This document shows, one piece after another, positions 1-64,000 of a stretch of DNA of 64,000 bases (position 1 is its first letter; every line of letters begins with the position of its first letter). The translations under genes were made by a program, and so were the position numbers. The notes under the pieces are model-generated. The model saw only the letters and a program-made list of their open reading frames with translations. It made no database searches and was not told where the DNA came from. Source of the stretch: Parasitella parasitica (taxonomy: Eukaryota > Mucoromycota > Mucoromycetes > Mucorales > Mucoraceae); contig MU619263.1 in the NCBI GenBank assembly GCA_025201805.1, positions 55,804 to 119,803 of the forward strand, written 5' to 3'.

Positions 1-691
1 ACCCTTCAGCGTTTGATAGTTGTTTAATTCTTGGCATTTGCTTGCGATCTTGATCCATTGGTTAATATGCTGAGCCCTAACAGATGCTTCTTGCGGCAGT
101 AAAATGGAATGCTCAATCATGCGAGTTACATAGTTGAAGAAATCCGATGATGCCACTACTCGAGGATGAGGTGTTTTCGGAGCGTGAGAGAGTAGCGCTT
201 GTGGTGGGATTGCTAGAAAGATGGCAGACTCGATTCTTGTCAGCTGATATGCGACCAGTCCCGGTTCAAAGTAAAGGATTGTAGGGATGGTGGCGGCACA
301 CATATATAAAGTTCGTACACGATTCAGGGTGTGCTTGGCTTCCGCAACATAGGGGTTGTATTGAGAAATAGCAGCATTCAACTTTTCTTCGTTTTCTTTG
401 TCGTAGCTGTTGTCGCTACTCATTCGTCTTTTCTGTGCACGGAGATCTTTCAATGCTAGTTCAAGCTCGTCCAGCTTTACCTGTAATACAGCGTGTGTCG
501 TGAGAAGAGGGGGTATAGGGACAAGAGGAATATGGCCTCCCACAATGCCTGAACTGTTTGGTGGAGTCAAGCTGTCACTGTTGTTTGTTTGTGCTGGAAC
601 AAGGTTTAAAGCATCAATTTCACCATCAGGCACGGCTTCATTGTGGTTGGTTGAAATAATTTGGTATGAGTTGGATCGGGTATGTTGATGC

Positions 692-726
<35 letters not shown>

Positions 727-1046
727 GGTGTCATTGCCTATTCCGAGAGAAAAGACATTCATTGTTAGTTGACATCTTTTTTTTTTCAAACTTTTTTCTT
801 ACCACTGCCCGGTAAAGTTCGTTTCACTGGGGGAATCGGAGGGATTGCTTTGGTTAGACAAGCGGTGGATGGTTTGGGTGGCAAGACCGGCTTGCTCACA
901 TGAGACGGTTTAGGTGGAAGTGGAGGAGGTGCGATTTTATTTGCGGCAGTAGGTGAGTGATGATCCATAATCTTTTCAACATGGTCAATACATGAACGCA
1001 GTATCGATAATAACACTGCTGTGTTTTGTGGTTTTGAAACAATCGC
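1..1046 (-). CDS. RasGEF (CDC25-type) protein, 3' end outside window
   Basis: Exchange factor that would load GTP onto a Ras-like GTPase at membranes. Two exons are visible on the minus strand: about 1046-803 and 737-1, joined across an intron with a GTAAG donor and an ACTAAC branch point. The first exon encodes a Pro-rich region with PxxP repeats (PPPLPPKPS, PVLPPKPS), likely SH3 ligands. The second opens with polyQ, then a coiled-coil-like stretch (about 420-500) and then the start of a RasGEF fold: LTRIESAIFLAIPPQALL, followed by IKIASKCQELNNYQTLK at the window edge, which matches the conserved xIAxKCxELNNF helix of Cdc25/SOS proteins. The true start is not resolved. An upstream exon near 1300-1230 beginning MHDPQSSLDLGF and ending at a GTAAGG donor is a candidate, but I could not match its phase to a clean acceptor. 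The catalytic half is beyond position 1. Confidence 0.75.
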
Positions 1047-1499
1047 TGTGTTAGCAAAACTGGGTTAGCGCCAAATGTTACTGATGCGTATTAATGATAC
1101 TAACAGCAATGAACAAATTTCACGTCAAATAGTGGCTTTATAGCGTACTGAGCCGTAGCCAAAAATGCATTGTACGCATCCTATAATAGAGAAATCAGTA
1201 ATGTTGCCCCGCATCCAAGATGCCTGCTGAAGACCTTACTTTTATTTGACCATTCTCAAATTGCTCAAATCCCAAATCTAAAGAAGACTGTGGGTCATGC
1301 ATGTGTAAATCAATTGCGAAGGTTTTGCTGTGATGGTGTAAATAGTGTAGGAATCAGGTTGTCCAGCAACAAGGTATCGAAAGAATGCAGAAAAAGACAA
1401 ACAAGAAGAAAAAGAAAGGAAAGAAATGGAAGGATGTCTTGACAATAATAAGAATAAAGGTGCCAGATCCTGGTTACCATGATTGGGTCTTTATTAAAT

Positions 1500-2351
1500 C
1501 CTCTTTGAGGCTCCGAACAGATTAAACAATTTGTTTACTGCTATCAGATTTGTGTTGCGTATCAGACTTCCCCCCTCATTGTTTGCTCATTCAAAGAACA
1601 CTTAACAAGCCTTTTTCACTCCTATAAAACAGTTGATAACGTTTTCGATCGCATGATAATTAGTACACTTTATTTTTATTTTTATATATGCCAGCTTGTT
1701 CTTAATCTTTCTCAAGGATTCGGAAGCCCCTTGATTTCATTCTTTGGTACCACGTCAAATATAATGTTATATTTTGTGCGCAAAATAAACAATGCTTATG
1801 CTGCCGAATGGCTTTCCAAATATTTCAATTTTGCTGATTTTTAATCATGGGTATTAGTTAGTCAAATAGGTAGTGCAAAGACTATATGATTCAAATGTAA
1901 AGCTTTTTTTTTTTTTTTTTTTTTTTGCAAGAGCTCAGATAGAATCTCGTGTGTGTGTACCATTTGACCAAACCATATGTTGACTATTATTATAAGCCGA
2001 AACCATGGTTTTTAGACGTATACAGAAACTAATAAGGGGTGATGATATCTTAAATTAACAGCAACATGTTATCAATATAAATAAAAGCGAAACATTTCGT
2101 ATTGAGCTGACAATCATCGACTGCACTTTTATTTTATAGCTAAAGAATACATCAAGCATGCAAAAATGCATACATATATGATTATTGACATGCCTAAATC
2201 GAATATCATTAACCTGCTCTTGCCTTATTCGAGGACCATTTTAATGGATTTATTTAGCTCTACACAATATAGACTCAATAATTTGAATCATAATACCTTC
2301 ACTGTATGCCCCCCCCCCCTTTAATCAATGTATCTCATCCGTTTCTCTCTG

Positions 2352-2382
<31 letters not shown>

Positions 2383-2995
2383 AAAATTCAAATGCTATGT
2401 TGACAACCTAATAATAGTGCACATTGCAGTTGCATATCTTAATCATATACCGTATTTTGCGACGATATACTTGGTCAAATCAAAACCTCAAGTACATATT
2501 TTTAAAGTTAAAAGATAAAATCATTTCAATTGCGATTTTGAATAACTATGTTCAATGCATTCCAGTAAATTTTTCAAGTGCTGAGCAGAGGACAAAGTCA
2601 TCAGTCAATCAAACCAATCAAATCGACTAGACACACACACACACAGAATTCTAAATTACGTGAAAGTCTTTAATATACCATGGCATGATTTCAAATGATT
2701 GTCATTTCCAAAATTTTACCTTATCTGCTAATGAATAAGGCTCTTTCTTTCAGTGTTGTGCTCAACCAATGGTTAGTCGTAGTTGCCTATCTATTGAGGT
2801 CTTGGTAATTAGCCCAGTTTTATTCATATATAAAGATTCATCCGACGCAGACACAGTAAAAAAAGTGTGTGGTGGCAGTCAAAACCACCGTGGAGTCCAC
2901 ATGGTAGCCAAATCATACACAAGCTTTGTATGAGCTACTGAACATAACCAACACACTAGTAACACACAGATTCCTTTTCAAAAGCGCTTGTTCCT
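1500..2995. other. AT-rich intergenic DNA with homopolymers
   Basis: No coherent gene seen on either strand. It holds a T tract at about 1903-1926, a C run then a long A tract at about 2308-2380, and a short CA microsatellite near 2630-2646. Short open frames here show no family signature. Confidence 0.5.
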
Positions 2996-3001
2996 GAAGG
3001 A

Positions 3002-4260
3002 ATCAGAAAAAGACTTTAATTTTGACTTGAGCGACTACATAAGAAAAGAGTTTATTGTAGATGTCTTCTTCAGCCTCATCGTTAGAAACAATAGACCTCG
3101 AAGTCTTCTGGGTAGAACCTCGAACTTTAGATCGTTGACTTTAAAACGTAGAGCCCTATTGTAGAAGTGCAAGCTATACATCAATCACGGCAGTAAATGC
3201 TTAGCACAAAAATCCAAACCGCATACGTTATCAATATCAAGGCTCATTTTGGGAATAGACAAAGCGCTATTCTTAACAAGCTTTACAAGACCAAGGAACT
3301 GGCTACCGAACTAAGTGAAAATTCGAAGAAAAAAGGTGCAGACAAAAAAGCCTTGAACAAGGCTTTTAGGGAAAAAGTGTACAATCCTTGTAACCGAGTG
3401 AAAAGCGCCGTTGAAAAGAAGGAGATTCCAGACGCTACTATCTTAGACACTTCTGCAAGAGCAAAGGTCAAAGCCATACTACAGTCATACCCAACAACTA
3501 CAACTTAGAAAAGGACTCCATATTTTACAACGTAAAATCCAATCCCCAATACCACTACAAGGCATTTATGAAAATAGCTGAACTCTGCGGTTCAGAGGGG
3601 TTGTGCCAATTTTCTTGTTATCCTTTATGAACCACGTTCATTCCTTGTTATATGATTTTCGACTACCAAGATTATTCATTGTAAAATCCTAAAGAACAAG
3701 GCAGCACCAAAAATTGGCGACAATTCTTAAACCTGGGGCTCTATAGCCGATACAAACAGCAAGACTTTCAACAAACAAAGCATAAGCAAGTCAATGCGTT
3801 TTGAGGGTACTATCGAGACAGATGGTGCGGGTGTGTCTATAATCAAGCAAAACGCGCCTACAAATAGAAAAGCGCCACAATCCAAGAGACAAAGCGTGAG
3901 GATTCTGAAGATATTGTAAGATACATGGAAATTCTGACTCGGGAAGAGTTAAATGAAACCAAGAGTAAGTGTGTCTTGGTGGATCCCGGAAGATGCAACC
4001 CAGTTTACTGTATAAAAGAGACAAGCACTGCGCAGAATAAGCTGGTCATGACTTACACAATGATAACTAGAACAAAGCCTTCGAGGCATTTCGGAATTCT
4101 ACAAAGAAGATCAAGCCTGCCTTTGTCCAGTCATCAGAAGCAAAAATTCGCAAAGACCAGGTCATCCTCTATCAAGATTGAAGAATACAAAATGAATATC
4201 AAGACGAGAGCTTCCGGTTGAAAAGTATCTGCTCATATTATGGAAATGAAACATTGATAC
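3002..4260 (+). pseudogene. Decayed Fanzor-like (TnpB-related) transposon protein
   Basis: Remnant of a eukaryotic TnpB-like nuclease gene. Reading across frames gives one protein order: EKDFNFDLSDYIRKEF near 3005, then VINIKAHFGNR near 3220, then CYPL then TFIPCYM near 3610-3650, SMRFEGTIETDGAGVSIIKQ from about 3792, KCVLVDPGRCNPVYC near 3975, and SYYGNETL near 4240. The DPGR block fits the RuvC-I motif of TnpB/Fanzor, and the NIKAHFGNR and ETDGVGVS blocks recur in mucoralean transposon proteins that I recall. Breaks seen: TAG at about 3162, frameshift near 3195, frameshift just before 3508, TGA at about 3628, TAA near 3682, and frameshifts near 3800, 3900 and 4215. The zinc-finger and RD...N end is missing; the frame runs instead into unrelated sequence (to 4511). 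The family call rests on motif memory and was not searched. Confidence 0.55.
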
Positions 4261-4511
4261 TTGAGGCATTTATTCGTTGCAAGGATCAAGGGAGGCACTT
4301 CCCTCAGCCCGGCCAATCTACTGATTTTGATATGTACGCTACTTACCTGGATCTGATGATTAATCAGAGTCATATATTAGAAAGTTTGGATGAAGATGAA
4401 AAGGCAAAGTTACTTGAGATTGTAGCAAAAATGACCAAGGAAAATAGGGATCAAAGCAGCAGGCAAGCCAAACGTTACGAAAGCTACAAGCTTTGCCGTT
4501 TCGCAAAGTGA
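4260..4511 (+). other. Unrecognised open frame fused after the Fanzor-like remnant
   Basis: This frame stays open to a stop at 4509-4511 and encodes a charged, helical stretch (DLMINQSHILESLDEDEKAK, then KLLEIVAKMTKENRDQ). It does not continue the transposon protein. It could be a fragment of another gene joined by rearrangement. No function is assigned. Confidence 0.3.
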
Positions 4512-5300
4512 AGTTCTCTTCCCAAATATATCGAACAAAGAGAGACGCATGCTTGACATATTTTTCTCAACTTCATATCTCAAAAGAAATCCCTTGTTTA
4601 AAGATTATTTCACATCATGACAACATATTTAGTCGAAGAAGCAAATAACGCAGCTGTTCTAAATAAATCGAATGTACCATATTTTGTGTCGCATCGCAAT
4701 CTCAACTGATTAGGATAAAATATTGTATTTTGCATTAATTCATGGTTTTCAAACGTTGATAACTACTGATGTAATCAATACATTGACCAAGTTATCGCAA
4801 GCTATTCCGCATAAAACAACTATGGTAGACGTAAAGCATATACGGTATCGAGCATTATATTGCCCTTTTATGCGATTAGAATCATAAAAAAAAAGATGTT
4901 TTTTTCTTTAGATTTTGTTTTGAAATATACACACCATGTGAATAGTTTCTGACCTGAAATACGTTGTTTCCATCACATCAATAGGACATTTTATCCTATA
5001 CCAAAATTTATTATGCCATATAGAACAATAGAATCTATAGAAAAGGGGAAACTGTTGCACTACACTAAGAAAAAAAGGAGGAGACTGATCTAATAGGCTA
5101 TTGTTGTTACTCCAATTGATGTTTTTGCATGCTTGTCATAGCTATAAAAACCTTGGTAAGATCACCAACTTCCTAAATTAGCTTTCACATTCAGAAAAAG
5201 TGGCCGTGTGCGTAAAAACCAAAATGCATATATATATGAGGTAGTTATATTCACTTTCTTTATTGTATATTAGCATATACAGCTTCTTTTATTTGAAAAT
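4512..5300. other. Intergenic, upstream of the MFS gene
   Basis: AT-rich, no gene seen. The last 100 bases before the permease start contain TATATATATG near 5229-5238, a possible promoter element. Confidence 0.4.
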
Positions 5301-7003
5301 ATGGATGAGAAAGAAGAGATCAAGTACATAGAGCTTACCAATGAAAAGAATCAGCAACTCCATGCCAATTTCGCTGAAAACGATAGCAGTAATGAACCTA
5401 AATTGGTCAAATCCCCTGAAGAAGTTGTCTTTCTTCGCAAGTTGAATTGGACTCTTTTACCATTAATTTTCCTTATAATTTTCATTCAAGTATACATATT
5501 TAATTATCCCAGAAAACTGAATTACTGCTAATCTATCTGTATAGTTTTGCGATAAATCTGCATTGACGGTGGCCGCAGTTTTGGGCATAATTGAAGACAC
5601 TGGCATGAGTGGCAGTCAATACAGTTGGTTAGGCTCCATCTTTTATCTAGGTTATTTGGTTTGTCAGGTACAAAATCTTTTTAGTTTTGAAAAAAGCTGC
5701 GACACATTAATTGTATTCATATTGTCAGGTACCAAATAACTACTTGATCCAAAGACTCCCAATTGGCCGATATCTGGGCTGTGTATTGATCATCTGGGGT
5801 TGTGTGATGGGTGCTACTGGTGCCTGTAATACTTTTGGCGAGTTGCTTGCACTGAGATTCTTACTTGGTCTTTTTGAAGGTGTCACTTATCCTTGCATCT
5901 ATATCTTACTGAATACTTTGTATCGTAAATCTGAGCAATCCAGATGCTGGGGATTTGTTCATGTAGGTACAGGCATGGGCACAGTCTTGGGAGTTGTCAT
6001 TGCATACGGCCTTGCACATTTAGATGGTGTTCGTGGCCTTCGAGGCTGGCGTTGGTAACTAATTTGTTTGATAACCATCCCAAATTTTTTTACTCACTCT
6101 ATTCATGTAGGGGCTATATTGTCTTTGGTATTGCTACTGTCGTTATTGGCGCACTCACCTTTTTCTTCCTGGTAGATGACACTCATCATAAACTTTTAAG
6201 ACTTACTGAAAAAGAAAAAGAGATTGTGGAAGAAAGATCAAAAGACAATTGCGTTGTCAGAAACAAAGAGATCAAAAGAGATCAAATGTGGGAAGCTGTT
6301 AAAGAACCTCGTCTATGGATCTTGTTTCTAGTCTTTTTGCTGAATAGTCTACAAAATGGCGGTCTGATTACGTTCAGCACACTGCTGGTCAAAGGCCTGG
6401 GTTTCTCTGTGAGTTTATAAACATCTCAGAGTAACACACAAAATATCCGATACTAACATCCTCCAGTCGCTTAATTCTATTATTCTTCAAATACCCAATG
6501 GTGCTGCAGGGGCCATCTTTGCTATGGTTTCCGTAATGATTGCTCACAAGGTCCAACGAAATACATTTATAGCCATCGGCACAGCGATCATCTCATTGTT
6601 GGGCTGCATTTTGCTAGCCGTTGTTCCTGGTACACCTAAGCTGGTTGGTCTCTATCTCAGTTGGGCAATGACAGGCACTGGTTCCCTTGCTTTGACTCTT
6701 GTTACTAACAATGTGTCTGGTTACACTAAAAAGGTCTTTTATAATGCAGTTCTAATTGTAGGACAAACCTTTGGCAACTTTATTGGCCCTCTCCTCATGG
6801 TAGAGCACCAAGCGCCAACCTATTCAGGCGGTATTATTGCTTTTTGCCTTGCCAATGCTGTCATAGTTGTTCTGCTAATTACCCTTTATATTATGATGAA
6901 GAGAGAAAATAAGCGTCGCCTTGCCAATCCTTCAGATACCAAGACAGATGTTTATTTGGATTTGACGGATAATCAAGATAAAAACTTTATATATAAATTA
7001 TGA
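5301..7003 (+). CDS. MFS permease, anion:cation symporter (Dal5/Tna1-like) family
   Basis: Plasma-membrane transporter of a small organic anion such as allantoate, nicotinate or another vitamin-type substrate. Five exons: 5301-5489, 5545-5667, 5729-6054, 6111-6408 and 6467-7003, giving 490 residues, a typical length. All junctions have GT..AG and keep frame; intron 4 has a perfect TACTAAC. A hydrophilic N-terminus of about 50 residues precedes 12 expected helices. Family signatures are RFLLGLFEGVTYPCIYILLN, the LRGWRW block before TM6, and LTEKEKEIVEERSKDN in the central loop, all characteristic of the ACS family. The C-terminal tail is charged. The exact substrate cannot be read from sequence. 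The gene stands alone, downstream of a dead mobile element. Confidence 0.85.
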
Positions 7004-7572
7004 TCTCAAGAGTCTATAAATCTCTTTAACAAAAATTGTGAATTTCTCCAAATAAAGAATCGAACGAGTATGGATGGCAGAATTTTGTTACTAATCTTAT
7101 CAAACAAAATATTTTTTTGTTGTACCGTAGAGGCTTTCTCTGAGATACTACTCTACGGTTAGTATCCAAGATATGAGGTTTAGTTGCCCAAAAATGAGTC
7201 TATTCAAGAGCAAATTACTAGCTAGGTGCGACATCTAATAATGCACAGAATTAATTTTATTATATTTTGAAAGATATTAATGAAAAAGCATCTCATAAAG
7301 AGGGCTAGCATGAAGAAAGGTGAAATGAAATCAAGTCTTTCGAGTAGATCCAACCATTGAGTTTTGTTTGAATCAAATAAATCTGCAAATTACACCACCA
7401 ACTATGTTCTTAATCTGTGCTGTGCAATGCTCATTTGCGCCATGTTATCATGTTACACCCGGGCCGGGACTGGACACTAGAACAAATGTAATAAAATCTC
7501 AATGCGGCCCCTTCAAACCAGCGTCGCTTCTTTTCATCTACCTACTTTTCACTTCACCAACACATCAGCACC
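7004..7572. other. Intergenic between MFS and ING genes
   Basis: Contains an AATAAA poly(A)-like signal near 7050 for the permease transcript and the promoter side of the ING gene. No other gene seen. Confidence 0.4.
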
Positions 7573-8586
7573 ATGACGTCTGTAGCAGATATTTTTGAAG
7601 ATTATGTAGAAAGTAAGAGCCATTATTATCAGCAAGTTTATGAAAACCAATCGAGTAATATTAGGTTTACAAAATTTGCCGTCAGAGATTGATCAAAATA
7701 TGCACGAGTTACGTAGTATGGACGAAGAATTTCAACGTATTGTGTACATGTGTAGATGAGTTAAACGGGTTATTTTGAAACTGAAAAGACGTTTTCAATG
7801 ATAGGGTTCAGGGAAATCTACTCAAAGCACCGACGTTCATACGCAAAACTATGTAGAGCTGCCAGCAACACCTCGGCCTCAACTGCTGCTTCTCCAACAA
7901 CCCCTACTCCTACTACGAGTTTAAGCTCTGCTCGTCTGCAACTAGAAAAAGACTATAAATTGGCTGTACAAAAGCAAGACCAAAAAATTAATTTAACCAA
8001 ACGAATGTATGATTTAGTTACTCGACATATTGAACGCATCGATTCTCAAATGGCCAAAAGCGATATCAGTGATATGGAATGGATGGGAGGAGCAACCAGA
8101 AAGAACTTGGCAGAAGATACAAGCTGGATATTTGATCGTAAAAGACCTTCTCCTCAGGGAGCCATTTCTGTTAGAAAGAGGTTTGTATATGCAATTGAGA
8201 GTCATGGCTAAATTTCGATAAATTGAATTGCTTGTAATTCTACTATAGTAGAACCCTCCATTCGTCCAGACCAAATCCAGCAATAGAGCAAAATGGAGCA
8301 CTTCCAGAAATTGATATTGATCCAAATGAACCAAAATACTGCTACTGCAACCAGGTCTCATTTGGGGATATGGTCGCTTGTGATGGAGATAACGTAAAAC
8401 TTACGAATGCGTACATTTTTATGCCATATGCTGACATTTTTGTGTTTATAGTGTGAAAAAGAATGGTTTCATTACCCCTGTGTTGGATTAGCTGAACCAC
8501 CAGTTGGAAAATGGTATTGCGATGATTGTTCAGCAGAAGAAGGATACAGGAAGAAACTGAAGCGTTTCACTGAAGAAATGTTCTGA
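7573..8586 (+). CDS. ING-family PHD-finger protein (histone H3K4me reader)
   Basis: Subunit of a histone acetyltransferase or deacetylase complex that reads methylated H3K4. Five exons were reconstructed: 7573-7612, 7665-7736, 7805-8180, 8249-8393 and 8452-8586, giving 255 residues in frame. The N-terminal ING domain starts [20 protein letters not shown] and continues through [18 protein letters not shown] and a helical [17 protein letters not shown]. The C-terminal PHD has the full C4HC3 set: [26 protein letters not shown] and WYCDDC. The linker is Ser/Thr/Pro-rich and basic. The start is the first ATG of the ING domain. It could be the Yng1, Yng2 or Pho23 equivalent, and sequence alone does not say which complex it serves. 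Confidence 0.9.
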
Positions 8587-8694
8587 GTAAAGAATACCCC
8601 CCCCCTCTCTCTCTCAATATATATCTATTGACAATTTTGTATATATATTATATATCATAATAAAAAACAAATCTAAATATTCTATTGTAAACCT

Positions 8695-10469
8695 CTACTG
8701 CTTGTTTTTCCCATTTTTATCTTGGTCTTGATCCTTTTTCTTGTTTTTTTCATCCTCATCATGGCAGATTTTGCCCTTGATTTTGCCAAATGCATTTTTA
8801 AAAAAACCACCTCCACCTTCTCCCTCTTTCATATCCTTTTTACTGTCATTATCAGGTTCATTTTCAGTTGATGGGGATGGTGGTGGTGTATCAGGTGCAA
8901 CGCGAATCGGAGGTTCTTGTTTTGGTCGATAGTCTTGATCAACTAATGCTGCATATTCTTGGATGATTTCCTTTTGCTTCCCCTTTAATGACCTAGGGAA
9001 CTCTACCTTGAGCGTGACGATTTGATCGCCTCGAGCTGAAGTACCGAGTCTTTGAATACCTCGACCTCTTAGAGCAATGTTGTCGCCTGGTTGTGCTCCC
9101 GAGGGAACCTTCACATCAACATCTCCATCGACGGTAGGAATACGAATACGGCCTCCCAGCATGGCTTTGTAGAAAGGAATCTTTGCATCAACAAAAATAT
9201 CTGAATCTTGTCTGCGGAATGTTTTGGATGCTTGAATATTCAATGTGACGAATAAATCGCCACTAGGGCCTTGTCCCTTCAAAGGCGCATCGCCCTCGCC
9301 ACGGATTTGAATTCTGGAGTTCTGATCTAGACCTGGAGGTACTTCGACTTTAACTGTCTTTCGCTCTCTTACTCGGCCCATGCTATTACAAGATGCACAG
9401 CCACAGCCAGGAGGGATGGATGATCCAGCACCGCCGCATGTTTGACAGGCAGTTTGCATATGGTAGCCGCCCATCATGATGGTTTGCACACCAGAACCAT
9501 GACATGTTTGACAAGTCTGCTTCTTTTTCCCTTCCCCTAAACCACTGCCGTGACATGTATCGCAGGTTGACACTTTATTGACTTGCACAAATTTAGTTGC
9601 ACCTTTTACAGCTTCCATAAACGTCAATGTCAGCGGTATTTGCAAATCGTCCCCAGGCGTAGGTCTATTATGGAAAGGATCTGCACCACCACCAGCTCTG
9701 CCTCCAAATCCGCCACCAAAGAATTGACTAAAGATGTCATTAGGGTCGAATCCACCAGGAAATCCACTTCCACCGCCTCCAAATCCGCCGTAGGGATTGC
9801 CTCCTCCCGGCGCACCGCCTTCAAATCCATGGCCAAACTGATCATACTGCTGGCGCTTTTGCTCATCTGATAAAATTTCGTATGCTTCTTGAATTTGGAC
9901 AAACTTTTCGCGGGCGTCTTTGTCTTTATTTGTATCAGGGTGGTATTTCTTTGCCAGCTAAATCATGATGTGTTAGTAAAATTATGCATGAATAGATATG
10001 CGATGCAAATAGTTACGCCGTAGTAAGCCTTCTTGATCTCACTTGCAGTTGAGCTCTTCTTGACGCCCAAAACATCGTAAGGATCCTTCTTTGCCGCTGC
10101 TGTAGGTGCTATTACGATCCCAAAGAATTAACTTACATTGACATACCCTGGTATGGCATTCTTATTGTGTTACCTGTTGCGTGAATACATCTCTAAAATA
10201 CAGCGTTAAGGTCTGTCTTCATTTTCGACTGAAATTGTGTCATTTACCTTTTGATAAACGTGGTTGACACCGCCTCCTAAAGCAACATGTCCGTCTAATT
10301 ATTGGTATTAAAATTATGCTTCATGACCATTCACTGTGCCTTATGTACCTCTTCTGATAGTGCTTATCAAGCGCTTCGTCAATGGCTTGCTGGCAAATCG
10401 CTGCTTTGGCTTCAAAGCTTTTGATATGGTAAAAAATGTAGCTCTACCTATATTAAAAGTCGAAGCCAT
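8695..10469 (-). CDS. MDJ1: Mitochondrial DnaJ/Hsp40 (Mdj1-like)
   Basis: J-protein cochaperone that stimulates mitochondrial Hsp70 in matrix protein folding. The ATG at 10469 starts a basic, Ser/Thr-rich presequence ([30 protein letters not shown]), then several short exons join to a J domain [12 protein letters not shown] with the HPD tripeptide in [12 protein letters not shown] Gly/Phe-rich region follows, then four CxxCxGxG-type repeats ([32 protein letters not shown]) and the substrate-binding C-domain. The last coding exon spans 9957-8695. Total is about 510 residues. The last 80-90 residues are odd: a Pro-rich linker, then a Gly-rich patch and a Lys/Asp/Gln tail ending NGKNKQ. The gene is convergent with the ING gene, leaving only about 110 bases between stops. 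Confidence 0.9.
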
Positions 10470-10621
10470 AATGAAGGAATAGGGTGAAGAAAGAGAAAAA
10501 ATTTCGGAGAAACAAGCTCTAGAAACAGGGGAGCTAAATATAATGTCTTAGCAGACTCTGAAGCACAAAAAAAAACAAGGAGCAAACGACATCGGGATTT
10601 ATTTAACATAAAAGACAAAAT

Positions 10622-13283
10622 TTAATGATTACTCTGAACAAACTGATTACTACTGTCGTCGTCAGTATCAGACTCTGACAGCTCATTTTCATCCAGTTCA
10701 GTCAATGGCTGAAGAACGTCAAATTCGTATCCTCCCGGTCCAAGCTGTCTGTCTTGGGTTGTCATGGTGACAGGTGGTTTCCATCCTTGGCGCTTGTAGA
10801 GATAGAGCCCTGTTGCTACTCCAAGAATAGCAAATGATCCCACAACACTATACACTGTCGTCAAATAGCTATGGTCGTCTTTTGATTGCCCGGCTTCGGT
10901 CTCGACTTGGTCGTTTTCTTTGGCAGCGGTTTCAGTATCAGTTGCTGTAGCAGCAGGCGACTTGGGCTTGGGAGATTTACTGCTTTTGATACGAGTTGGT
11001 CTTGATGGAGTATCGTCCAACGGTGTGGTAATCGGCTTTATAGTGGAGGAAGTAGGCGTGATGGGGACTTCGTGTTCATTGTCGTCATGAAAGCCGATGG
11101 TCGAATGGATAGGTGTTCCCTCAAATGCCGGATCTTGCTCTCCAAATAATGTCAATGTCCAATTCAACATGAAGCCCCTTGATTCCGGACTATCAACATC
11201 ATAGACGTTGAGTGTCCAATTCCCAACAGGGTTCTCTTCCCTATGATAGATGTCAATGCCAAAAAAAAAAAAGTGCTTGCATCCTTTATCTCTCGCTTAC
11301 CAATGCTTCACCGTCATAAATTTCCAGTTTTTCATACCCCCTTCATGTGTATCCAAATTGCGTCTAGTTGCCAATTCCGACTTGACGTGATTAGGACTCT
11401 CCAGGTCAATGACAATATTGCCACGTCTCTCATGTTCAATGTTTACGGTTGCTGTAATGTGCTCCAATCGAAGCAGACCGGCTGCCTTGATCATCTCCTC
11501 AGTGACCAAAACCGTATTTTTCAAGGCTCTTCTAGTTTTTAGGCCCGTAGAATCAGGAATTGCTCTCTTTTTCACTGGGCTGGGCAGTTCTAGCCATGTT
11601 TGTTGGTTTACCAGTTCGAACGTCTTTGCTGCTTCGACCAATGCATAAGCATCCAGTTTACCATATCCAAATCTATGGTTGTATAGTCTTCCGGAAGGCA
11701 GTTTTTTCCAGTCGCTGTCGTTTGTATTAACAGGCACTGCTGTTTGAACACACAGGTGTTGTAAATCTCGCCAGGTTAATTCAGGTCGAACAGATAATAC
11801 CAGCGCAAAAATACCAACTGCGTTGGGTGCAGCAGCCGATGTGCCACCGTGTCGATCAGAACAGCTGTTTTCGCCCACATCTGTGGTGTGCTGTTTGTTT
11901 GTTTATAACATCACAAAAAAAAAAGGGGAGGGGGAGGAGGAGGATTAATTAAAGTTTACAACGAAATGTCTTCCAAACTTACAATAAATTGGCCACCACC
12001 ACTCGAATAAGTTACTACCAGTTGAGCCGAGCAGCTCTCAGAGTAAGGAGGATGTTCATTTCTATGGTCAATGGCTCCCACAGTGATCGTATAGATGCTG
12101 TTGGTATATCCATCAAAATTGCAGTTATCACCAGACACTGCACCATTACCTGTGGCAAATACATAAATCGATCCTTTCCCCCCTCGGCCCTTTTTGATAC
12201 CGTTGACAAAGGCATCTGCCAAAATACCGTTTGGTGCTTCCATTGTTTGGCCATTGTCTGGCGGTCCCCATGAGCAGGAGAAAATCATGTTCTTTTGATA
12301 CTCATAATTGAGTGCAATCGCTTCATCTGCATCAGTCAAATCGCCTGATAAAATACGTATGCCAGCCACTTTTGCTTCATATGCAATACCCATTCCACAC
12401 ACATCGTTCTTTACAGCAGCTATCTGTCCAGCACACCGAGTTCCATGGCTATCATCCCATAACTTTGGTGTAGGTAAAGACTCATGATCGTTGAAATCGT
12501 AGGAGCCTTCTGCATACTAACAGACGTTCCTAATAAGCATCGGGTTTCCTCGGTTTTTCCTTCGTCGTACTTACAAAATTATCCGCAAGATCTTTACTTT
12601 TGTAATCTAAACCATCATCCAGAATCGCTATATTAATGCCTTTACCAGCGATGCCTAACATTGCCACGAAATATATAAGCTATGGTTGAGAACTCGCGAA
12701 CTGTGAAACCAACCTTGCTTCCAGACTCCTGTTACATTGATATCATTGCCTGGAGTTTCTGTGTTGATCTATATGTATACAAGTTAGGACCATGTATTAC
12801 ACGCAATTAAAGTTTGTCAGTTACCAAATGCCATTGCTGAGGAAACCAGGGATCTGCGATACTTAAGGTCTTTTGTGCGTCGATCAGTTGTTTGTCTGCG
12901 GGTATTGGCCCACGTTTTGAACGTCGTTTTAAGGCCTGTTTTTCTATAGTCTTCACCTTCTGCCAGTGGTGAGAAGTGCCGTCTCGTTTTGCAAGTGAAT
13001 GATACTTGAGTTTATCAAAATTGGCCAATACAGGATCATCTCTCTTCAAGCTTTGAGGAGAACTGACCATGAACCAAGTCTCTAGTTCGCCCACACTTCC
13101 TTCAAACCTCACCTGAAGCTGTTGAGCAATATGCTTTGCTGACTCTAGGCTGCCTTCAGCAGAGGGTATATTCAGTGTATAGTAATCCCGATTAAGGTCT
13201 CTTTTCCCCATATATTTTTGAGCTTGTGCCGGAGTAAAAGTAGCAAACAACGCCACTGCTGTAAGGCTGAAAAGGTGAACCAT
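10622..13283 (-). CDS. KEX2: Kexin (Kex2-type) proprotein convertase
   Basis: Late-Golgi Ca2+-dependent subtilisin-like protease that cuts after Lys-Arg or Arg-Arg in secreted precursors. Six exons, about 780 residues; the first is 13283-12825. It has a signal peptide (MVHLFSLTAVALFATFTPAQ) and a pro-region ending at a self-processing KRRSKRGP-type site. Catalytic Asp is in IAILDDGLDYKS, His in DDSHGTRCAG, the oxyanion Asn in FATGNG and Ser in HGGTSAAAP. The P domain follows (IVIDLESPNHVKSELATRR, NWTLNVYDV). After a Ser/Thr/Lys-rich stalk comes one transmembrane segment (VYSVVGSFAILGVATGLYLY) and a cytosolic tail that is acidic near its end (DENELSESDTDDD), likely carrying Golgi retrieval signals. 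The exon coding HTTDVGENSCSD begins at 11890. All catalytic residues are intact. Confidence 0.95.
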
Positions 13284-14091
13284 GATATTACACTCTAATA
13301 TGAAAAAGAAAAAGCCAAGGAAAAAAGGAAGAAAAAGAAAGATAGGGGCAGCTATAAAAAATGAAAACCTTCTTATTAAGGTAAAATCCAGTTTTCGCTA
13401 CTGATTGAGACCCAACAGCGACGCACAATTTATCAATCCGACCATGTACGAAAACAAAATACGCAAATCAAAGAGTTGCTTTAAAATGTGTTAGATCGGA
13501 AAGGCTGTCAACCTAGCCGCTGCTGGTGCAATTGTCAGACAATGTCGCTTGCAATCATTCTCGTGGACAAAAGCAGGCAGACCAACATTTACGTTTCTTT
13601 CGCTCACGGTATGGGAAAACAGAACGACGATCAATTAGGGCAATCTACCTGCGCTTGAAAATAAACATCTTTCATTGTTTGCGTGAAATATGTACATACC
13701 ATGTTCTTCATCATGGCCACCATTTACTTCTAATTAATAAATCACTTGATTGCTCCAAATATTTCTATGATTGCGAAAAGATGCAGCTACACGGTTGTAA
13801 AGTATAGCCGAAAAGAGTACTCTTTTTGATCATCTTTGTATGAAGTGAACACGTATATTACTCATCCAACAAATTTAAGAGATGATAGTACATGGGAAAA
13901 ATAATGCATATATGCAAACGACTCTTTCAAGAAAAGTGAAAAGACCTTTTGTCATCTACTAAGTGTCATGAACTTGTAAATAAAGTAGAACCCGACTAGG
14001 ATGTTTTCTGATACAAAACATTTCATGACTCATTCTATTTATTACCAGAATTACTGGCGACGATTAACCTTAGATCGACCGACCAGGAATG

Positions 14092-14105
14092 GTTGCCGTA
14101 ACAAC
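14092..14105. promoter_or_regulatory. X-box-like palindrome 1 (possible RFX site)
   Basis: GTTGCCGTAACAAC, an imperfect palindrome of the RFX X-box type (GTNRCC..RGYAAC-like). It is about 650 bases upstream of the Cyc8 start and belongs to a 25-base module repeated 63 bases downstream. Confidence 0.4.
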
Positions 14106-14154
14106 TGTGCTGAAATGATGGGCAATATTTAACATCAGGTCCGATCCAGGAACG

Positions 14155-14168
14155 GTTGTCATGACAAC
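14155..14168. promoter_or_regulatory. X-box-like palindrome 2 (possible RFX site)
   Basis: GTTGTCATGACAAC is a perfect 14-base palindrome. Flanking bases (CCAGGAACG) match those of the first copy (CCAGGAATG), so the two form a direct repeat of one module in the Cyc8 promoter. Confidence 0.45.
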
Positions 14169-14751
14169 GTAGTCAAAAAGTGGTAGCCATGAATACACCA
14201 AATATTACCAAAGATTGTTTCAAATTTATGCTGGTAGTAGTGTTTGACCTGTAAATTCTCGCTTCTTTAACCATTTTATGTTTTAGGACGACCTACAAAT
14301 GCTGCAATCAATGTGCCAAGACCATGTAAAAAAAAATTACAGTTGAGCACAAGTATGTAAGAAATTCATTTGCAACTGAATTTTCTTTATTAAATTGGGC
14401 TTTTGTTGTATATTTTCGTTTAAGCTATGCCTTTTTATTATAATATTTTTATTGATGATAAATGCAACTAACAATGTATGAGAACATTTTACTCATCATT
14501 TTAGTAGCTATTAAACTTTGACAAGATCAAACTCGAGCCCTGATAACCTTATGTGATATTGAATCAGATCGCGATAACTTATAGTCGCCGCCAATTTTTT
14601 TTTAAAATGAATTCTTCTTTCTTCTCTTTCGGCTTTCTTCACTTTTTCCTTTTTCTTCGCTTTCTATTGTTAACATCACCTTAAAACATCCCCTCCCCCC
14701 AAATCGCACATTCAGTAAACAGTAGCGCAAAATTAATATAGCCATAGCAAT

Positions 14752-16642
14752 ATGAATGCAAGCAACAGCGACATGCATTCGCAACAACCTGCGAATACAA
14801 TGCAGAAATTGGCCTTTGTGAATGAGCAAACTTGGATAACTTTTGGTAAGGCCAAAAACACACTGATCAATTTTATAAGGTTTTTAACTGCAAATTGCAG
14901 GAAATCTGGCCGAAATGATGGGTGATCACGACAAGGCCATAAGCAGCTATGAATCAGCTCTTCGACATAACCCTTACTCTATCCATGCGTTGTCTCAAGT
15001 CGCATCAATTTATCGTGCAAAGGAACAATTTGACAGAGTAATATATGATGCACAGCTTTTAAACGTACACTGCGCTAACTATCCTACAGGCAGTAGAATA
15101 TTTTAAGCGAGTTTTAGCAATCCAAGACAGCCATGGCGACACTTGGGCAGGATTAGGGCATTGCTATTTGATGTCTGACAATCTCCAAGAAGCCTACCAG
15201 GCTTATCAACAAGCACTGTATCATCTACAAAATCCCAAAGACCCGAAGCTATGGTATGGGATTGGCATTTTATACGACCGCTATGGTTCATTGGAACATG
15301 CTGAAGAAGCCTTTTCGGCTGTGATGAAGATGGACCCATACTTTGAGAAATCAAATGAGGTCTATTTCAGGCTGGGTATTATTTACAAGCAACAGCGCAA
15401 GTTTGATCCATCATTACAGGTGAGTGCTGTTTGAAAATCGCAGGATGTCTGTTTAATTAAGGCGCACAATAGTATTTTCAACATGTGCTGCAACATCCAC
15501 CCAGCCCTCTAACTGAATCAGACATTTGGTTCCAAATAGGCCATGTCCATGAGCAAAGGAATGAGGTATGTATAGTCTTGGCTGCAGTATAAACTCACCG
15601 TTAACTCTTAATAGTACGACGCTGCAAAAGAGGCATATGAGCATGTGTTATCCGAGAATCCGGATCATGCAAAAGTCTTGCAGCAACTTGGATGGCTCTA
15701 CCACCAGCCTGATACCTCCTTCACTAATCAGAAGCTGGCAGCAGACTTCTTGACAAAATCAATAAGCGCTGATAGCGCAGATGCCCAATCGTGGTATCTT
15801 TTGGGGCGATGTTATATGGCAGAACAAAATTACACCAAGGCCTATGAGTCATATCAACAGGCTGTGTATCGAGACGCCCGTAATCCCACATTTTGGTGCT
15901 CAATAGGCGTATTGTATTACCAAATCAACCAGTACAGAGACGCATTGGACGCTTATAGCAGAGCTATTCGCTTAAACCCTTATATTAGTGAAGTTTGGTA
16001 TGACTTGGGGACTTTATACGAGTCATGCAATAATCAAGTGCAGGATGCGTTGGATGCGTATCAACGTGCGGCTGAACTGGATCCTAATAACGCTCACATT
16101 CAGCAGCGTATTGATTTGCTAAGGAAGCCTGTGAGTGGAAGCGCAGCGCCAGTGCCACAGGATGTAATTAATCCTGGCCAATATGTTCAACATGCGCCTG
16201 GAAGCAGCAGCATGCTTCCTTATGGACAGGTAAGAGCAGTAGTACTGAGTTTGGTTGGTCTAATAACTGACATGATTTTCTCGTTCAGGGACCAAGACAG
16301 GCTCAACATAAGCAACCAGATAACCGTGATATTGCTGAACCTGGACGAGAATTACCAGGTTTATCCGATAATACTGCAAGATCACCCAAGCAGCTGCATA
16401 TTCCTGATATCAACGGTCGAAGATCATCTTTATCGCCACCATCATCTGCCAGTGCCCACATGAACCCAATGGTCATCAATTCCGCCGCAAAAGAAGAGCC
16501 CATCTCACCCAAACCATCCATTGTGAACAGTAACACTGCAGACGAGGAAATGCGAGAGGCTCCGTCTCATCAGCAAGAAGTATTTGCTGCTGTGAAATCA
16601 GAAGATGAAGAGATGAATGATGGCCAAGTAACGGGAAAATAA
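14752..16642 (+). CDS. CYC8: Cyc8/Ssn6 TPR corepressor subunit
   Basis: Partner of Tup1 in the general nuclear corepressor that is recruited by DNA-binding repressors. Six exons keep frame: 14752-14845, 14901-15037, 15090-15419, 15473-15565, 15615-16229 and 16289-16642, giving 540 residues. The body is a run of about ten tetratricopeptide repeats with W-L-G-Y/A-A-P spacing, for example DTWAGLGHCYLMSDNLQEAY, SWYLLGRCYMAEQNYTKAYE and VWYDLGTLYESCNNQ, matching Cyc8 closely. The C-terminal third is disordered, with SPKQLHIPDINGRRSS and an EEMREAPS acidic end, as in other fungal Cyc8. It is shorter than the yeast protein because it lacks the long polyQ/PolyA tails. The start ATG lies 23 codons before the first TPR helix. 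Confidence 0.92.
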
Positions 16643-16770
16643 ATAGATACTATGTATTATATATAAATATATATATATACTTTTTATTTTATTGTCGTAT
16701 AATCTACTGTACAAAAAGGATGAGTTGTTGAGGATTGTTGTTGCTGTAATAACTGAGTTCTTGAGATGTT

Positions 16771-17413
16771 CTATTCTTTAGTGACGCCATGCTGCTTGAT
16801 AATGTTGGCTTCATAAGGATGCTCACTTCCTGCAAATATCTTTAAGCGGTCCAGACGCACTTGGCGAAGCTTATTCTTCGGTAGCATGCCAGACACTGCT
16901 TTGCGAAGAGGCTACAAGTGTTTTTGGCGTCAATGCCATTTCGCTTCACAAAAAAAAAAAAAAAAAAAAAGATTCATTTCTTTACCTCTGTTGCATCTTT
17001 TGCCTGCAAATTCTCAAATGTGATTTCCTTTAGTCCACCGGGGTGCATGGTATGGTGGCGATATAGCTTCTGCTCGGCTTTTTTTCCTGAAACCAAGATA
17101 TCCTTTGCGTTCAAAACAACGACATAATCCCCACAATCAGCTAAACCACACACACACACACACACGAACAAAACTGTCAATAAATCCTTCTATCTGCAGT
17201 CAACATTAACTTACCAGCAGGGTCGTAGATAGGCTTGTGCTTTCCCATCAAAGTAGTTGCGATATTGGTTGCTAAACGGCCCATCACTCTTTGTTTGGCA
17301 TCAACAACATGCCATACACGAGCATAGGCAAGAGCAGTCTGGAATCAGCAATAATGTTAGCAGTGCGATCCATGAAGGTTGTATTATCTTACATTTCCAA
17401 TAGCTTGAGACAT
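16771..17413 (-). CDS. Mitochondrial ribosomal protein uL13m
   Basis: Large-subunit protein of the mitochondrial ribosome. Four exons on the minus strand start at the ATG at 17413 (MSQAIGN) and end at the TAG at 16773-16771, about 146 residues. Conserved L13 blocks are [54 protein letters not shown] and [12 protein letters not shown]. The short length and absence of eukaryotic cytosolic L13a features point to the bacterial/mitochondrial type. One intron (around 16918-16985) contains a run of about 20 A/T, another a CA repeat of about 20 bases (near 17147-17165), and these disrupt naive open frames. Convergent with Cyc8, about 130 bases apart. Confidence 0.9.
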
Positions 17414-18081
17414 AATGTATATGATATAGTCAATGTAGACAGGGACAGAAGAAACAAGGGTTTTCTCTATTGGATAACCCCCCAACTGAAAATGTCAAAA
17501 GTTTCGAGCTTGTCGTGACCATCAACGTGACCACATTACACCACCATTGATACGGTACTGTATAGTAAATAGGTTAGATGTGGCATCTGCACTGGAGAAC
17601 AGGTTATTCGTATTTCCAGACAGTTTTCTATCCTGAGCATTGGAACCAGATGGCTTTTTTTTAGGCGATTATCATAATACGCTTAAAGAGACTTCAATTT
17701 GCTTTTTAATCCAATTGTAAGGCTTCTATTGCAAGCGTGCTTGAAAGGCCTATTAGATGGGCAATGAGTACTCGAACAGTCGTTCTGTACAAAGCAGGAC
17801 ACTCAATTTGACGGGATGGGTCAAATAAAACCGGATTTTATACAAAATTTCATGTTAAATGATACTAGCTAGCGTATTCAGTACTCAAATATCGATGCAC
17901 ATATGTTGCTTTTCAACAATTGTAATAATACAGTGCACGATCTTTAACATTTAACGGTGATGCTCTTAATTATCAACTTGATTGGAAGTCATTTTGCTTT
18001 GTAAACCTGACATTAAAAAAAAACATTATTATAGCAATCGAGAAGAGAGGGTATATTTTTTTTTAATACATGGTTTTTATT
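17414..18081. other. Intergenic between uL13m and OHCU decarboxylase
   Basis: Both flanking genes are on the minus strand. No gene or repeat recognised. Confidence 0.4.
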
Positions 18082-18618
18082 TTAGATTTTGCTTTCAGTT
18101 GCCTTCTTCAAGCGGTCCTTTGCAATCAACATCATGTCAGTGATTCCTATATAAAGCTCCTTGTCACGGTCATTGGCAGCCATGCGCTCCTTGATGATGG
18201 GGATTATTTGATTACGAGGACGTCCATTTACAAACACAACAAATTTAAATCCATATTGATCTTCGTATTGCTGGTTGAGTTTAGCCAGCTCGGCATTGAC
18301 TGCTTCGTCTTGGGCTGATACTTGACCCGAATGTGATGTGTAGCCTTGCTCTTTGAGTGAGTTGGCAGAGAGGCCAACCTTGGAGGCACCAATGCGAGGA
18401 TGAGCGTTCATAACCTCTAATTTCTCTTGCTGTGTGAGATCGGTTCCTAAACAAACCTTCTCGGCATAGTCAATCAGTTGGATATAAGAAGAGAAGGGAC
18501 GAGCATCTAACAAACGCTTGGCGAGAGGAGGCGCTGTCTCGAAAAGAGTGTTAACAGCCTGCACAAAATTCTCGGGCGTTTCCTTGTTCAATTGCTCAAT
18601 AGAGGGAATTGAAGCCAT
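18082..18618 (-). CDS. OHCU decarboxylase (uric acid catabolism)
   Basis: 2-oxo-4-hydroxy-4-carboxy-5-ureidoimidazoline decarboxylase, the enzyme after uricase and 5-hydroxyisourate hydrolase, which yields S-allantoin; probably peroxisomal or cytosolic. A single exon encodes 178 residues, the usual length for the stand-alone enzyme. Signature blocks are the N-terminal NKETPENFVQAVNTLFE, RPFSSYIQLIDYAEKV, AHPRIGASKVGL (the catalytic HP-R-I-G segment), SGQVSAQDEAVNAELAKLN and FVVFVNGRPRNQIIPIIKER. The C-terminus ESKI is not a clear PTS1. The MFS gene at 5.3 kb belongs to a family that includes allantoate permeases, but the distance gives no real link. Confidence 0.9.
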   Translation of the reverse strand: MASIPSIEQLNKETPENFVQAVNTLFETAPPLAKRLLDARPFSSYIQLIDYAEKVCLGTDLTQQEKLEVMNAHPRIGASKVGLSANSLKEQGYTSHSGQVSAQDEAVNAELAKLNQQYEDQYGFKFVVFVNGRPRNQIIPIIKERMAANDRDKELYIGITDMMLIAKDRLKKATESKI

Positions 18619-18835
18619 TTTTATATAATGTGTATGAAAAAGAAAAGAAATGCGATCTTGAATGTTTAAGAGTTAATTTATAGCTACGAGCTGTACTACA
18701 CCCGCCAAGTTCGGATAAACTTTTGGCTTGTCATAAGAGCTTGCTACAACTTTTTATTACTGATTTATTAACATTAGCTCCTGATGCCCATTCACCACTT
18801 AAAAATCAGTTTGGTTTGCTCTATAATTTCAGCAG

Positions 18836-19495
18836 CTAATTCAAAATAGATCGCAGTGCACAAGTGTCAGGTATCCCCTTTTCAGCTAAAAGTTTAAAAG
18901 CGACCCTGATGCAATCTTTGTCCTTGTACTTGTCAACAGCAGAAAGTTCGTCATAAGGTTTATGCTGATTTACAGACCAGTCTGTTATTTCATTTCGAGA
19001 CATCCAAGCTTCATGAACCATATTAGCTAATTTTTCGATATCGAGATTTTTTGCACTATTAGGATCAACTGGTTTTGTAAAATCAAACTCTTTTTCATAA
19101 GTAAGGACAAGATAAACGATATTTTCAGCACTTTCAAGGTTCTCTTTTTGCCAATCTGAAGGTAGATCTTTAAACTTAGTCTTTTGAATATCAACGATAC
19201 CGAGCCTGGAAACGTTTTTTACGTCAAACGGTCTCCCCTCTTTCGCAGCCTTCTCCATCTCCCTTTGACGATTTTTCTTGAACGTCTCCTCAGCAACTTT
19301 TTGCTCCCAGGTAACATTTTTATTTTCATCGGGTGCATAGTTTTCTGGGTTGGTTCCAAGTTGCTTGGCAATCCACTTCATGTCCTTTGTCGTCTTTTCA
19401 CGAGACTCGTACCCGGAAGTCTCCTGCCATTCTGAATGCATTTTGCTAGCGATTTCAAAAATAAAGTTATTAAGGATGATATTAGCTTGAAACAT
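18836..19495 (-). CDS. RyR-domain-like protein, function unknown
   Basis: A 219-residue charged, mostly helical protein. Residues about 100-205 resemble the RyR repeat (PF02026): VDIQKTKFKDLPSDWQKENL leading into IEKLANMVHEAWMSRNE, a W...KPYDELSAVDKYKDKD segment and a final helix (IRVAFKLLAEKG). The VHEAWM...PYDEL...K.KD pattern is the RyR-domain core. The N-terminal half (MHSEWQETSGYESREK, WIAKQLGTNPENYAP) is unrecognised. The start at 19495 follows an in-frame stop. A second ATG frame at 19587 (MSPSGTQWDGSTIKRV) ends at a GTAAAA donor and might be a first exon, but the phase does not match the CTAG acceptor I can see. No membrane segments. Assignment is by pattern only. Confidence 0.5.
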   Translation of the reverse strand: MFQANIILNNFIFEIASKMHSEWQETSGYESREKTTKDMKWIAKQLGTNPENYAPDENKNVTWEQKVAEETFKKNRQREMEKAAKEGRPFDVKNVSRLGIVDIQKTKFKDLPSDWQKENLESAENIVYLVLTYEKEFDFTKPVDPNSAKNLDIEKLANMVHEAWMSRNEITDWSVNQHKPYDELSAVDKYKDKDCIRVAFKLLAEKGIPDTCALRSILN

Positions 19496-19599
19496 GAATT
19501 AAACCAAAGTATTTTTACCAAAGCACCAAAGCACTGAAGCACCCTTTTTATAGTTGAGCCGTCCCATTGTGTTCCTGATGGACTCATTGTTGTATTGAA

Positions 19600-20925
19600 T
19601 GAATGAGCCCCAATCTATACTTAGGTACGTTGGGCCGTCGTATTGTCATTCTATATTTATGGATGAAACGTATTTCAAATAAACGTTTAATCAAATATGT
19701 TGAAAAAGTTGCGTCAGAAAAGAAATGTGTTTTTTTGACAGTTTGCATTATTGATACCTAAAATGACAGTACATTCTGTTTAGGATACAGATCAAATCTT
19801 AGCGGTAATGTATTATACTCTGTATAATACATCATAAAGCGAGCATGAGTAGAAATGCGTAGAATGGAATGACTTTATTTAGACATGGCAAAGAGACATA
19901 AGTGGTGCCATTGAATGGCGGATCTTTGTCCCAGTACAAAGTGGTGATATCCTATGACATTTGGTTCCTGAGGTCGGTGTTAAATCCTGATGAATGTTCT
20001 TCCATCAAAGCTACTAGGAACAACATCCTATCCTTTATACGTATCTATGCTCTTGTCTTACTGGTAACTCGGAAACTCTTATCCACCAAGCTCCTAGGGA
20101 TTGGTTCAAGGGGTACCCAATTATCCCTCATCCTAGATCATGGTCCTATTGCTGCGGCACTGTCAAATAACTATAAATACCTTCAAAAAACATACACTAG
20201 TTTAAATCTTCATTCAATCTTGGAATAGCAAAATAAATATATTCAGTTCTAATTGTATTTTTCTGGCTATATTTTGTTATTCTAAACACATTCGACTAAT
20301 ATGTGCTGCTACGTTGCAATTATGGTTGAACGTCGAATCAAGGGGAACTTTTTATTGTCATTATTTGACGGATCTATTTACAGAATATCTGCTTTAAAGA
20401 TAATATTTGCCCTGATTTAAAGCGACACAATAAATTATCTATTCTCAAGGAAAACAAAATGCCAAGGCGGAAAGCCATGAATCAAAATTAATGAACTCAG
20501 TGTTAAATGAAAAGGCACAAACTCCAAAATTTTAAAAAGCAGGTAGTATTCGTTACTTTGTTCAAATGCACGCATACTTTTTTGATCGTGGGTATTGGTC
20601 TCATTTTCAAGAGTGCAAAGCTATATACTCAAATCAAGTACAAACCAGTTTGTCATCCCTAGTATTTGCTAAGCTTACATAATATTATCTCTTCAAATCA
20701 GTATTTCTTGATTGAGATCCTCCAAACAATCAAATAGAAATCACATTCCGGTATTAGAAATCAAAGATGCTGCTTTGGCACACAATTAGTACCTCTGGGG
20801 CATGCAACAAGTTTACCCTAAGAATGCCGTGTATTCAAAATTACATCACAAGCTGTAAAAAAACAAAAATTCATGATTGTGTATATTTAAAAATTGAAAT
20901 CAAAAGTAATTTTTATTGCAAACAG
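19600..20925. other. Intergenic 1.3 kb, no recognised gene
   Basis: A plus-strand open frame of 108 codons at 19902-20228 has no family signature, and its reverse strand is broken. It is probably chance or a decayed fragment. Confidence 0.4.
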
Positions 20926-23900
20926 CTACTCTTCATCTTCATCCATCGATTCATCCTCCTCTTCACTACTTTCACCCTGAGCAACCTCCAGGTCTATATC
21001 CAGCTCTTGATCACAGCCGTTGTAGCTGTCAGACATTAGATACACCTTCATTGTATGCTGGCCAGCCTTGGGAGCCACAAAATCAAGTTTCACTTGCAAT
21101 TTACGCTGTAATGTCACCCTCTTAATAGCCAGCAATGTCTTTGTTTCAGGATCGCCGATAACAATCCACCAGCCTTCATCCTTCTCCTTGGGGAAGAAGG
21201 GTGCGATAACAGGTCCAATGTCATGTTCTTCCTCATCATCATCTTCACGTTCGAGCTGAACTCTAACATTTACGATGCCCCCTGCAGACACAGATTCTTT
21301 ATCGGCAACCTCAAACCCAACTTCAACACTAGGGTATCTATTGACGAAGCGAACTACCTCACGCAATTTGCGTTGATCCATACGGAGACAATCGTTACGC
21401 TTATCCTCATCCAATTCCATAATATCAAACACAGACTCAACTTCATTGGCTTCAAAGCGCTTGATAACTTCACTGGTGAAATAAGGAATCTGCTTGAGAG
21501 GTGAATCGCGATCCCACATGGCTTGGACAGACATCTGTGACAACTCCATAGCAGCTAAAGCAGGCGACAACCAGCCATTGGAAGAGATGACATCCACACA
21601 GGCCTGTAAAAGAGGAATCACCTTTTCAACAATGACGTTTTGATCAGATTGAAGGTCTGGGGGTAATTGGACACGAGAGAAATGCGCTTGTAGCAAAATG
21701 TTGGTCTTGATTCTCGGTGTGTTAAATTTGGGCGTTGCTAACTTGGCAGGCACACGATCATAGATTCGCTTCAACACCGCCTCCTCATGATGACGAATGG
21801 GGATGTTGTCAAACTCTGTTGCAGAAGACACGATTTCCAAAAGACCTCTGAGCTTGGTAGTGTTTTTCAAACTGACACTAAACATATCCACAGTCGTATA
21901 GTTGATATTGTAGTAAGCAGCAATCATACCTAAATTGAGAGGGCTGATATCCATCTCATCTTCAATGGTGATACATTTGGTTTCCTCCAGATCCGTAAGA
22001 GTGGTTTCAACAAGCTCTGAAAGATGGTCAGACAAATGACGATGCGAAGTACCTTGCAGACCGTAGTAATTGGGGTTGTGTGCCATACGCCTGTACAAGA
22101 ACGTCCAAGTGAGATAATCGACCGCATCTTGCTTATTTTCAATAGTCTTGGTAACAATTTCAGCGTTGAAATGGTCGTGTAAGAGCTGATCTAGATGAGA
22201 CTCAACAGGCAGAGCTTCATACAGGAACTTCTTGTAGAATTCCTTCTTGTTAGGTTGACACATCAAGACACATTTACCAGTTTCGTCGACATTAGGACGG
22301 CATGCACGACCCATCATTTGTAAGACATCGGTAATGGGGTAGTCAGCATAGCGATGCTCTTTGCCCTCAAAGTATTGTGTGCCCATGATAACGACCATAT
22401 GAGAATGGAGAGTAAGGCCCCAACAAGTATCACGAGAGGCAATGACAACTTGAATAGCACCCGTCTCGTAAAGTTGCTCGACAATCTTCTTGTCCTGCTT
22501 GGAAAGTGCCTCGTGATAGAAGCCGATACCGTGCTGCAGAGTCTCAACCAAAGATTTGTCCTGCACACGATCCAACAAGGATTGGATTTCCTCCAATTTG
22601 CAGTGCAAGAATTGATGAGGCTTGTCATCGGCAACACAGTACGTGATCAGATCAACAGCTGTCAATTTGCATTGCTTTCTAGACGGCACAAACACGATAG
22701 AAGGCTTGTTGTTGGCGTAAGCAGTGATCGCAAGGTAAGTGGGCTTTGCCATAGCGATCATGAGCGAAGCAAAATGAGGAACATTGTAGCTTTGAATATG
22801 GATTTCCAAGGGAACAGGACGCACAGAAGGATGGAAATTGAACACGGTCTGAGAGGTTGCACCAATCCATTCACCTAAATCACGAGCATTAGCAAGAGAA
22901 GTGCCCATAGCAACAATACGAATCGCCTTTTGGGTTTGAGAGGCTATATAACGCATTCTTGACACAATTACTTCGTAGGTTGGGCCAAGGTCACCGCCAA
23001 TCATATGAACTTCGTCAGCAATGAAAAGATCCACATTCTGGACATTCTTTCTTTGCTTCCAACGGCGAGAGATGACATCCCATTGAGTCGGGGTAGAGCA
23101 AATAATATCACCACGCTCCAACAGCCTCAAATCAGCACTAGTTTCGCCAGTCAATGCAACGACTACTTTGTTGAGTTTACCAAACTTTTCAGCCCATTCC
23201 GCAACACGCTCATCAACTAATTCTTGGTAAGGAGCAATGTAGATAGCACGTGCATCGCTTGTCTGGTTCCATAGATGGAGAAGAGCAAATTCTGCACAGA
23301 TTGTTTTGCCAGAGCCAGTGGGAGCACCAATAAAGGCATTCTCATTAGTGGTGTACAAGGCATTGAAAACTTGAGTCTGCACAGGATTGAAGTGGTTGAT
23401 CCAAGCAGAGTAGAGTTTTTCATATTCAGGGTTGTTCAAACCAGAGATGGGCAATGGTTGGAGATCATGCAGTTCCGTGTGAGGCGCATACTTTTCTGGC
23501 AGAATCAAGTGCTTGAAAGACACAGGCAGCTTGGTTTCACAATGCAACCATCGATCAGCAACAATGGTGACATAGTAGTTGGGAGGCAGGGGCTCAAAGA
23601 GAGGCACCGTAAACGACACCAAATGCTCTTCTTCCGCATATCTTTGCTTCAGGACGAAATAATCATGATGCAAAATATGCTCACCATCGACATCCTCAAC
23701 CAAAATCCAGAACGCTTCAGCCAAGCCATGCACTTTTTCGTCCCATTGGAAATCAGGAGTGATAGTCAGTTCCACCTTGAGCAAAGAGCGAGTAACAGGC
23801 TGTACATGAGCTTGGAGATCCAGCTTGGGGAATTGATGAACAAATTTGTGTAAATTGCGGCCCGCCTTTGGTTGACCGATGAGCTCACCAAGTTCTTGTG

Positions 23901-26900
23901 GATTCAAGTCAAAGTATCTCTCCCAAGGGAACTCCTTGCGTTCCAAACGGCGAACAATATCCTGCGGCATAGCTTTGAACTGGCGCAAGGGAGACATGGG
24001 CAACCACATGCGCTTCTCCACCATTTTGCACAGATTCAAAGCCTTCTTGGTCAATTGAGCCCAACCACGTTTCAAACAGATTTCAAACATGGCGCGGATA
24101 ATACGGCCAGCGCTCTGGGTAACATAAACCATGTCAGACGTCAAAGCAAAGCCATCCAGTTTGAGTTGAGATATGTAAGCTTGCAACAAAACGTTGATTT
24201 TGGCTGTGGGTTCTTCAAGACTCTCCTTTACGGGCACAGGCACACGTTCAAGCAGCTTTTGTAATTCCATCTTTTCCTCCTCGCGAACAGGGATATATTT
24301 GAATTCGTCAGAGAGTGCAAAGACGCGGAAAAGCTCGATTTCGCTCATCATGGGGCGCAAGTGTTGGTTGTAAGTAGACATGGAGTGATGCGTGACATAA
24401 TAATGAGAGGCAATGCGACCCAGTTCAGTCACCTGGAAACGGCCAGACTTTTTGTCATACTTGATGAGGTTGCACTTGTCCAAGACTGAAGCTGCTGAAT
24501 GGATCAGATCAACGCGCTTTTGCTCTAAATGAGGATCGTCTTCGATGTCGTCTTGAGAAATATTGTACAGTGAGGGGTTGCGAAGCATACGAACATAAAG
24601 ATATGTGTAACCCAGCCATTGAACAGCTTCATCACGGTTTCTGATAGATCCTAGCACAATTTCAGCATTGAGGTTGTCTGCCAAACGAGAAACAAATTGA
24701 GATTCGATAGGAAGCTGTGTGTTCAAAAGCGACAAGTAATACTGCAATTCTGAATGAGCAGTAATGATGATACCCTCGCCATACGTATCGAATTGTGGAC
24801 GACCAGCACGACCCAACATTTGGAGGACATCTTGAGGAGAGAGCTCAACCCAGCGACCCTTTTCTGGCGAATATATTTGCGTCCCCTTGATGATAACAGC
24901 ATGAGCAGGTAAATTAACACCCCAAGCAAGAGTAGCCGTGGAGCAAAGCACCTTGATATGACCATCAGCAAACAGCTCTTCTACAAGCGTTCGGTCAGCA
25001 CGAGTCATGCCAGCATGATGAATAGCAAAGCCATAAGGCAAAAGGTCTTGTAGGTTAGCGTCCTTGACAGTAGCAGCTTCTGATTGCAAAATTTCACGAC
25101 TAGCAGAATCTTGCTTCAAGAAGCGAGTAATTGTATCCTTGTCCAAAGCCATGTCACGAAGAGTCTTTGCAGTCTTGGCAGTCTCCTTGCGAGAATGAGC
25201 AAACACAAGCACCTGATTCTCTTCCCTTTGATCAATTTGTTCAATCACCTTTTCATAGCACACTTCATTCATAGTTTGGAAACGCTTGATGGCCTTCTTC
25301 TCAGTGATGCCGATGAATTGCTGTTTCAGGGGACAAGGGCGGAAAGAGCTGTCAAAATGGAACAATCCAGTTTTGTTGTTAACACGCAAGAAAGCTGCAA
25401 CGTCGACGTAGTTGGGTAAAGTAGCTGACAGACCAACAAGACGCACAAGCTCTTGAGTTTGCTCCATGTTGCGAATAGTACGTGAGATGATACTCTCCAG
25501 GACGGGTCCACGATCGTCATGCAACAAGTGAATTTCATCAATGATGATAAGGCGTACTAGAGACGTATAACTACGATCAGTGGCTTTGCGAGTAATGACA
25601 TCCCATTTCTCTGGCGTTGTAACAATGATTTGTGTTTCGGCAATCTGTTGCTTGGTAAGTTGTCGATCACCAGTTAGCTCGGCAACACTGATACCATAAG
25701 GCTTGAGACGTTGGCTAAAGTTGCCAACCATTTCAGCAACCAGGGCCTTCATTGGGGCGATGTATACAATTTTGAATGCATCCAAATCAATCAAACCAGT
25801 TTCAGGGTCGCGATTTTTACCCATCTCATGCAGAATAGTAAGCATCGCAACGTTGGTTTTACCAGCACCAGTAGGAGCACACAACAAAAGATTCTCATCA
25901 CTGCCAAAAGCAGTAGGGTAGAGTCTGCTTTGGACACGATTAAGAGTGGTTGGACCAACAAAGGCCTCTTGAGCCCATTCAGGCATGGATTTGATTGGCA
26001 CGAGCTTCTCCCCAGTAGCAAATTGCTCGGGTTTGGGTGCAGGTACATGAATCTCCTCATAGCCCTTCTTGGAGCGTTTAAAAGACCCGTCGGGAAGTTT
26101 GACCTTTTTGTTGGACATGAGGTGAGAGCCTTGCTCAAAGGCGAGATCGTCTAAATCAATTAGTTGACGTGGGGCAACCGTAGTGCCTGGTGTAATTGTC
26201 ACTGTAGTGGGCAGTTGTCCACGGCTGCGATTAGTGACTGATTCCTCCTTATCAATCTCCATAGCTGTATCAACAACTCCCTTTCTTTCCAGCGCTTCAC
26301 CACGGCGTTGACGATCGCCACTAAGGATACGCAAGATCCAGCTCAAATTTCTGTCCTCCATTTCTTTTTCTACAGCAGTTTTATCCGCACCATCTACACG
26401 AGCAAGACGTGTACACCAGTAGATGAGGTCGCGGTTCTTGGTGAGGATTCGAACGAGGTCAAATTTATCATAGTCAAACAAGCCCATCAATTCGTTTTCG
26501 CAATCACGAATATCAATCTTTTCAGATCCCAGAATGTCGAATGCCTGTACAGTTTTTTCTTGAGCAGTGTGCGCATCAGGGTACTGAGCAGCAATCTGGC
26601 GCTGAAGCCAGAAGGCATCAATGTCATGTGGAAAAATGGAATCATCATCTTGAGAAGAATCCGCTTTCTTGTGTGCTTTTTTCTTGCCCTTTTCTTGTCC
26701 AGGAAGAACTGTTTTGAAGCCATCCTCTTCGTCTGTTGACTCAGGCTCTTCCTCGTCTTCAGCAGCTGGAGCAGCGGTTTCTTCATCTCCATCCTCCTCT
26801 TCGTCGTCTTTCATTTCATATTGATCGTCTTCTTCTTCTTCATCGTCATCGTCATCAAAGACAACAGCAACACCAAGTTCATCATCAATTTCCCCGACTT

Positions 26901-27519
26901 TATCGCCGTTTTCATCGATATCCATTGCTTCACCATCTGCTGAATAATCTGTGATTTTCTTCGACAGATTCACCAACTGCGCAAAATGTTCAGATTCAAT
27001 GTGGCCAATAACTGATTCAATTTCCTTCTTCTTGTCAAAGTCTTTGAGCGTATCCGTCTTTAGCGTTTCCAACACGTCGTCTGCAGCGCTTCTGATGACA
27101 TCGCGAGCTTGATCGCCCAAATGTTCATACACAAAAGACAGAATGTGTTCATACGCTTCGCGTGTTTCTTTGGTGCGAGGTCTGTAGTTGAGGCCTTCCC
27201 AATCTTCAGTGGCTGAAAGAACTGAAGAGTAGCCATACGCCTTACTGATGGCTTTTTCTTCCTTCTTTTTGCGTCTTTTTTCATTCGAATCATCAGAGCG
27301 TTTTGCAGCTGCCTTTTTTTTTTTCTGCTCAATATCTTTGGGTGCCTCTCTCTCTACACGTGAGCCAAATTCTTTAGGGTCGATTTTACCCCACAGTGTA
27401 TCGGGTTCTCCGGTAGGCTCTTGATCTCTACGAGGTAGTCCTTTGCGGTTTGCTTGCAAAACCAAACTGGAGGTTGCGGCATATTGATACTGATTTGCTT
27501 TAGCAAAGTTTTCAGCCAT
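20926..27519 (-). CDS. BRR2: Brr2 U5 snRNP DExH helicase
   Basis: Spliceosomal ATPase that unwinds U4/U6 during activation. One uninterrupted exon of 2197 residues, the expected length. An acidic N-terminal region (runs of D/E near residues 220-270) precedes the PWI-like part, then two Ski2-like cassettes. Cassette 1: motif [10 protein letters not shown] near residue 550, [11 protein letters not shown] near 660, SATLPNY near 700, motif [12 protein letters not shown]; its Sec63 unit follows. Cassette 2: APTGSGKT near 1400, DEVHMIGGD near 1505, GTSLANARD where cassette 1 has SAT, and GRACRPN; then a second Sec63 unit. This split between an active first and degenerate second cassette is the known Brr2 design. 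The C-terminus is acidic ([14 protein letters not shown]). Start chosen at the first [16 protein letters not shown]. Confidence 0.97.
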
Positions 27520-28168
27520 TTCTTATAATTAGGTGTATAAAAAAATTACAGGAAAGCTTTGATAAATAATTGCAAGCTCTACAGATAGTCATCAGGTCAA
27601 ATTAGATGTTATTTTACATGGGATTTCAACTGTACTGTACCAAGAGATTATTAGATAAAGTGAGTTGTAGCTACGAGTTCAAGTTCAAGAGAAAAAGAAA
27701 AAAAAAAAGCAATGTCTGAAAACTGCAGCTTTCGCAAGATATAGAATTATTGGGGGCGCGTCGTTGCGTCATTAATGTAGTGGCTTGCGATACATCAATA
27801 AGTGTGGCATCAGTATCACAATAGTCTAATGCTTCTAGGCCTGAGGTGGTCGTGCTCAACCCTTCGAGATGAACGACTGGCATCAAAAATGAAAGAAGAG
27901 ATAAAAAAACCCATGGAATCTGCTGTACCATTGAGTGTGGATGCTTCTGTCGAAAAAACTACAGACATACATTTGACAACTACCTTGGAAAATGGCATAA
28001 TTGGTTGGTGAAGGTATAAATATATACTAAATATTTACGCAAGCCAAGATAGAATAGCAAATAACAGTTTTGATAAAAAGGCTTTAGATGACAATATAGT
28101 ATAAGCCTAATAGACTTATGCCTCTGCTTTCTTGTTGCATAGTTTTTTTATCCCATGCTGCGGCTGTT
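27520..28168. other. Intergenic with unresolved short frames
   Basis: Two overlapping frames compete: a minus frame 27671-27931 starting MVQQIPWVFLSLLSFLMPVV (signal-peptide-like) and a plus frame 27802-28011. Neither has a family signature and they cannot both be real. I annotate neither as a gene. Confidence 0.35.
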
Positions 28169-28510
28169 TCACCAATAAGACTTTTTAATCACTACGTGAG
28201 TTACTTTATTCTTCTTGACAAGCGCAGGATGCTCAAATTCTTTCCATACAGTATTGTCTCTTGTCTCGACCTTTGGATTAACTACGAGAGTTGCCGCTCC
28301 ACTAGCCAAACGAGATAAAAAGTAAGCACAATACTTAGATGTGCATAATTCCATGATGCGATCAGCAATTCTTCCTCCCACAGTTCGCTCAAGAATTTGT
28401 ATATTTCAAGTTACCATTGAACATAAAGTTTTCAGCCTCTATCAGTACACTTCTTTACGGAATTTTATGTAACCACTCCAAAATACCTGATCAGGGGAAG
28501 TTGATGTCAA
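28169..28510 (-). pseudogene. Broken paralogue of the CD38-like gene at 34.9 kb
   Basis: Reverse-strand translation matches the intact gene block by block: FWSGY near 28460, AENFMFNGNLKYTN near 28420 (intact copy AENFMYHGDLKYTN), then GGRI, SRLASGAATLVV (intact KSASGTVTLVL) and VWKEFEHPALVKKNKVTHVV (intact VWKRYELPALVKNSKVTQVV). Breaks: a base lost just after FWSGY, stops right after it, a stop after KYTNS, a frameshift before GGRI, and a stop replacing the end of the domain. The N-terminal half is missing or unrecognisable. The catalytic-position Glu in KEFEHP is retained. Confidence 0.7.
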
Positions 28511-28615
28511 TCTTTACTGCGAGATTGTGAGCGTGTCTACGCTATCAAATGCATTATGTTCCTTGGCGTAAAATTTTTGAGCCCTCGTTTCAGATTTTTC
28601 ATGTTATTCTTGTCT

Positions 28616-28970
28616 TCATCCACCAACTGAAAAGGGTCGGTTATTTCTATCGTTTCTCCTGCGCCTTGCCAGTCTTTCAGCTCTAGTTTCTTCCTGTTGT
28701 CCAAAAACTGAAGCATCTGATTCTTCCGCTTGATAGCTCTTCATACCAAAGAGAAGCTGAGCGGTGTTAGCCATGGCTGACACTTGGTCTCTACTCAACA
28801 CCCTATATCTGTTTGGGCAGCTCTCATTCAGACATAGATTGGAGCCATTAAGGGTCTAAATAATGTCTTGTGACGAGGCCGAAAAAATCGGTTTAAAGTT
28901 TCAGGACGTGAGGTGTCGCCAAAGAAAACATTGCCTGACGAACACCATAGACAAAAAAAAAAGATCAACG
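28616..28970 (-). pseudogene. C-terminal remnant of a Fanzor/TnpB-like protein
   Basis: Reverse strand encodes CLNESCPNRYRVLSRDQVSA, then MANTAQLLFGM, then a basic tail (RAERLARRRRNDRNNRPF) and a stop at 28616. A CxxxxC half-finger followed by RDxxAxxN is the end pattern of Fanzor/TnpB proteins (zinc finger then the RuvC-III RD...A..N). Upstream frames (KTLFRPLM, ETLNRFFRPRH) look like the region before the finger but contain stops. No upstream RuvC-I was found nearby, so only the end survives. It is on the opposite strand from the 3-kb element and looks like a different subfamily. Confidence 0.4.
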
Positions 28971-28979
28971 ATTTCAAAA

Positions 28980-30059
28980 TGGTCAGGCCCGAAGAGACGT
29001 CTTTCGTCTTAGGGTCGTATAATAACGATGATTGGGTAGTGCCTACATCTTTGGACCATGGACTGATGGCTAAATGCGTACATCATCTGAATTATTGTTT
29101 TTTGCTGTTTATATTTGGAAGCCAATAGATAAAGAAAAACAGAAAAACAGTTCTCATAATTAAATGTTAGCACCATTGTTCGCATAAGGATTAATTGGGA
29201 ATGCACAATAAATTTGTCACACAATTTACCTTGTCGTCTGAAATCCATTAGTGTTGGGTTTTATAGATTGCGCCATGTGATAGCTGAAAGTTATAGGTCT
29301 ATTGAAATCCGGTGAAACTCTTGGACACACACTGGACCTCGGTAAAATCAAGGGGGGCAAGCTCTGAGGATATCATTGATGGACATAGTAGACCATACAA
29401 GTTCGAATAGAATTGCTTTCCATACCGATAATTTTACTTGGACAGAGAAAGCGCAAGTGAGTAGCATCTTTTATTGTTGACATATTTAGTAGAGAGGGAA
29501 GTCTGCTACTTGAAAGCAATGTAAAAAGTCGTTTGTAGGATATTGCTCTAATAAGAGATGGGTGCTGTACGAGAGTCAGGAATAATGACCAAAATAATTT
29601 ATAAGATATAGTAGCCATAAATGATCTGGTACAAGCTTTACGAAAGGAATTTGTGGAAACAATGGTGTGAAAACCCATTTGGCCTCGTCTCGTTTATGTA
29701 GTCCAGAGTATAGCTTATATGATACCTTTTTTGCCAGAACTAGATACTAACAGAAATAATAGACTGTATGTCACTTTGGGTTAACGGCGTTGCACGCTCA
29801 ATATACCAAAATTCAGCCAGAATGAGATAATTAAGCGCTGTAGCTTTACCGACGACTGAAAAATTCGACTAGAAGTTGATCAATTTATTACGCTCATATC
29901 AATGATGGTGATATTGGCAGCATTGTACTTTTTTTTAGTTCTTCGATTTAGAATATTATGTTATGCTATGATTAGGAGTTTTTCTAAATTGGTGCTGTCG
30001 ATCTGGTATGAATTGCTGCTGTTCAATCGATATTCATAAACTATAACCATTATTTACAC
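28980..30059. other. Gene-poor, probably decayed DNA
   Basis: Short frames on both strands (plus 28913-29128, minus 29373-29678) have no recognised signature. No intact gene. Confidence 0.4.
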
Positions 30060-31439
30060 ATGCAGTATTTAAGCTGTGTTCCATTTGAAATTCTGCTCAA
30101 GATCCTCTCTTATTTGACATTCTCAGAGAAACTAAACTTCGCAAGTTCTTGTAAAAGATTGGAGCCCTTTATTTTGAAGGTGATCTTTATGAAGATTTCA
30201 AAGTTGAAGGTGAATGAACCTTCAAAAATTTTGTCAAACATTTCCAAGAAAGCGAGCCTCATCGAAAACAAGTGCGTCGCATGGACATATTCTACAATTC
30301 ACTTTATGTAATCAAAGCTACTGATGTAATAGCTATACCAAAGCAGCTTTCTATGCTTGAAGAACTTGGCTGGAATGATACCAAATATTGTTATGAGTCT
30401 GGTGAGTCTACTGAATTTAATGACGGTGAATATGATGGATACGATCGATTTGTCAATGAACAAAATGCAAAACACTGGGAAAATATAACTATTTTTCAAG
30501 AGCCCGACAAGTATCCATTTTAACCGTTGGAACCAGCTGAGGCTATTGAGACCCTAATGCAAGTTGTTGAGACAGCAGCTTTCAAAAGCTCCTAATCAGA
30601 AGAGACTCAAATTACGCAGGGGTGTAATGACTTTGCTTGATTTAAGCCAGCCGCATTCCAATATACAGCGACTAGATATCCTTTGTTTAGATCATATGGC
30701 CATAGGAAACTCTGATGGAGAGCATAACCTTTTAGTCTCGCACAGTATTAATGGGTCGACGAAGCTTCAGATTACCAACTATTCGCAGCAATACACTGAA
30801 ACCCTACTGAATCAGATTGCTGGAAAGAACCTAGATTTGGAAATCTTGAAAATTCACCACAAGAATGAACACAATGAGACGCATGATGAAGATCCGTTGA
30901 TCAAACGTTGTTTCCCATTGCCCTCATCTCGAGACTCCGGATGTCGGCATACATTCAGAAAAGCCAATAACACCAATAATTATGGAAGCAATAGATGCAA
31001 GTAAAGCCAAATCGAAAAAGACTATGAAAAAGATTCTTCGACATTATAACCCTTTTATGCAAATTAAGAAAGCTAACTTGCATGCAAACAAAAAAAAAAA
31101 AATTCTGTTCAGATTTATTGCATCCCAAAAAAACTGAAATTGTACGGTTTTTCAAATATTTGCCCTAAACTCAAGCATTTGGAAGTGAATGGTATGCACG
31201 ATGATTTTAACTGTGCTCCAGTATTCCCTATCACTGGATTTCTGAGGAAACTTCACTGTTTGGAAACAATCACACTAGAAAAATGGAAAATTCATTTTGT
31301 ATCTATCTGTAAATTCTATAATGAAGATTGTGTCTGGTCACAGAAATTTCGAGAGTTTATGTCGTTTATTTCGAAAAAATGTCCTGAGCTACCTAAAATA
31401 AGAGTTGGCTCTAATCACAAGTTAAGTCTGCAAGATTGA
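30060..31439 (+). pseudogene. F-box/LRR protein gene broken by frameshifts
   Basis: The frame at 30060 begins with a good F-box: LSCVPFEILLKILSYLTFSE followed by KLNFASSCKRLEPFI. The rest continues in other frames: DIFYNSLYVIKATDVIA after a shift near 30270, HFNRWNQLRLLRP after a shift near 30515 with TAA at about 30554, IQRLDILCLDHMAI, a further shift near 30920, then LKLYGFSNICPKLKHLEVNG and a last LRR-like part to 31439. Together the parts read as one F-box/leucine-rich substrate adaptor of an SCF ubiquitin ligase. No GT..AG pairs explain the shifts, so this is most likely a pseudogene; clustered sequencing errors are the alternative. Confidence 0.6.
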
Positions 31440-32998
31440 GTTTCTTAACCATGGCTTTGTATGTATCGCAATGAACCACCAGTATCTAGCAATAACTGAT
31501 AATCACTTAATGATGTATATAAAGGTCAATGGGTTCTTAGTCTTTAGACAATTTGTCTAGATCAATCTGTTCTCAAATATAAAACCTATGCTATCTTATG
31601 ATTGAAGCTTATGAACGTAATATATGCCATTTTATAATAAAATTATGCGTATCAAATCTCGTTGTTAGCGCTGTATATGGCAAATAAGAAATGAATTACA
31701 CAAATGATATTGCATCTGAAAATGTGAATAAGCTAACTGCTCAACTCGAGAAACATCGGCAGCTAGCATTTTTATTACCATGAACTAGTTTTTAGTCAGA
31801 AAATCAACTAGTTGCTAGATAACATTGTTTTTAAGCTACCGCACAAGCAAGTTGATGTGTCAGTAATGGCTGTATCACCAAGATTGCATACATAAATACC
31901 TTTTCATGGCTGAAGTTTTTAGATGCTTATTTCCCTCGATCTGTTGATACAAAGAGTAATAGTCGGATCGAATACACGCCCTCTTGACACACTTTTGAAG
32001 TGTCAAGTAAAAGTAAGCAATGCTTTCATTAAACAGAACAAAATATTAAAACAAAGTGATTTACATTTTTCAAATTTCGGCAAACACTAGATATACCTTC
32101 TGTACAAACTGGGTCAATATGATACAAAAACTCAAAGTATTAACGGATTGATATCAGTAACGGTATTAATAGCAAAAGTCTCAGAATAAGCTGTTGCGAA
32201 GGCAGCCGATAATTCAAAGAGTTACAATATGTAGCTTTTTTGTTATTTTATTGTCCCTCTACACTAGGCTCTCTATATGGCATATGAGTTGTGAATAATG
32301 AAATAACCTGCTACCTTGTCAGCGAGTAGATTATTACCAGAAAAATGCACCATATGTCAATTGTGAGATTAGGAAGCATGAGTGTCTAAGACGGCATCAA
32401 GTGACACATAAATGCTCAAATATACTTGCCAATGCTTTACGCGGTTATGAAAATTTATGCGTATTTTTTATTCAACGTATGAAATAACTCGACATCGTTT
32501 AAAATGAGCACGGAAAAGGTATTAATTTGATATAAGTGGATAACGCAATGGTGTTATCTGTGAAGAAGTTGCAGCAATCTTCTTACTGTGCCGTGTTTAG
32601 TATATCACATCTATGCATATATGTAGATCTTTATTATCAACGATACAAACAATATACTGATTTCAAAATAGCACAAAGCTATTCTGATGAAATTCGGGAA
32701 CTGCTCAAGCCGCCAACATTCACTTCAATATATCTTATTACTTATATTGATAGGGTATGCGTTTTAAGATATTACCAGCTATGCAAAATATATGATGGCA
32801 ATTCAAGAACCAAGGTCATATGCTGATGCCGTGCATGACAGAGAAAACGCAAGTCAGAAACAAACACTCAGATGTTCAGCTTTTTGTCATACAAACAAAC
32901 GTTGTTAGCAAATTAGTATCGCTGGTACTAAAGTATTTAACGCCTTTACAAAAGCTTTTTATCTTCTTCTTCTTCATTTATCTCTTTTTTTAAGCAAC
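31440..32998. other. Intergenic 1.5 kb upstream of Rab6
   Basis: AT-rich, no gene recognised. A short hairpin-forming inverted repeat (CTTGACAC ... GTGTCAAG) lies at 31983-32007. Confidence 0.4.
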
Positions 32999-34086
<1,088 letters not shown>

Positions 34087-34865
34087 ATTGACTCAAATCG
34101 CACTACTACATAATTACAAATAATTTTGAAAATCCTAATAAACAATAAGACACAATGACTCTAATAGGTATTTGGCTTTTCTAGTTGGATAATTTTCAGC
34201 AAATCGAGATGACACTGCACACGTTGGCATTAAAAAAAAAAAAAAAAAAAAATAAGCAGAAGTGTGTATATTAGACACAGGATACCATTTATGTCTTGAA
34301 TGTCAAAGCTTTTCATGGAGTATCGTGTACCATTGTTGGTCTCTGAGTAATTCTGATCTGTCATGTTATCATTCGAACAATCGTTGATGTAACAACGAGC
34401 AAATGATGGCAAGCCATTTTAAAAGACGTTCATAGTTGAACATTACATTGTCGATCTCTTTAATGTGCCTCTTTGTTGATAGAAATAATCAATGAGCGCA
34501 GTGATTGCTTGTGTTCAATCCCGGACGACTGCTGATACAAAAATAATTAGATGCAATCATCTCCAGCCATCGTTGATGGCATTCTTCATTCAACTAATCT
34601 TGGGTTCCGCTTCATTGTATGTGTTATCGATTCAATTGAATGCATTTGGCTCTGCAGCAAGGGCAAAACTCGATTTTGGTAGATTCAACTCAACAATGAA
34701 AGTAGCCAGACAATAACACTGCACTACATCAAATATGCCATTCCCTTTTTAATGAGTACCTTTGTTGTTTGATTCTCTATATAACAGGATTCTGACACAA
34801 AATACCTTTCTCTTTTCTAATTAAAAAACATACACAACTATTTTATTTATCAAAAACTACAGAAG
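34087..34865. other. Intergenic between Rab6 and the CD38-like gene
   Basis: Contains an A tract near 34231-34251 and the promoter of the CD38-like gene. A 74-codon plus frame (34492-34716) has no signature. Confidence 0.4.
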
Positions 34866-35657
34866 ATGGATATCCCCTTGGCCCTCGGTTTAAAATACAT
34901 TAAAGAATTGTTTGAAGCTGAAAATTTGAACATCAATGAATCTGACTCAAATAATCCCAATGAAAACAAAGTTAAAGCCGAAAAATTGACAAGACGTATT
35001 GAGATGTTCAAAGAAAAACGATTTTTTACATTTGATGAGAATGTGACGCAAATTAACAAATGCAAGCAAGAACTGCAAAAGTTGGGCGCACGGGATTGGG
35101 AAACAACAAATGATTTAAGTATGATCCCAGTAACACAGCATATGCTGTCTATTTATTTAAAGCTGGGTGAAATACAGTCAATGGTTGATACGCTGGATGT
35201 TTCGACTATTAAAGATGGATCGATCTTCTGGAGTGGTTACAATGAAATTCCTTCAGAAAGTGCACAGAGGGCGGCCGAAAATTTCATGTACCATGGCGAT
35301 TTAAAATACACAAATCTCGAGAGAACATTTGGAGGAAGAGTTGTGAACGGCTGGGAGCCATTAAACAATTCCCAGTACTATAATGACTTCTGGTCTCTAT
35401 TATCTGAAAAATATGCAAAGTCTGCTAGTGGAACGGTAACTCTCGTTCTTTGTCCTGATACTATTATTTCGAGAGGGCGTGCTGTATGGAAACGTTACGA
35501 GCTTCCTGCGCTTGTCAAGAACAGCAAAGTAACACAGGTAGTAGTCAAGGGTCTAGATGGCAAGACTATTGAAATCTGGGACAAGAAAACTATGGAAAAG
35601 GAAAATGAGCGAAACATGGAAGAATTGAATCTGCAAAACAACACTGCAGAAGCATAA
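34866..35657 (+). CDS. CD38/ADP-ribosyl-cyclase-like protein
   Basis: Single-exon gene for a 263-residue protein with no signal peptide or membrane segment, so probably cytosolic. Residues 1-115 are helical and unrecognised. Residues 118-230 follow the CD38/ADP-ribosyl cyclase pattern: FWSG (W122), LERTFGGRV (E152), FWSLLSEKYAKSASG (W176) and VWKRYELPALVKNSKVTQV (E212). In human CD38 the active site uses W125, E146, W189 and E226 in the same order, with similar W-to-E spacing at the end (37 there, 36 here), and the segment after the last Glu (E-hydrophobic-x-x-L...KV) also fits. If correct the protein would cleave or cyclise NAD. CD38's disulphide cysteines are absent, consistent with a cytosolic location. 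The tail (KKTMEKENERNMEELN) is charged. A broken paralogue lies at 28.2 kb. Identity is from motif comparison by eye. Confidence 0.6.
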   Translation: MDIPLALGLKYIKELFEAENLNINESDSNNPNENKVKAEKLTRRIEMFKEKRFFTFDENVTQINKCKQELQKLGARDWETTNDLSMIPVTQHMLSIYLKLGEIQSMVDTLDVSTIKDGSIFWSGYNEIPSESAQRAAENFMYHGDLKYTNLERTFGGRVVNGWEPLNNSQYYNDFWSLLSEKYAKSASGTVTLVLCPDTIISRGRAVWKRYELPALVKNSKVTQVVVKGLDGKTIEIWDKKTMEKENERNMEELNLQNNTAEA

Positions 35658-35912
35658 GTCTTGATATGCTTAAAAATTATCCTGTCTCCGTACACAAGAT
35701 TGTCTAGGCTCATTCAGCCTTATTTATTTTCTCAATAAACTGAAATATATTTAGTCTAGTTAGAATGTCTATAATCAATGCATGTATCCACGCCAAACAT
35801 GATTTAGAGTTGAAATTACTATACCTTGATGGGAGGTTTTATTAAATATGAGAATTATAAAGTATGTTGCTAAAATGATTTGAAATACAATCTAATATAC
35901 AAGAGTAACTTA

Positions 35913-37816
35913 TCAATTGCTACCTTCATCTACAGCAGCCGCATTTTCCAAACGTTGTAGCCGAGCTTCTCTTCTGTTTTTTTCATCTTGCTTTTCTTTT
36001 ACCTCTTGCTCTTTTTCTTCTTCTGTCACTTGAGGTAATCCGAGCTGCTTCCGCAAAGCCATCAATTCTAGTCGCATTTGATTTTGCTTTTCATCCTTTC
36101 GTTTATTGTCGTTTTTCAGCCTTAAAATGTACTCATAAGAGTGCTGTAATAAAACAACTTTGCTCATTTGTTTGACATCTTTTTCTTTCAGGTTGCGCAA
36201 TGTATCTATGTCCAATGTGTTTTGGGTTTCTTCCTCCACCATCGCTTCAATAATCTCGGTACGCAATGAATCAAAGCTCTGCTTTAATGTATCACGCCGT
36301 TTCTGTTCGGCTGCCTTGTGTGCTGATCGACGATTTTCGATGCCGGACTGAATGGTGGTGTTGAAATCGATGCCTAAACTTTTGGCTTTGCCTTCTTTGA
36401 GGTTTTCATAGTTTGATTTCGATGTCAGTAGGGCTCGAGCAGTTTCTTCCTCGATAGTTGATAGCCGCTTGCCATTAGGATGCAGAGACGGAGAGATCAA
36501 GGGCTTCAGCGCTCTAGGAGATTGCTGTGGACGAGGCCCAACAGGAGATACAAGGTTGCTGTCATTGGGCGATAATCCGGGTGATGAAAATACGGCAGAG
36601 TGTTGAGATATGCGGCGACGCTTAGATGATTTACTGCTTGTGGTATCTTCAAGCATGGCAGCTGGAAGCACGGGCATGTTATCGACAGCAGCAGACGACG
36701 ATGATATAGCAGGTACGCTGGATGGAGAAGAGGTCACATTACTGCTTGCGCTGCCACCGCCAAGCTTCATTAGAAGTGAAGGAGTAGCAGGGGCAATAAA
36801 GTTACTATCAACAGTTGAATTGCTACTGCTTGCTTTCGCTGGCGCTTTGTTGACAAAAGATGTGTGTGGAGTTACAGGCTTCAAAGCTAGAGAACTTTCC
36901 GCCGGTTTTGTAGATTTTGGTATAGCGTAACTTCTTGGACTGCCATTAAACTGAGGACTCGACAAGGCAATCTTCTGCTGCAGGGCTTTTTTGGTATTCA
37001 TTTTCGTTGCATTCGTATTATCATAGCAAAAATTAACAAGAGGACTTGTGTAGCCATTTGTGCTTTTTAGAATGGGCGATGCTTTTGAAATAGCCGGTCT
37101 TAATTGATTGTGCATATTCCGAAGTTGTTGCTGTTGTCTCTCGATAAAAGCCAACTTTTGCTGCAATGTCGATTGATCTCCAATGGAAGGCGACGGATTC
37201 AAAGCAGGAGATGACAGTGGTGAAAATACATGCTCAGGATTGTTGCTCACACTACTATTTAATGCTTGATGATAATTACTAGTGGGCGCCATAGCTGGTG
37301 ATACTAATGGAGTGAAAAATTCCTAGACAAATATTGTTGGTGACAAACAACTCGTATACACAAACAAGGAAATACCTCTTCTTCTTGAAAACCTTCTAGT
37401 GGGTTATTTTGCACTGAATGTTGCATTGGCGTATGATAAGATTGAGTTATGTTGCTGTTGCTGCTGCTGCTGCTACTGTTCTGCGGTGTATTGTGCGATG
37501 CGATTTGTAGAGGAGACATGTTGAATTCTGGGTTGTGTCCTGAAAGTACGCTGCTATTCGTAAAGCTCCCTTCCTGAGCGTCAGGACTGAGCTGAGGCAT
37601 AGAAAATGATCCATGAGGATTTTGATGATGTGCTTGGTGCCGATGCGCTTGTAGATTATTGTCTGTATAGGCGCTGTTGTTACTATTTTCTCCAATAAAA
37701 TTGAAAAAGTCAATGTTGTCTTGCATTTGGTGCGTATTGCTACTATTGCTGTTTAATTGAAAATTCTGCTTAAATAAATTTCCATCATCCTGGAGGTCGA
37801 AAGAGCTAAAATTCAT
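35913..37816 (-). CDS. bHLH transcription factor
   Basis: Nuclear DNA-binding factor. Two exons, 37816-37376 and 37322-35913, give 616 residues; the splice joins FQEEE to EFFTPLVSPAM, recreating a motif common in fungal bHLH factors. The N-terminal half is disordered, rich in Asn, Ser, Gln and Pro. The bHLH is near residues 455-535: basic region RRSAHKAAEQKRRDTL, helix 1 KQSFDSLRTEIIEAM, a long loop (EEETQNTLDIDTLRNLKEKD) and helix 2 MSKVVLLQHSYEYILRLK, followed by a coiled coil (MRLELMALRKQLGLP). His, Glu and Arg at the E-box-reading positions (H-AAE--RR) indicate CANNTG binding. It resembles Rtg3/Pho4-type or Ino-type factors; the exact orthologue is not certain. Confidence 0.88.
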
Positions 37817-38124
37817 CGTAAATTTTCAATGTAAACCAGAATGATTCCAAAGAGAAAATTGAAGAAGAAAAAAGGATTTTTTTAATCGAAATTGCAACAT
37901 CTAAGACATTGGAAGCCTGATCTCTAGTGCTTCGTTGATTGGTTCTTTTCGAGCGCCTGTGTCGGACATCTCCCTTTCATAATACACTGCAACTGCAAAA
38001 CAAAGATCCCAGAGAGCCTAACAAAAATAGCGCGCCAACGTTTTTCCTCTTCCTTTTCCTCTTCCTCTTCTTTCCTGACAAAATATTTATCTTGTTTCTG
38101 TGAAAAAAATCGTCCAAAAATATC
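37817..38124. other. Shared divergent promoter of bHLH and Edc3
   Basis: About 300 bases between two divergent starts. Pyrimidine-rich (TTCCTCTTCC repeats near 38040-38070) just upstream of Edc3. Confidence 0.5.
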
Positions 38125-39956
38125 ATGTCAGAAGCGTTTTTAGGGTTAAGAGTATTAGTTACGTTACAATCCGACGTAAGATTGGAGGGAACTGTATCTC
38201 ACATTGAATCGTCAGAACAACGGATGACATTAAAAGACGGTAACATATCGCTACAAGTGCTGCATCCAGCCAACGCTAAATGCATTGATTAGTAACATTG
38301 TTCTTTCTCGGTCAACCGCCGCATTACACATTTGTCTATGGTATTGTTGGTGAAGACGTCAAGGATCTTCAAATCCTATCAGCAGCGCCAAATAGCCAGA
38401 AACAGCAAACAACTGTAAATCCCAACCTGTTTCGAGATTTGGATAACCATATTCTTGAAAATTTACCACCATCTACTCCCCAACAACAGCAAGACCAATA
38501 CTCTGAAAAGGTAATAACTAGCTTACGAAACATGTGATGAACGCTTAATCACTCCAGGTTTACTTCAGATACTGACACCTGTAAAATCCATATCGAAAAG
38601 TAAAGCAAAGATGAACTTCAATATAGACATTGCATTAATAAAGTAGGATAGATCGAAAATCTAAACAACAACCACAACAACAACAACAGCAACAACAGCA
38701 ACAGCAGCAACAGCAGCAACAGCAGCAACAGCAGCAACAACAACAGCAGCATTCTTGTCGTAAAAGAAATTCTGATGGTTGGGCTGGTGAGGACGTAGAT
38801 ATTTTTCGAGAGGAGGAATTCGATTTTCAAAAGAACCTGGACATGTTTGATAAAGCAAAAGTGTTTGCCGAGATTAGAGTATGTATTTCGCCGTAGTAAC
38901 ATGATCACCCTGACTTATTTGAGACAGGAATCGGACGAAACGGCCCCAGAAGAATTGCTCGTTACTTTGAATAGATTGCCGCAAAAGAAGATCAACTTGC
39001 TACCTTCTGAGAATGTGTTGGATATTGAAAAATCCTCTTTTAATAGCGAAGATGAGGAAGAAAAGAGAGAAGAAGACGACGACGGCGAATTGGGCGACGA
39101 GAGCGATAACGATTCTCAGACTCCTGATGAATTTACAAGGAGGATCAAGCAAACGTCTCACCCATTGAAGAGAATGGGCACTAAATTCGCAAGCATTGTC
39201 ACCGCCACAGGAGGTATAGCATGTCCCTCTGTGTCTCCCTTACAAATGGCTCATGTAGAACATGAATGTGATCAAGTTTCAAGCTCATTTGGCGAGCTGG
39301 CTATTGAAAATGGCGGAAGGGGTGCCTCTCTTTTGGTTTTGCAGGCATTGAGCAAAATGGATGTTGTTTCTCCTTCCATTCTCATATTAGCTGGTAATAA
39401 CAAAAATGGTGCACTAGGTCTAGTCGCTGCTCGCCATTTAATCAACCACGGTTGCCTAGTGACAGTTTGTATAACGGCAAGAAGAGAAGACTTATGTGAT
39501 GCTGTGGTGGGGTATGAGGCTATGGCAAGTCGATTTGGTGTCATTGTCACTTTTGATACTATCGATTTAGGCGAGACAGATTTGGTAGTGGATGCCATTC
39601 TAGGTGTGGATGACAAGCTGATCGACATACAAGATCAGTCTACCTACCAAATTGTGTGCAATACAATCGAATGGACTAATCGACAAGCAAAACCCGTGCT
39701 CTCAATTGATTTCCCTAGTGGTGTTGACGCAAGTACGGGTATTCCTCATCACCCAGAGTACACTATCCACCCCAAATGGACTATTTGCTTGGGCGCACCT
39801 AAAACTGGCTGTAAATCTACAAATATTACTGGCGACCTATACCTTGTAGACATTGGTGTGCCTCGTTTATGCTGGAAGCGTGCTGGGATTAAGGGAAATA
39901 CAATCCCTTGGGGTGCCGATTTTTTAGTGGCATTACAATATGATACAATCTACTAG
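38125..39956 (+). CDS. EDC3: Edc3, enhancer of mRNA decapping
   Basis: P-body scaffold that activates the Dcp1-Dcp2 decapping enzyme. Five exons: 38125-38239, 38293-38510, 38569-38599, 38652-38878 and 38928-39956, giving 539 residues in frame. LSm domain: MSEAFLGLRVLVTLQSDVRL, then YTFVYGIVGEDVKDLQI. A CAG/CAA tract encodes about 28 Gln in exon 4. The FDF motif is EEFDFQKNLDMFDKAKVFAE, the binding site for the Dhh1/DDX6 helicase. An acidic linker leads to a YjeF-N (Rossmann-like) dimerisation domain: LLVLQALSKMDVVSPSILIL, AGNNKNGALGLVAARHL, DAILGV, LSIDFPSGVDASTG. The 31-nt exon 3 is needed to keep frame into the polyQ (LTPVKSISK|NRKSKQQ). Confidence 0.93.
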
Positions 39957-40186
39957 TAGTACTTGTTTTGCCTAATTTATTGTGAATTTATCCCATAGAT
40001 CTTTTAGCCTTTAATTTCGTTGATCAGTGTTAACATGCAATAAAAAAAGAGAAGATTAAAAGAAAAACTATTTTAGTATTGTATGTATTCGTTTGATTTT
40101 GTTAGACTTCATTAATATCTAAGAAGCGTTGGTGAGACCAAACTTCCTGCAAATTTGCGCTATGACAAGGTTTACCCATAAGAGTA
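39957..40186. other. Edc3 3' flank
   Basis: AATAAA-like signals near 40040; no gene. Confidence 0.4.
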
Positions 40187-40666
40187 CAGTAGCCGCTCGA
40201 TTTAAGGCTGTTCGATATAAGGCTATTCATGATATAAGGCTACAATTTTTTTGAATTTTTTTTTTAAGCAGGGAGTTAGCCTTATTAGCCTTATTCGATA
40301 TAAGGCTGAAAATTTTCGAAATTTTAGCCTTATTTTACAGTAAATTGACGGTATTTAAATTTGTGTTGTGTTGAAAACTGAGCATTATGCTACAGATTTC
40401 GTACTTTTGCTCGATAGTGAGACGCTCTCTTGATTGTTGATTAATGCTCATAATATAATTGTTTGTCAAAATATGCTTTTTTAAGAATAAAGAAGTAAAT
40501 GGATTTGACTGGACATGTGTCAAATTAATCTAATAGCTGTAGTACCGTATCAACTATGCCGGTGACTGTTTTAAGAGTAATAGTCACATGCACGATATAA
40601 GGCTATGTTCGATATAAGGCTAAAAAAAGCTTGCAAAAAAAGTAGCCTTAAATCGAGCGACTACTG
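40187..40666. mobile_element. pogo/Tigger-type MITE with TA target duplication
   Basis: A 480-base element bounded by terminal inverted repeats: left CAGTAGCCGCTCGATTTAAG and right, read in reverse complement, CAGTAGTCGCTCGATTTAAG, one mismatch in the first 20. It is flanked on both sides by TA. Inside the ends the unit GATATAAGGCT is repeated in both orientations (about six to eight times). CAG ends, TA duplication and a CTCGATTTAAG terminus are typical of the pogo/Fot1/Tigger branch of Tc1/mariner. A minus-strand frame (40523-40335) starts a peptide SRERLTIEQKYEICSIML that looks like the N-terminal psq/CENP-B helix-turn-helix of a pogo transposase, so this is probably an internal-deletion derivative. 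Confidence 0.75.
40335..40523 (-). pseudogene. Transposase N-terminal remnant inside the MITE
   Basis: The 62-codon frame contains RERLTIEQKYEIC, similar to the first helices of the CENP-B/psq DNA-binding domain of pogo transposases. No DDE domain remains. Confidence 0.4.
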
Positions 40667-40814
40667 TACCTGGGTTGCAGCTGCATGATTTTTCGACTTT
40701 GTACCACTTATACCAAAATCACTATGATGTCTCCCAAACTAATCTATTATGTTTATGGTTATTATTGATCATCAACAACAAATACTGGTGATTTCTATTG
40801 TTTTCCAGTACCCA

Positions 40815-41850
40815 TTAATTACCAGGATTAGTCTCTACAGCAGGGCTGAAGTTTAACGCCTCACAATATTTTGAAATGCCCAAGCCAAAATACCCATGAG
40901 TGATACCATTCTCATTTTCAATAAAAACTGATGAACACCGAATACATTTGCTTAGAAGCTGTCCAGGAAGAATATAAAAAGGTTCATCTCCTATCTTTCA
41001 ATAGAAATGACATCGTGGGAAGCGACCTTCGGAAGTTGTTAGTAGCATCAATGAAGCCTTTTGAATGACATATCTTGTTGAAATTGATGCTCATCGTAAA
41101 ATGACTTGATAATTGTCTTCGAAATGTCTTGTGGGATGACTGAATGATCACTGTCAAAATTTACAAGAGTGCGAGCCGTATCAAATACTCATTAAAAGAG
41201 ATATCATCCCAACTTCTATTAACATTTCTTACGCTCCCATTGATATTAGCAATGATTTGGTGGAAATGCTGGAAAGGCAAAAATAACAATAAATAATACA
41301 ATCGTGATGCATTTCTTGAATCATACATGGTTAGTTTTGATCTTATATTTGTTGTTAGCTATCATAGCAGAGTTGGCCATCAACGAACACCTCTCCTCTA
41401 CTTCATCCTTTGCGGGCAATCAAATCATTCTTCATGTCTTTATTTGAATCAGATTGGATAGCACTTCCTAAGAGGCCCTTGATTCCTTCTCTAAAAGAAA
41501 TGTCTTAAGTGGGTTCTGCATTATCAGTAGCTTATGTTTCTACAGGACCAACATACTTTAAGCAACCAGCTTCATATGATGATACAGTAGCAGGTATCTC
41601 ATTTAAGGTAACACCACGCATCATGAAGCTATCGACTGTTGAGCGAGTAATGGTTCTATCCCTGAAGCACAAACCGGACGTATTCCAATCGTATTTATCG
41701 TGAGGAATAGTTTTCGTACCTAAATCCTTTCTGACGCTTACTGATGGATACAACTGCGTCAATATCTAAATGGGTGCTTGCATGATGGATGACTCGCGGT
41801 TTTTCTTGGTAAAAATTCGAAAATGTTAAACGTAAATTTAAAGGCAATGA
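40815..41850 (-). pseudogene. Decayed protein gene of unknown family
   Basis: The reverse strand carries protein-like segments in order across several frames: KPRVIHHASTHLDIDAVVSI near 41790, RKDLGTKTIPHDKYDWNTSG near 41720, MRGVTLNEIPATVSSYEAGC near 41610, then YVGPVETYATDNAEP, a TAA, DISFREGIKGLLGSAIQSDS near 41480, and after about 350 disrupted bases GDEPFYILPGQLLSKCIRCS near 40990 and GYFGLGISKYCEALNFSP, ending VETNPGN then a stop at 40817-40815. The coherence over about 1 kb shows a former gene; KCIRCS suggests part of a metal-binding site. I do not recognise the family. It directly abuts the pogo MITE. Confidence 0.5.
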
Positions 41851-42361
41851 TAGTGATGAAAATAATTTAGGTTAAAAGGAAAATACTTGTGTTGCTTCTG
41901 AACTCTTCAGAAATGCAGGAGTCTTTGAAAATCAACCTTCATCCATTCCAAAATCTTTACTTATAGTTGACCTAAATGAGCCGACCTAATCTCCACTTGT
42001 CAGTTAATTAAAAGCAATTTAGCGTATTGATTAATGATGATGGATATAATATTTTAGTGGGTAAAAGGATATACAAAAATTAGAGTGAATAAATATAAAC
42101 TACTTTTAAAAAAATGTGCGTATTGAATATAACAAGCAAGACGCAGTTGTTGGAATTGCCTTGGACTTCTTGGCCGTCCAGATCCATTCAATAACAGTTC
42201 GAACGCAGTATGCATATTCTATACTGTTTTCGCATCTTTTACTTTCGAATCAAGTTACGAGAGAATACATAATAATTATGCTATTTACTAGCACTTTATT
42301 TCACACTTTTTTTTTTTTTGTAAGGTATAGTATAAAGGTTTGATTATAAATTGAGTCACTA
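41851..42361. other. Intergenic, no gene seen
   Basis: AT-rich 3' flank of the secreted acidic protein gene; a short T tract lies at 42307-42319. Confidence 0.4.
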
Positions 42362-43966
42362 TTAAGCAGCTAAGGTTGGTGTTTGAGTGCGAACAACTGT
42401 TACTACTACATTCTCAGTTGTGGTTGATGTGGTACCAAATACAGTTTCAAAAACAGGGTTGTACTGTGTTTGAGTTACCGTAACAAAATCGTTTACTTGA
42501 GTCAAAACGGTAGTCTTGATGGTTTGTTGCAGAATATATTTAGTCAACACTTTACCAGGACCAGTGACAGTTTCAGTAAGGGCAACAAAAGTAACAGGAG
42601 GTCCTGCTATTGTCACAATTGATCCAGGAACAGTTTGAGTGGCCCCTGCTTCTGTCAATGTTTGACCTGCTTCGGTTACCGTAGCGACATCAAATGTGAT
42701 TGTGTTGGCAATAACGGTTTCCCTCTCAGTTGTCGTTGTTGCCCTACCAACAAGTACCGTGATTTCCGTGGTCTCCGTGGCTTCTTGAGGATCGACAACT
42801 GTGATATTACGACCTTCAGTTACAGTTACTTTTGCGCCTTCAATGGTCTCTATACGGGTAATAGTGTGCTCAGGTATTGGTTCAGGCTCTTCAGACTCTG
42901 AAGAAGATGTTGGCGTTGGTATCAGCGTAGGTTTGCTAGACGTTTGGGTCGATGAAGTCTTTGGTGTAAAAGAGCTGGATGGCAATCTGGAACTCGAAGA
43001 GGACGTGCTAGAATGGGATGATATAGATGATGAAGTGGGCGTAGTTACTGGGCAATCGCTTTGTGAAATAAACACTTTAACAACCTTGTCATGCTTATGA
43101 GAGTTTTTCTTATGACTTGATTTCCAACCTGCTTTATTATTCCATTTCCAAGATCTTTCCTCGTCGTCTTCATCATCTTCATTTTCCTCAGAATAATTAT
43201 CGTCGTCCTCATCATTGTCCTCATCATCCTCATCATCCTCATCACCATCATCGTCTTCATCGTCATCATCGTCATCATCATCGTCTTGGCCATCATTTCC
43301 TTCCTTTTCTTCAGAAGAATATTTGTCAAGGTTTATACTATCACCAGTATCAATTGACCACTCAACAACTGCATTATAGTCTGTCTCATTGATGTTCTGA
43401 CTTGGATCTTGATTGCTACTCCATCTTTTAAGCAAACTAGATTGTCTTCTTGGTAAGAGACGCACTTCAGCATTTACTTGAGCTAGTAGGTGCGACCCGT
43501 TTTTGAGTTGAGGTATCAAATTGAGTACATGTTCCCCTGAATCTAAACTCAGTAGTTTCATATTCATTCTAGTAGTGTTATGAGCTCCACTTAATGTGAT
43601 GTTAAGTGGATATAAATCTAAACTTGTTTCCCCAATTTGGATGTCATGGTCATAAATGATAATTTTAGAATCATCTGGCCAAATAGGTAAGTTGAAAAGA
43701 AAATGAGAATCTGTATCTAGCTTACTTGGTCCATGATTAACAACTTGCATGATCACAGAATCTGTAAGATTCAGTAATAGGGGCTGTTCAGTGCCAATAA
43801 TAGATGACTGACGAGTTGCTACAGATGTTGAAGCAGAAGCCGAAGCTTTCATAGGATAGGAGGAGCTGCTACTGCTGTATTTATCCAGATATCTTGGTAT
43901 ATAATTTCCAAGCGCAACATGTCCAGTACAGATGAGACTGAAAAAAAGGACGCTTGATCGAACCAT
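42362..43966 (-). CDS. Secreted Ser/Thr-rich protein with acidic run
   Basis: A single exon encodes 534 residues. A signal peptide (MVRSSVLFFSLICTGHVALG) is followed by a folded-looking N-terminal half with potential N-glycosylation sites (NLTD, NITL, NTTR, NGSH). Then comes a long Asp/Glu run (about residues 230-280), a basic patch (WKSSHKKNSHKHDK), a Ser/Thr/Pro region suited to O-mannosylation, and a C-terminal 170 residues made of loose beta-type repeats rich in TVT and TE (KVTVTEGRNITVV, VATVTEAGQTLTEAGATQTV). There is no hydrophobic C-terminus, so no GPI anchor is predicted. Probably a cell-wall or extracellular glycoprotein. I do not recognise a named family. Confidence 0.75.
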   Translation of the reverse strand: MVRSSVLFFSLICTGHVALGNYIPRYLDKYSSSSSSYPMKASASASTSVATRQSSIIGTEQPLLLNLTDSVIMQVVNHGPSKLDTDSHFLFNLPIWPDDSKIIIYDHDIQIGETSLDLYPLNITLSGAHNTTRMNMKLLSLDSGEHVLNLIPQLKNGSHLLAQVNAEVRLLPRRQSSLLKRWSSNQDPSQNINETDYNAVVEWSIDTGDSINLDKYSSEEKEGNDGQDDDDDDDDDEDDDGDEDDEDDEDNDEDDDNYSEENEDDEDDEERSWKWNNKAGWKSSHKKNSHKHDKVVKVFISQSDCPVTTPTSSSISSHSSTSSSSSRLPSSSFTPKTSSTQTSSKPTLIPTPTSSSESEEPEPIPEHTITRIETIEGAKVTVTEGRNITVVDPQEATETTEITVLVGRATTTTERETVIANTITFDVATVTEAGQTLTEAGATQTVPGSIVTIAGPPVTFVALTETVTGPGKVLTKYILQQTIKTTVLTQVNDFVTVTQTQYNPVFETVFGTTSTTTENVVVTVVRTQTPTLAA

Positions 43967-44271
43967 GTCTTAAATCAAAAGAAAGTTAGCCGAAACGAAA
44001 TGAAAATAATGTATTTTATATACACACAATTTGCTTATTTACGCTATAACTGTTATTTTAGAGAAGCATTCCTTCATTTTTGAATTTTTCCATCATCAAG
44101 AATGATTTTAATGCTTGCTTGGTTGTTAGTACAAATCCAAATTATTTCACATTAACAAAGTAATAAAGTGTAAGGTATAATATTTATGTATTGATCCAAC
44201 AGAATAGCAAAATGAGACTATTCAGGAACCAAATGTCTATAATGTTTATGCACAAAGTTCAAAATAAAGTT
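43967..44271. other. Short intergenic region
   Basis: Promoter of the secreted acidic protein and 3' end of the next minus-strand gene. Nothing else seen. Confidence 0.35.
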
Positions 44272-45476
44272 TTAAACTTCATTCGATACGGATTTGTGTC
44301 CTTTTCTCTTGCAACAACAGCTAACAAATTTACCAGAGCATAAAAATGCATGACGGAGACGCCGAAATGGGAAATATTGATGGAACGATTTGTTGCTCAA
44401 GATCCTATCATGTCTCATATTTTGATCCTTATCAATCAATATGCTCATACAGGCCTGTGGAAGCAGGTTAATATATACACACAGAATTTTAAATGTATTA
44501 AAACCTACAGCGACTGACATGACTACACCAAAGGTACTGCTCGCTGCAATCATAAACATGATGCACTGTTGATAGATCACTGCTTCCATCATGGGTGTCC
44601 CAGCCATGATCTGACCAGTCATCATGCCAGGTATATTAATCATGCCCATGACACTTAGTTGAGTGATTACAGGAAGTAATGCTATTCGAATGGCCTCAAC
44701 CGCCAGCGGTAATGAAGCTTCATATCTTGAAGCACCGAATGACAAACGAGTTTCGAGCATAGGAGCATGAGTACTGAATTGATCCAAACAGCGTTCTGTT
44801 GCCATCGCAACACTACTCATAGAGTTGCCCAAAAGCATGCCAATGACAGGAATAAATGTAGGTGGATCCCAAAATGGATCTACTTTTAACACATATGATG
44901 TGCCGATATAGGTAATCACTAGATTACTGATTAATAAAATAATAAACATTACTGGAAACTATTGTAAGAAGCTCTAGTGTTAACAACATACAATATCAAA
45001 ACAAGTTTAGTCTTGTATTACCATGCCCTTGAATGTTTTTTTTGTTCTGTTAAAGGCTGTTTCATAAGAGCCTAATAAGACAAAAATCACTGCAAATTTT
45101 TGTATTAGCTTATGATGACAAAAATAGATATCAATAGCTACCTGACATTGCAATCACTACGCTTATTTGTTTTGTTGCTAAAACATCATCCAAAATGAAA
45201 CCCTAAAACCATCGCAGTTTAGCAATTTATGAAGAGATAAACACAATTGCTCTCGATTCGGCATACCATTAACGACAATTGCACCACACATCTGACACCA
45301 CTTATAATCAATGAGAGTTCTAGTTTTGTTCCCAAGCATAGACTGACAATAGCTGATAAAATATCAATTTTTCAATTCACAACAAAAAAAACCAAGTCTG
45401 TACCTGCGATCAATATGGCAGTAGATGCTTCGCACACATTCCACCATGTCAATTCCGGTTGTTCAATTTCATCCAT
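44272..45476 (-). CDS. UPF0014 permease (FetB / STAR2-ALS3-like)
   Basis: Membrane subunit of the FetAB/STAR1-STAR2 class, linked in bacteria to iron export and in plants to aluminium tolerance. Five exons on the minus strand, starting at ATG 45476 (MDEIEQPELTWWNV), join to about 318 residues. The second exon begins AIVSLCLGTKLELSLIISGV, using the acceptor after TTTTATCAG. Hallmarks: SGVRCVVQLSLMGFIL, PVIGMLLGNSMSSVAMATER, RLSFGASRYEASLPLAVEAI, LPVITQLSVMGMINIPGMMT and GQIMAGTPMMEAVIYQ. About seven transmembrane helices. A basic, Cys-rich tail (GKFVSCCCKRKGHK) follows the last helix, unless a 28-base GTGTGT..CCACAG segment at about 44455-44482 is spliced, which would end the protein soon after. 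No ATPase partner is present in the window. Confidence 0.88.
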
Positions 45477-47879
45477 ACTGGTTTGGAGAGACCTTTTCTT
45501 TCTACCAAGGATGCGGCTTTATTTGTAGAAAGAGAAGAAGGGGAATATATCCCATCCCACATAGCATTTTCTAATCTGATCCCCAATTTTAAGAAAAATG
45601 TCACGTTTCCATGTCGTTTGCTCTTAATCTGATCTTTTCTTAAGATTAGATTTGATTTACCAATTCCCAAGTCCTGTTTAAATTAATCAGATAAAAAACT
45701 GCAATCAAGCGAAAAATCAAATCAGATATCGGAGGGACTACAGTAATACTTTAAATCTGGAGAGGATAAAAACTATTAGGTCCAGGAAAGAGATACCAGC
45801 TCAAAGATACAGTGTAACATACCTGCACCATGTGGTCTGCTTGTTTTTTCTCTCATATGCGTCATTTGTCATTCCAATGACTTGTTTACAAAAATTAAGC
45901 TTTGTTTGTTTTTACGCATCTTCAATATTTATTACATTATGCATAACAAATTGGTGCCTGAATCTGGATTCGGATTCTTCCATGATAATGATAGAGCTGA
46001 TGATCTAAATATGCTCATCTTCTCTTTGCTTTCTAATTTTTACTGTGGCTAATATATGCCATGTAAATATTTAGTTTTTAATTAACTGCTAGTGCAATAC
46101 GTGAAATAGTCTAGGTATCCTAAGGATGATGTTTACTTAAAATATAGTCATTTTCATTGAAACGTTGTGTTATATATTTTCTATGCTTTTTATTATCCAC
46201 ACAGCTTCTTATAAAAATCAATTTGGACAGCCAAGAACATTTTTACAATCCAGTTGGTTTTTTCAATTTAGACGACAATCAGGAGCCATTTTTGCTCTAG
46301 ATACAGTAAGATATTTTAACATCGAACAAATTAGATGTTATTGGGTTAATTTGCCAACTTTTTTTTTGGGCATATAGACATTAACTCTTATTTTGACTAT
46401 TTAGGATTTTGCTACAAACCAATTCAAGAAAGATTAGAATATTGAACTACCGGAAATTATTTGGTTTGATGTCGCCAGCATACTATTTTCCTTTCGTATA
46501 ATAAATAAAACGTGTATTGATATTGTAGATTTTTTATCTATGCTTGTAAATACACCATGTAAATTAGTCGAGAGGATTCTTTTGTTATTATGTGCATACT
46601 ATAACAAAAATTTGTATGTCTTACAAAGCGTCTCCAAAGCTAACAAATTTTATCAGTAAGCTGCTTTGACCACAAGGGACTGTAGGATGCTGATATTTTC
46701 ATAATGTTTCCTTTCAAATGGTGATTGGCAATATTTCAATACTATTACATGCAAACAGTGACACCCATATCCATTATTAGAGTTTAAATTTCCTCATGAT
46801 AATAATATAATACAGATGACATCTTAGATTCACTTTACTTTAGTGGTTTCATCTCCTTGAGAAAAAAAAAAAGCAATACTGCTACCCGGTAATAGCTGCA
46901 GTTACCAGTGTAATGGCAATCAATCGAGATACATTTTCTTTGTCCAAGTATTCTAAGGCAAAATATAGAGTGTTTTTGTATTTTATACATATACTTACAA
47001 TTAACTTCTTAACTTTTTTCCTTTTTTAAAGTCAAGTCAGCGCACATCATATCTTGTCTTTATTCGACGTAGCCTAATAACAATGCATTATACATTCAAA
47101 GAGATTATTTGATCCGGGATCGATCTATAGTATTCATGGCAATCAGGAACCACCTTCGCGTTAACAACCAATCCACGTGATTTTGGAAACAATGAAAGGT
47201 CAATGGGGGAGCATTAAAAGGATATACTGACTGTTGCGTTTTTTTTCAATAAGGAGTCGATGTACAGCTTGATAGGGAGAAGCGATCAAATAGACTACAT
47301 CAAGTTACTTATATTTATATTTTGACTTGGATTGTGATGATCAAAGCCTATATATCTCAGTTTGAATGTATTGATTGAGGAGATTGCGTTGTTGCAGTTA
47401 CTAATTTTACTTGCAATTTACGGTGCAACATTAAAAATAAAAAATTGTGCGGGCATTCACTTTGTATCGTGTAAAGGGGAGATACATATGTTTTAGGACC
47501 CTTTCCTCTCTATGCATTTGTATTTTGTTTGTTGTATGATACTTATGCAAGTACATTTTATTATCTTTTGTACAACGGTCGATTGATTTGTAACTTTTTG
47601 ACAGTAGGTTGGCGGTAAATAGGATGTACATTTATATAGAGCAATTTATTGAACTAAAGGTAAATGTAATAATAAATATACGCTTATTAAGGGAGAAAAA
47701 GGCTCTCAATGCGTATACATGACTACAAAAAAAAATAAATAGGGGAAAGTCTGGAAAAAAAAAACAAAAGAAATTAGGTTGTGCTGTTAATATTAAAAGA
47801 ATGAAAATGGCAAACACTAGTACGACTAAAATAAAATAAAAAGCTAGAAGGGTGGTATAGAAAAAATGGTTGGATGATT
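45477..47879. other. Gene-poor AT-rich region, 2.4 kb
   Basis: No coherent coding on either strand; frames are short and interrupted. An A tract lies near 46862-46872. Contains the 5' flank of the permease and 3' flank of the coiled-coil gene. Confidence 0.45.
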
Positions 47880-48804
47880 TTATCGCTGTTGCTCCTCAGA
47901 AGCAGTTATTTCAGCAGCAATGGTTTTGATTCTTGTAACTAAACCATTCACCTCACCACGGCACTGGATTGCAGCATGTGTGCAGTCTTTGGTCTGCATT
48001 GCAGACTTTTCTATCTCCGTTTTCAATGCCTGCAGATGGGTCCTTACATCTTGCACAAATGCTTCCGTATTAGATCTTAACTGTCTTTTCATCAATGCTA
48101 AATGTTCAATGTGTTGGCGACGTTGCTTTAATTTCAAGCTGATTAATTCAATCATATGTTCATTCCTTTCGGTAATATAGCGTGCTTGGTCGACTAAGAC
48201 TGAATGGTCTTTTTGCAGTAAAGCAACTTCTCGCTCACAGCGTACACGGAGCTGATCAATTGAGTCCTGCAGGACATGTTGCTTGTGTTTTATTTGATTC
48301 TTCTCTTTGACTGCAATATCTCTGTCATGTTCGAGTACCTGCTCTCTTCTTCTGAGATCTTCCAATTGCCGCCTTGATGCCAATGCTTCGTCTTTTAATT
48401 GCTTCACTTTGAGCTCAAGCTGCGAGGACGATCCTTTTGTTCCATCCAAAGCCTTTTGCTTTGACTCAATCACTTGCATTATTTCTTTTATGCGAGTACG
48501 AAATACTTTGTTAGAGTTTGTGTAGTTCATGGTTTCTTTTTCGTGCTTTAGTTTTGCCTGACGAACGGCTTCAAGCTAATAAAATGCACAGACAAGTTAA
48601 TACAAGTAGTACATGTGCATTAATTACACATACTTGTGTTCTTGTTGCAACCAATTCTTTTTGGAGGAGCTCGTAATTATTGCTAAGCTGTTCAATGACT
48701 TTGTTTGATCTTGATGAATTGCTCGGCTGTGGTTGAACTATCACTGTCATTGGTGGAGTCATCAGTAGATTTGAACTGATGAATGGTTCTTGTACATGAA
48801 GCAT
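47880..48804 (-). CDS. Coiled-coil protein, possibly She3-like
   Basis: Two exons, 48804-48634 and 48575-47880, give 288 residues. The first encodes a short disordered head (MLHVQEPFISSNLLMTPPMT) and the start of a coiled coil (KVIEQLSNNYELLQKELVAT); after a 58-base intron the heptads continue almost to the end (LELKVKQLKDEALASRRQLE, HIEHLALMKRQLRSNTEAF). No enzymatic motif. The head plus VIEQL..YELLQKELxxT start resembles fungal She3-type RNA-transport adaptors, but coiled coils are easily misassigned. Left without a symbol. Confidence 0.65.
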
Positions 48805-48992
48805 TTTGTTTGTTGCAAAGAGAAAAGGAAATGAAGAATATAGGGGTAAATTATGAAAATAGAATAGAAAGGAAAAAGAAAAAGCAAGTAAAACAAAAAA
48901 GAAATCCTATAAAAATGGGCATCTTGGGGAGTCAAATAAGGGATTCATCAAGGATAGTCTGCTAATCTTGAACTCCTTGTTGTTAAGCAAAT

Positions 48993-49071
<79 letters not shown>

Positions 49072-49592
49072 NNNNNNNNNNTAGGTTTGCAGCACTAGCA
49101 TTTCATTTTTTGCTTTTACTAGGATAGCATTTACGATGTCGAATGTCAAGATGACTACTCACCAGTCTGTTTTTATTCTGATCTGGCATATTACAATAAT
49201 CACTGAACTTTGACCGCCTCCAAAAAAAAGTAAAAAAAAAAAAAGGCCATCTCATCTGCTAACTTGACTGTGAACAACCTCTTGGAAAAATGGCCAAATG
49301 CAACCAAGACGCTGCTGGACTATTTTAAACGTGCTCTTGTCTTTGATCAAGCAGTGATCTAAAAAAGACAAAGAATATCAAACAATCGGATTTCTAACCA
49401 CACCTGAGTTTCGTTGTTTTGCAGCTACGTTCGACATGCTTTATATTTCATATTCAACTCGCTCAACTTGCAATCCGATAACGTGATTTAAATAAAAGAG
49501 AGAAAGGGAGCAAGAGAATTTTTCTTTTCTGCTACAGATTATATTTATGGACACTTGGATTTTGGAATAATTTTATCTCTATTTCTGTGTAA
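48805..49592. other. Intergenic with assembly gap
   Basis: Holds a 76-base T tract and a 10-N gap (annotated separately) and the CK1 5' region, including a pyrimidine-rich stretch. No gene seen. Confidence 0.5.
48996..49081. repeat. 76-base poly-T tract ending in a 10-N gap
   Basis: T runs from 48996 to 49071 and is followed by ten N. The gap size is likely arbitrary, so true tract length is unknown. Confidence 0.95.
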
Positions 49593-51605
49593 ATGTCAAG
49601 TCCTTTTCATATTAGACAGAAAAATACGAGATCCCAACGTTACTTGTCCCGTTCAGTAGACACGAACTTTTTGAAGGCTTCTTCAATGGACAAAAATCAT
49701 AACAGCCTAAACCCTGAAGAATTGTCTTTTGATAGCACCCGTACAGACCTGAGTGCAAATAGCAGAGATGTGATTATTGCTGATCAATGGGTAGTATTAG
49801 GAAGAATCGGCGAAGGGTCATTTGGGGAAGTGTTTGAAGGTATGCGTAATTTGCCGTACCACAAAGCTTGTATATTCAACATACTCTGCATAGCTGAAGA
49901 CATTGACACTTTTAGACGTTATGCCATCAAGAGAGAACCGCTCAAAATGCGCCATCCTCAGCTTAAACATGAAAGCATTATCTACGATGCATTAGCCGGC
50001 GGACGTAACGTATTTCAAAAAGTTTATAAATGGCATTGACGTATTGAAATTCTCATTTTAGCTGGAATCCCTCAATGCCATTGGCATGGTCAACATGAAG
50101 GGTTTGATTGTATTGTAATCGATCTTTTGGGTCCTAATCTAAACCAATTAAAAGAGGTCACCCGAAAATTTGCAATCGATACTGTAGTCGATTTTGGTTG
50201 TCAAATGGTACTATAATCGCATAGTTTTATAAAAAAAAAAAAAAAAAAAAAAAAATGTAGTCTAATTTTGCAAGGTAATTACTAGGTATCCATCCTGGAA
50301 CATATTCACAAAAGGGGCCTCGTTTATCGAGACATCAAACCAGACAACTTTTTATTTTCGTCTAAATGTCATCTGCCTGAATCCGAGATGGTGGAGATAC
50401 CAGATGATAACGGCATGCCACATATCACATACATCAATCCTACATGCAAAGAAGTTTTCAAAAAATGGAATGAGCCGCACCCAAAGCTTTATATTGTTGA
50501 TTTTGGATTGACTACATGGTGGAGGGATCCTCGTACGGACAAGCCCTATCCTGAAGTCAAAAAGAATATGAAAAACAAGACAGGTACAGCGAGATACGCA
50601 TCCTTGAATGTGCATCGTGGCAAAACTCATTCCCGCCGTGATGATATTGAAAGTTTGGGGTATCTGTTGTTGGATTTGGTATTTGGCACGCTGCCTTGGG
50701 CAGGTATTCAAGCTCGTAACTCCCGTGCTGGTTGGGATAAAATGAAGCAGATAAAAGAAGACAATTTTATGAGCGATATATGCGCTGGCTTGCCACAAGG
50801 TTTTTTGGATTTCATTGAATATGCCAGAAAATTGAGATTTATGGAAGATCCCAACTATGAACTCTTGAGAGAGTTCTTATCTCAGTCTGTCAACAGTGGA
50901 AAATATTCAGCTATTATAAAGTCGCCATTTGGTGGTCATACTGAACGAAAATGGTTACAAGATATTGAAAGGGACTCTACTCCACTGACCCGTGCCGATA
51001 TGCCTAGACCAAATAGCAATGTGAATTCATCAAGACGCAATCATTATGAGCCACCTTCATACCACACAAATACGCCTGCACCTAGACAGAGAAGGGCGTC
51101 ATATAATTCATTTAATTATAAGCACCAGCAGCAACATGATGATGTATTTGCTATGGAAGATTTGAGCAATAATCTACCTCAAACTACAAATACACCCCCA
51201 CTACAAAGACATGATTACAACAATAGAGGTGGTAGAGGAATAAGGGGAGGGCATCATCATAGCCAACACAATGTAAATAAAAGATCAAGCCATGAATTCA
51301 ACCGCACAATACATCATGACCCTCCTACTTCTGCCGGACCATCGTCATTCCAAAAACTACTACGAAAGAATAAGAATATTCAGATAAGAGTTGGATGGAA
51401 CTCCCATAAGCATGACGAAGCTCCTTGGGAGCCTGCAACTGATTGGGAACAGCCTACAGTCGAAAAGCCAGACATCAACATTACAAATGCTACCTGGGGA
51501 GACGATAAAAACGATGAGCAATGGGGAGAACAGCAGAAGGATACATGGGGCATCGAAGAAGAAAACGGATCATGGGCTGCCACCGTTGAAAAGCCTTGGG
51601 CTTGA
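49593..51605 (+). CDS. CK1-family protein kinase with disordered Trp-rich tail
   Basis: Casein-kinase-1-type Ser/Thr kinase. Four exons: 49593-49839, 49894-50004, 50062-50207 and 50286-51605, giving 607 residues. The kinase domain (about 65-370) has the glycine loop GRIGEGSFGEVFE, lysine in RYAIKREPLK, IVIDLLGPNLNQL, catalytic loop LVYRDIKPDNFLF, DFGLTTWWRDPRT and the CK1-specific NKTGTARYASLNVHRG plus SRRDDIESLGYLLLDL. An insert of about 30 residues between catalytic loop and DFG (VEIPDDNGMPHITYINPT) is longer than usual. The tail of about 240 residues is Asn/His/Arg/Gln-rich, with an RGG-like patch (NNRGGRGIRGG) and repeated W-G/E-D/E motifs (TWGDDKNDEQWGEQ). An intron contains about 25 A at 50230-50254. 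Confidence 0.9.
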
Positions 51606-53952
51606 TAAATATATAAATCAACTGTAAATTATTCACAATAAATTTTTTCCTGTTTGCTTCTGTTTGTCCTTGTAGGATCTATTTATTATTTAAAGTTTGT
51701 TTTCAAAACTAATATATTCTACATGATGATTTTGTAGAACATTGGTTTTAACCATCAAATGCATAATTTTTTATATGGTGTACCGAAAATATTGAAACGA
51801 GTAGGTAACAATTAAATAAATTATTACTATACGCGAAAGAAAGCTCATCTTTATTCAGCCAACTTTATCCATCCCAATGTAAAATCCGTTCAGGAACCTC
51901 TTCCTTTTATAGCAATTTCCAATTCAGATCCTGATGTTATGGCAGCATCACAAATCTCACTTACAATCGTAACTGTGAAAGATATTCACTATAATTATCT
52001 GCATTCCACTAATGTATCATCATTTCTAAACCGCCGAAGTCAAACGTCAAACTTGAGTTAATACTTTCCAGATCAGATCATGAATCTACAACCATGGCAT
52101 GTTGTTTACAATAGTTACAATATATTGTCCTAACTATCTAAATCTTACCGTCTAATACCTTTTATCCTCAAATCAATTGCATCAGTTCGAATAATTTATA
52201 AGCCCTCTCAATTGACTCAATAATAAACGAGGACACTTGATTAATTTTAATTACTCTTTTCAGTTAATAATTTATTTCTGATAAATCACTACTGATAACT
52301 TTCTAGATATCGATAAAGACATCTGATAAAAACTTTCACCAGATACTACTACTAAGTCAATACTATGTTTTCCAAGTTAGATTTCGGTTCTACAGTTCTT
52401 TTAGCAAAAGTTATGACCAAATGTGTGAAATTATGAAAATAAGAACTGTTTTTTTGCAAATAACTTTTGATAGAGACATTGCCCAGTGAAAATTAAGTTA
52501 TGCTCACATATCGATGATCATGTCTGTTTTTATGAAACATAAAATAGGCTTATGTTGCTTTTTATCGTAGCCTATCATCGTTTATTACAATTTTTATATG
52601 GTTTGTACAATTAACTTTCTAAAAAAAATCATGCCAGATAGCGCCAAGCTAACGCTAAACTTTCTAAGTTAGATCTCGATCCTACAGTTCTTTCAGCCAA
52701 ATTTCTGATATCTCTTATTTATTCAAAACTTTTGATGGAGACATCGCCCAGTGGAAAGTTACCTAAATGAGCCAATAATGTATATGGTCAAAAGGTTGAT
52801 CCTATTATTGGGCTATGATCGGTTGGTCATTAATTATAATTGCTAATACCAATTATGTGATTAATTATACCTATGATCTGTTGTGATAGATGAGCTATAG
52901 TTAGGTGCCAATGATAGTAAAGTAATATAACGGTATATTTATTTGGATAGTACTAATAATTTATATGAAGGGAGAAAAGCAGATAAATTCATTAATATTC
53001 ATTTTTATCCGGTTGCTTACTGTTGAATTTACATGTGTTAGGAAATTTACCAAGGAATTGACATTTGCATGCCAGTTCATGCAATGATATCTTCTTGGAT
53101 CATTAGTATACCTCCAGCTACTTTCTTTTTTGGGTGCATTGAGAGTTGTTCAAATATTATGTACAGATAAGAAGAAAAGAAGAGCGAAATGTTGCCAATG
53201 TTGTGATGAAACTATAGTTAATCAACATCAGATTTCTACGTAATCTATAGAGCCAAATTAACTCCTTGATAAGGTATTAACTATATCAACATACGCCTTA
53301 TGGAATTACGAAAATGAGAAAGACATGTTGTGATTAACTATGATATCCACTCAAAAATATTTAATGTGCACAGATACATAATATCTATAGTATACACATG
53401 TAAGAAAAGATCGCAAAAAAGATTTGGGAAAATAGCACGCGAGATAGAGGTTCAGCCTCAAAAGTAAACAGGTTATAAATCATCCGCTTACAAAACTTGA
53501 TGTAAGTTTTATACAATTTAATCAACTGTTACCTTTTTTTTTTTCGTGCATGTTTGTAATCCCTTATTAAATCTCCACAGTCGACACAAGATTGTAGTGC
53601 AATAATAAACCAAATCAACGTACACAGCTAAATTATTGAATGATAAGGGTCACACACAACATAGCAACGCCCATATCTAAGAAGGCACAATATGATCGCA
53701 ATTGTAACTTCCTCATTAGAATTAACTGAGGCCACACATCTACTCGCCTTCGCAATATCCAATCAAAACGAACAGTATCAGTTGGTAAAATAGCGACAAA
53801 AGGTGAGCACAAACAAGAGTAACTTAATTTCAATGCCAGCGTTGAACGAAAAGGCGAGATTGATTAAATAAATATCGAGGCAAGTATTATTAGTTTTTAG
53901 ATTACCCATCTGCTTTCTCTTCTCTTTTTCTACTGTTCAGTTCTGTTCATTT
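51606..53952. other. AT-rich gene-poor region, 2.3 kb
   Basis: No gene recognised. Contains the imperfect direct repeat annotated below and the RhoGEF promoter. Confidence 0.45.
52368..52761. repeat. Imperfect direct repeat, two copies about 290 bases apart
   Basis: Copy A (52368-52500) and copy B (52661-52761) share AAGTTAGAT, CTACAGTTCTTT, AACTTTTGAT, GAGACAT and GCCCAGTG in the same order. Copy B lacks about 30 internal bases. No open frame is preserved. Confidence 0.55.
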
Positions 53953-55818
53953 ATGACTCTCTCTGATGATGATATGATTACAACAAAAAGTATGAACAGC
54001 AACAATAATTTAGCAGCATCAAATAGAAAGAGCAGTAGTAGTATTACTGTCTCAAATATCATGCCATCACCATCTATTGTAACAGGAAGTCCCAGAAGCA
54101 GTATTATTTCAAGCACAAGTCAATATACTAGCGGATTAACGGCTACATCAACCTTTTCTTCAATTGGGGAACGGCAGAGCAATGCCTCGACATCCAATTC
54201 ATCCGCTATCGACTTTTTGAACAACTCAATTGAAGATTTTGGTATTATCGACACACTTGATTTTGAAGATATAAATGACGAATTTCTTGGTATATATTTA
54301 TAAATAACCCTATAGTACAAGTATTTAATATAGTTATTATGTTATATATAGACCATGAGAACCTACATCGGAGCAGAGAAGCCATAATTGATAGTCTCTT
54401 CAAATCAGAAGAGGCTTACACGAAGTCGCTTGAATTAGTGATGCGTATCTTTCTGCAGCCTTTGCGAGAAGTTGCTGCTCACACATCGTTCAATTTTCTC
54501 GGAATGAAAAAAATGGTGTGCACTGAAAGAGAATTTCGATGGTTATTTGGTAACTTTGAAGAGTTGGTTCACATGCATCAATTAACATTGAAAAGTCTTC
54601 AAGAAAGGTAAAAACTGAAAAACATTTGTTCATGATGAAAAGTTTAAATCTCACTGCAACTTTGCGCAAAGATTGCGCATTTGGGGTCCAACACAAATAT
54701 TGTCAGATGTATTTCAAGCTTGGGTAACAATCAATAAAATATTACAAAAGAAAAAAAAAAACTTGACTAACCTTTGCTTCATCGCATTAGTTTCCTAATC
54801 TAGAGTGCTATTATACTTATTTGAATAACTATGCTGTCGCCTTAACAACTTATGAAAGATTAGCAAGATATCAGCCATTCAAGAAATTCATAGACGTTAG
54901 TGTAACTGCCCATGTAAAGAAAAGAAATGTAAATTAATGTGCTATGTTGACTGTTAGGCAGCACACAAGGACAAATCACTAAAAGGATCTAGTTTGCTTT
55001 CATTGATACAGCTGCCAGTTGGTTGTATTGATCGTTACGTCGATATAATTACCAAGCTGGCTGAAGCAACTCCGTCCATGCATCCTGATTATTTTGGTTT
55101 ACAAAAATGCAAATCGTGGATCCATCAATTTCAAAAGAATATTCAAGACAAGTATGTTCTCTATACATTGTTAATAGCATAATCTAAATATCCCCTAGAC
55201 TTTTGGATGCCGATAATGTAGATCAAGTTCTAATGATACATCAAGCCTTCGTCAATGCGCCGTTTAGTGTAAGAGCCGAAAGACGACTGGTGATGCAAGG
55301 CCGATTGTCACGAGTTGTACTGAATACACGATCCATAGGTGAAGAACGACATTACATGCTTTTCAGTGATTTGCTAGTGTTTGTAAGGCCTAAAATCGAC
55401 AGAGTAGCAACAAGGCTTCAGTACAAAGGCCATCTGGTTCTGGAGAGAGCTCGAGTCCGTTCTTTAACAAAAGAAGAAGCAGGTGGCATTGCTCATTGCA
55501 TTGAAATTATACCCAGTTTCTCTGGTGTCGATAATTTGAATACTACATTTATTGCCGCCCCGACAGTTCATATATTATATGTTGGATCAGATACAGAAAG
55601 GGACAATTGGGTGGCAAAGTTAGAAAAAGTCATTACAAATTTGGACAAGATAGCAGCAGTTAAGCATGGTAAGTGTGTAGTTTGGGTGATTTGATAGCCT
55701 ACTCGAATTTGACATTAAATTTACAGCACAAGCGACTAGGCGAATGATGCAGAGCAGAACCCCAAAAAGTAGCATCACCCGCCCTGTTAACTCGACTATA
55801 TCTGCTGAAAACTTTTGA
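53953..55818 (+). CDS. RhoGEF (DH-PH) exchange factor
   Basis: Activator of a Rho/Cdc42-type GTPase at the cell cortex. Seven exons were joined by eye to about 509 residues, with the stop at 55816-55818. The first 110 residues are Ser/Thr/Asn-rich and disordered. The DH domain starts REAIIDSLFKSEEAYTKSLE (conserved region 1) and runs through LLSLIQLPVGCIDRYVDIIT (CR3, with the L-PVxRxxxY pattern) to HPDYFGLQKCKSWIHQ. The PH domain follows: RLVMQGRLSRVVL, RHYMLFSDLLVFVRPK, VHILYVGSDTERDNWVAKLE. The C-terminus is short and basic (RRMMQSRTPKSS). CR3 reads LPVGCID rather than the usual P-Q-R. A 50-base exon (LRIWGPTQILSDVFQAW) is required to keep frame. Confidence 0.85.
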
Positions 55819-56017
55819 ATCATGAAAGAATCTTCTTGATTACATATACCACCCTACACATCCAAGTTTCATTGATAGTATGTTTGATCTATTTGGTCAA
55901 ACCAATCCAATATTATTCATTCCCTTCCGTTTATTTTTCCATTTGCTTTGAGCCATATATTAGCTAGCCCTTAATTAGTAACGAAGTAGAGATTAAAAAT
56001 TGGTCGTAGTAAAACAT

Positions 56018-56767
56018 TCATTCTGTATCAACATATTCTGATGCAATAATACCAAAATAGGGCACTTCATATCTTTCTAATGATGCACCGTCTAAATAAG
56101 CTCGGTACCTGACAATTTTGAAAGATTAGCAAGGCTGCAGGATAGATGAGTAAACGGAGCGCGATCTTTGAACTTACGAAAGCCAGGCCAAGAGGAAAAT
56201 ATTGAAAAAGAATAAAACCCAAGATAAAAAGGACGATACAAACAACACTATAAATTGCGCGAGCATTAAAGCTGAAAATGTTAGGGAAGACTATGAAAAA
56301 TCATCAGAATACGAGTATAGCGTTAGAGTACCAACTATTGTACAAGTTACCTGCCACGCATGAAATCTCACATAATCGTTTTGTCTCTCGAAAATTAACA
56401 ACAACAATCCTAAATTTGTAGTTTGGTTACGGCGAGAAAGGAAGAGAGATTCATGCACTATTGCTTTACCTGTTACTGGACCTAAAACATAGGCCAGGCA
56501 TGCTTCAACATCCACACGGATAGGTAATGAAGTTTCGTATTTATTGACACGTACAGCCTGTTGGCCGTCGAAAATAGAGGGACCACTAGTACTGCTTCCA
56601 GCACCATTTCCACTACCTAATAATCCTTGTTCAGCGTATGAATCCGAACCAGCCTGATATGAGCTATAAGAAGGTCGATTCGATTGTTGCTGCTGTTTTT
56701 GCTGTTTTTTGGGTGATTGAAGAGTTCTATCTTCATCTGGTGAAGGCGAGTAAGGCGCAAAGTTCAT
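56018..56767 (-). CDS. Tic20/DUF4870-like small membrane protein
   Basis: Four exons give about 180 residues. A disordered Gln/Ser/Pro head of about 75 residues precedes a compact membrane domain: EACLAYVLGPVTGLLLLIFE, NDYVRFHAWQALMLAQ, then a second hydrophobic pair (FIVLFVSSFLSWVLFFFNIF) and a final YRAYLDGASLERYEVPYFG. The GPVTG...ERxNDYVRFHAWQ core is diagnostic of the Tic20-like/DUF4870 family of fungi and bacteria, whose function is not established. Introns fall exactly between GPVTG and LLLL and after HAWQ, which hides the domain in unspliced frames. Stop at 56020-56018. Confidence 0.8.
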
Positions 56768-57309
56768 AATATGCTACACGAATGGAGGAAGAAAAAAAAA
56801 AGAATGCAGTTGACCTTTGTTGAGTTTGCTGATACAATATTTAAATAGCCAACATTGATAGCTCACTCAAATGACGTCGCTACCAATACTATGTTTAGTT
56901 TATCGAAAAGTATCAGTTGAAAGCATTGTGATTAAAAATACAAGTTCAGTATATAGAGCGTATCAACAAGTTATTTGTGATTCCTCTGCTTACACTTATG
57001 AATAGGAATAAATAAATAAAAATGAAGGCGCATGAATAAATCCATTAGGGTACATATTGCGTACGATGGCTGCAAAAAAGATCAAGGTTTTCACCTGTAT
57101 TTCAGGCCAAAACTACCAGAATCTGTATACAGAATTCTTTCGTGGTTATACGCTCAAGGTCAAATGGGCTTCGCCAACAACAAGTGCATCTTCCACATGG
57201 TAATTTGACTTCGGGGACGCTGAGACGGAAACAGGAAAACGCGTCAGATGAAAAAACGATCCAAAAACATTTTTCAACAGTTCCTTAACTAATAACAACC
57301 ATAATCAAC
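56768..57309. other. Divergent promoter region, with a 42-codon frame
   Basis: Lies between the Tic20-like and Pob3 starts. A plus frame at 57066-57194 begins MAAKKIKVFTCISGQNYQ and ends at TAA; it is short, has no family match, and may be chance or an upstream ORF of Pob3. Confidence 0.35.
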
Positions 57310-59181
57310 ATGTCTGATAAAAAAAACGTGGACTTCAACTCTATCTACTGTGGACTGCAACCGGATTTAGGTCGTTTTCGATTATCACAAAATGGCCTTG
57401 GCTGGAAAGGTGGCCGTGATCGAACTGTCATTGTCGCTACAGATGACTTGAAAAAAATGAGCTGGACGAGAGCTGCGAGAGGCTTTGAACTTCGAGTATT
57501 GCAAAAGGACAGCACTGTTTTAAAATTTGACGGATTCAAACCAGACGTAAGTTTGAAGAGTACTCATGTATGGCTCATTCGCTTGACATTTTCGATACTT
57601 GTGCAGGATCTGGAGGAGTTGAAAGAATCTGTGAAAGCCTTTTACAAGATCCCAATTGAAGTCAAGGAGGTGAGCGTCAAAGGCTGGAATTGGGGGAAGA
57701 CAGAATTCCAAGGTAAAAGAAACCTCATCTTGTCTTTGAAAGATACACACTGTTGTTAACGCAAAATGAAAGGTTCCAATCTCAACTTTAGTGTCACAAA
57801 CAAAACCATGTTCGAGTTGCCTCTGGCTCAGGCTATTGCTACAAACAAACCTGGTAAAAACGAAGTGGCTATCAACTTTGTTGATCCTGGCCAGCCTGCA
57901 CCGGAAGGAATCAATCCCAAGGACGTAGACGAATTGATGGACATCACTTTTTATGTGCCGGGTACTGTGGCAAAGGAAAACATAAACAACGACACAAATG
58001 CTGAAGAGGATGAAGAGGAAGAAGTCAATGCAGATATGGTGTTCTATGAGACTGTAAAGTCCAAACTGGAGCTCAGCCAAATGACAACAGAGAATATTGT
58101 ACAATTCCAGGAAGCCTTATGTTTGACTCCTCGCGGCCGTTACAATATCGACATGTACCAAGATTTTCTTCGTCTCCGTGGCAAAACCTACGATTACAAA
58201 ATTCTTTATTCAAATATCATCAAACTATTCTTGCTTTTGAAGCCGGACGAAGTGCATGTTCTATTCGTTGTATGTACATGTTTATATTTTGCAGCAATCT
58301 GACTAATTTTTACGCATCGACCTTGCTTTTTATAGATTGGGTTGGATCCTCCTCTCAGACAAGGCCAAACAAAATATCCTTTCCTTGTTTTCCAATTTGT
58401 ACGCGAAGAAGAAATTGATGTGGATCTGAACTTGGAAGATGAAGCCTTGGATGAAAAGTACGAAAACAAGCTCCAGAAACATTACGATGCCCCCACCTAT
58501 GAGGTCGTTAGCAATGTATTTAGAGCTTTAACAGGTAGAAAGGTGACAGTTCCAGGTTCTTATCGAAGCCATCATGGCGCCAATGCGTTGAAATGTTCAA
58601 TGAAAGCAAACGAAGGTTTCCTTTATCCACTGGAGAAGAGTTTGCTGTTTATCCCTAAACCCCCAACCTTTATTCCTTTGAATGACATTGGCGTGGTAAC
58701 TTTCTCTCGTGTTGGTCAGTCAGGTGGCAGTTCTCGTACATTCGATATGAAGTTTAATATGAAGAGCGGAAACGACATTCAATTCTCTAGTATCAACAGG
58801 GAAGAGTATGCCAACATCGAGGACTATTTGAAACAAAAGAAAATCAAGATCAAATCTGAAGGAAATGAGGATACTATAATGAGTTATACCGACCTTGCTG
58901 GATTAGATGATGATGAGGATGATGAGGATGATGATTATGATTCAAGAAAAAGACGCAGAACAGGAGATAACGTCCCTGCTGGTGCTGGTGCTAGTGCTGG
59001 TGCAGATGATGAAGACGAAAGCCGTAAGTATTATTCAATATTGTATATACGATAACGTCCAACTTATCTTTTTCTAGCCGATGAGGATTTTGCGCCTGAT
59101 AGTGATAGTGATGTTCCTGAAGAGTACGATTCTGATGCACAAGGATCTTCGGAAGGTGAAGAGGAAGCTGGTGATGACTAA
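57310..59181 (+). CDS. POB3: Pob3/SSRP1 subunit of FACT
   Basis: Histone chaperone partner of Spt16 that reorganises nucleosomes during transcription and replication. Five exons (57310-57546, 57607-57712, 57773-58269, 58336-59023, 59078-59181) give 543 residues. Domains in order: N-terminal PH-like dimerisation part (IYCGLQPDLGRFRLSQNGLG, WTRAARGFELRVL), SSRP1 domain (GSNLNFSVTNKTMFELPLAQ, DITFYVPGT), and tandem PH domains (GRYNIDMYQDFLRLRGKTYD, LKPDEVHVLFV, GLDPPLRQGQTKYPFLV, then LPNDIG-like FIPLNDIGVVTFSRV). The acidic C-terminus (DDDEDDEDDDYDS, PDSDSDVPEEYDS) ends without an HMG box, as in yeast Pob3, where Nhp6 supplies it. Confidence 0.95.
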
Positions 59182-60247
59182 ACGCCTTTAACATGCAAAA
59201 TCAAAATAAAGAATTACTCTCAGTCATTATTTGAGGCTGGTAAAAGTGCTGTTCATAAAGTCCTCTTGTCGTAATATAGAAATTTTGTCAACGAGAGCCT
59301 TCCAAAGTTATGGTACGAGCTATATATTGGGTTAAAAGTTTAGCGTCACTACTTGCACAATCAATAGTTGCTTGATGTATAGTGATAAAATAGTAAAAGA
59401 GGTATTTTTCAAGGAGAAGCTTTTCTTATCATTTGCATTATACAATATGTAAAGGACCCTTTAAATGAAAATTGCCATTACAAAGCTCTATGGGCAGATA
59501 TTAAAGTGACCAGAAGACATAGGTTGGTGTTCATTACTACCTATTAGACCACTTGTTAAGCTTTGAACTTGCGCACAACAGAGTAATGAAAATAGCAACA
59601 ATCATTTAATGGTTTCTTGACATTTGCTGGCAAAGCGAGAGTTTGCAATACCTTTACAGCTTACGTTTTTGATCACCAAATGCTCTTTATTGATGACTTT
59701 CACTAAATAACATCTTATCGGGGATTCACAGATGAAAAATAGGCCACAAATGACAAAAAAGACAACATTCGCGGGGAAGACTCAATTATCATGCTAATGG
59801 AGTATTGAAGATGGTTCACTTCATTGCAGTTGCAGCTTTGATGAAATTACATCAGCCAGCATAGCTTGTTTTCTGAATATAGTACTTTGGTAACTACTAA
59901 TACGAGTGATGTCACCCAAATAAAAAAAAAAAAAAAATTGGGAAAAAAAAAAAAAAAAAAAAAAAGGAAAAAACGCACCAACCCTCCATTCACCAAAGAA
60001 AAAGGATATAAAAAAAGGGAAAGAGAACAGCTAAATAGTTTTTTTATCACAAGAAAAAGGGATAAATTTACACGGTAGTAGCTTTTCATCTTTTGTATAT
60101 TCTGTTTCTTAGCTTTTCTTTTTTTTTGCGCCAACATTTTTGCGTTTTTTTTTCCTACTTTTATCACTTTTATCTTTCTCTCTTTAGTCGAGTAGGGGAG
60201 TTTTTTTTTTAGTAATTTTTTTTTTTTGTTTATCTGGATATTACTAA
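59182..60247. other. Intergenic with A/T homopolymers
   Basis: About 1 kb between Pob3 and Epl1, both plus strand. A tracts at about 59923-59937 and 59945-59965 and several T tracts (60118-60230) just upstream of Epl1. No gene seen. Confidence 0.5.
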
Positions 60248-62491
60248 ATGCCTATTCAAATGGTTTCTCGCTTCCGAGTTAAAAAGCTTTCGCCTAAACA
60301 TCCACTTCCTATATTTAAGGAGTCTCAGCTTCCAGACCTTATCGACCCTGCCAATCTGCAAAGGTCTGTCCCTCAAATAGAGACTGGCGTTGAGAAAGAA
60401 GAAGAAGAGGAGGTATGTTAAAGTGTGCTCTTTGTGAACATAATTAATTTTTACCCAATAAAGAGGCGCGCAGTTAATAAAAATTAACATGTGTCTCAAC
60501 TCCCTTTACTCCTTCCTCCACCTAACCCCTCTAATCACTCGTTAAATTTTAGCATGATTTACAAGCTGCTATTTCTGCTCATCAAGCGGCTGTTACGACT
60601 GGCGCTAAAATTGAAAGTTATATCCCAATTCCCGATGCATCGAAAGAAATCGACCAAAAAGAATACGAATCATTATACAAGAAAAAGTACAAGGAACCAT
60701 CCACATTGATTCGATTCTCATCAACAGTAGAAGATACCAGTGGCTGTCCCTATGTTATGGATGAATTGGACGAAACATTTTTAAATAAATATAACACAGA
60801 CCATGCAACATTATCTGAAGATGATTTTGAAAAGATGATGTATCAATTTGAATTCATCACAAAAGACAAACTACCACACATTCACTTGGTGAGTTCCTTT
60901 TTTTCTTCTTGGTTATTGCTGTATTTCCAAAACAGCTGCTTTCTGTATGCTGATTAATACATTGTACTGACATTCACCTAAATGCCATAGGATCCTGAAC
61001 ATATTCCCCATTTCCAAAATTTTATGGAATTAGTCCCAGAGTCATCATTCTTACATTCAAGAGCTACCCTCTTGAATGAAGCTACCTTTAGCTACTGGAG
61101 AAAACGGAAACAGGATCGACATGGACATGCAATCATACCAGAATTAAAGCATGAAGAATTACAAAAAAACGAAATGGACCCATATGTGTGTTTCCGTCGT
61201 CGAGAAACCAAACCTGTTCGGAAAACAAGGCGCACAGACCAACAGTCTTTAGAAAGACTTCGTAAACTGCGATCCGAAATGGAGATGGCTAGGAATTTAC
61301 TGGAGATGGTATTGAGAAGAGAAAAGATTAGAAAGGAGGGCATGGTTTTGGAACATACTGTATTTGACAAGAAATGTAAATTAAGAGAATACCAAAGGAC
61401 CCTTGGTATTAAGGAGGACGAGGATTTATTGCTGCCATCAAAGAAAAAGCGAAAGACATCTGTTGGGTCAGGGTAAGTTGGCCTTATCTCCATGTAATTT
61501 CATCTTTTATTTTTTTACCTACCAACTTTCTTTTCATGATATAGTGCTACCATCAAAATTCCTCTCCATAGACTTAAGAGAGATGATGGCCGCATTGAAA
61601 AGTCTCCTACGCAGCTAGCGATTGAAGCCGATCTGGCCAGAAAGAAACTACTAGATGCGCCATACGAAGACCTTACACAGGTGAGCTTGAAGGCTATGTC
61701 GTTATTTCATTACCTATTACTGAATCCTTCGAAAAAAAAAAAAAAAAAAAAGTGCTCTTACCAGCCATTTCCTGCACCATTGTCTACACAATTCTTTCAG
61801 CCAATGTCTAATGGCATTCGCTATAGAAAGCGTATTGGCCGTGGTGGCCGTACCTTTATTGATCGTGCTGGTTACAACAGAAATATGTCTGGTAAAGTGT
61901 GGCCGGGCACGACGATGACTGAACATCAGAGGAATTCACTGAAGCGTTTTGTGTTTGATTCTGATTCAAGCGACCAAGAATCAGATGTTGAAATAGATGA
62001 AATGCAAGACAGGTAAAGAAAAACAAAATGAAAGAAAAGGAGATCGTTAATCATTTTATTTTACCCGGCCCTTTTTTTTTTCCAGTTATCTGAGGCATAG
62101 AACGCAATTGCTATCAGAAATGGAACTTAGGAGCCTTGTCACTATACCATTCTTGACCCCAATGAATATGATGAACATTCAGGCAGCTCGTGCAAGTCAG
62201 GCAGCCGCTGCCGCCGCCGCTGCTGCTTCGTCTCAAAGGTTATCAGTTGCTACTGGCGCATCAGCACTTGATAGTAATAATAGTCCTACCAGCAGAGCTT
62301 CCTCTCCTAATGTCTCTCCCCACCAGCTAAAGAGGCAAGCCAGTAGGTCTCGAATGACGCCGCAACAAGCTGCGGTAGCTATGGCTAATGGTATGATTGC
62401 TGCTAACATGGCTGCAGTTGTAAACAACTCTTCAAGCCATAATCGAAGTGCTGTTCAAATGGCCATTGCAGCTGCTCAACAACAACAACAA

Positions 62492-62529
<38 letters not shown>

Positions 62530-62572
62530 AAGAGCAAATAATGGAAATTGCTTGCCATCATCCATTATTTAA
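60248..62572 (+). CDS. EPL1: Epl1, enhancer of polycomb-like NuA4 subunit
   Basis: Scaffold that ties Esa1 and partners into the NuA4 histone acetyltransferase (piccolo) core. Six exons (60248-60412, 60553-60888, 60991-61472, 61545-61680, 61801-62012, 62086-62572) give 605 residues. The N-terminal EPcA domain is clear: SRFRVKKLSPKHPLPIFKE, IPIPDASKEIDQKEYESLY, GCPYVMDELDETFLNKYN, LSEDDFEKMMYQFE, and ATFSYWRKRKQDRHGHAIIP then DPYVCFRRRETKPVRKTRRT. The C-terminal part (IRYRKRIGRGGRTFIDRAGY, SYLRHRTQLLSEMELRSL) is followed by a poly-Ala run and a CAG/CAA-coded tract of about 18 Gln. An intron holds about 20 A at 61732-61751. Confidence 0.93.
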
Positions 62573-63631
62573 CCTTACCAACCATGATAATTTCTCGTTA
62601 TTTCTTTCTCCTTTCTCTGCTCCATATTTCGCCCTTGTATTGATTCTTATTAATCTTACGATCTCTTTTATAAACTTATACATACACGTAAACCTATGAA
62701 CTTATAGTCTTTTACTATTTACTATTTATTACTTGAATTTTTCGATTTATTTTATACGCTCGCTCACAATAAATTAACAACTATAATCCAGTGCCAATTT
62801 TTGTCGTGGTAGTGTTAAGTAAGTAAACCAATTGGAACCTCAAGCTGCAAACGACGAGTGCATCGTATGCATCAGAAGAAGTCTGTTTACCATTGAATCC
62901 CAAAAACGCTACCGAGAGGCTCTTGGTCAGTTTGCATGCACTGCCAACACTGCCGCCAGACACACCTTTAATTCCTTGAAATCTATCTTCTTCAATGAAT
63001 TCGACAACCCACAGTTCGATTCTCTTCACTATCATCTGAACAAGTCTCTTTTTCCAAGAGATCTGGCTGTCACTGATAACGCCTTGCATGACCATTTGAA
63101 CATGACACTCAATGCTGTAGAGCTATGATCGCTACTAAACGACTCTAGGCTATCACTTGCTCCTATTCAAATATGCTCTACTTGCTTTTTATGAAGCTGG
63201 AAACTTGAACATGGCCTAAGTGCTCAATAACAAAAAAAAAACATTTCGAAAACAAATACACCGTGTTAAAAACTAGCTTTTTAAATGTTCTCGAACAGCG
63301 CTTCAATCAAACATGATCATAACCTTGAGTCTGTTACAATGGCACTAGTGTTCTTTAAGATATCACTCAGTGCTCATAGCCAGTATCTCACAAATGTATA
63401 TTGTTTGCTCTATATAATATCACTCTTATTTGACCAGAGAATTTTTTGTCTTAGAATTCCGTTCAGCAGATCTAAAAATCAATCTTTTAATATACTTTAA
63501 ATACCATTAACTTTTGCTGTTGATTTATATTTATTGCCGATGGACAAGAGAAACGTCGAACCTCCTAAGCCCTCAAGCTTTGTAACTAGAATTATTGGTA
63601 GATGAACAATTTGCTTTAATGCATTATAAAT
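62573..63631. other. Intergenic, no firm gene
   Basis: Two overlapping frames on opposite strands at 62781-63128 (plus one starts MEPQAANDECIVCIRRSLF) lack family signatures. One may be a decayed fragment; neither is annotated as a gene. Confidence 0.35.
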
Positions 63632-64000
63632 TTACTTTTTTAGGAAGGATAATAATATGAGTGGGATGGTATACATGAAAGAAATAATAACAGTGCCTGC
63701 ATCTGATTTTTCATTCAAACTTCGATTATCTACGTTAGCTTCAATCGAGCTACTTCGTTTAGTAGTAGACTTTGTAGCTAAGTCGCAATAGACCGAAGCG
63801 CAATCAGCTGTAGGAAAACAAGCAAGACCAGATCCGCAGCCTTGGATTACCCATTTGTCGATATTGCACACGGCAATAGATTTGCCCAAACAAACCATCT
63901 TGCCGTTAGTAGAGCATTTTGCACCATCTTCAATACCAGAATCGGTAGATTTACAGGTTGAAGATGAAGCACTTTCAGCAATGTCTGTTTCGTCAGAGCT
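63632..64000 (-). CDS. Cell-surface protein with CBM19-like chitin-binding domain, partial
   Basis: C-terminal 122 codons of a gene entering from the right edge. The reading frame is open to position 64000. A cysteine pattern KCSTNGKMVCLGKSIAVCNI followed by W.....CGSGLACFP and CASVYC fits family 19 carbohydrate-binding modules, which bind chitin in fungal chitinases. A Ser/Thr-rich linker precedes it (ESASSSTCKSTDSG). The C-terminus is a hydrophobic segment (AGTVIISFMYTIPLILLSFL) after a small-residue region, consistent with a GPI-anchor signal. The catalytic domain, if any (for example GH18), is outside the window. Confidence 0.55.
   Translation of the reverse strand, partial: SSDETDIAESASSSTCKSTDSGIEDGAKCSTNGKMVCLGKSIAVCNIDKWVIQGCGSGLACFPTADCASVYCDLATKSTTKRSSSIEANVDNRSLNEKSDAGTVIISFMYTIPLILLSFLKK

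What the first reader, a model, noticed from the sequence alone, without database searches (positions are those of the whole stretch)
34866..35657. Cytosolic CD38/ADP-ribosyl-cyclase-like protein in a fungus
Four aromatic/acidic landmarks of the CD38 active site recur in order: W122 (FWSG), E152 (LERT), W176 (FWSLLSEKYA) and E212 (YELPAL), with a 36-residue W-to-E spacing near the 37 of CD38. There is no signal peptide and CD38's disulphide cysteines are missing. A cytosolic NAD-cleaving or cyclising enzyme would be unusual for this lineage and could act in NAD control or defence. The unrecognised N-terminal 115 residues could be a regulatory or partner domain.
Basis: partly seen in the sequence, partly recalled or inferred. 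Interest (0 to 1): 0.75.

Follow-up and report, generated by a model that had tools for sequence, protein, structure and literature searches.

The report
Bacterial-toxin-like NAD cleaver in mycoparasite fungus
A mould related to Mucor carries, inside its cells and without any visible export signal, genes for an enzyme that looks like the NAD-destroying toxin domains bacteria use against each other (and like human CD38), but no sign was found of the usual bacterial antidote protein.

Summary
The ORF is real: intact, single exon, 263 aa, in a Mucorales genome that is Parasitella parasitica or very near it. Residues ~111-235 are a true ADP-ribosyl cyclase (ARC/CD38) domain: PF02267 above its cut-off, and 57.5 bits to a model of bacterial ARC domains against at most 11.0 for 3000 shuffles. 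All four residues shown by mutation to matter in the bacterial ARC toxin are present. There is a second intact copy, a nearby pseudogene, and constraint on the domain between the intact copies (dN/dS 0.15). No Imm74 immunity gene was found in the genome, while 6 of 6 searched bacterial records have it just downstream. Fungal ARC acquisition from bacteria was already reported for Asco- and Basidiomycota (PMC3482391). Best reading: a cytosolic NAD(P)+ glycohydrolase of bacterial-toxin type, with a lineage-specific N-terminal region. Activity, fold and biological role are untested.

The parts
34866..35657 (+). Single-exon ORF, 263 aa, ARC (ADP-ribosyl cyclase / CD38-type) protein without a visible signal peptide
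34866..35195 (+). N-terminal region, residues 1-110; no family found; the first 105 residues have no other match in the genome than the C24 paralogue; faster evolving than the ARC domain (50% aa identity, dN/dS 0.27)
35196..35585 (+). ARC domain, residues 111-240; 78% identical to the paralogue, dN/dS 0.15
35229..35231 (+). W122 codon (FWSG), aligned with catalytic W273 of ARCtox
35319..35321 (+). E152 codon (LERT), aligned with ARCtox E299; by position the counterpart of Tac1 E516 and CD38 E146, which favour hydrolysis over release of cyclic ADP-ribose
35391..35393 (+). W176 codon, aligned with ARCtox W323
35487..35489 (+). W208 codon (VW-x(3)-ELPAL), in 32 of 32 rows of A5 (partly by choice of search pattern); not in the Aplysia segment
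35499..35501 (+). E212 codon, aligned with the last catalytic glutamate (ARCtox E356; by position Tac1 E573 and CD38 E226)
34778..34783 (+). TATATA 88 bases before the ATG; the paralogue has one at -60
   Evidence: motif match only
35734..35739 (+). AATAAA after the stop; the paralogue has one too
   Evidence: motif match only
28102..28573 (-). Degenerate copy (pseudogene) of the same family, several in-frame stops and frame changes, about 37% aa identity in the ARC part

Best explanation
[quoted passage not shown] It most likely binds NAD+ and NADP+ in a cleft lined by W122 and W176 (perhaps also W208), breaks the nicotinamide-ribose bond with E212 as the essential glutamate, and, because E152 is kept, mostly hydrolyses the cyclic intermediate to linear ADP-ribose rather than releasing cyclic ADP-ribose. 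The fungal lineage probably gained the domain from bacteria long ago, joined it to its own ~110-residue N-terminal region, and kept at least two intact copies. With no Imm74-type immunity gene found, the cell would have to restrain it otherwise; the N-terminal region or controlled expression are the likeliest means. The likeliest role is conflict: an NAD-depleting killer of the own cell, a partner or an attacker. Shown: homology, catalytic residues, copies, constraint on the domain, no Imm74 match in this genome. Inferred: activity, product, transfer, restraint, role.
For: PF02267 above cut-off for this protein and for P0002. Bacterial ARC model 57.5 / 61.9 / 49.1 bits for the three fungal proteins, best of 3000 shuffles 11.0. 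hhalign 98.2%. W122, W176, W208, E212 in 32 of 32 rows of A5, the 3 fungal rows included; the E152 column is E in 30 and D in 2, both D rows from one planctomycete record. The corresponding residues of ARCtox are needed for toxicity, and Tac1 E573 is essential while Tac1 E516A releases cADPR (PMC12605009 section 6; PMC12356396 section 7). Between window gene and paralogue dN and dS are 0.138 and 0.931 in the ARC domain, 0.385 and 1.415 in the N-terminal region. Imm74: no match in the own genome; 6 of 6 searched bacterial records (7 asked for, one too long) carry it just downstream of the ARC gene. GC3 0.386 against 0.383 for the neighbouring ORF, on a 283.7 kb contig.
Against: The fold was not modelled. 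The paralogue scores below the PF02267 cut-off (20.1 of 25). The fungal profile ranks Aplysia cyclase (E 7.7e-5) and CD38 (0.022) above the bacterial toxin 9ro8 (0.078). Direct tblastn matches to bacterial plasmids are weak, E 2e-3 to 0.8. The invariance of W122, W208 and E212 among the genome loci is partly built in, because the scan looked for FWSG and VW..E[LF]P patterns. In the tree the three fungal rows stand outside all sampled bacterial rows on a long branch, with no donor and few resolved forks. No expression, activity or toxicity data. A cytosolic NADase without an antidote should be harmful, which could mean low activity. The N-terminal region has no tested function. The Imm74 search covers one immunity family only; another could serve, and a comparison of flanking small ORFs gave only short weak matches.
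Confidence: 0.7

Rival explanations
1. A signalling enzyme: a cyclase of CD38/Aplysia or Nac1 type that makes cyclic ADP-ribose inside the fungal cell to move calcium, with low turnover so that no antidote is needed.
For: The fungal profile finds Aplysia cyclase better than the bacterial toxin. No Imm74 in the genome, as in the non-toxic bacterial Nac enzymes; Nac1 makes both cADPR and ADP-ribose (PMC12356396 section 8).
Against: Nac1 has alanine where Tac1 has E516; all three fungal proteins keep the glutamate E152. Restriction to one genus in the searches and a decayed third copy do not look like a core signalling enzyme. No fungal cADPR pathway was tested.
Confidence: 0.15
2. A stored or fusion-delivered weapon: the protein stays in the cytoplasm and reaches its victim when the cell is eaten or when the mycoparasite fuses with its host hypha and passes cytoplasm across, so no signal peptide is needed.
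For: No strongly hydrophobic N-terminus. P. parasitica fuses with its hosts and transports organelles one way into them (PMC4241652, passages). Characterised bacterial kin are effectors and one, ARCtox, also inhibits yeast growth (PMC12605009 passages).
Against: No evidence of transfer, of expression at the fusion site, or of toxicity. The parasite lives from the host, so rapid killing may not help it.
Confidence: 0.15
3. A decoy or inactive remnant: the ARC fold is kept for binding NAD or a partner, not for catalysis.
For: No immunity gene found, one decayed copy nearby, faster-evolving N-terminal region.
Against: All four catalytic residues and W208 are kept in three of three intact fungal proteins; the ARC domain is under constraint.
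Confidence: 0.12
4. Chance resemblance: the four landmarks recur by accident.
Against:: scores far above shuffled controls and above the curated cut-off.
Confidence: 0.01

Closest known systems
Bacterial Tox-ARC polymorphic toxin domains (ARCtox of Pantoea, Tac1 of Streptococcus; CdiA-, LXG-, PAAR-linked)
   Same: Domain of ~125 residues with FWSG, LE, a W..(x)S..YA stretch and VW-x(3)-ELPAL; E-to-W spacing 24; all four catalytic residues
   Different: No trafficking domain found, no Imm74 found in the genome, a fungal-only N-terminal region; best identities 33-37% over ~120 residues; last W-to-E spacing 36 instead of 33
Metazoan ADP-ribosyl cyclases (Aplysia cyclase, CD38, BST1; PF02267)
   Same: Same Pfam family above the cut-off, same four catalytic residues; FW before the YA helix and YELP at the last glutamate as in Aplysia
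   Different: No visible signal peptide, two cysteines only, 24 instead of 42 residues between first glutamate and second tryptophan, as counted by eye in the Aplysia alignment
Non-toxic bacterial ARC (Nac1 of Actinophytocola)
   Same: ARC domain without a known neighbouring immunity gene (PMC12356396 section 8)
   Different: Nac1 has a predicted signal peptide and alanine at the first glutamate; the fungal protein keeps E152
Fungal Tox-ARC of Ascomycota and Basidiomycota (Zhang et al. 2012)
   Same: ARC domain in a fungus, inferred bacterial origin (PMC3482391 passages)
   Different: Their sequences and architectures were not available to me, so no comparison was made; this one is in Mucoromycota
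Fungal surface NADases (TNT-domain, Aspergillus/Neurospora)
   Same: Fungal NAD+-cleaving enzyme, as predicted here
   Different: TNT domain, signal peptide, glycosylated (PMC7955114 passages); no TNT match in this protein

Membership tests
ADP-ribosyl cyclase family, PF02267 | Profile match above curated cut-off | tested here: met
   29.2 bits against 25; P0002 32.7; paralogue L002 20.1, below the cut-off
ADP-ribosyl cyclase family, PF02267 | Catalytic W, E, W, E in order | tested here: met
ADP-ribosyl cyclase family, PF02267 | Two-lobed ARC fold with the residues in one cleft | not testable with these tools
   structure prediction failed once and was then switched off
ADP-ribosyl cyclase family, PF02267 | NAD(P)+ cleavage | not testable with these tools
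   needs an assay
Metazoan CD38/BST1/Aplysia cyclase | Conserved disulphide cysteines | tested here: not met
   Cys 66 and 196 only
Metazoan CD38/BST1/Aplysia cyclase | Membrane anchor or signal peptide | tested here: not met
   hydropathy only, highest 19-residue mean among the first 40 positions 0.49, in the whole protein 0.91
Bacterial Tox-ARC polymorphic toxin | ARC toxin domain of bacterial type | tested here: met
   57.5 bits to the bacterial model, hhalign 98.2%
Bacterial Tox-ARC polymorphic toxin | N-terminal trafficking domain (LXG, PAAR, FHA/CdiA, Rhs) | tested here: not met
   no Pfam or NCBIfam match in residues 1-110 apart from DUF6392 at E 0.11
Bacterial Tox-ARC polymorphic toxin | Adjacent immunity gene, mostly Imm74 | tested here: not met
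   0 matches in the own genome (whose built-in controls were silent); the same search finds it in 6 of 6 bacterial records
Fungal TNT-type surface NADase | TNT domain | tested here: not met
   no TNT match in Pfam at E up to 10

The most novel reading that the evidence does not exclude
A mycoparasitic fungus has turned a bacterial toxin domain into a cytoplasm-to-cytoplasm weapon: the NADase is kept silent by its own N-terminal region and is set loose when hyphae fuse, either killing the own fused compartment (an allorecognition or anti-takeover switch) or crippling the host after passing through the fusion bridge, with no secretion system and no immunity protein.
Probability: 0.1. Interest if true: 0.85.

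Novelty: new variant of a known kind. Interest (0 to 1): 0.52.

Why it matters
ARC enzymes are known as animal cell-surface enzymes and as bacterial toxins with antidotes. A cytosolic fungal version without the usual antidote raises a direct question: how does a cell live with an NAD-destroying enzyme in its own cytoplasm? If active, it would link bacterial warfare domains to fungal cell death or mycoparasitism, in an organism that fuses with its hosts.

Tried and rejected
Chance resemblance was rejected with shuffled controls. Contamination was considered unlikely: the gene lies on a 283.7 kb contig, GC3 matches the neighbour, a second copy lies on another contig, and relatives come from other Parasitella records. 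An Imm74 partner was sought and not found (positive control). A partner gene shared by the flanks of both copies was sought by comparing small ORFs: 7 matches at E up to 0.1, the longest 24 residues, best E 3.9e-4 over 18 residues; I took them for low-complexity or chance and did not follow them further. WD-repeat hits at residues 224-245 were rejected as short repeat matches. DUF6392 at E 0.11 is absent from the two related proteins and was rejected. A close bacterial donor was sought: 46 loci in genome contigs; 7 of 72,556 plasmid records at E 2e-3 to 0.8 for the window protein and 6 for the paralogue; 2 of 398 genomes of one bacterial phylum, one of them the genome at the centre of the draw, already known to hold the domain. 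Best pairwise identities 33-37% over ~120 residues, none close. Phages: none for the window protein, two weak Listeria phage matches at E 0.08 for P0002. Viral contigs: none. The tree (quick method) could not place the fungal rows: 3 of 65 inner branches starred, Aplysia on a very long branch.

Rows dropped before counts: L042, L053, L054 and L055 (incomplete domains) of 50 bacterial rows, leaving 46 and then 39 distinct ones; 10 of 92 database proteins without a near-complete domain, and rows alike at 75% or more, 125 to 68; L007 could not be searched for Imm74 because its record is over 8 million bases. L008 (cyanobacterial) was fetched but not aligned. The 32 rows of A5 were picked by me from the fungal rows, and are not all independent: P0027 and L040 come from the same record.

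Full report
What was checked. The ORF at 34866-35657 (+) is intact, 263 codons and a stop, with no intron needed. It has a TATATA 88 bases before the ATG and AATAAA after the stop; the paralogue has both as well. These are motif matches only.

Identity of the genome. Residues 86-260 of the second copy (L002) are identical to the 175-aa protein P0003, named as Parasitella parasitica in the database. P0002, 78% identical to the window protein, bears the same species name. So the window comes from P. parasitica or something very near it; this is an inference. P. parasitica belongs to Mucorales, Mucoromycota.

Homology. Pfam gives PF02267 (ADP-ribosyl cyclase) at 29.2 bits, cut-off 25. By single sequence, the solved structures found include the bacterial 'ADP-ribosylcyclase toxin' 9ro8 (E 0.0015, residues 112-226), Aplysia cyclase (0.023) and CD38 (0.086), along with WD-repeat hits that I reject. 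With the three fungal proteins as a profile the order changes: Aplysia 7.7e-5, CD38 0.022, 9ro8 0.078. A profile that also holds bacterial rows finds 9ro8 at 5e-60 and Aplysia at 1.2e-7, as expected from its make-up. tblastn finds weak bacterial matches (E 2e-3 to 0.8) in 7 of 72,556 plasmid records, and a scan with a mixed alignment finds 46 loci in genome contigs; a scan with fungal rows alone found none there. A model from 39 distinct bacterial domains scores the three fungal proteins 57.5, 61.9 and 49.1 bits, against at most 11.0 for 3000 shuffles.

Active site. In alignment A5 (32 rows, 3 of them fungal), W122, W176, W208 and E212 are in 32 of 32; the E152 column is E in 30 and D in 2, both D rows from one planctomycete record. 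Part of this is built in: the scan looked for FWSG and VW..E[LF]P patterns. W176 and E152 were not in those patterns. The aligned residues of ARCtox (W273, E299, W323, E356) are each needed for toxicity (PMC12605009 section 6). In Tac1 the last glutamate is essential, and loss of the first one lets cADPR escape; Tac1 also has three active-site tryptophans, but the text I read does not let me match the third to W208 (PMC12356396 section 7). Spacings W-E / E-W / W-E are 30/24/36 in the three fungal proteins. In the 29 other rows the first is 26 in 19, the second 24 in 25, the third 33 in 29. I count 21/42/39 by eye in the Aplysia segment. The middle spacing and VW-x(3)-ELPAL are bacterial in type. 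FW before the YA helix and the longer last spacing lean towards Aplysia. Pairwise scores favour bacteria (55.5 against 38.5 bits), but as the best of 121 rows against one metazoan segment.

Copies and selection. The own genome holds this gene, a 260-aa paralogue on C24 (63%) and a decayed copy 6 kb away at about 28102-28573 (-) with several stops. Between the two intact genes dN and dS are 0.138 and 0.931 in the ARC domain and 0.385 and 1.415 in residues 1-110, so the domain is constrained and the N-terminal region evolves faster. The first 105 residues match nothing else in the genome at E up to 1 except the paralogue.

Surroundings. The gene sits in a gene-poor stretch between a 2198-codon helicase-like ORF at 20926-27522 (-) and a bHLH-like ORF at 35913-37322 (-) (labels from my reading of the sequence, no family search). 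Bases 28900-34400 have six matches, 64-69% identical, elsewhere in the genome, which look like old repeats. No Imm74 match exists in the genome (the tool's 14 control genomes were silent too). The same search finds Imm74 in 6 of 6 bacterial records, of 7 asked for, and comparison of coordinates places each just downstream of the ARC match.

Distribution. Two protein searches with fungal queries returned only Parasitella proteins: 3 of 455 candidates (E up to 1e-3) and 3 of 3644 (E up to 10), the window protein itself being one of the three each time. The word filter limits all three, and no animal CD38 was named among the hits either, so absence from other fungi is not proven. In a tree of 68 rows the three fungal proteins stand together, outside the sampled bacteria, on a long branch with no donor visible.

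Prior knowledge. Zhang et al. 2012 list Tox-ARC for Ascomycota, Basidiomycota, Capsaspora, choanoflagellates and animals, infer separate gains by fungi and animals from bacteria, and name Imm74 as the main immunity protein (PMC3482391, passages). Two 2025 papers show the characterised bacterial toxins to be NAD(P)+ hydrolases (abstracts, passages and sections). Searches for a study of such an enzyme in fungi or Mucorales found none besides Zhang et al.: searches gave no paper, only Zhang et al., two papers unrelated by their listing. Known fungal NADases found are TNT-type with a signal peptide (PMC7955114 passages).

Verdict. The domain call is firm (about 0.97). NAD(P)+ cleavage is likely (about 0.8), mainly hydrolysis more likely than not (about 0.6), a conflict role plausible (about 0.4). 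What is new is the setting: a probably cytosolic gene pair, constrained in its ARC domain, without the usual antidote gene, with its own N-terminal region, in a fusion mycoparasite. What is not new is the fold, or the idea that fungi took ARC domains from bacteria.

Noticed in passing
window 28102-28573 (-): Decayed copy of the same ARC gene with several stops and frame changes, 6 kb from the intact gene.
   Followed up: partly
L002 1474-2256 (+), G000:C24: Second intact ARC gene, 260 aa; its residues 86-260 are identical to a shorter database model (P0003), so that model may start too late.
   Followed up: partly
window 28900-34400: Gene-poor stretch with six matches, 64-69% identical, elsewhere in the genome, probably old repeat remains.
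   Followed up: partly
window 20926-27522 (-): Open frame of 2198 codons that reads like a U5 snRNP helicase (Brr2 type; label from reading only).
   Followed up: no
PDB 9ouf_A: Chain labelled 'Ribonuclease' is an ARC domain by sequence (203 bits to the ARC profile); the deposited name may be inherited from an older annotation.
   Followed up: no
L008 2243-3091 (+), Gloeothece plasmid: Cyanobacterial hypothetical protein with a partial ARC match (query residues 164-236, E 6e-3); by eye its last motif looks nearer to Aplysia than to the toxins.
   Followed up: no
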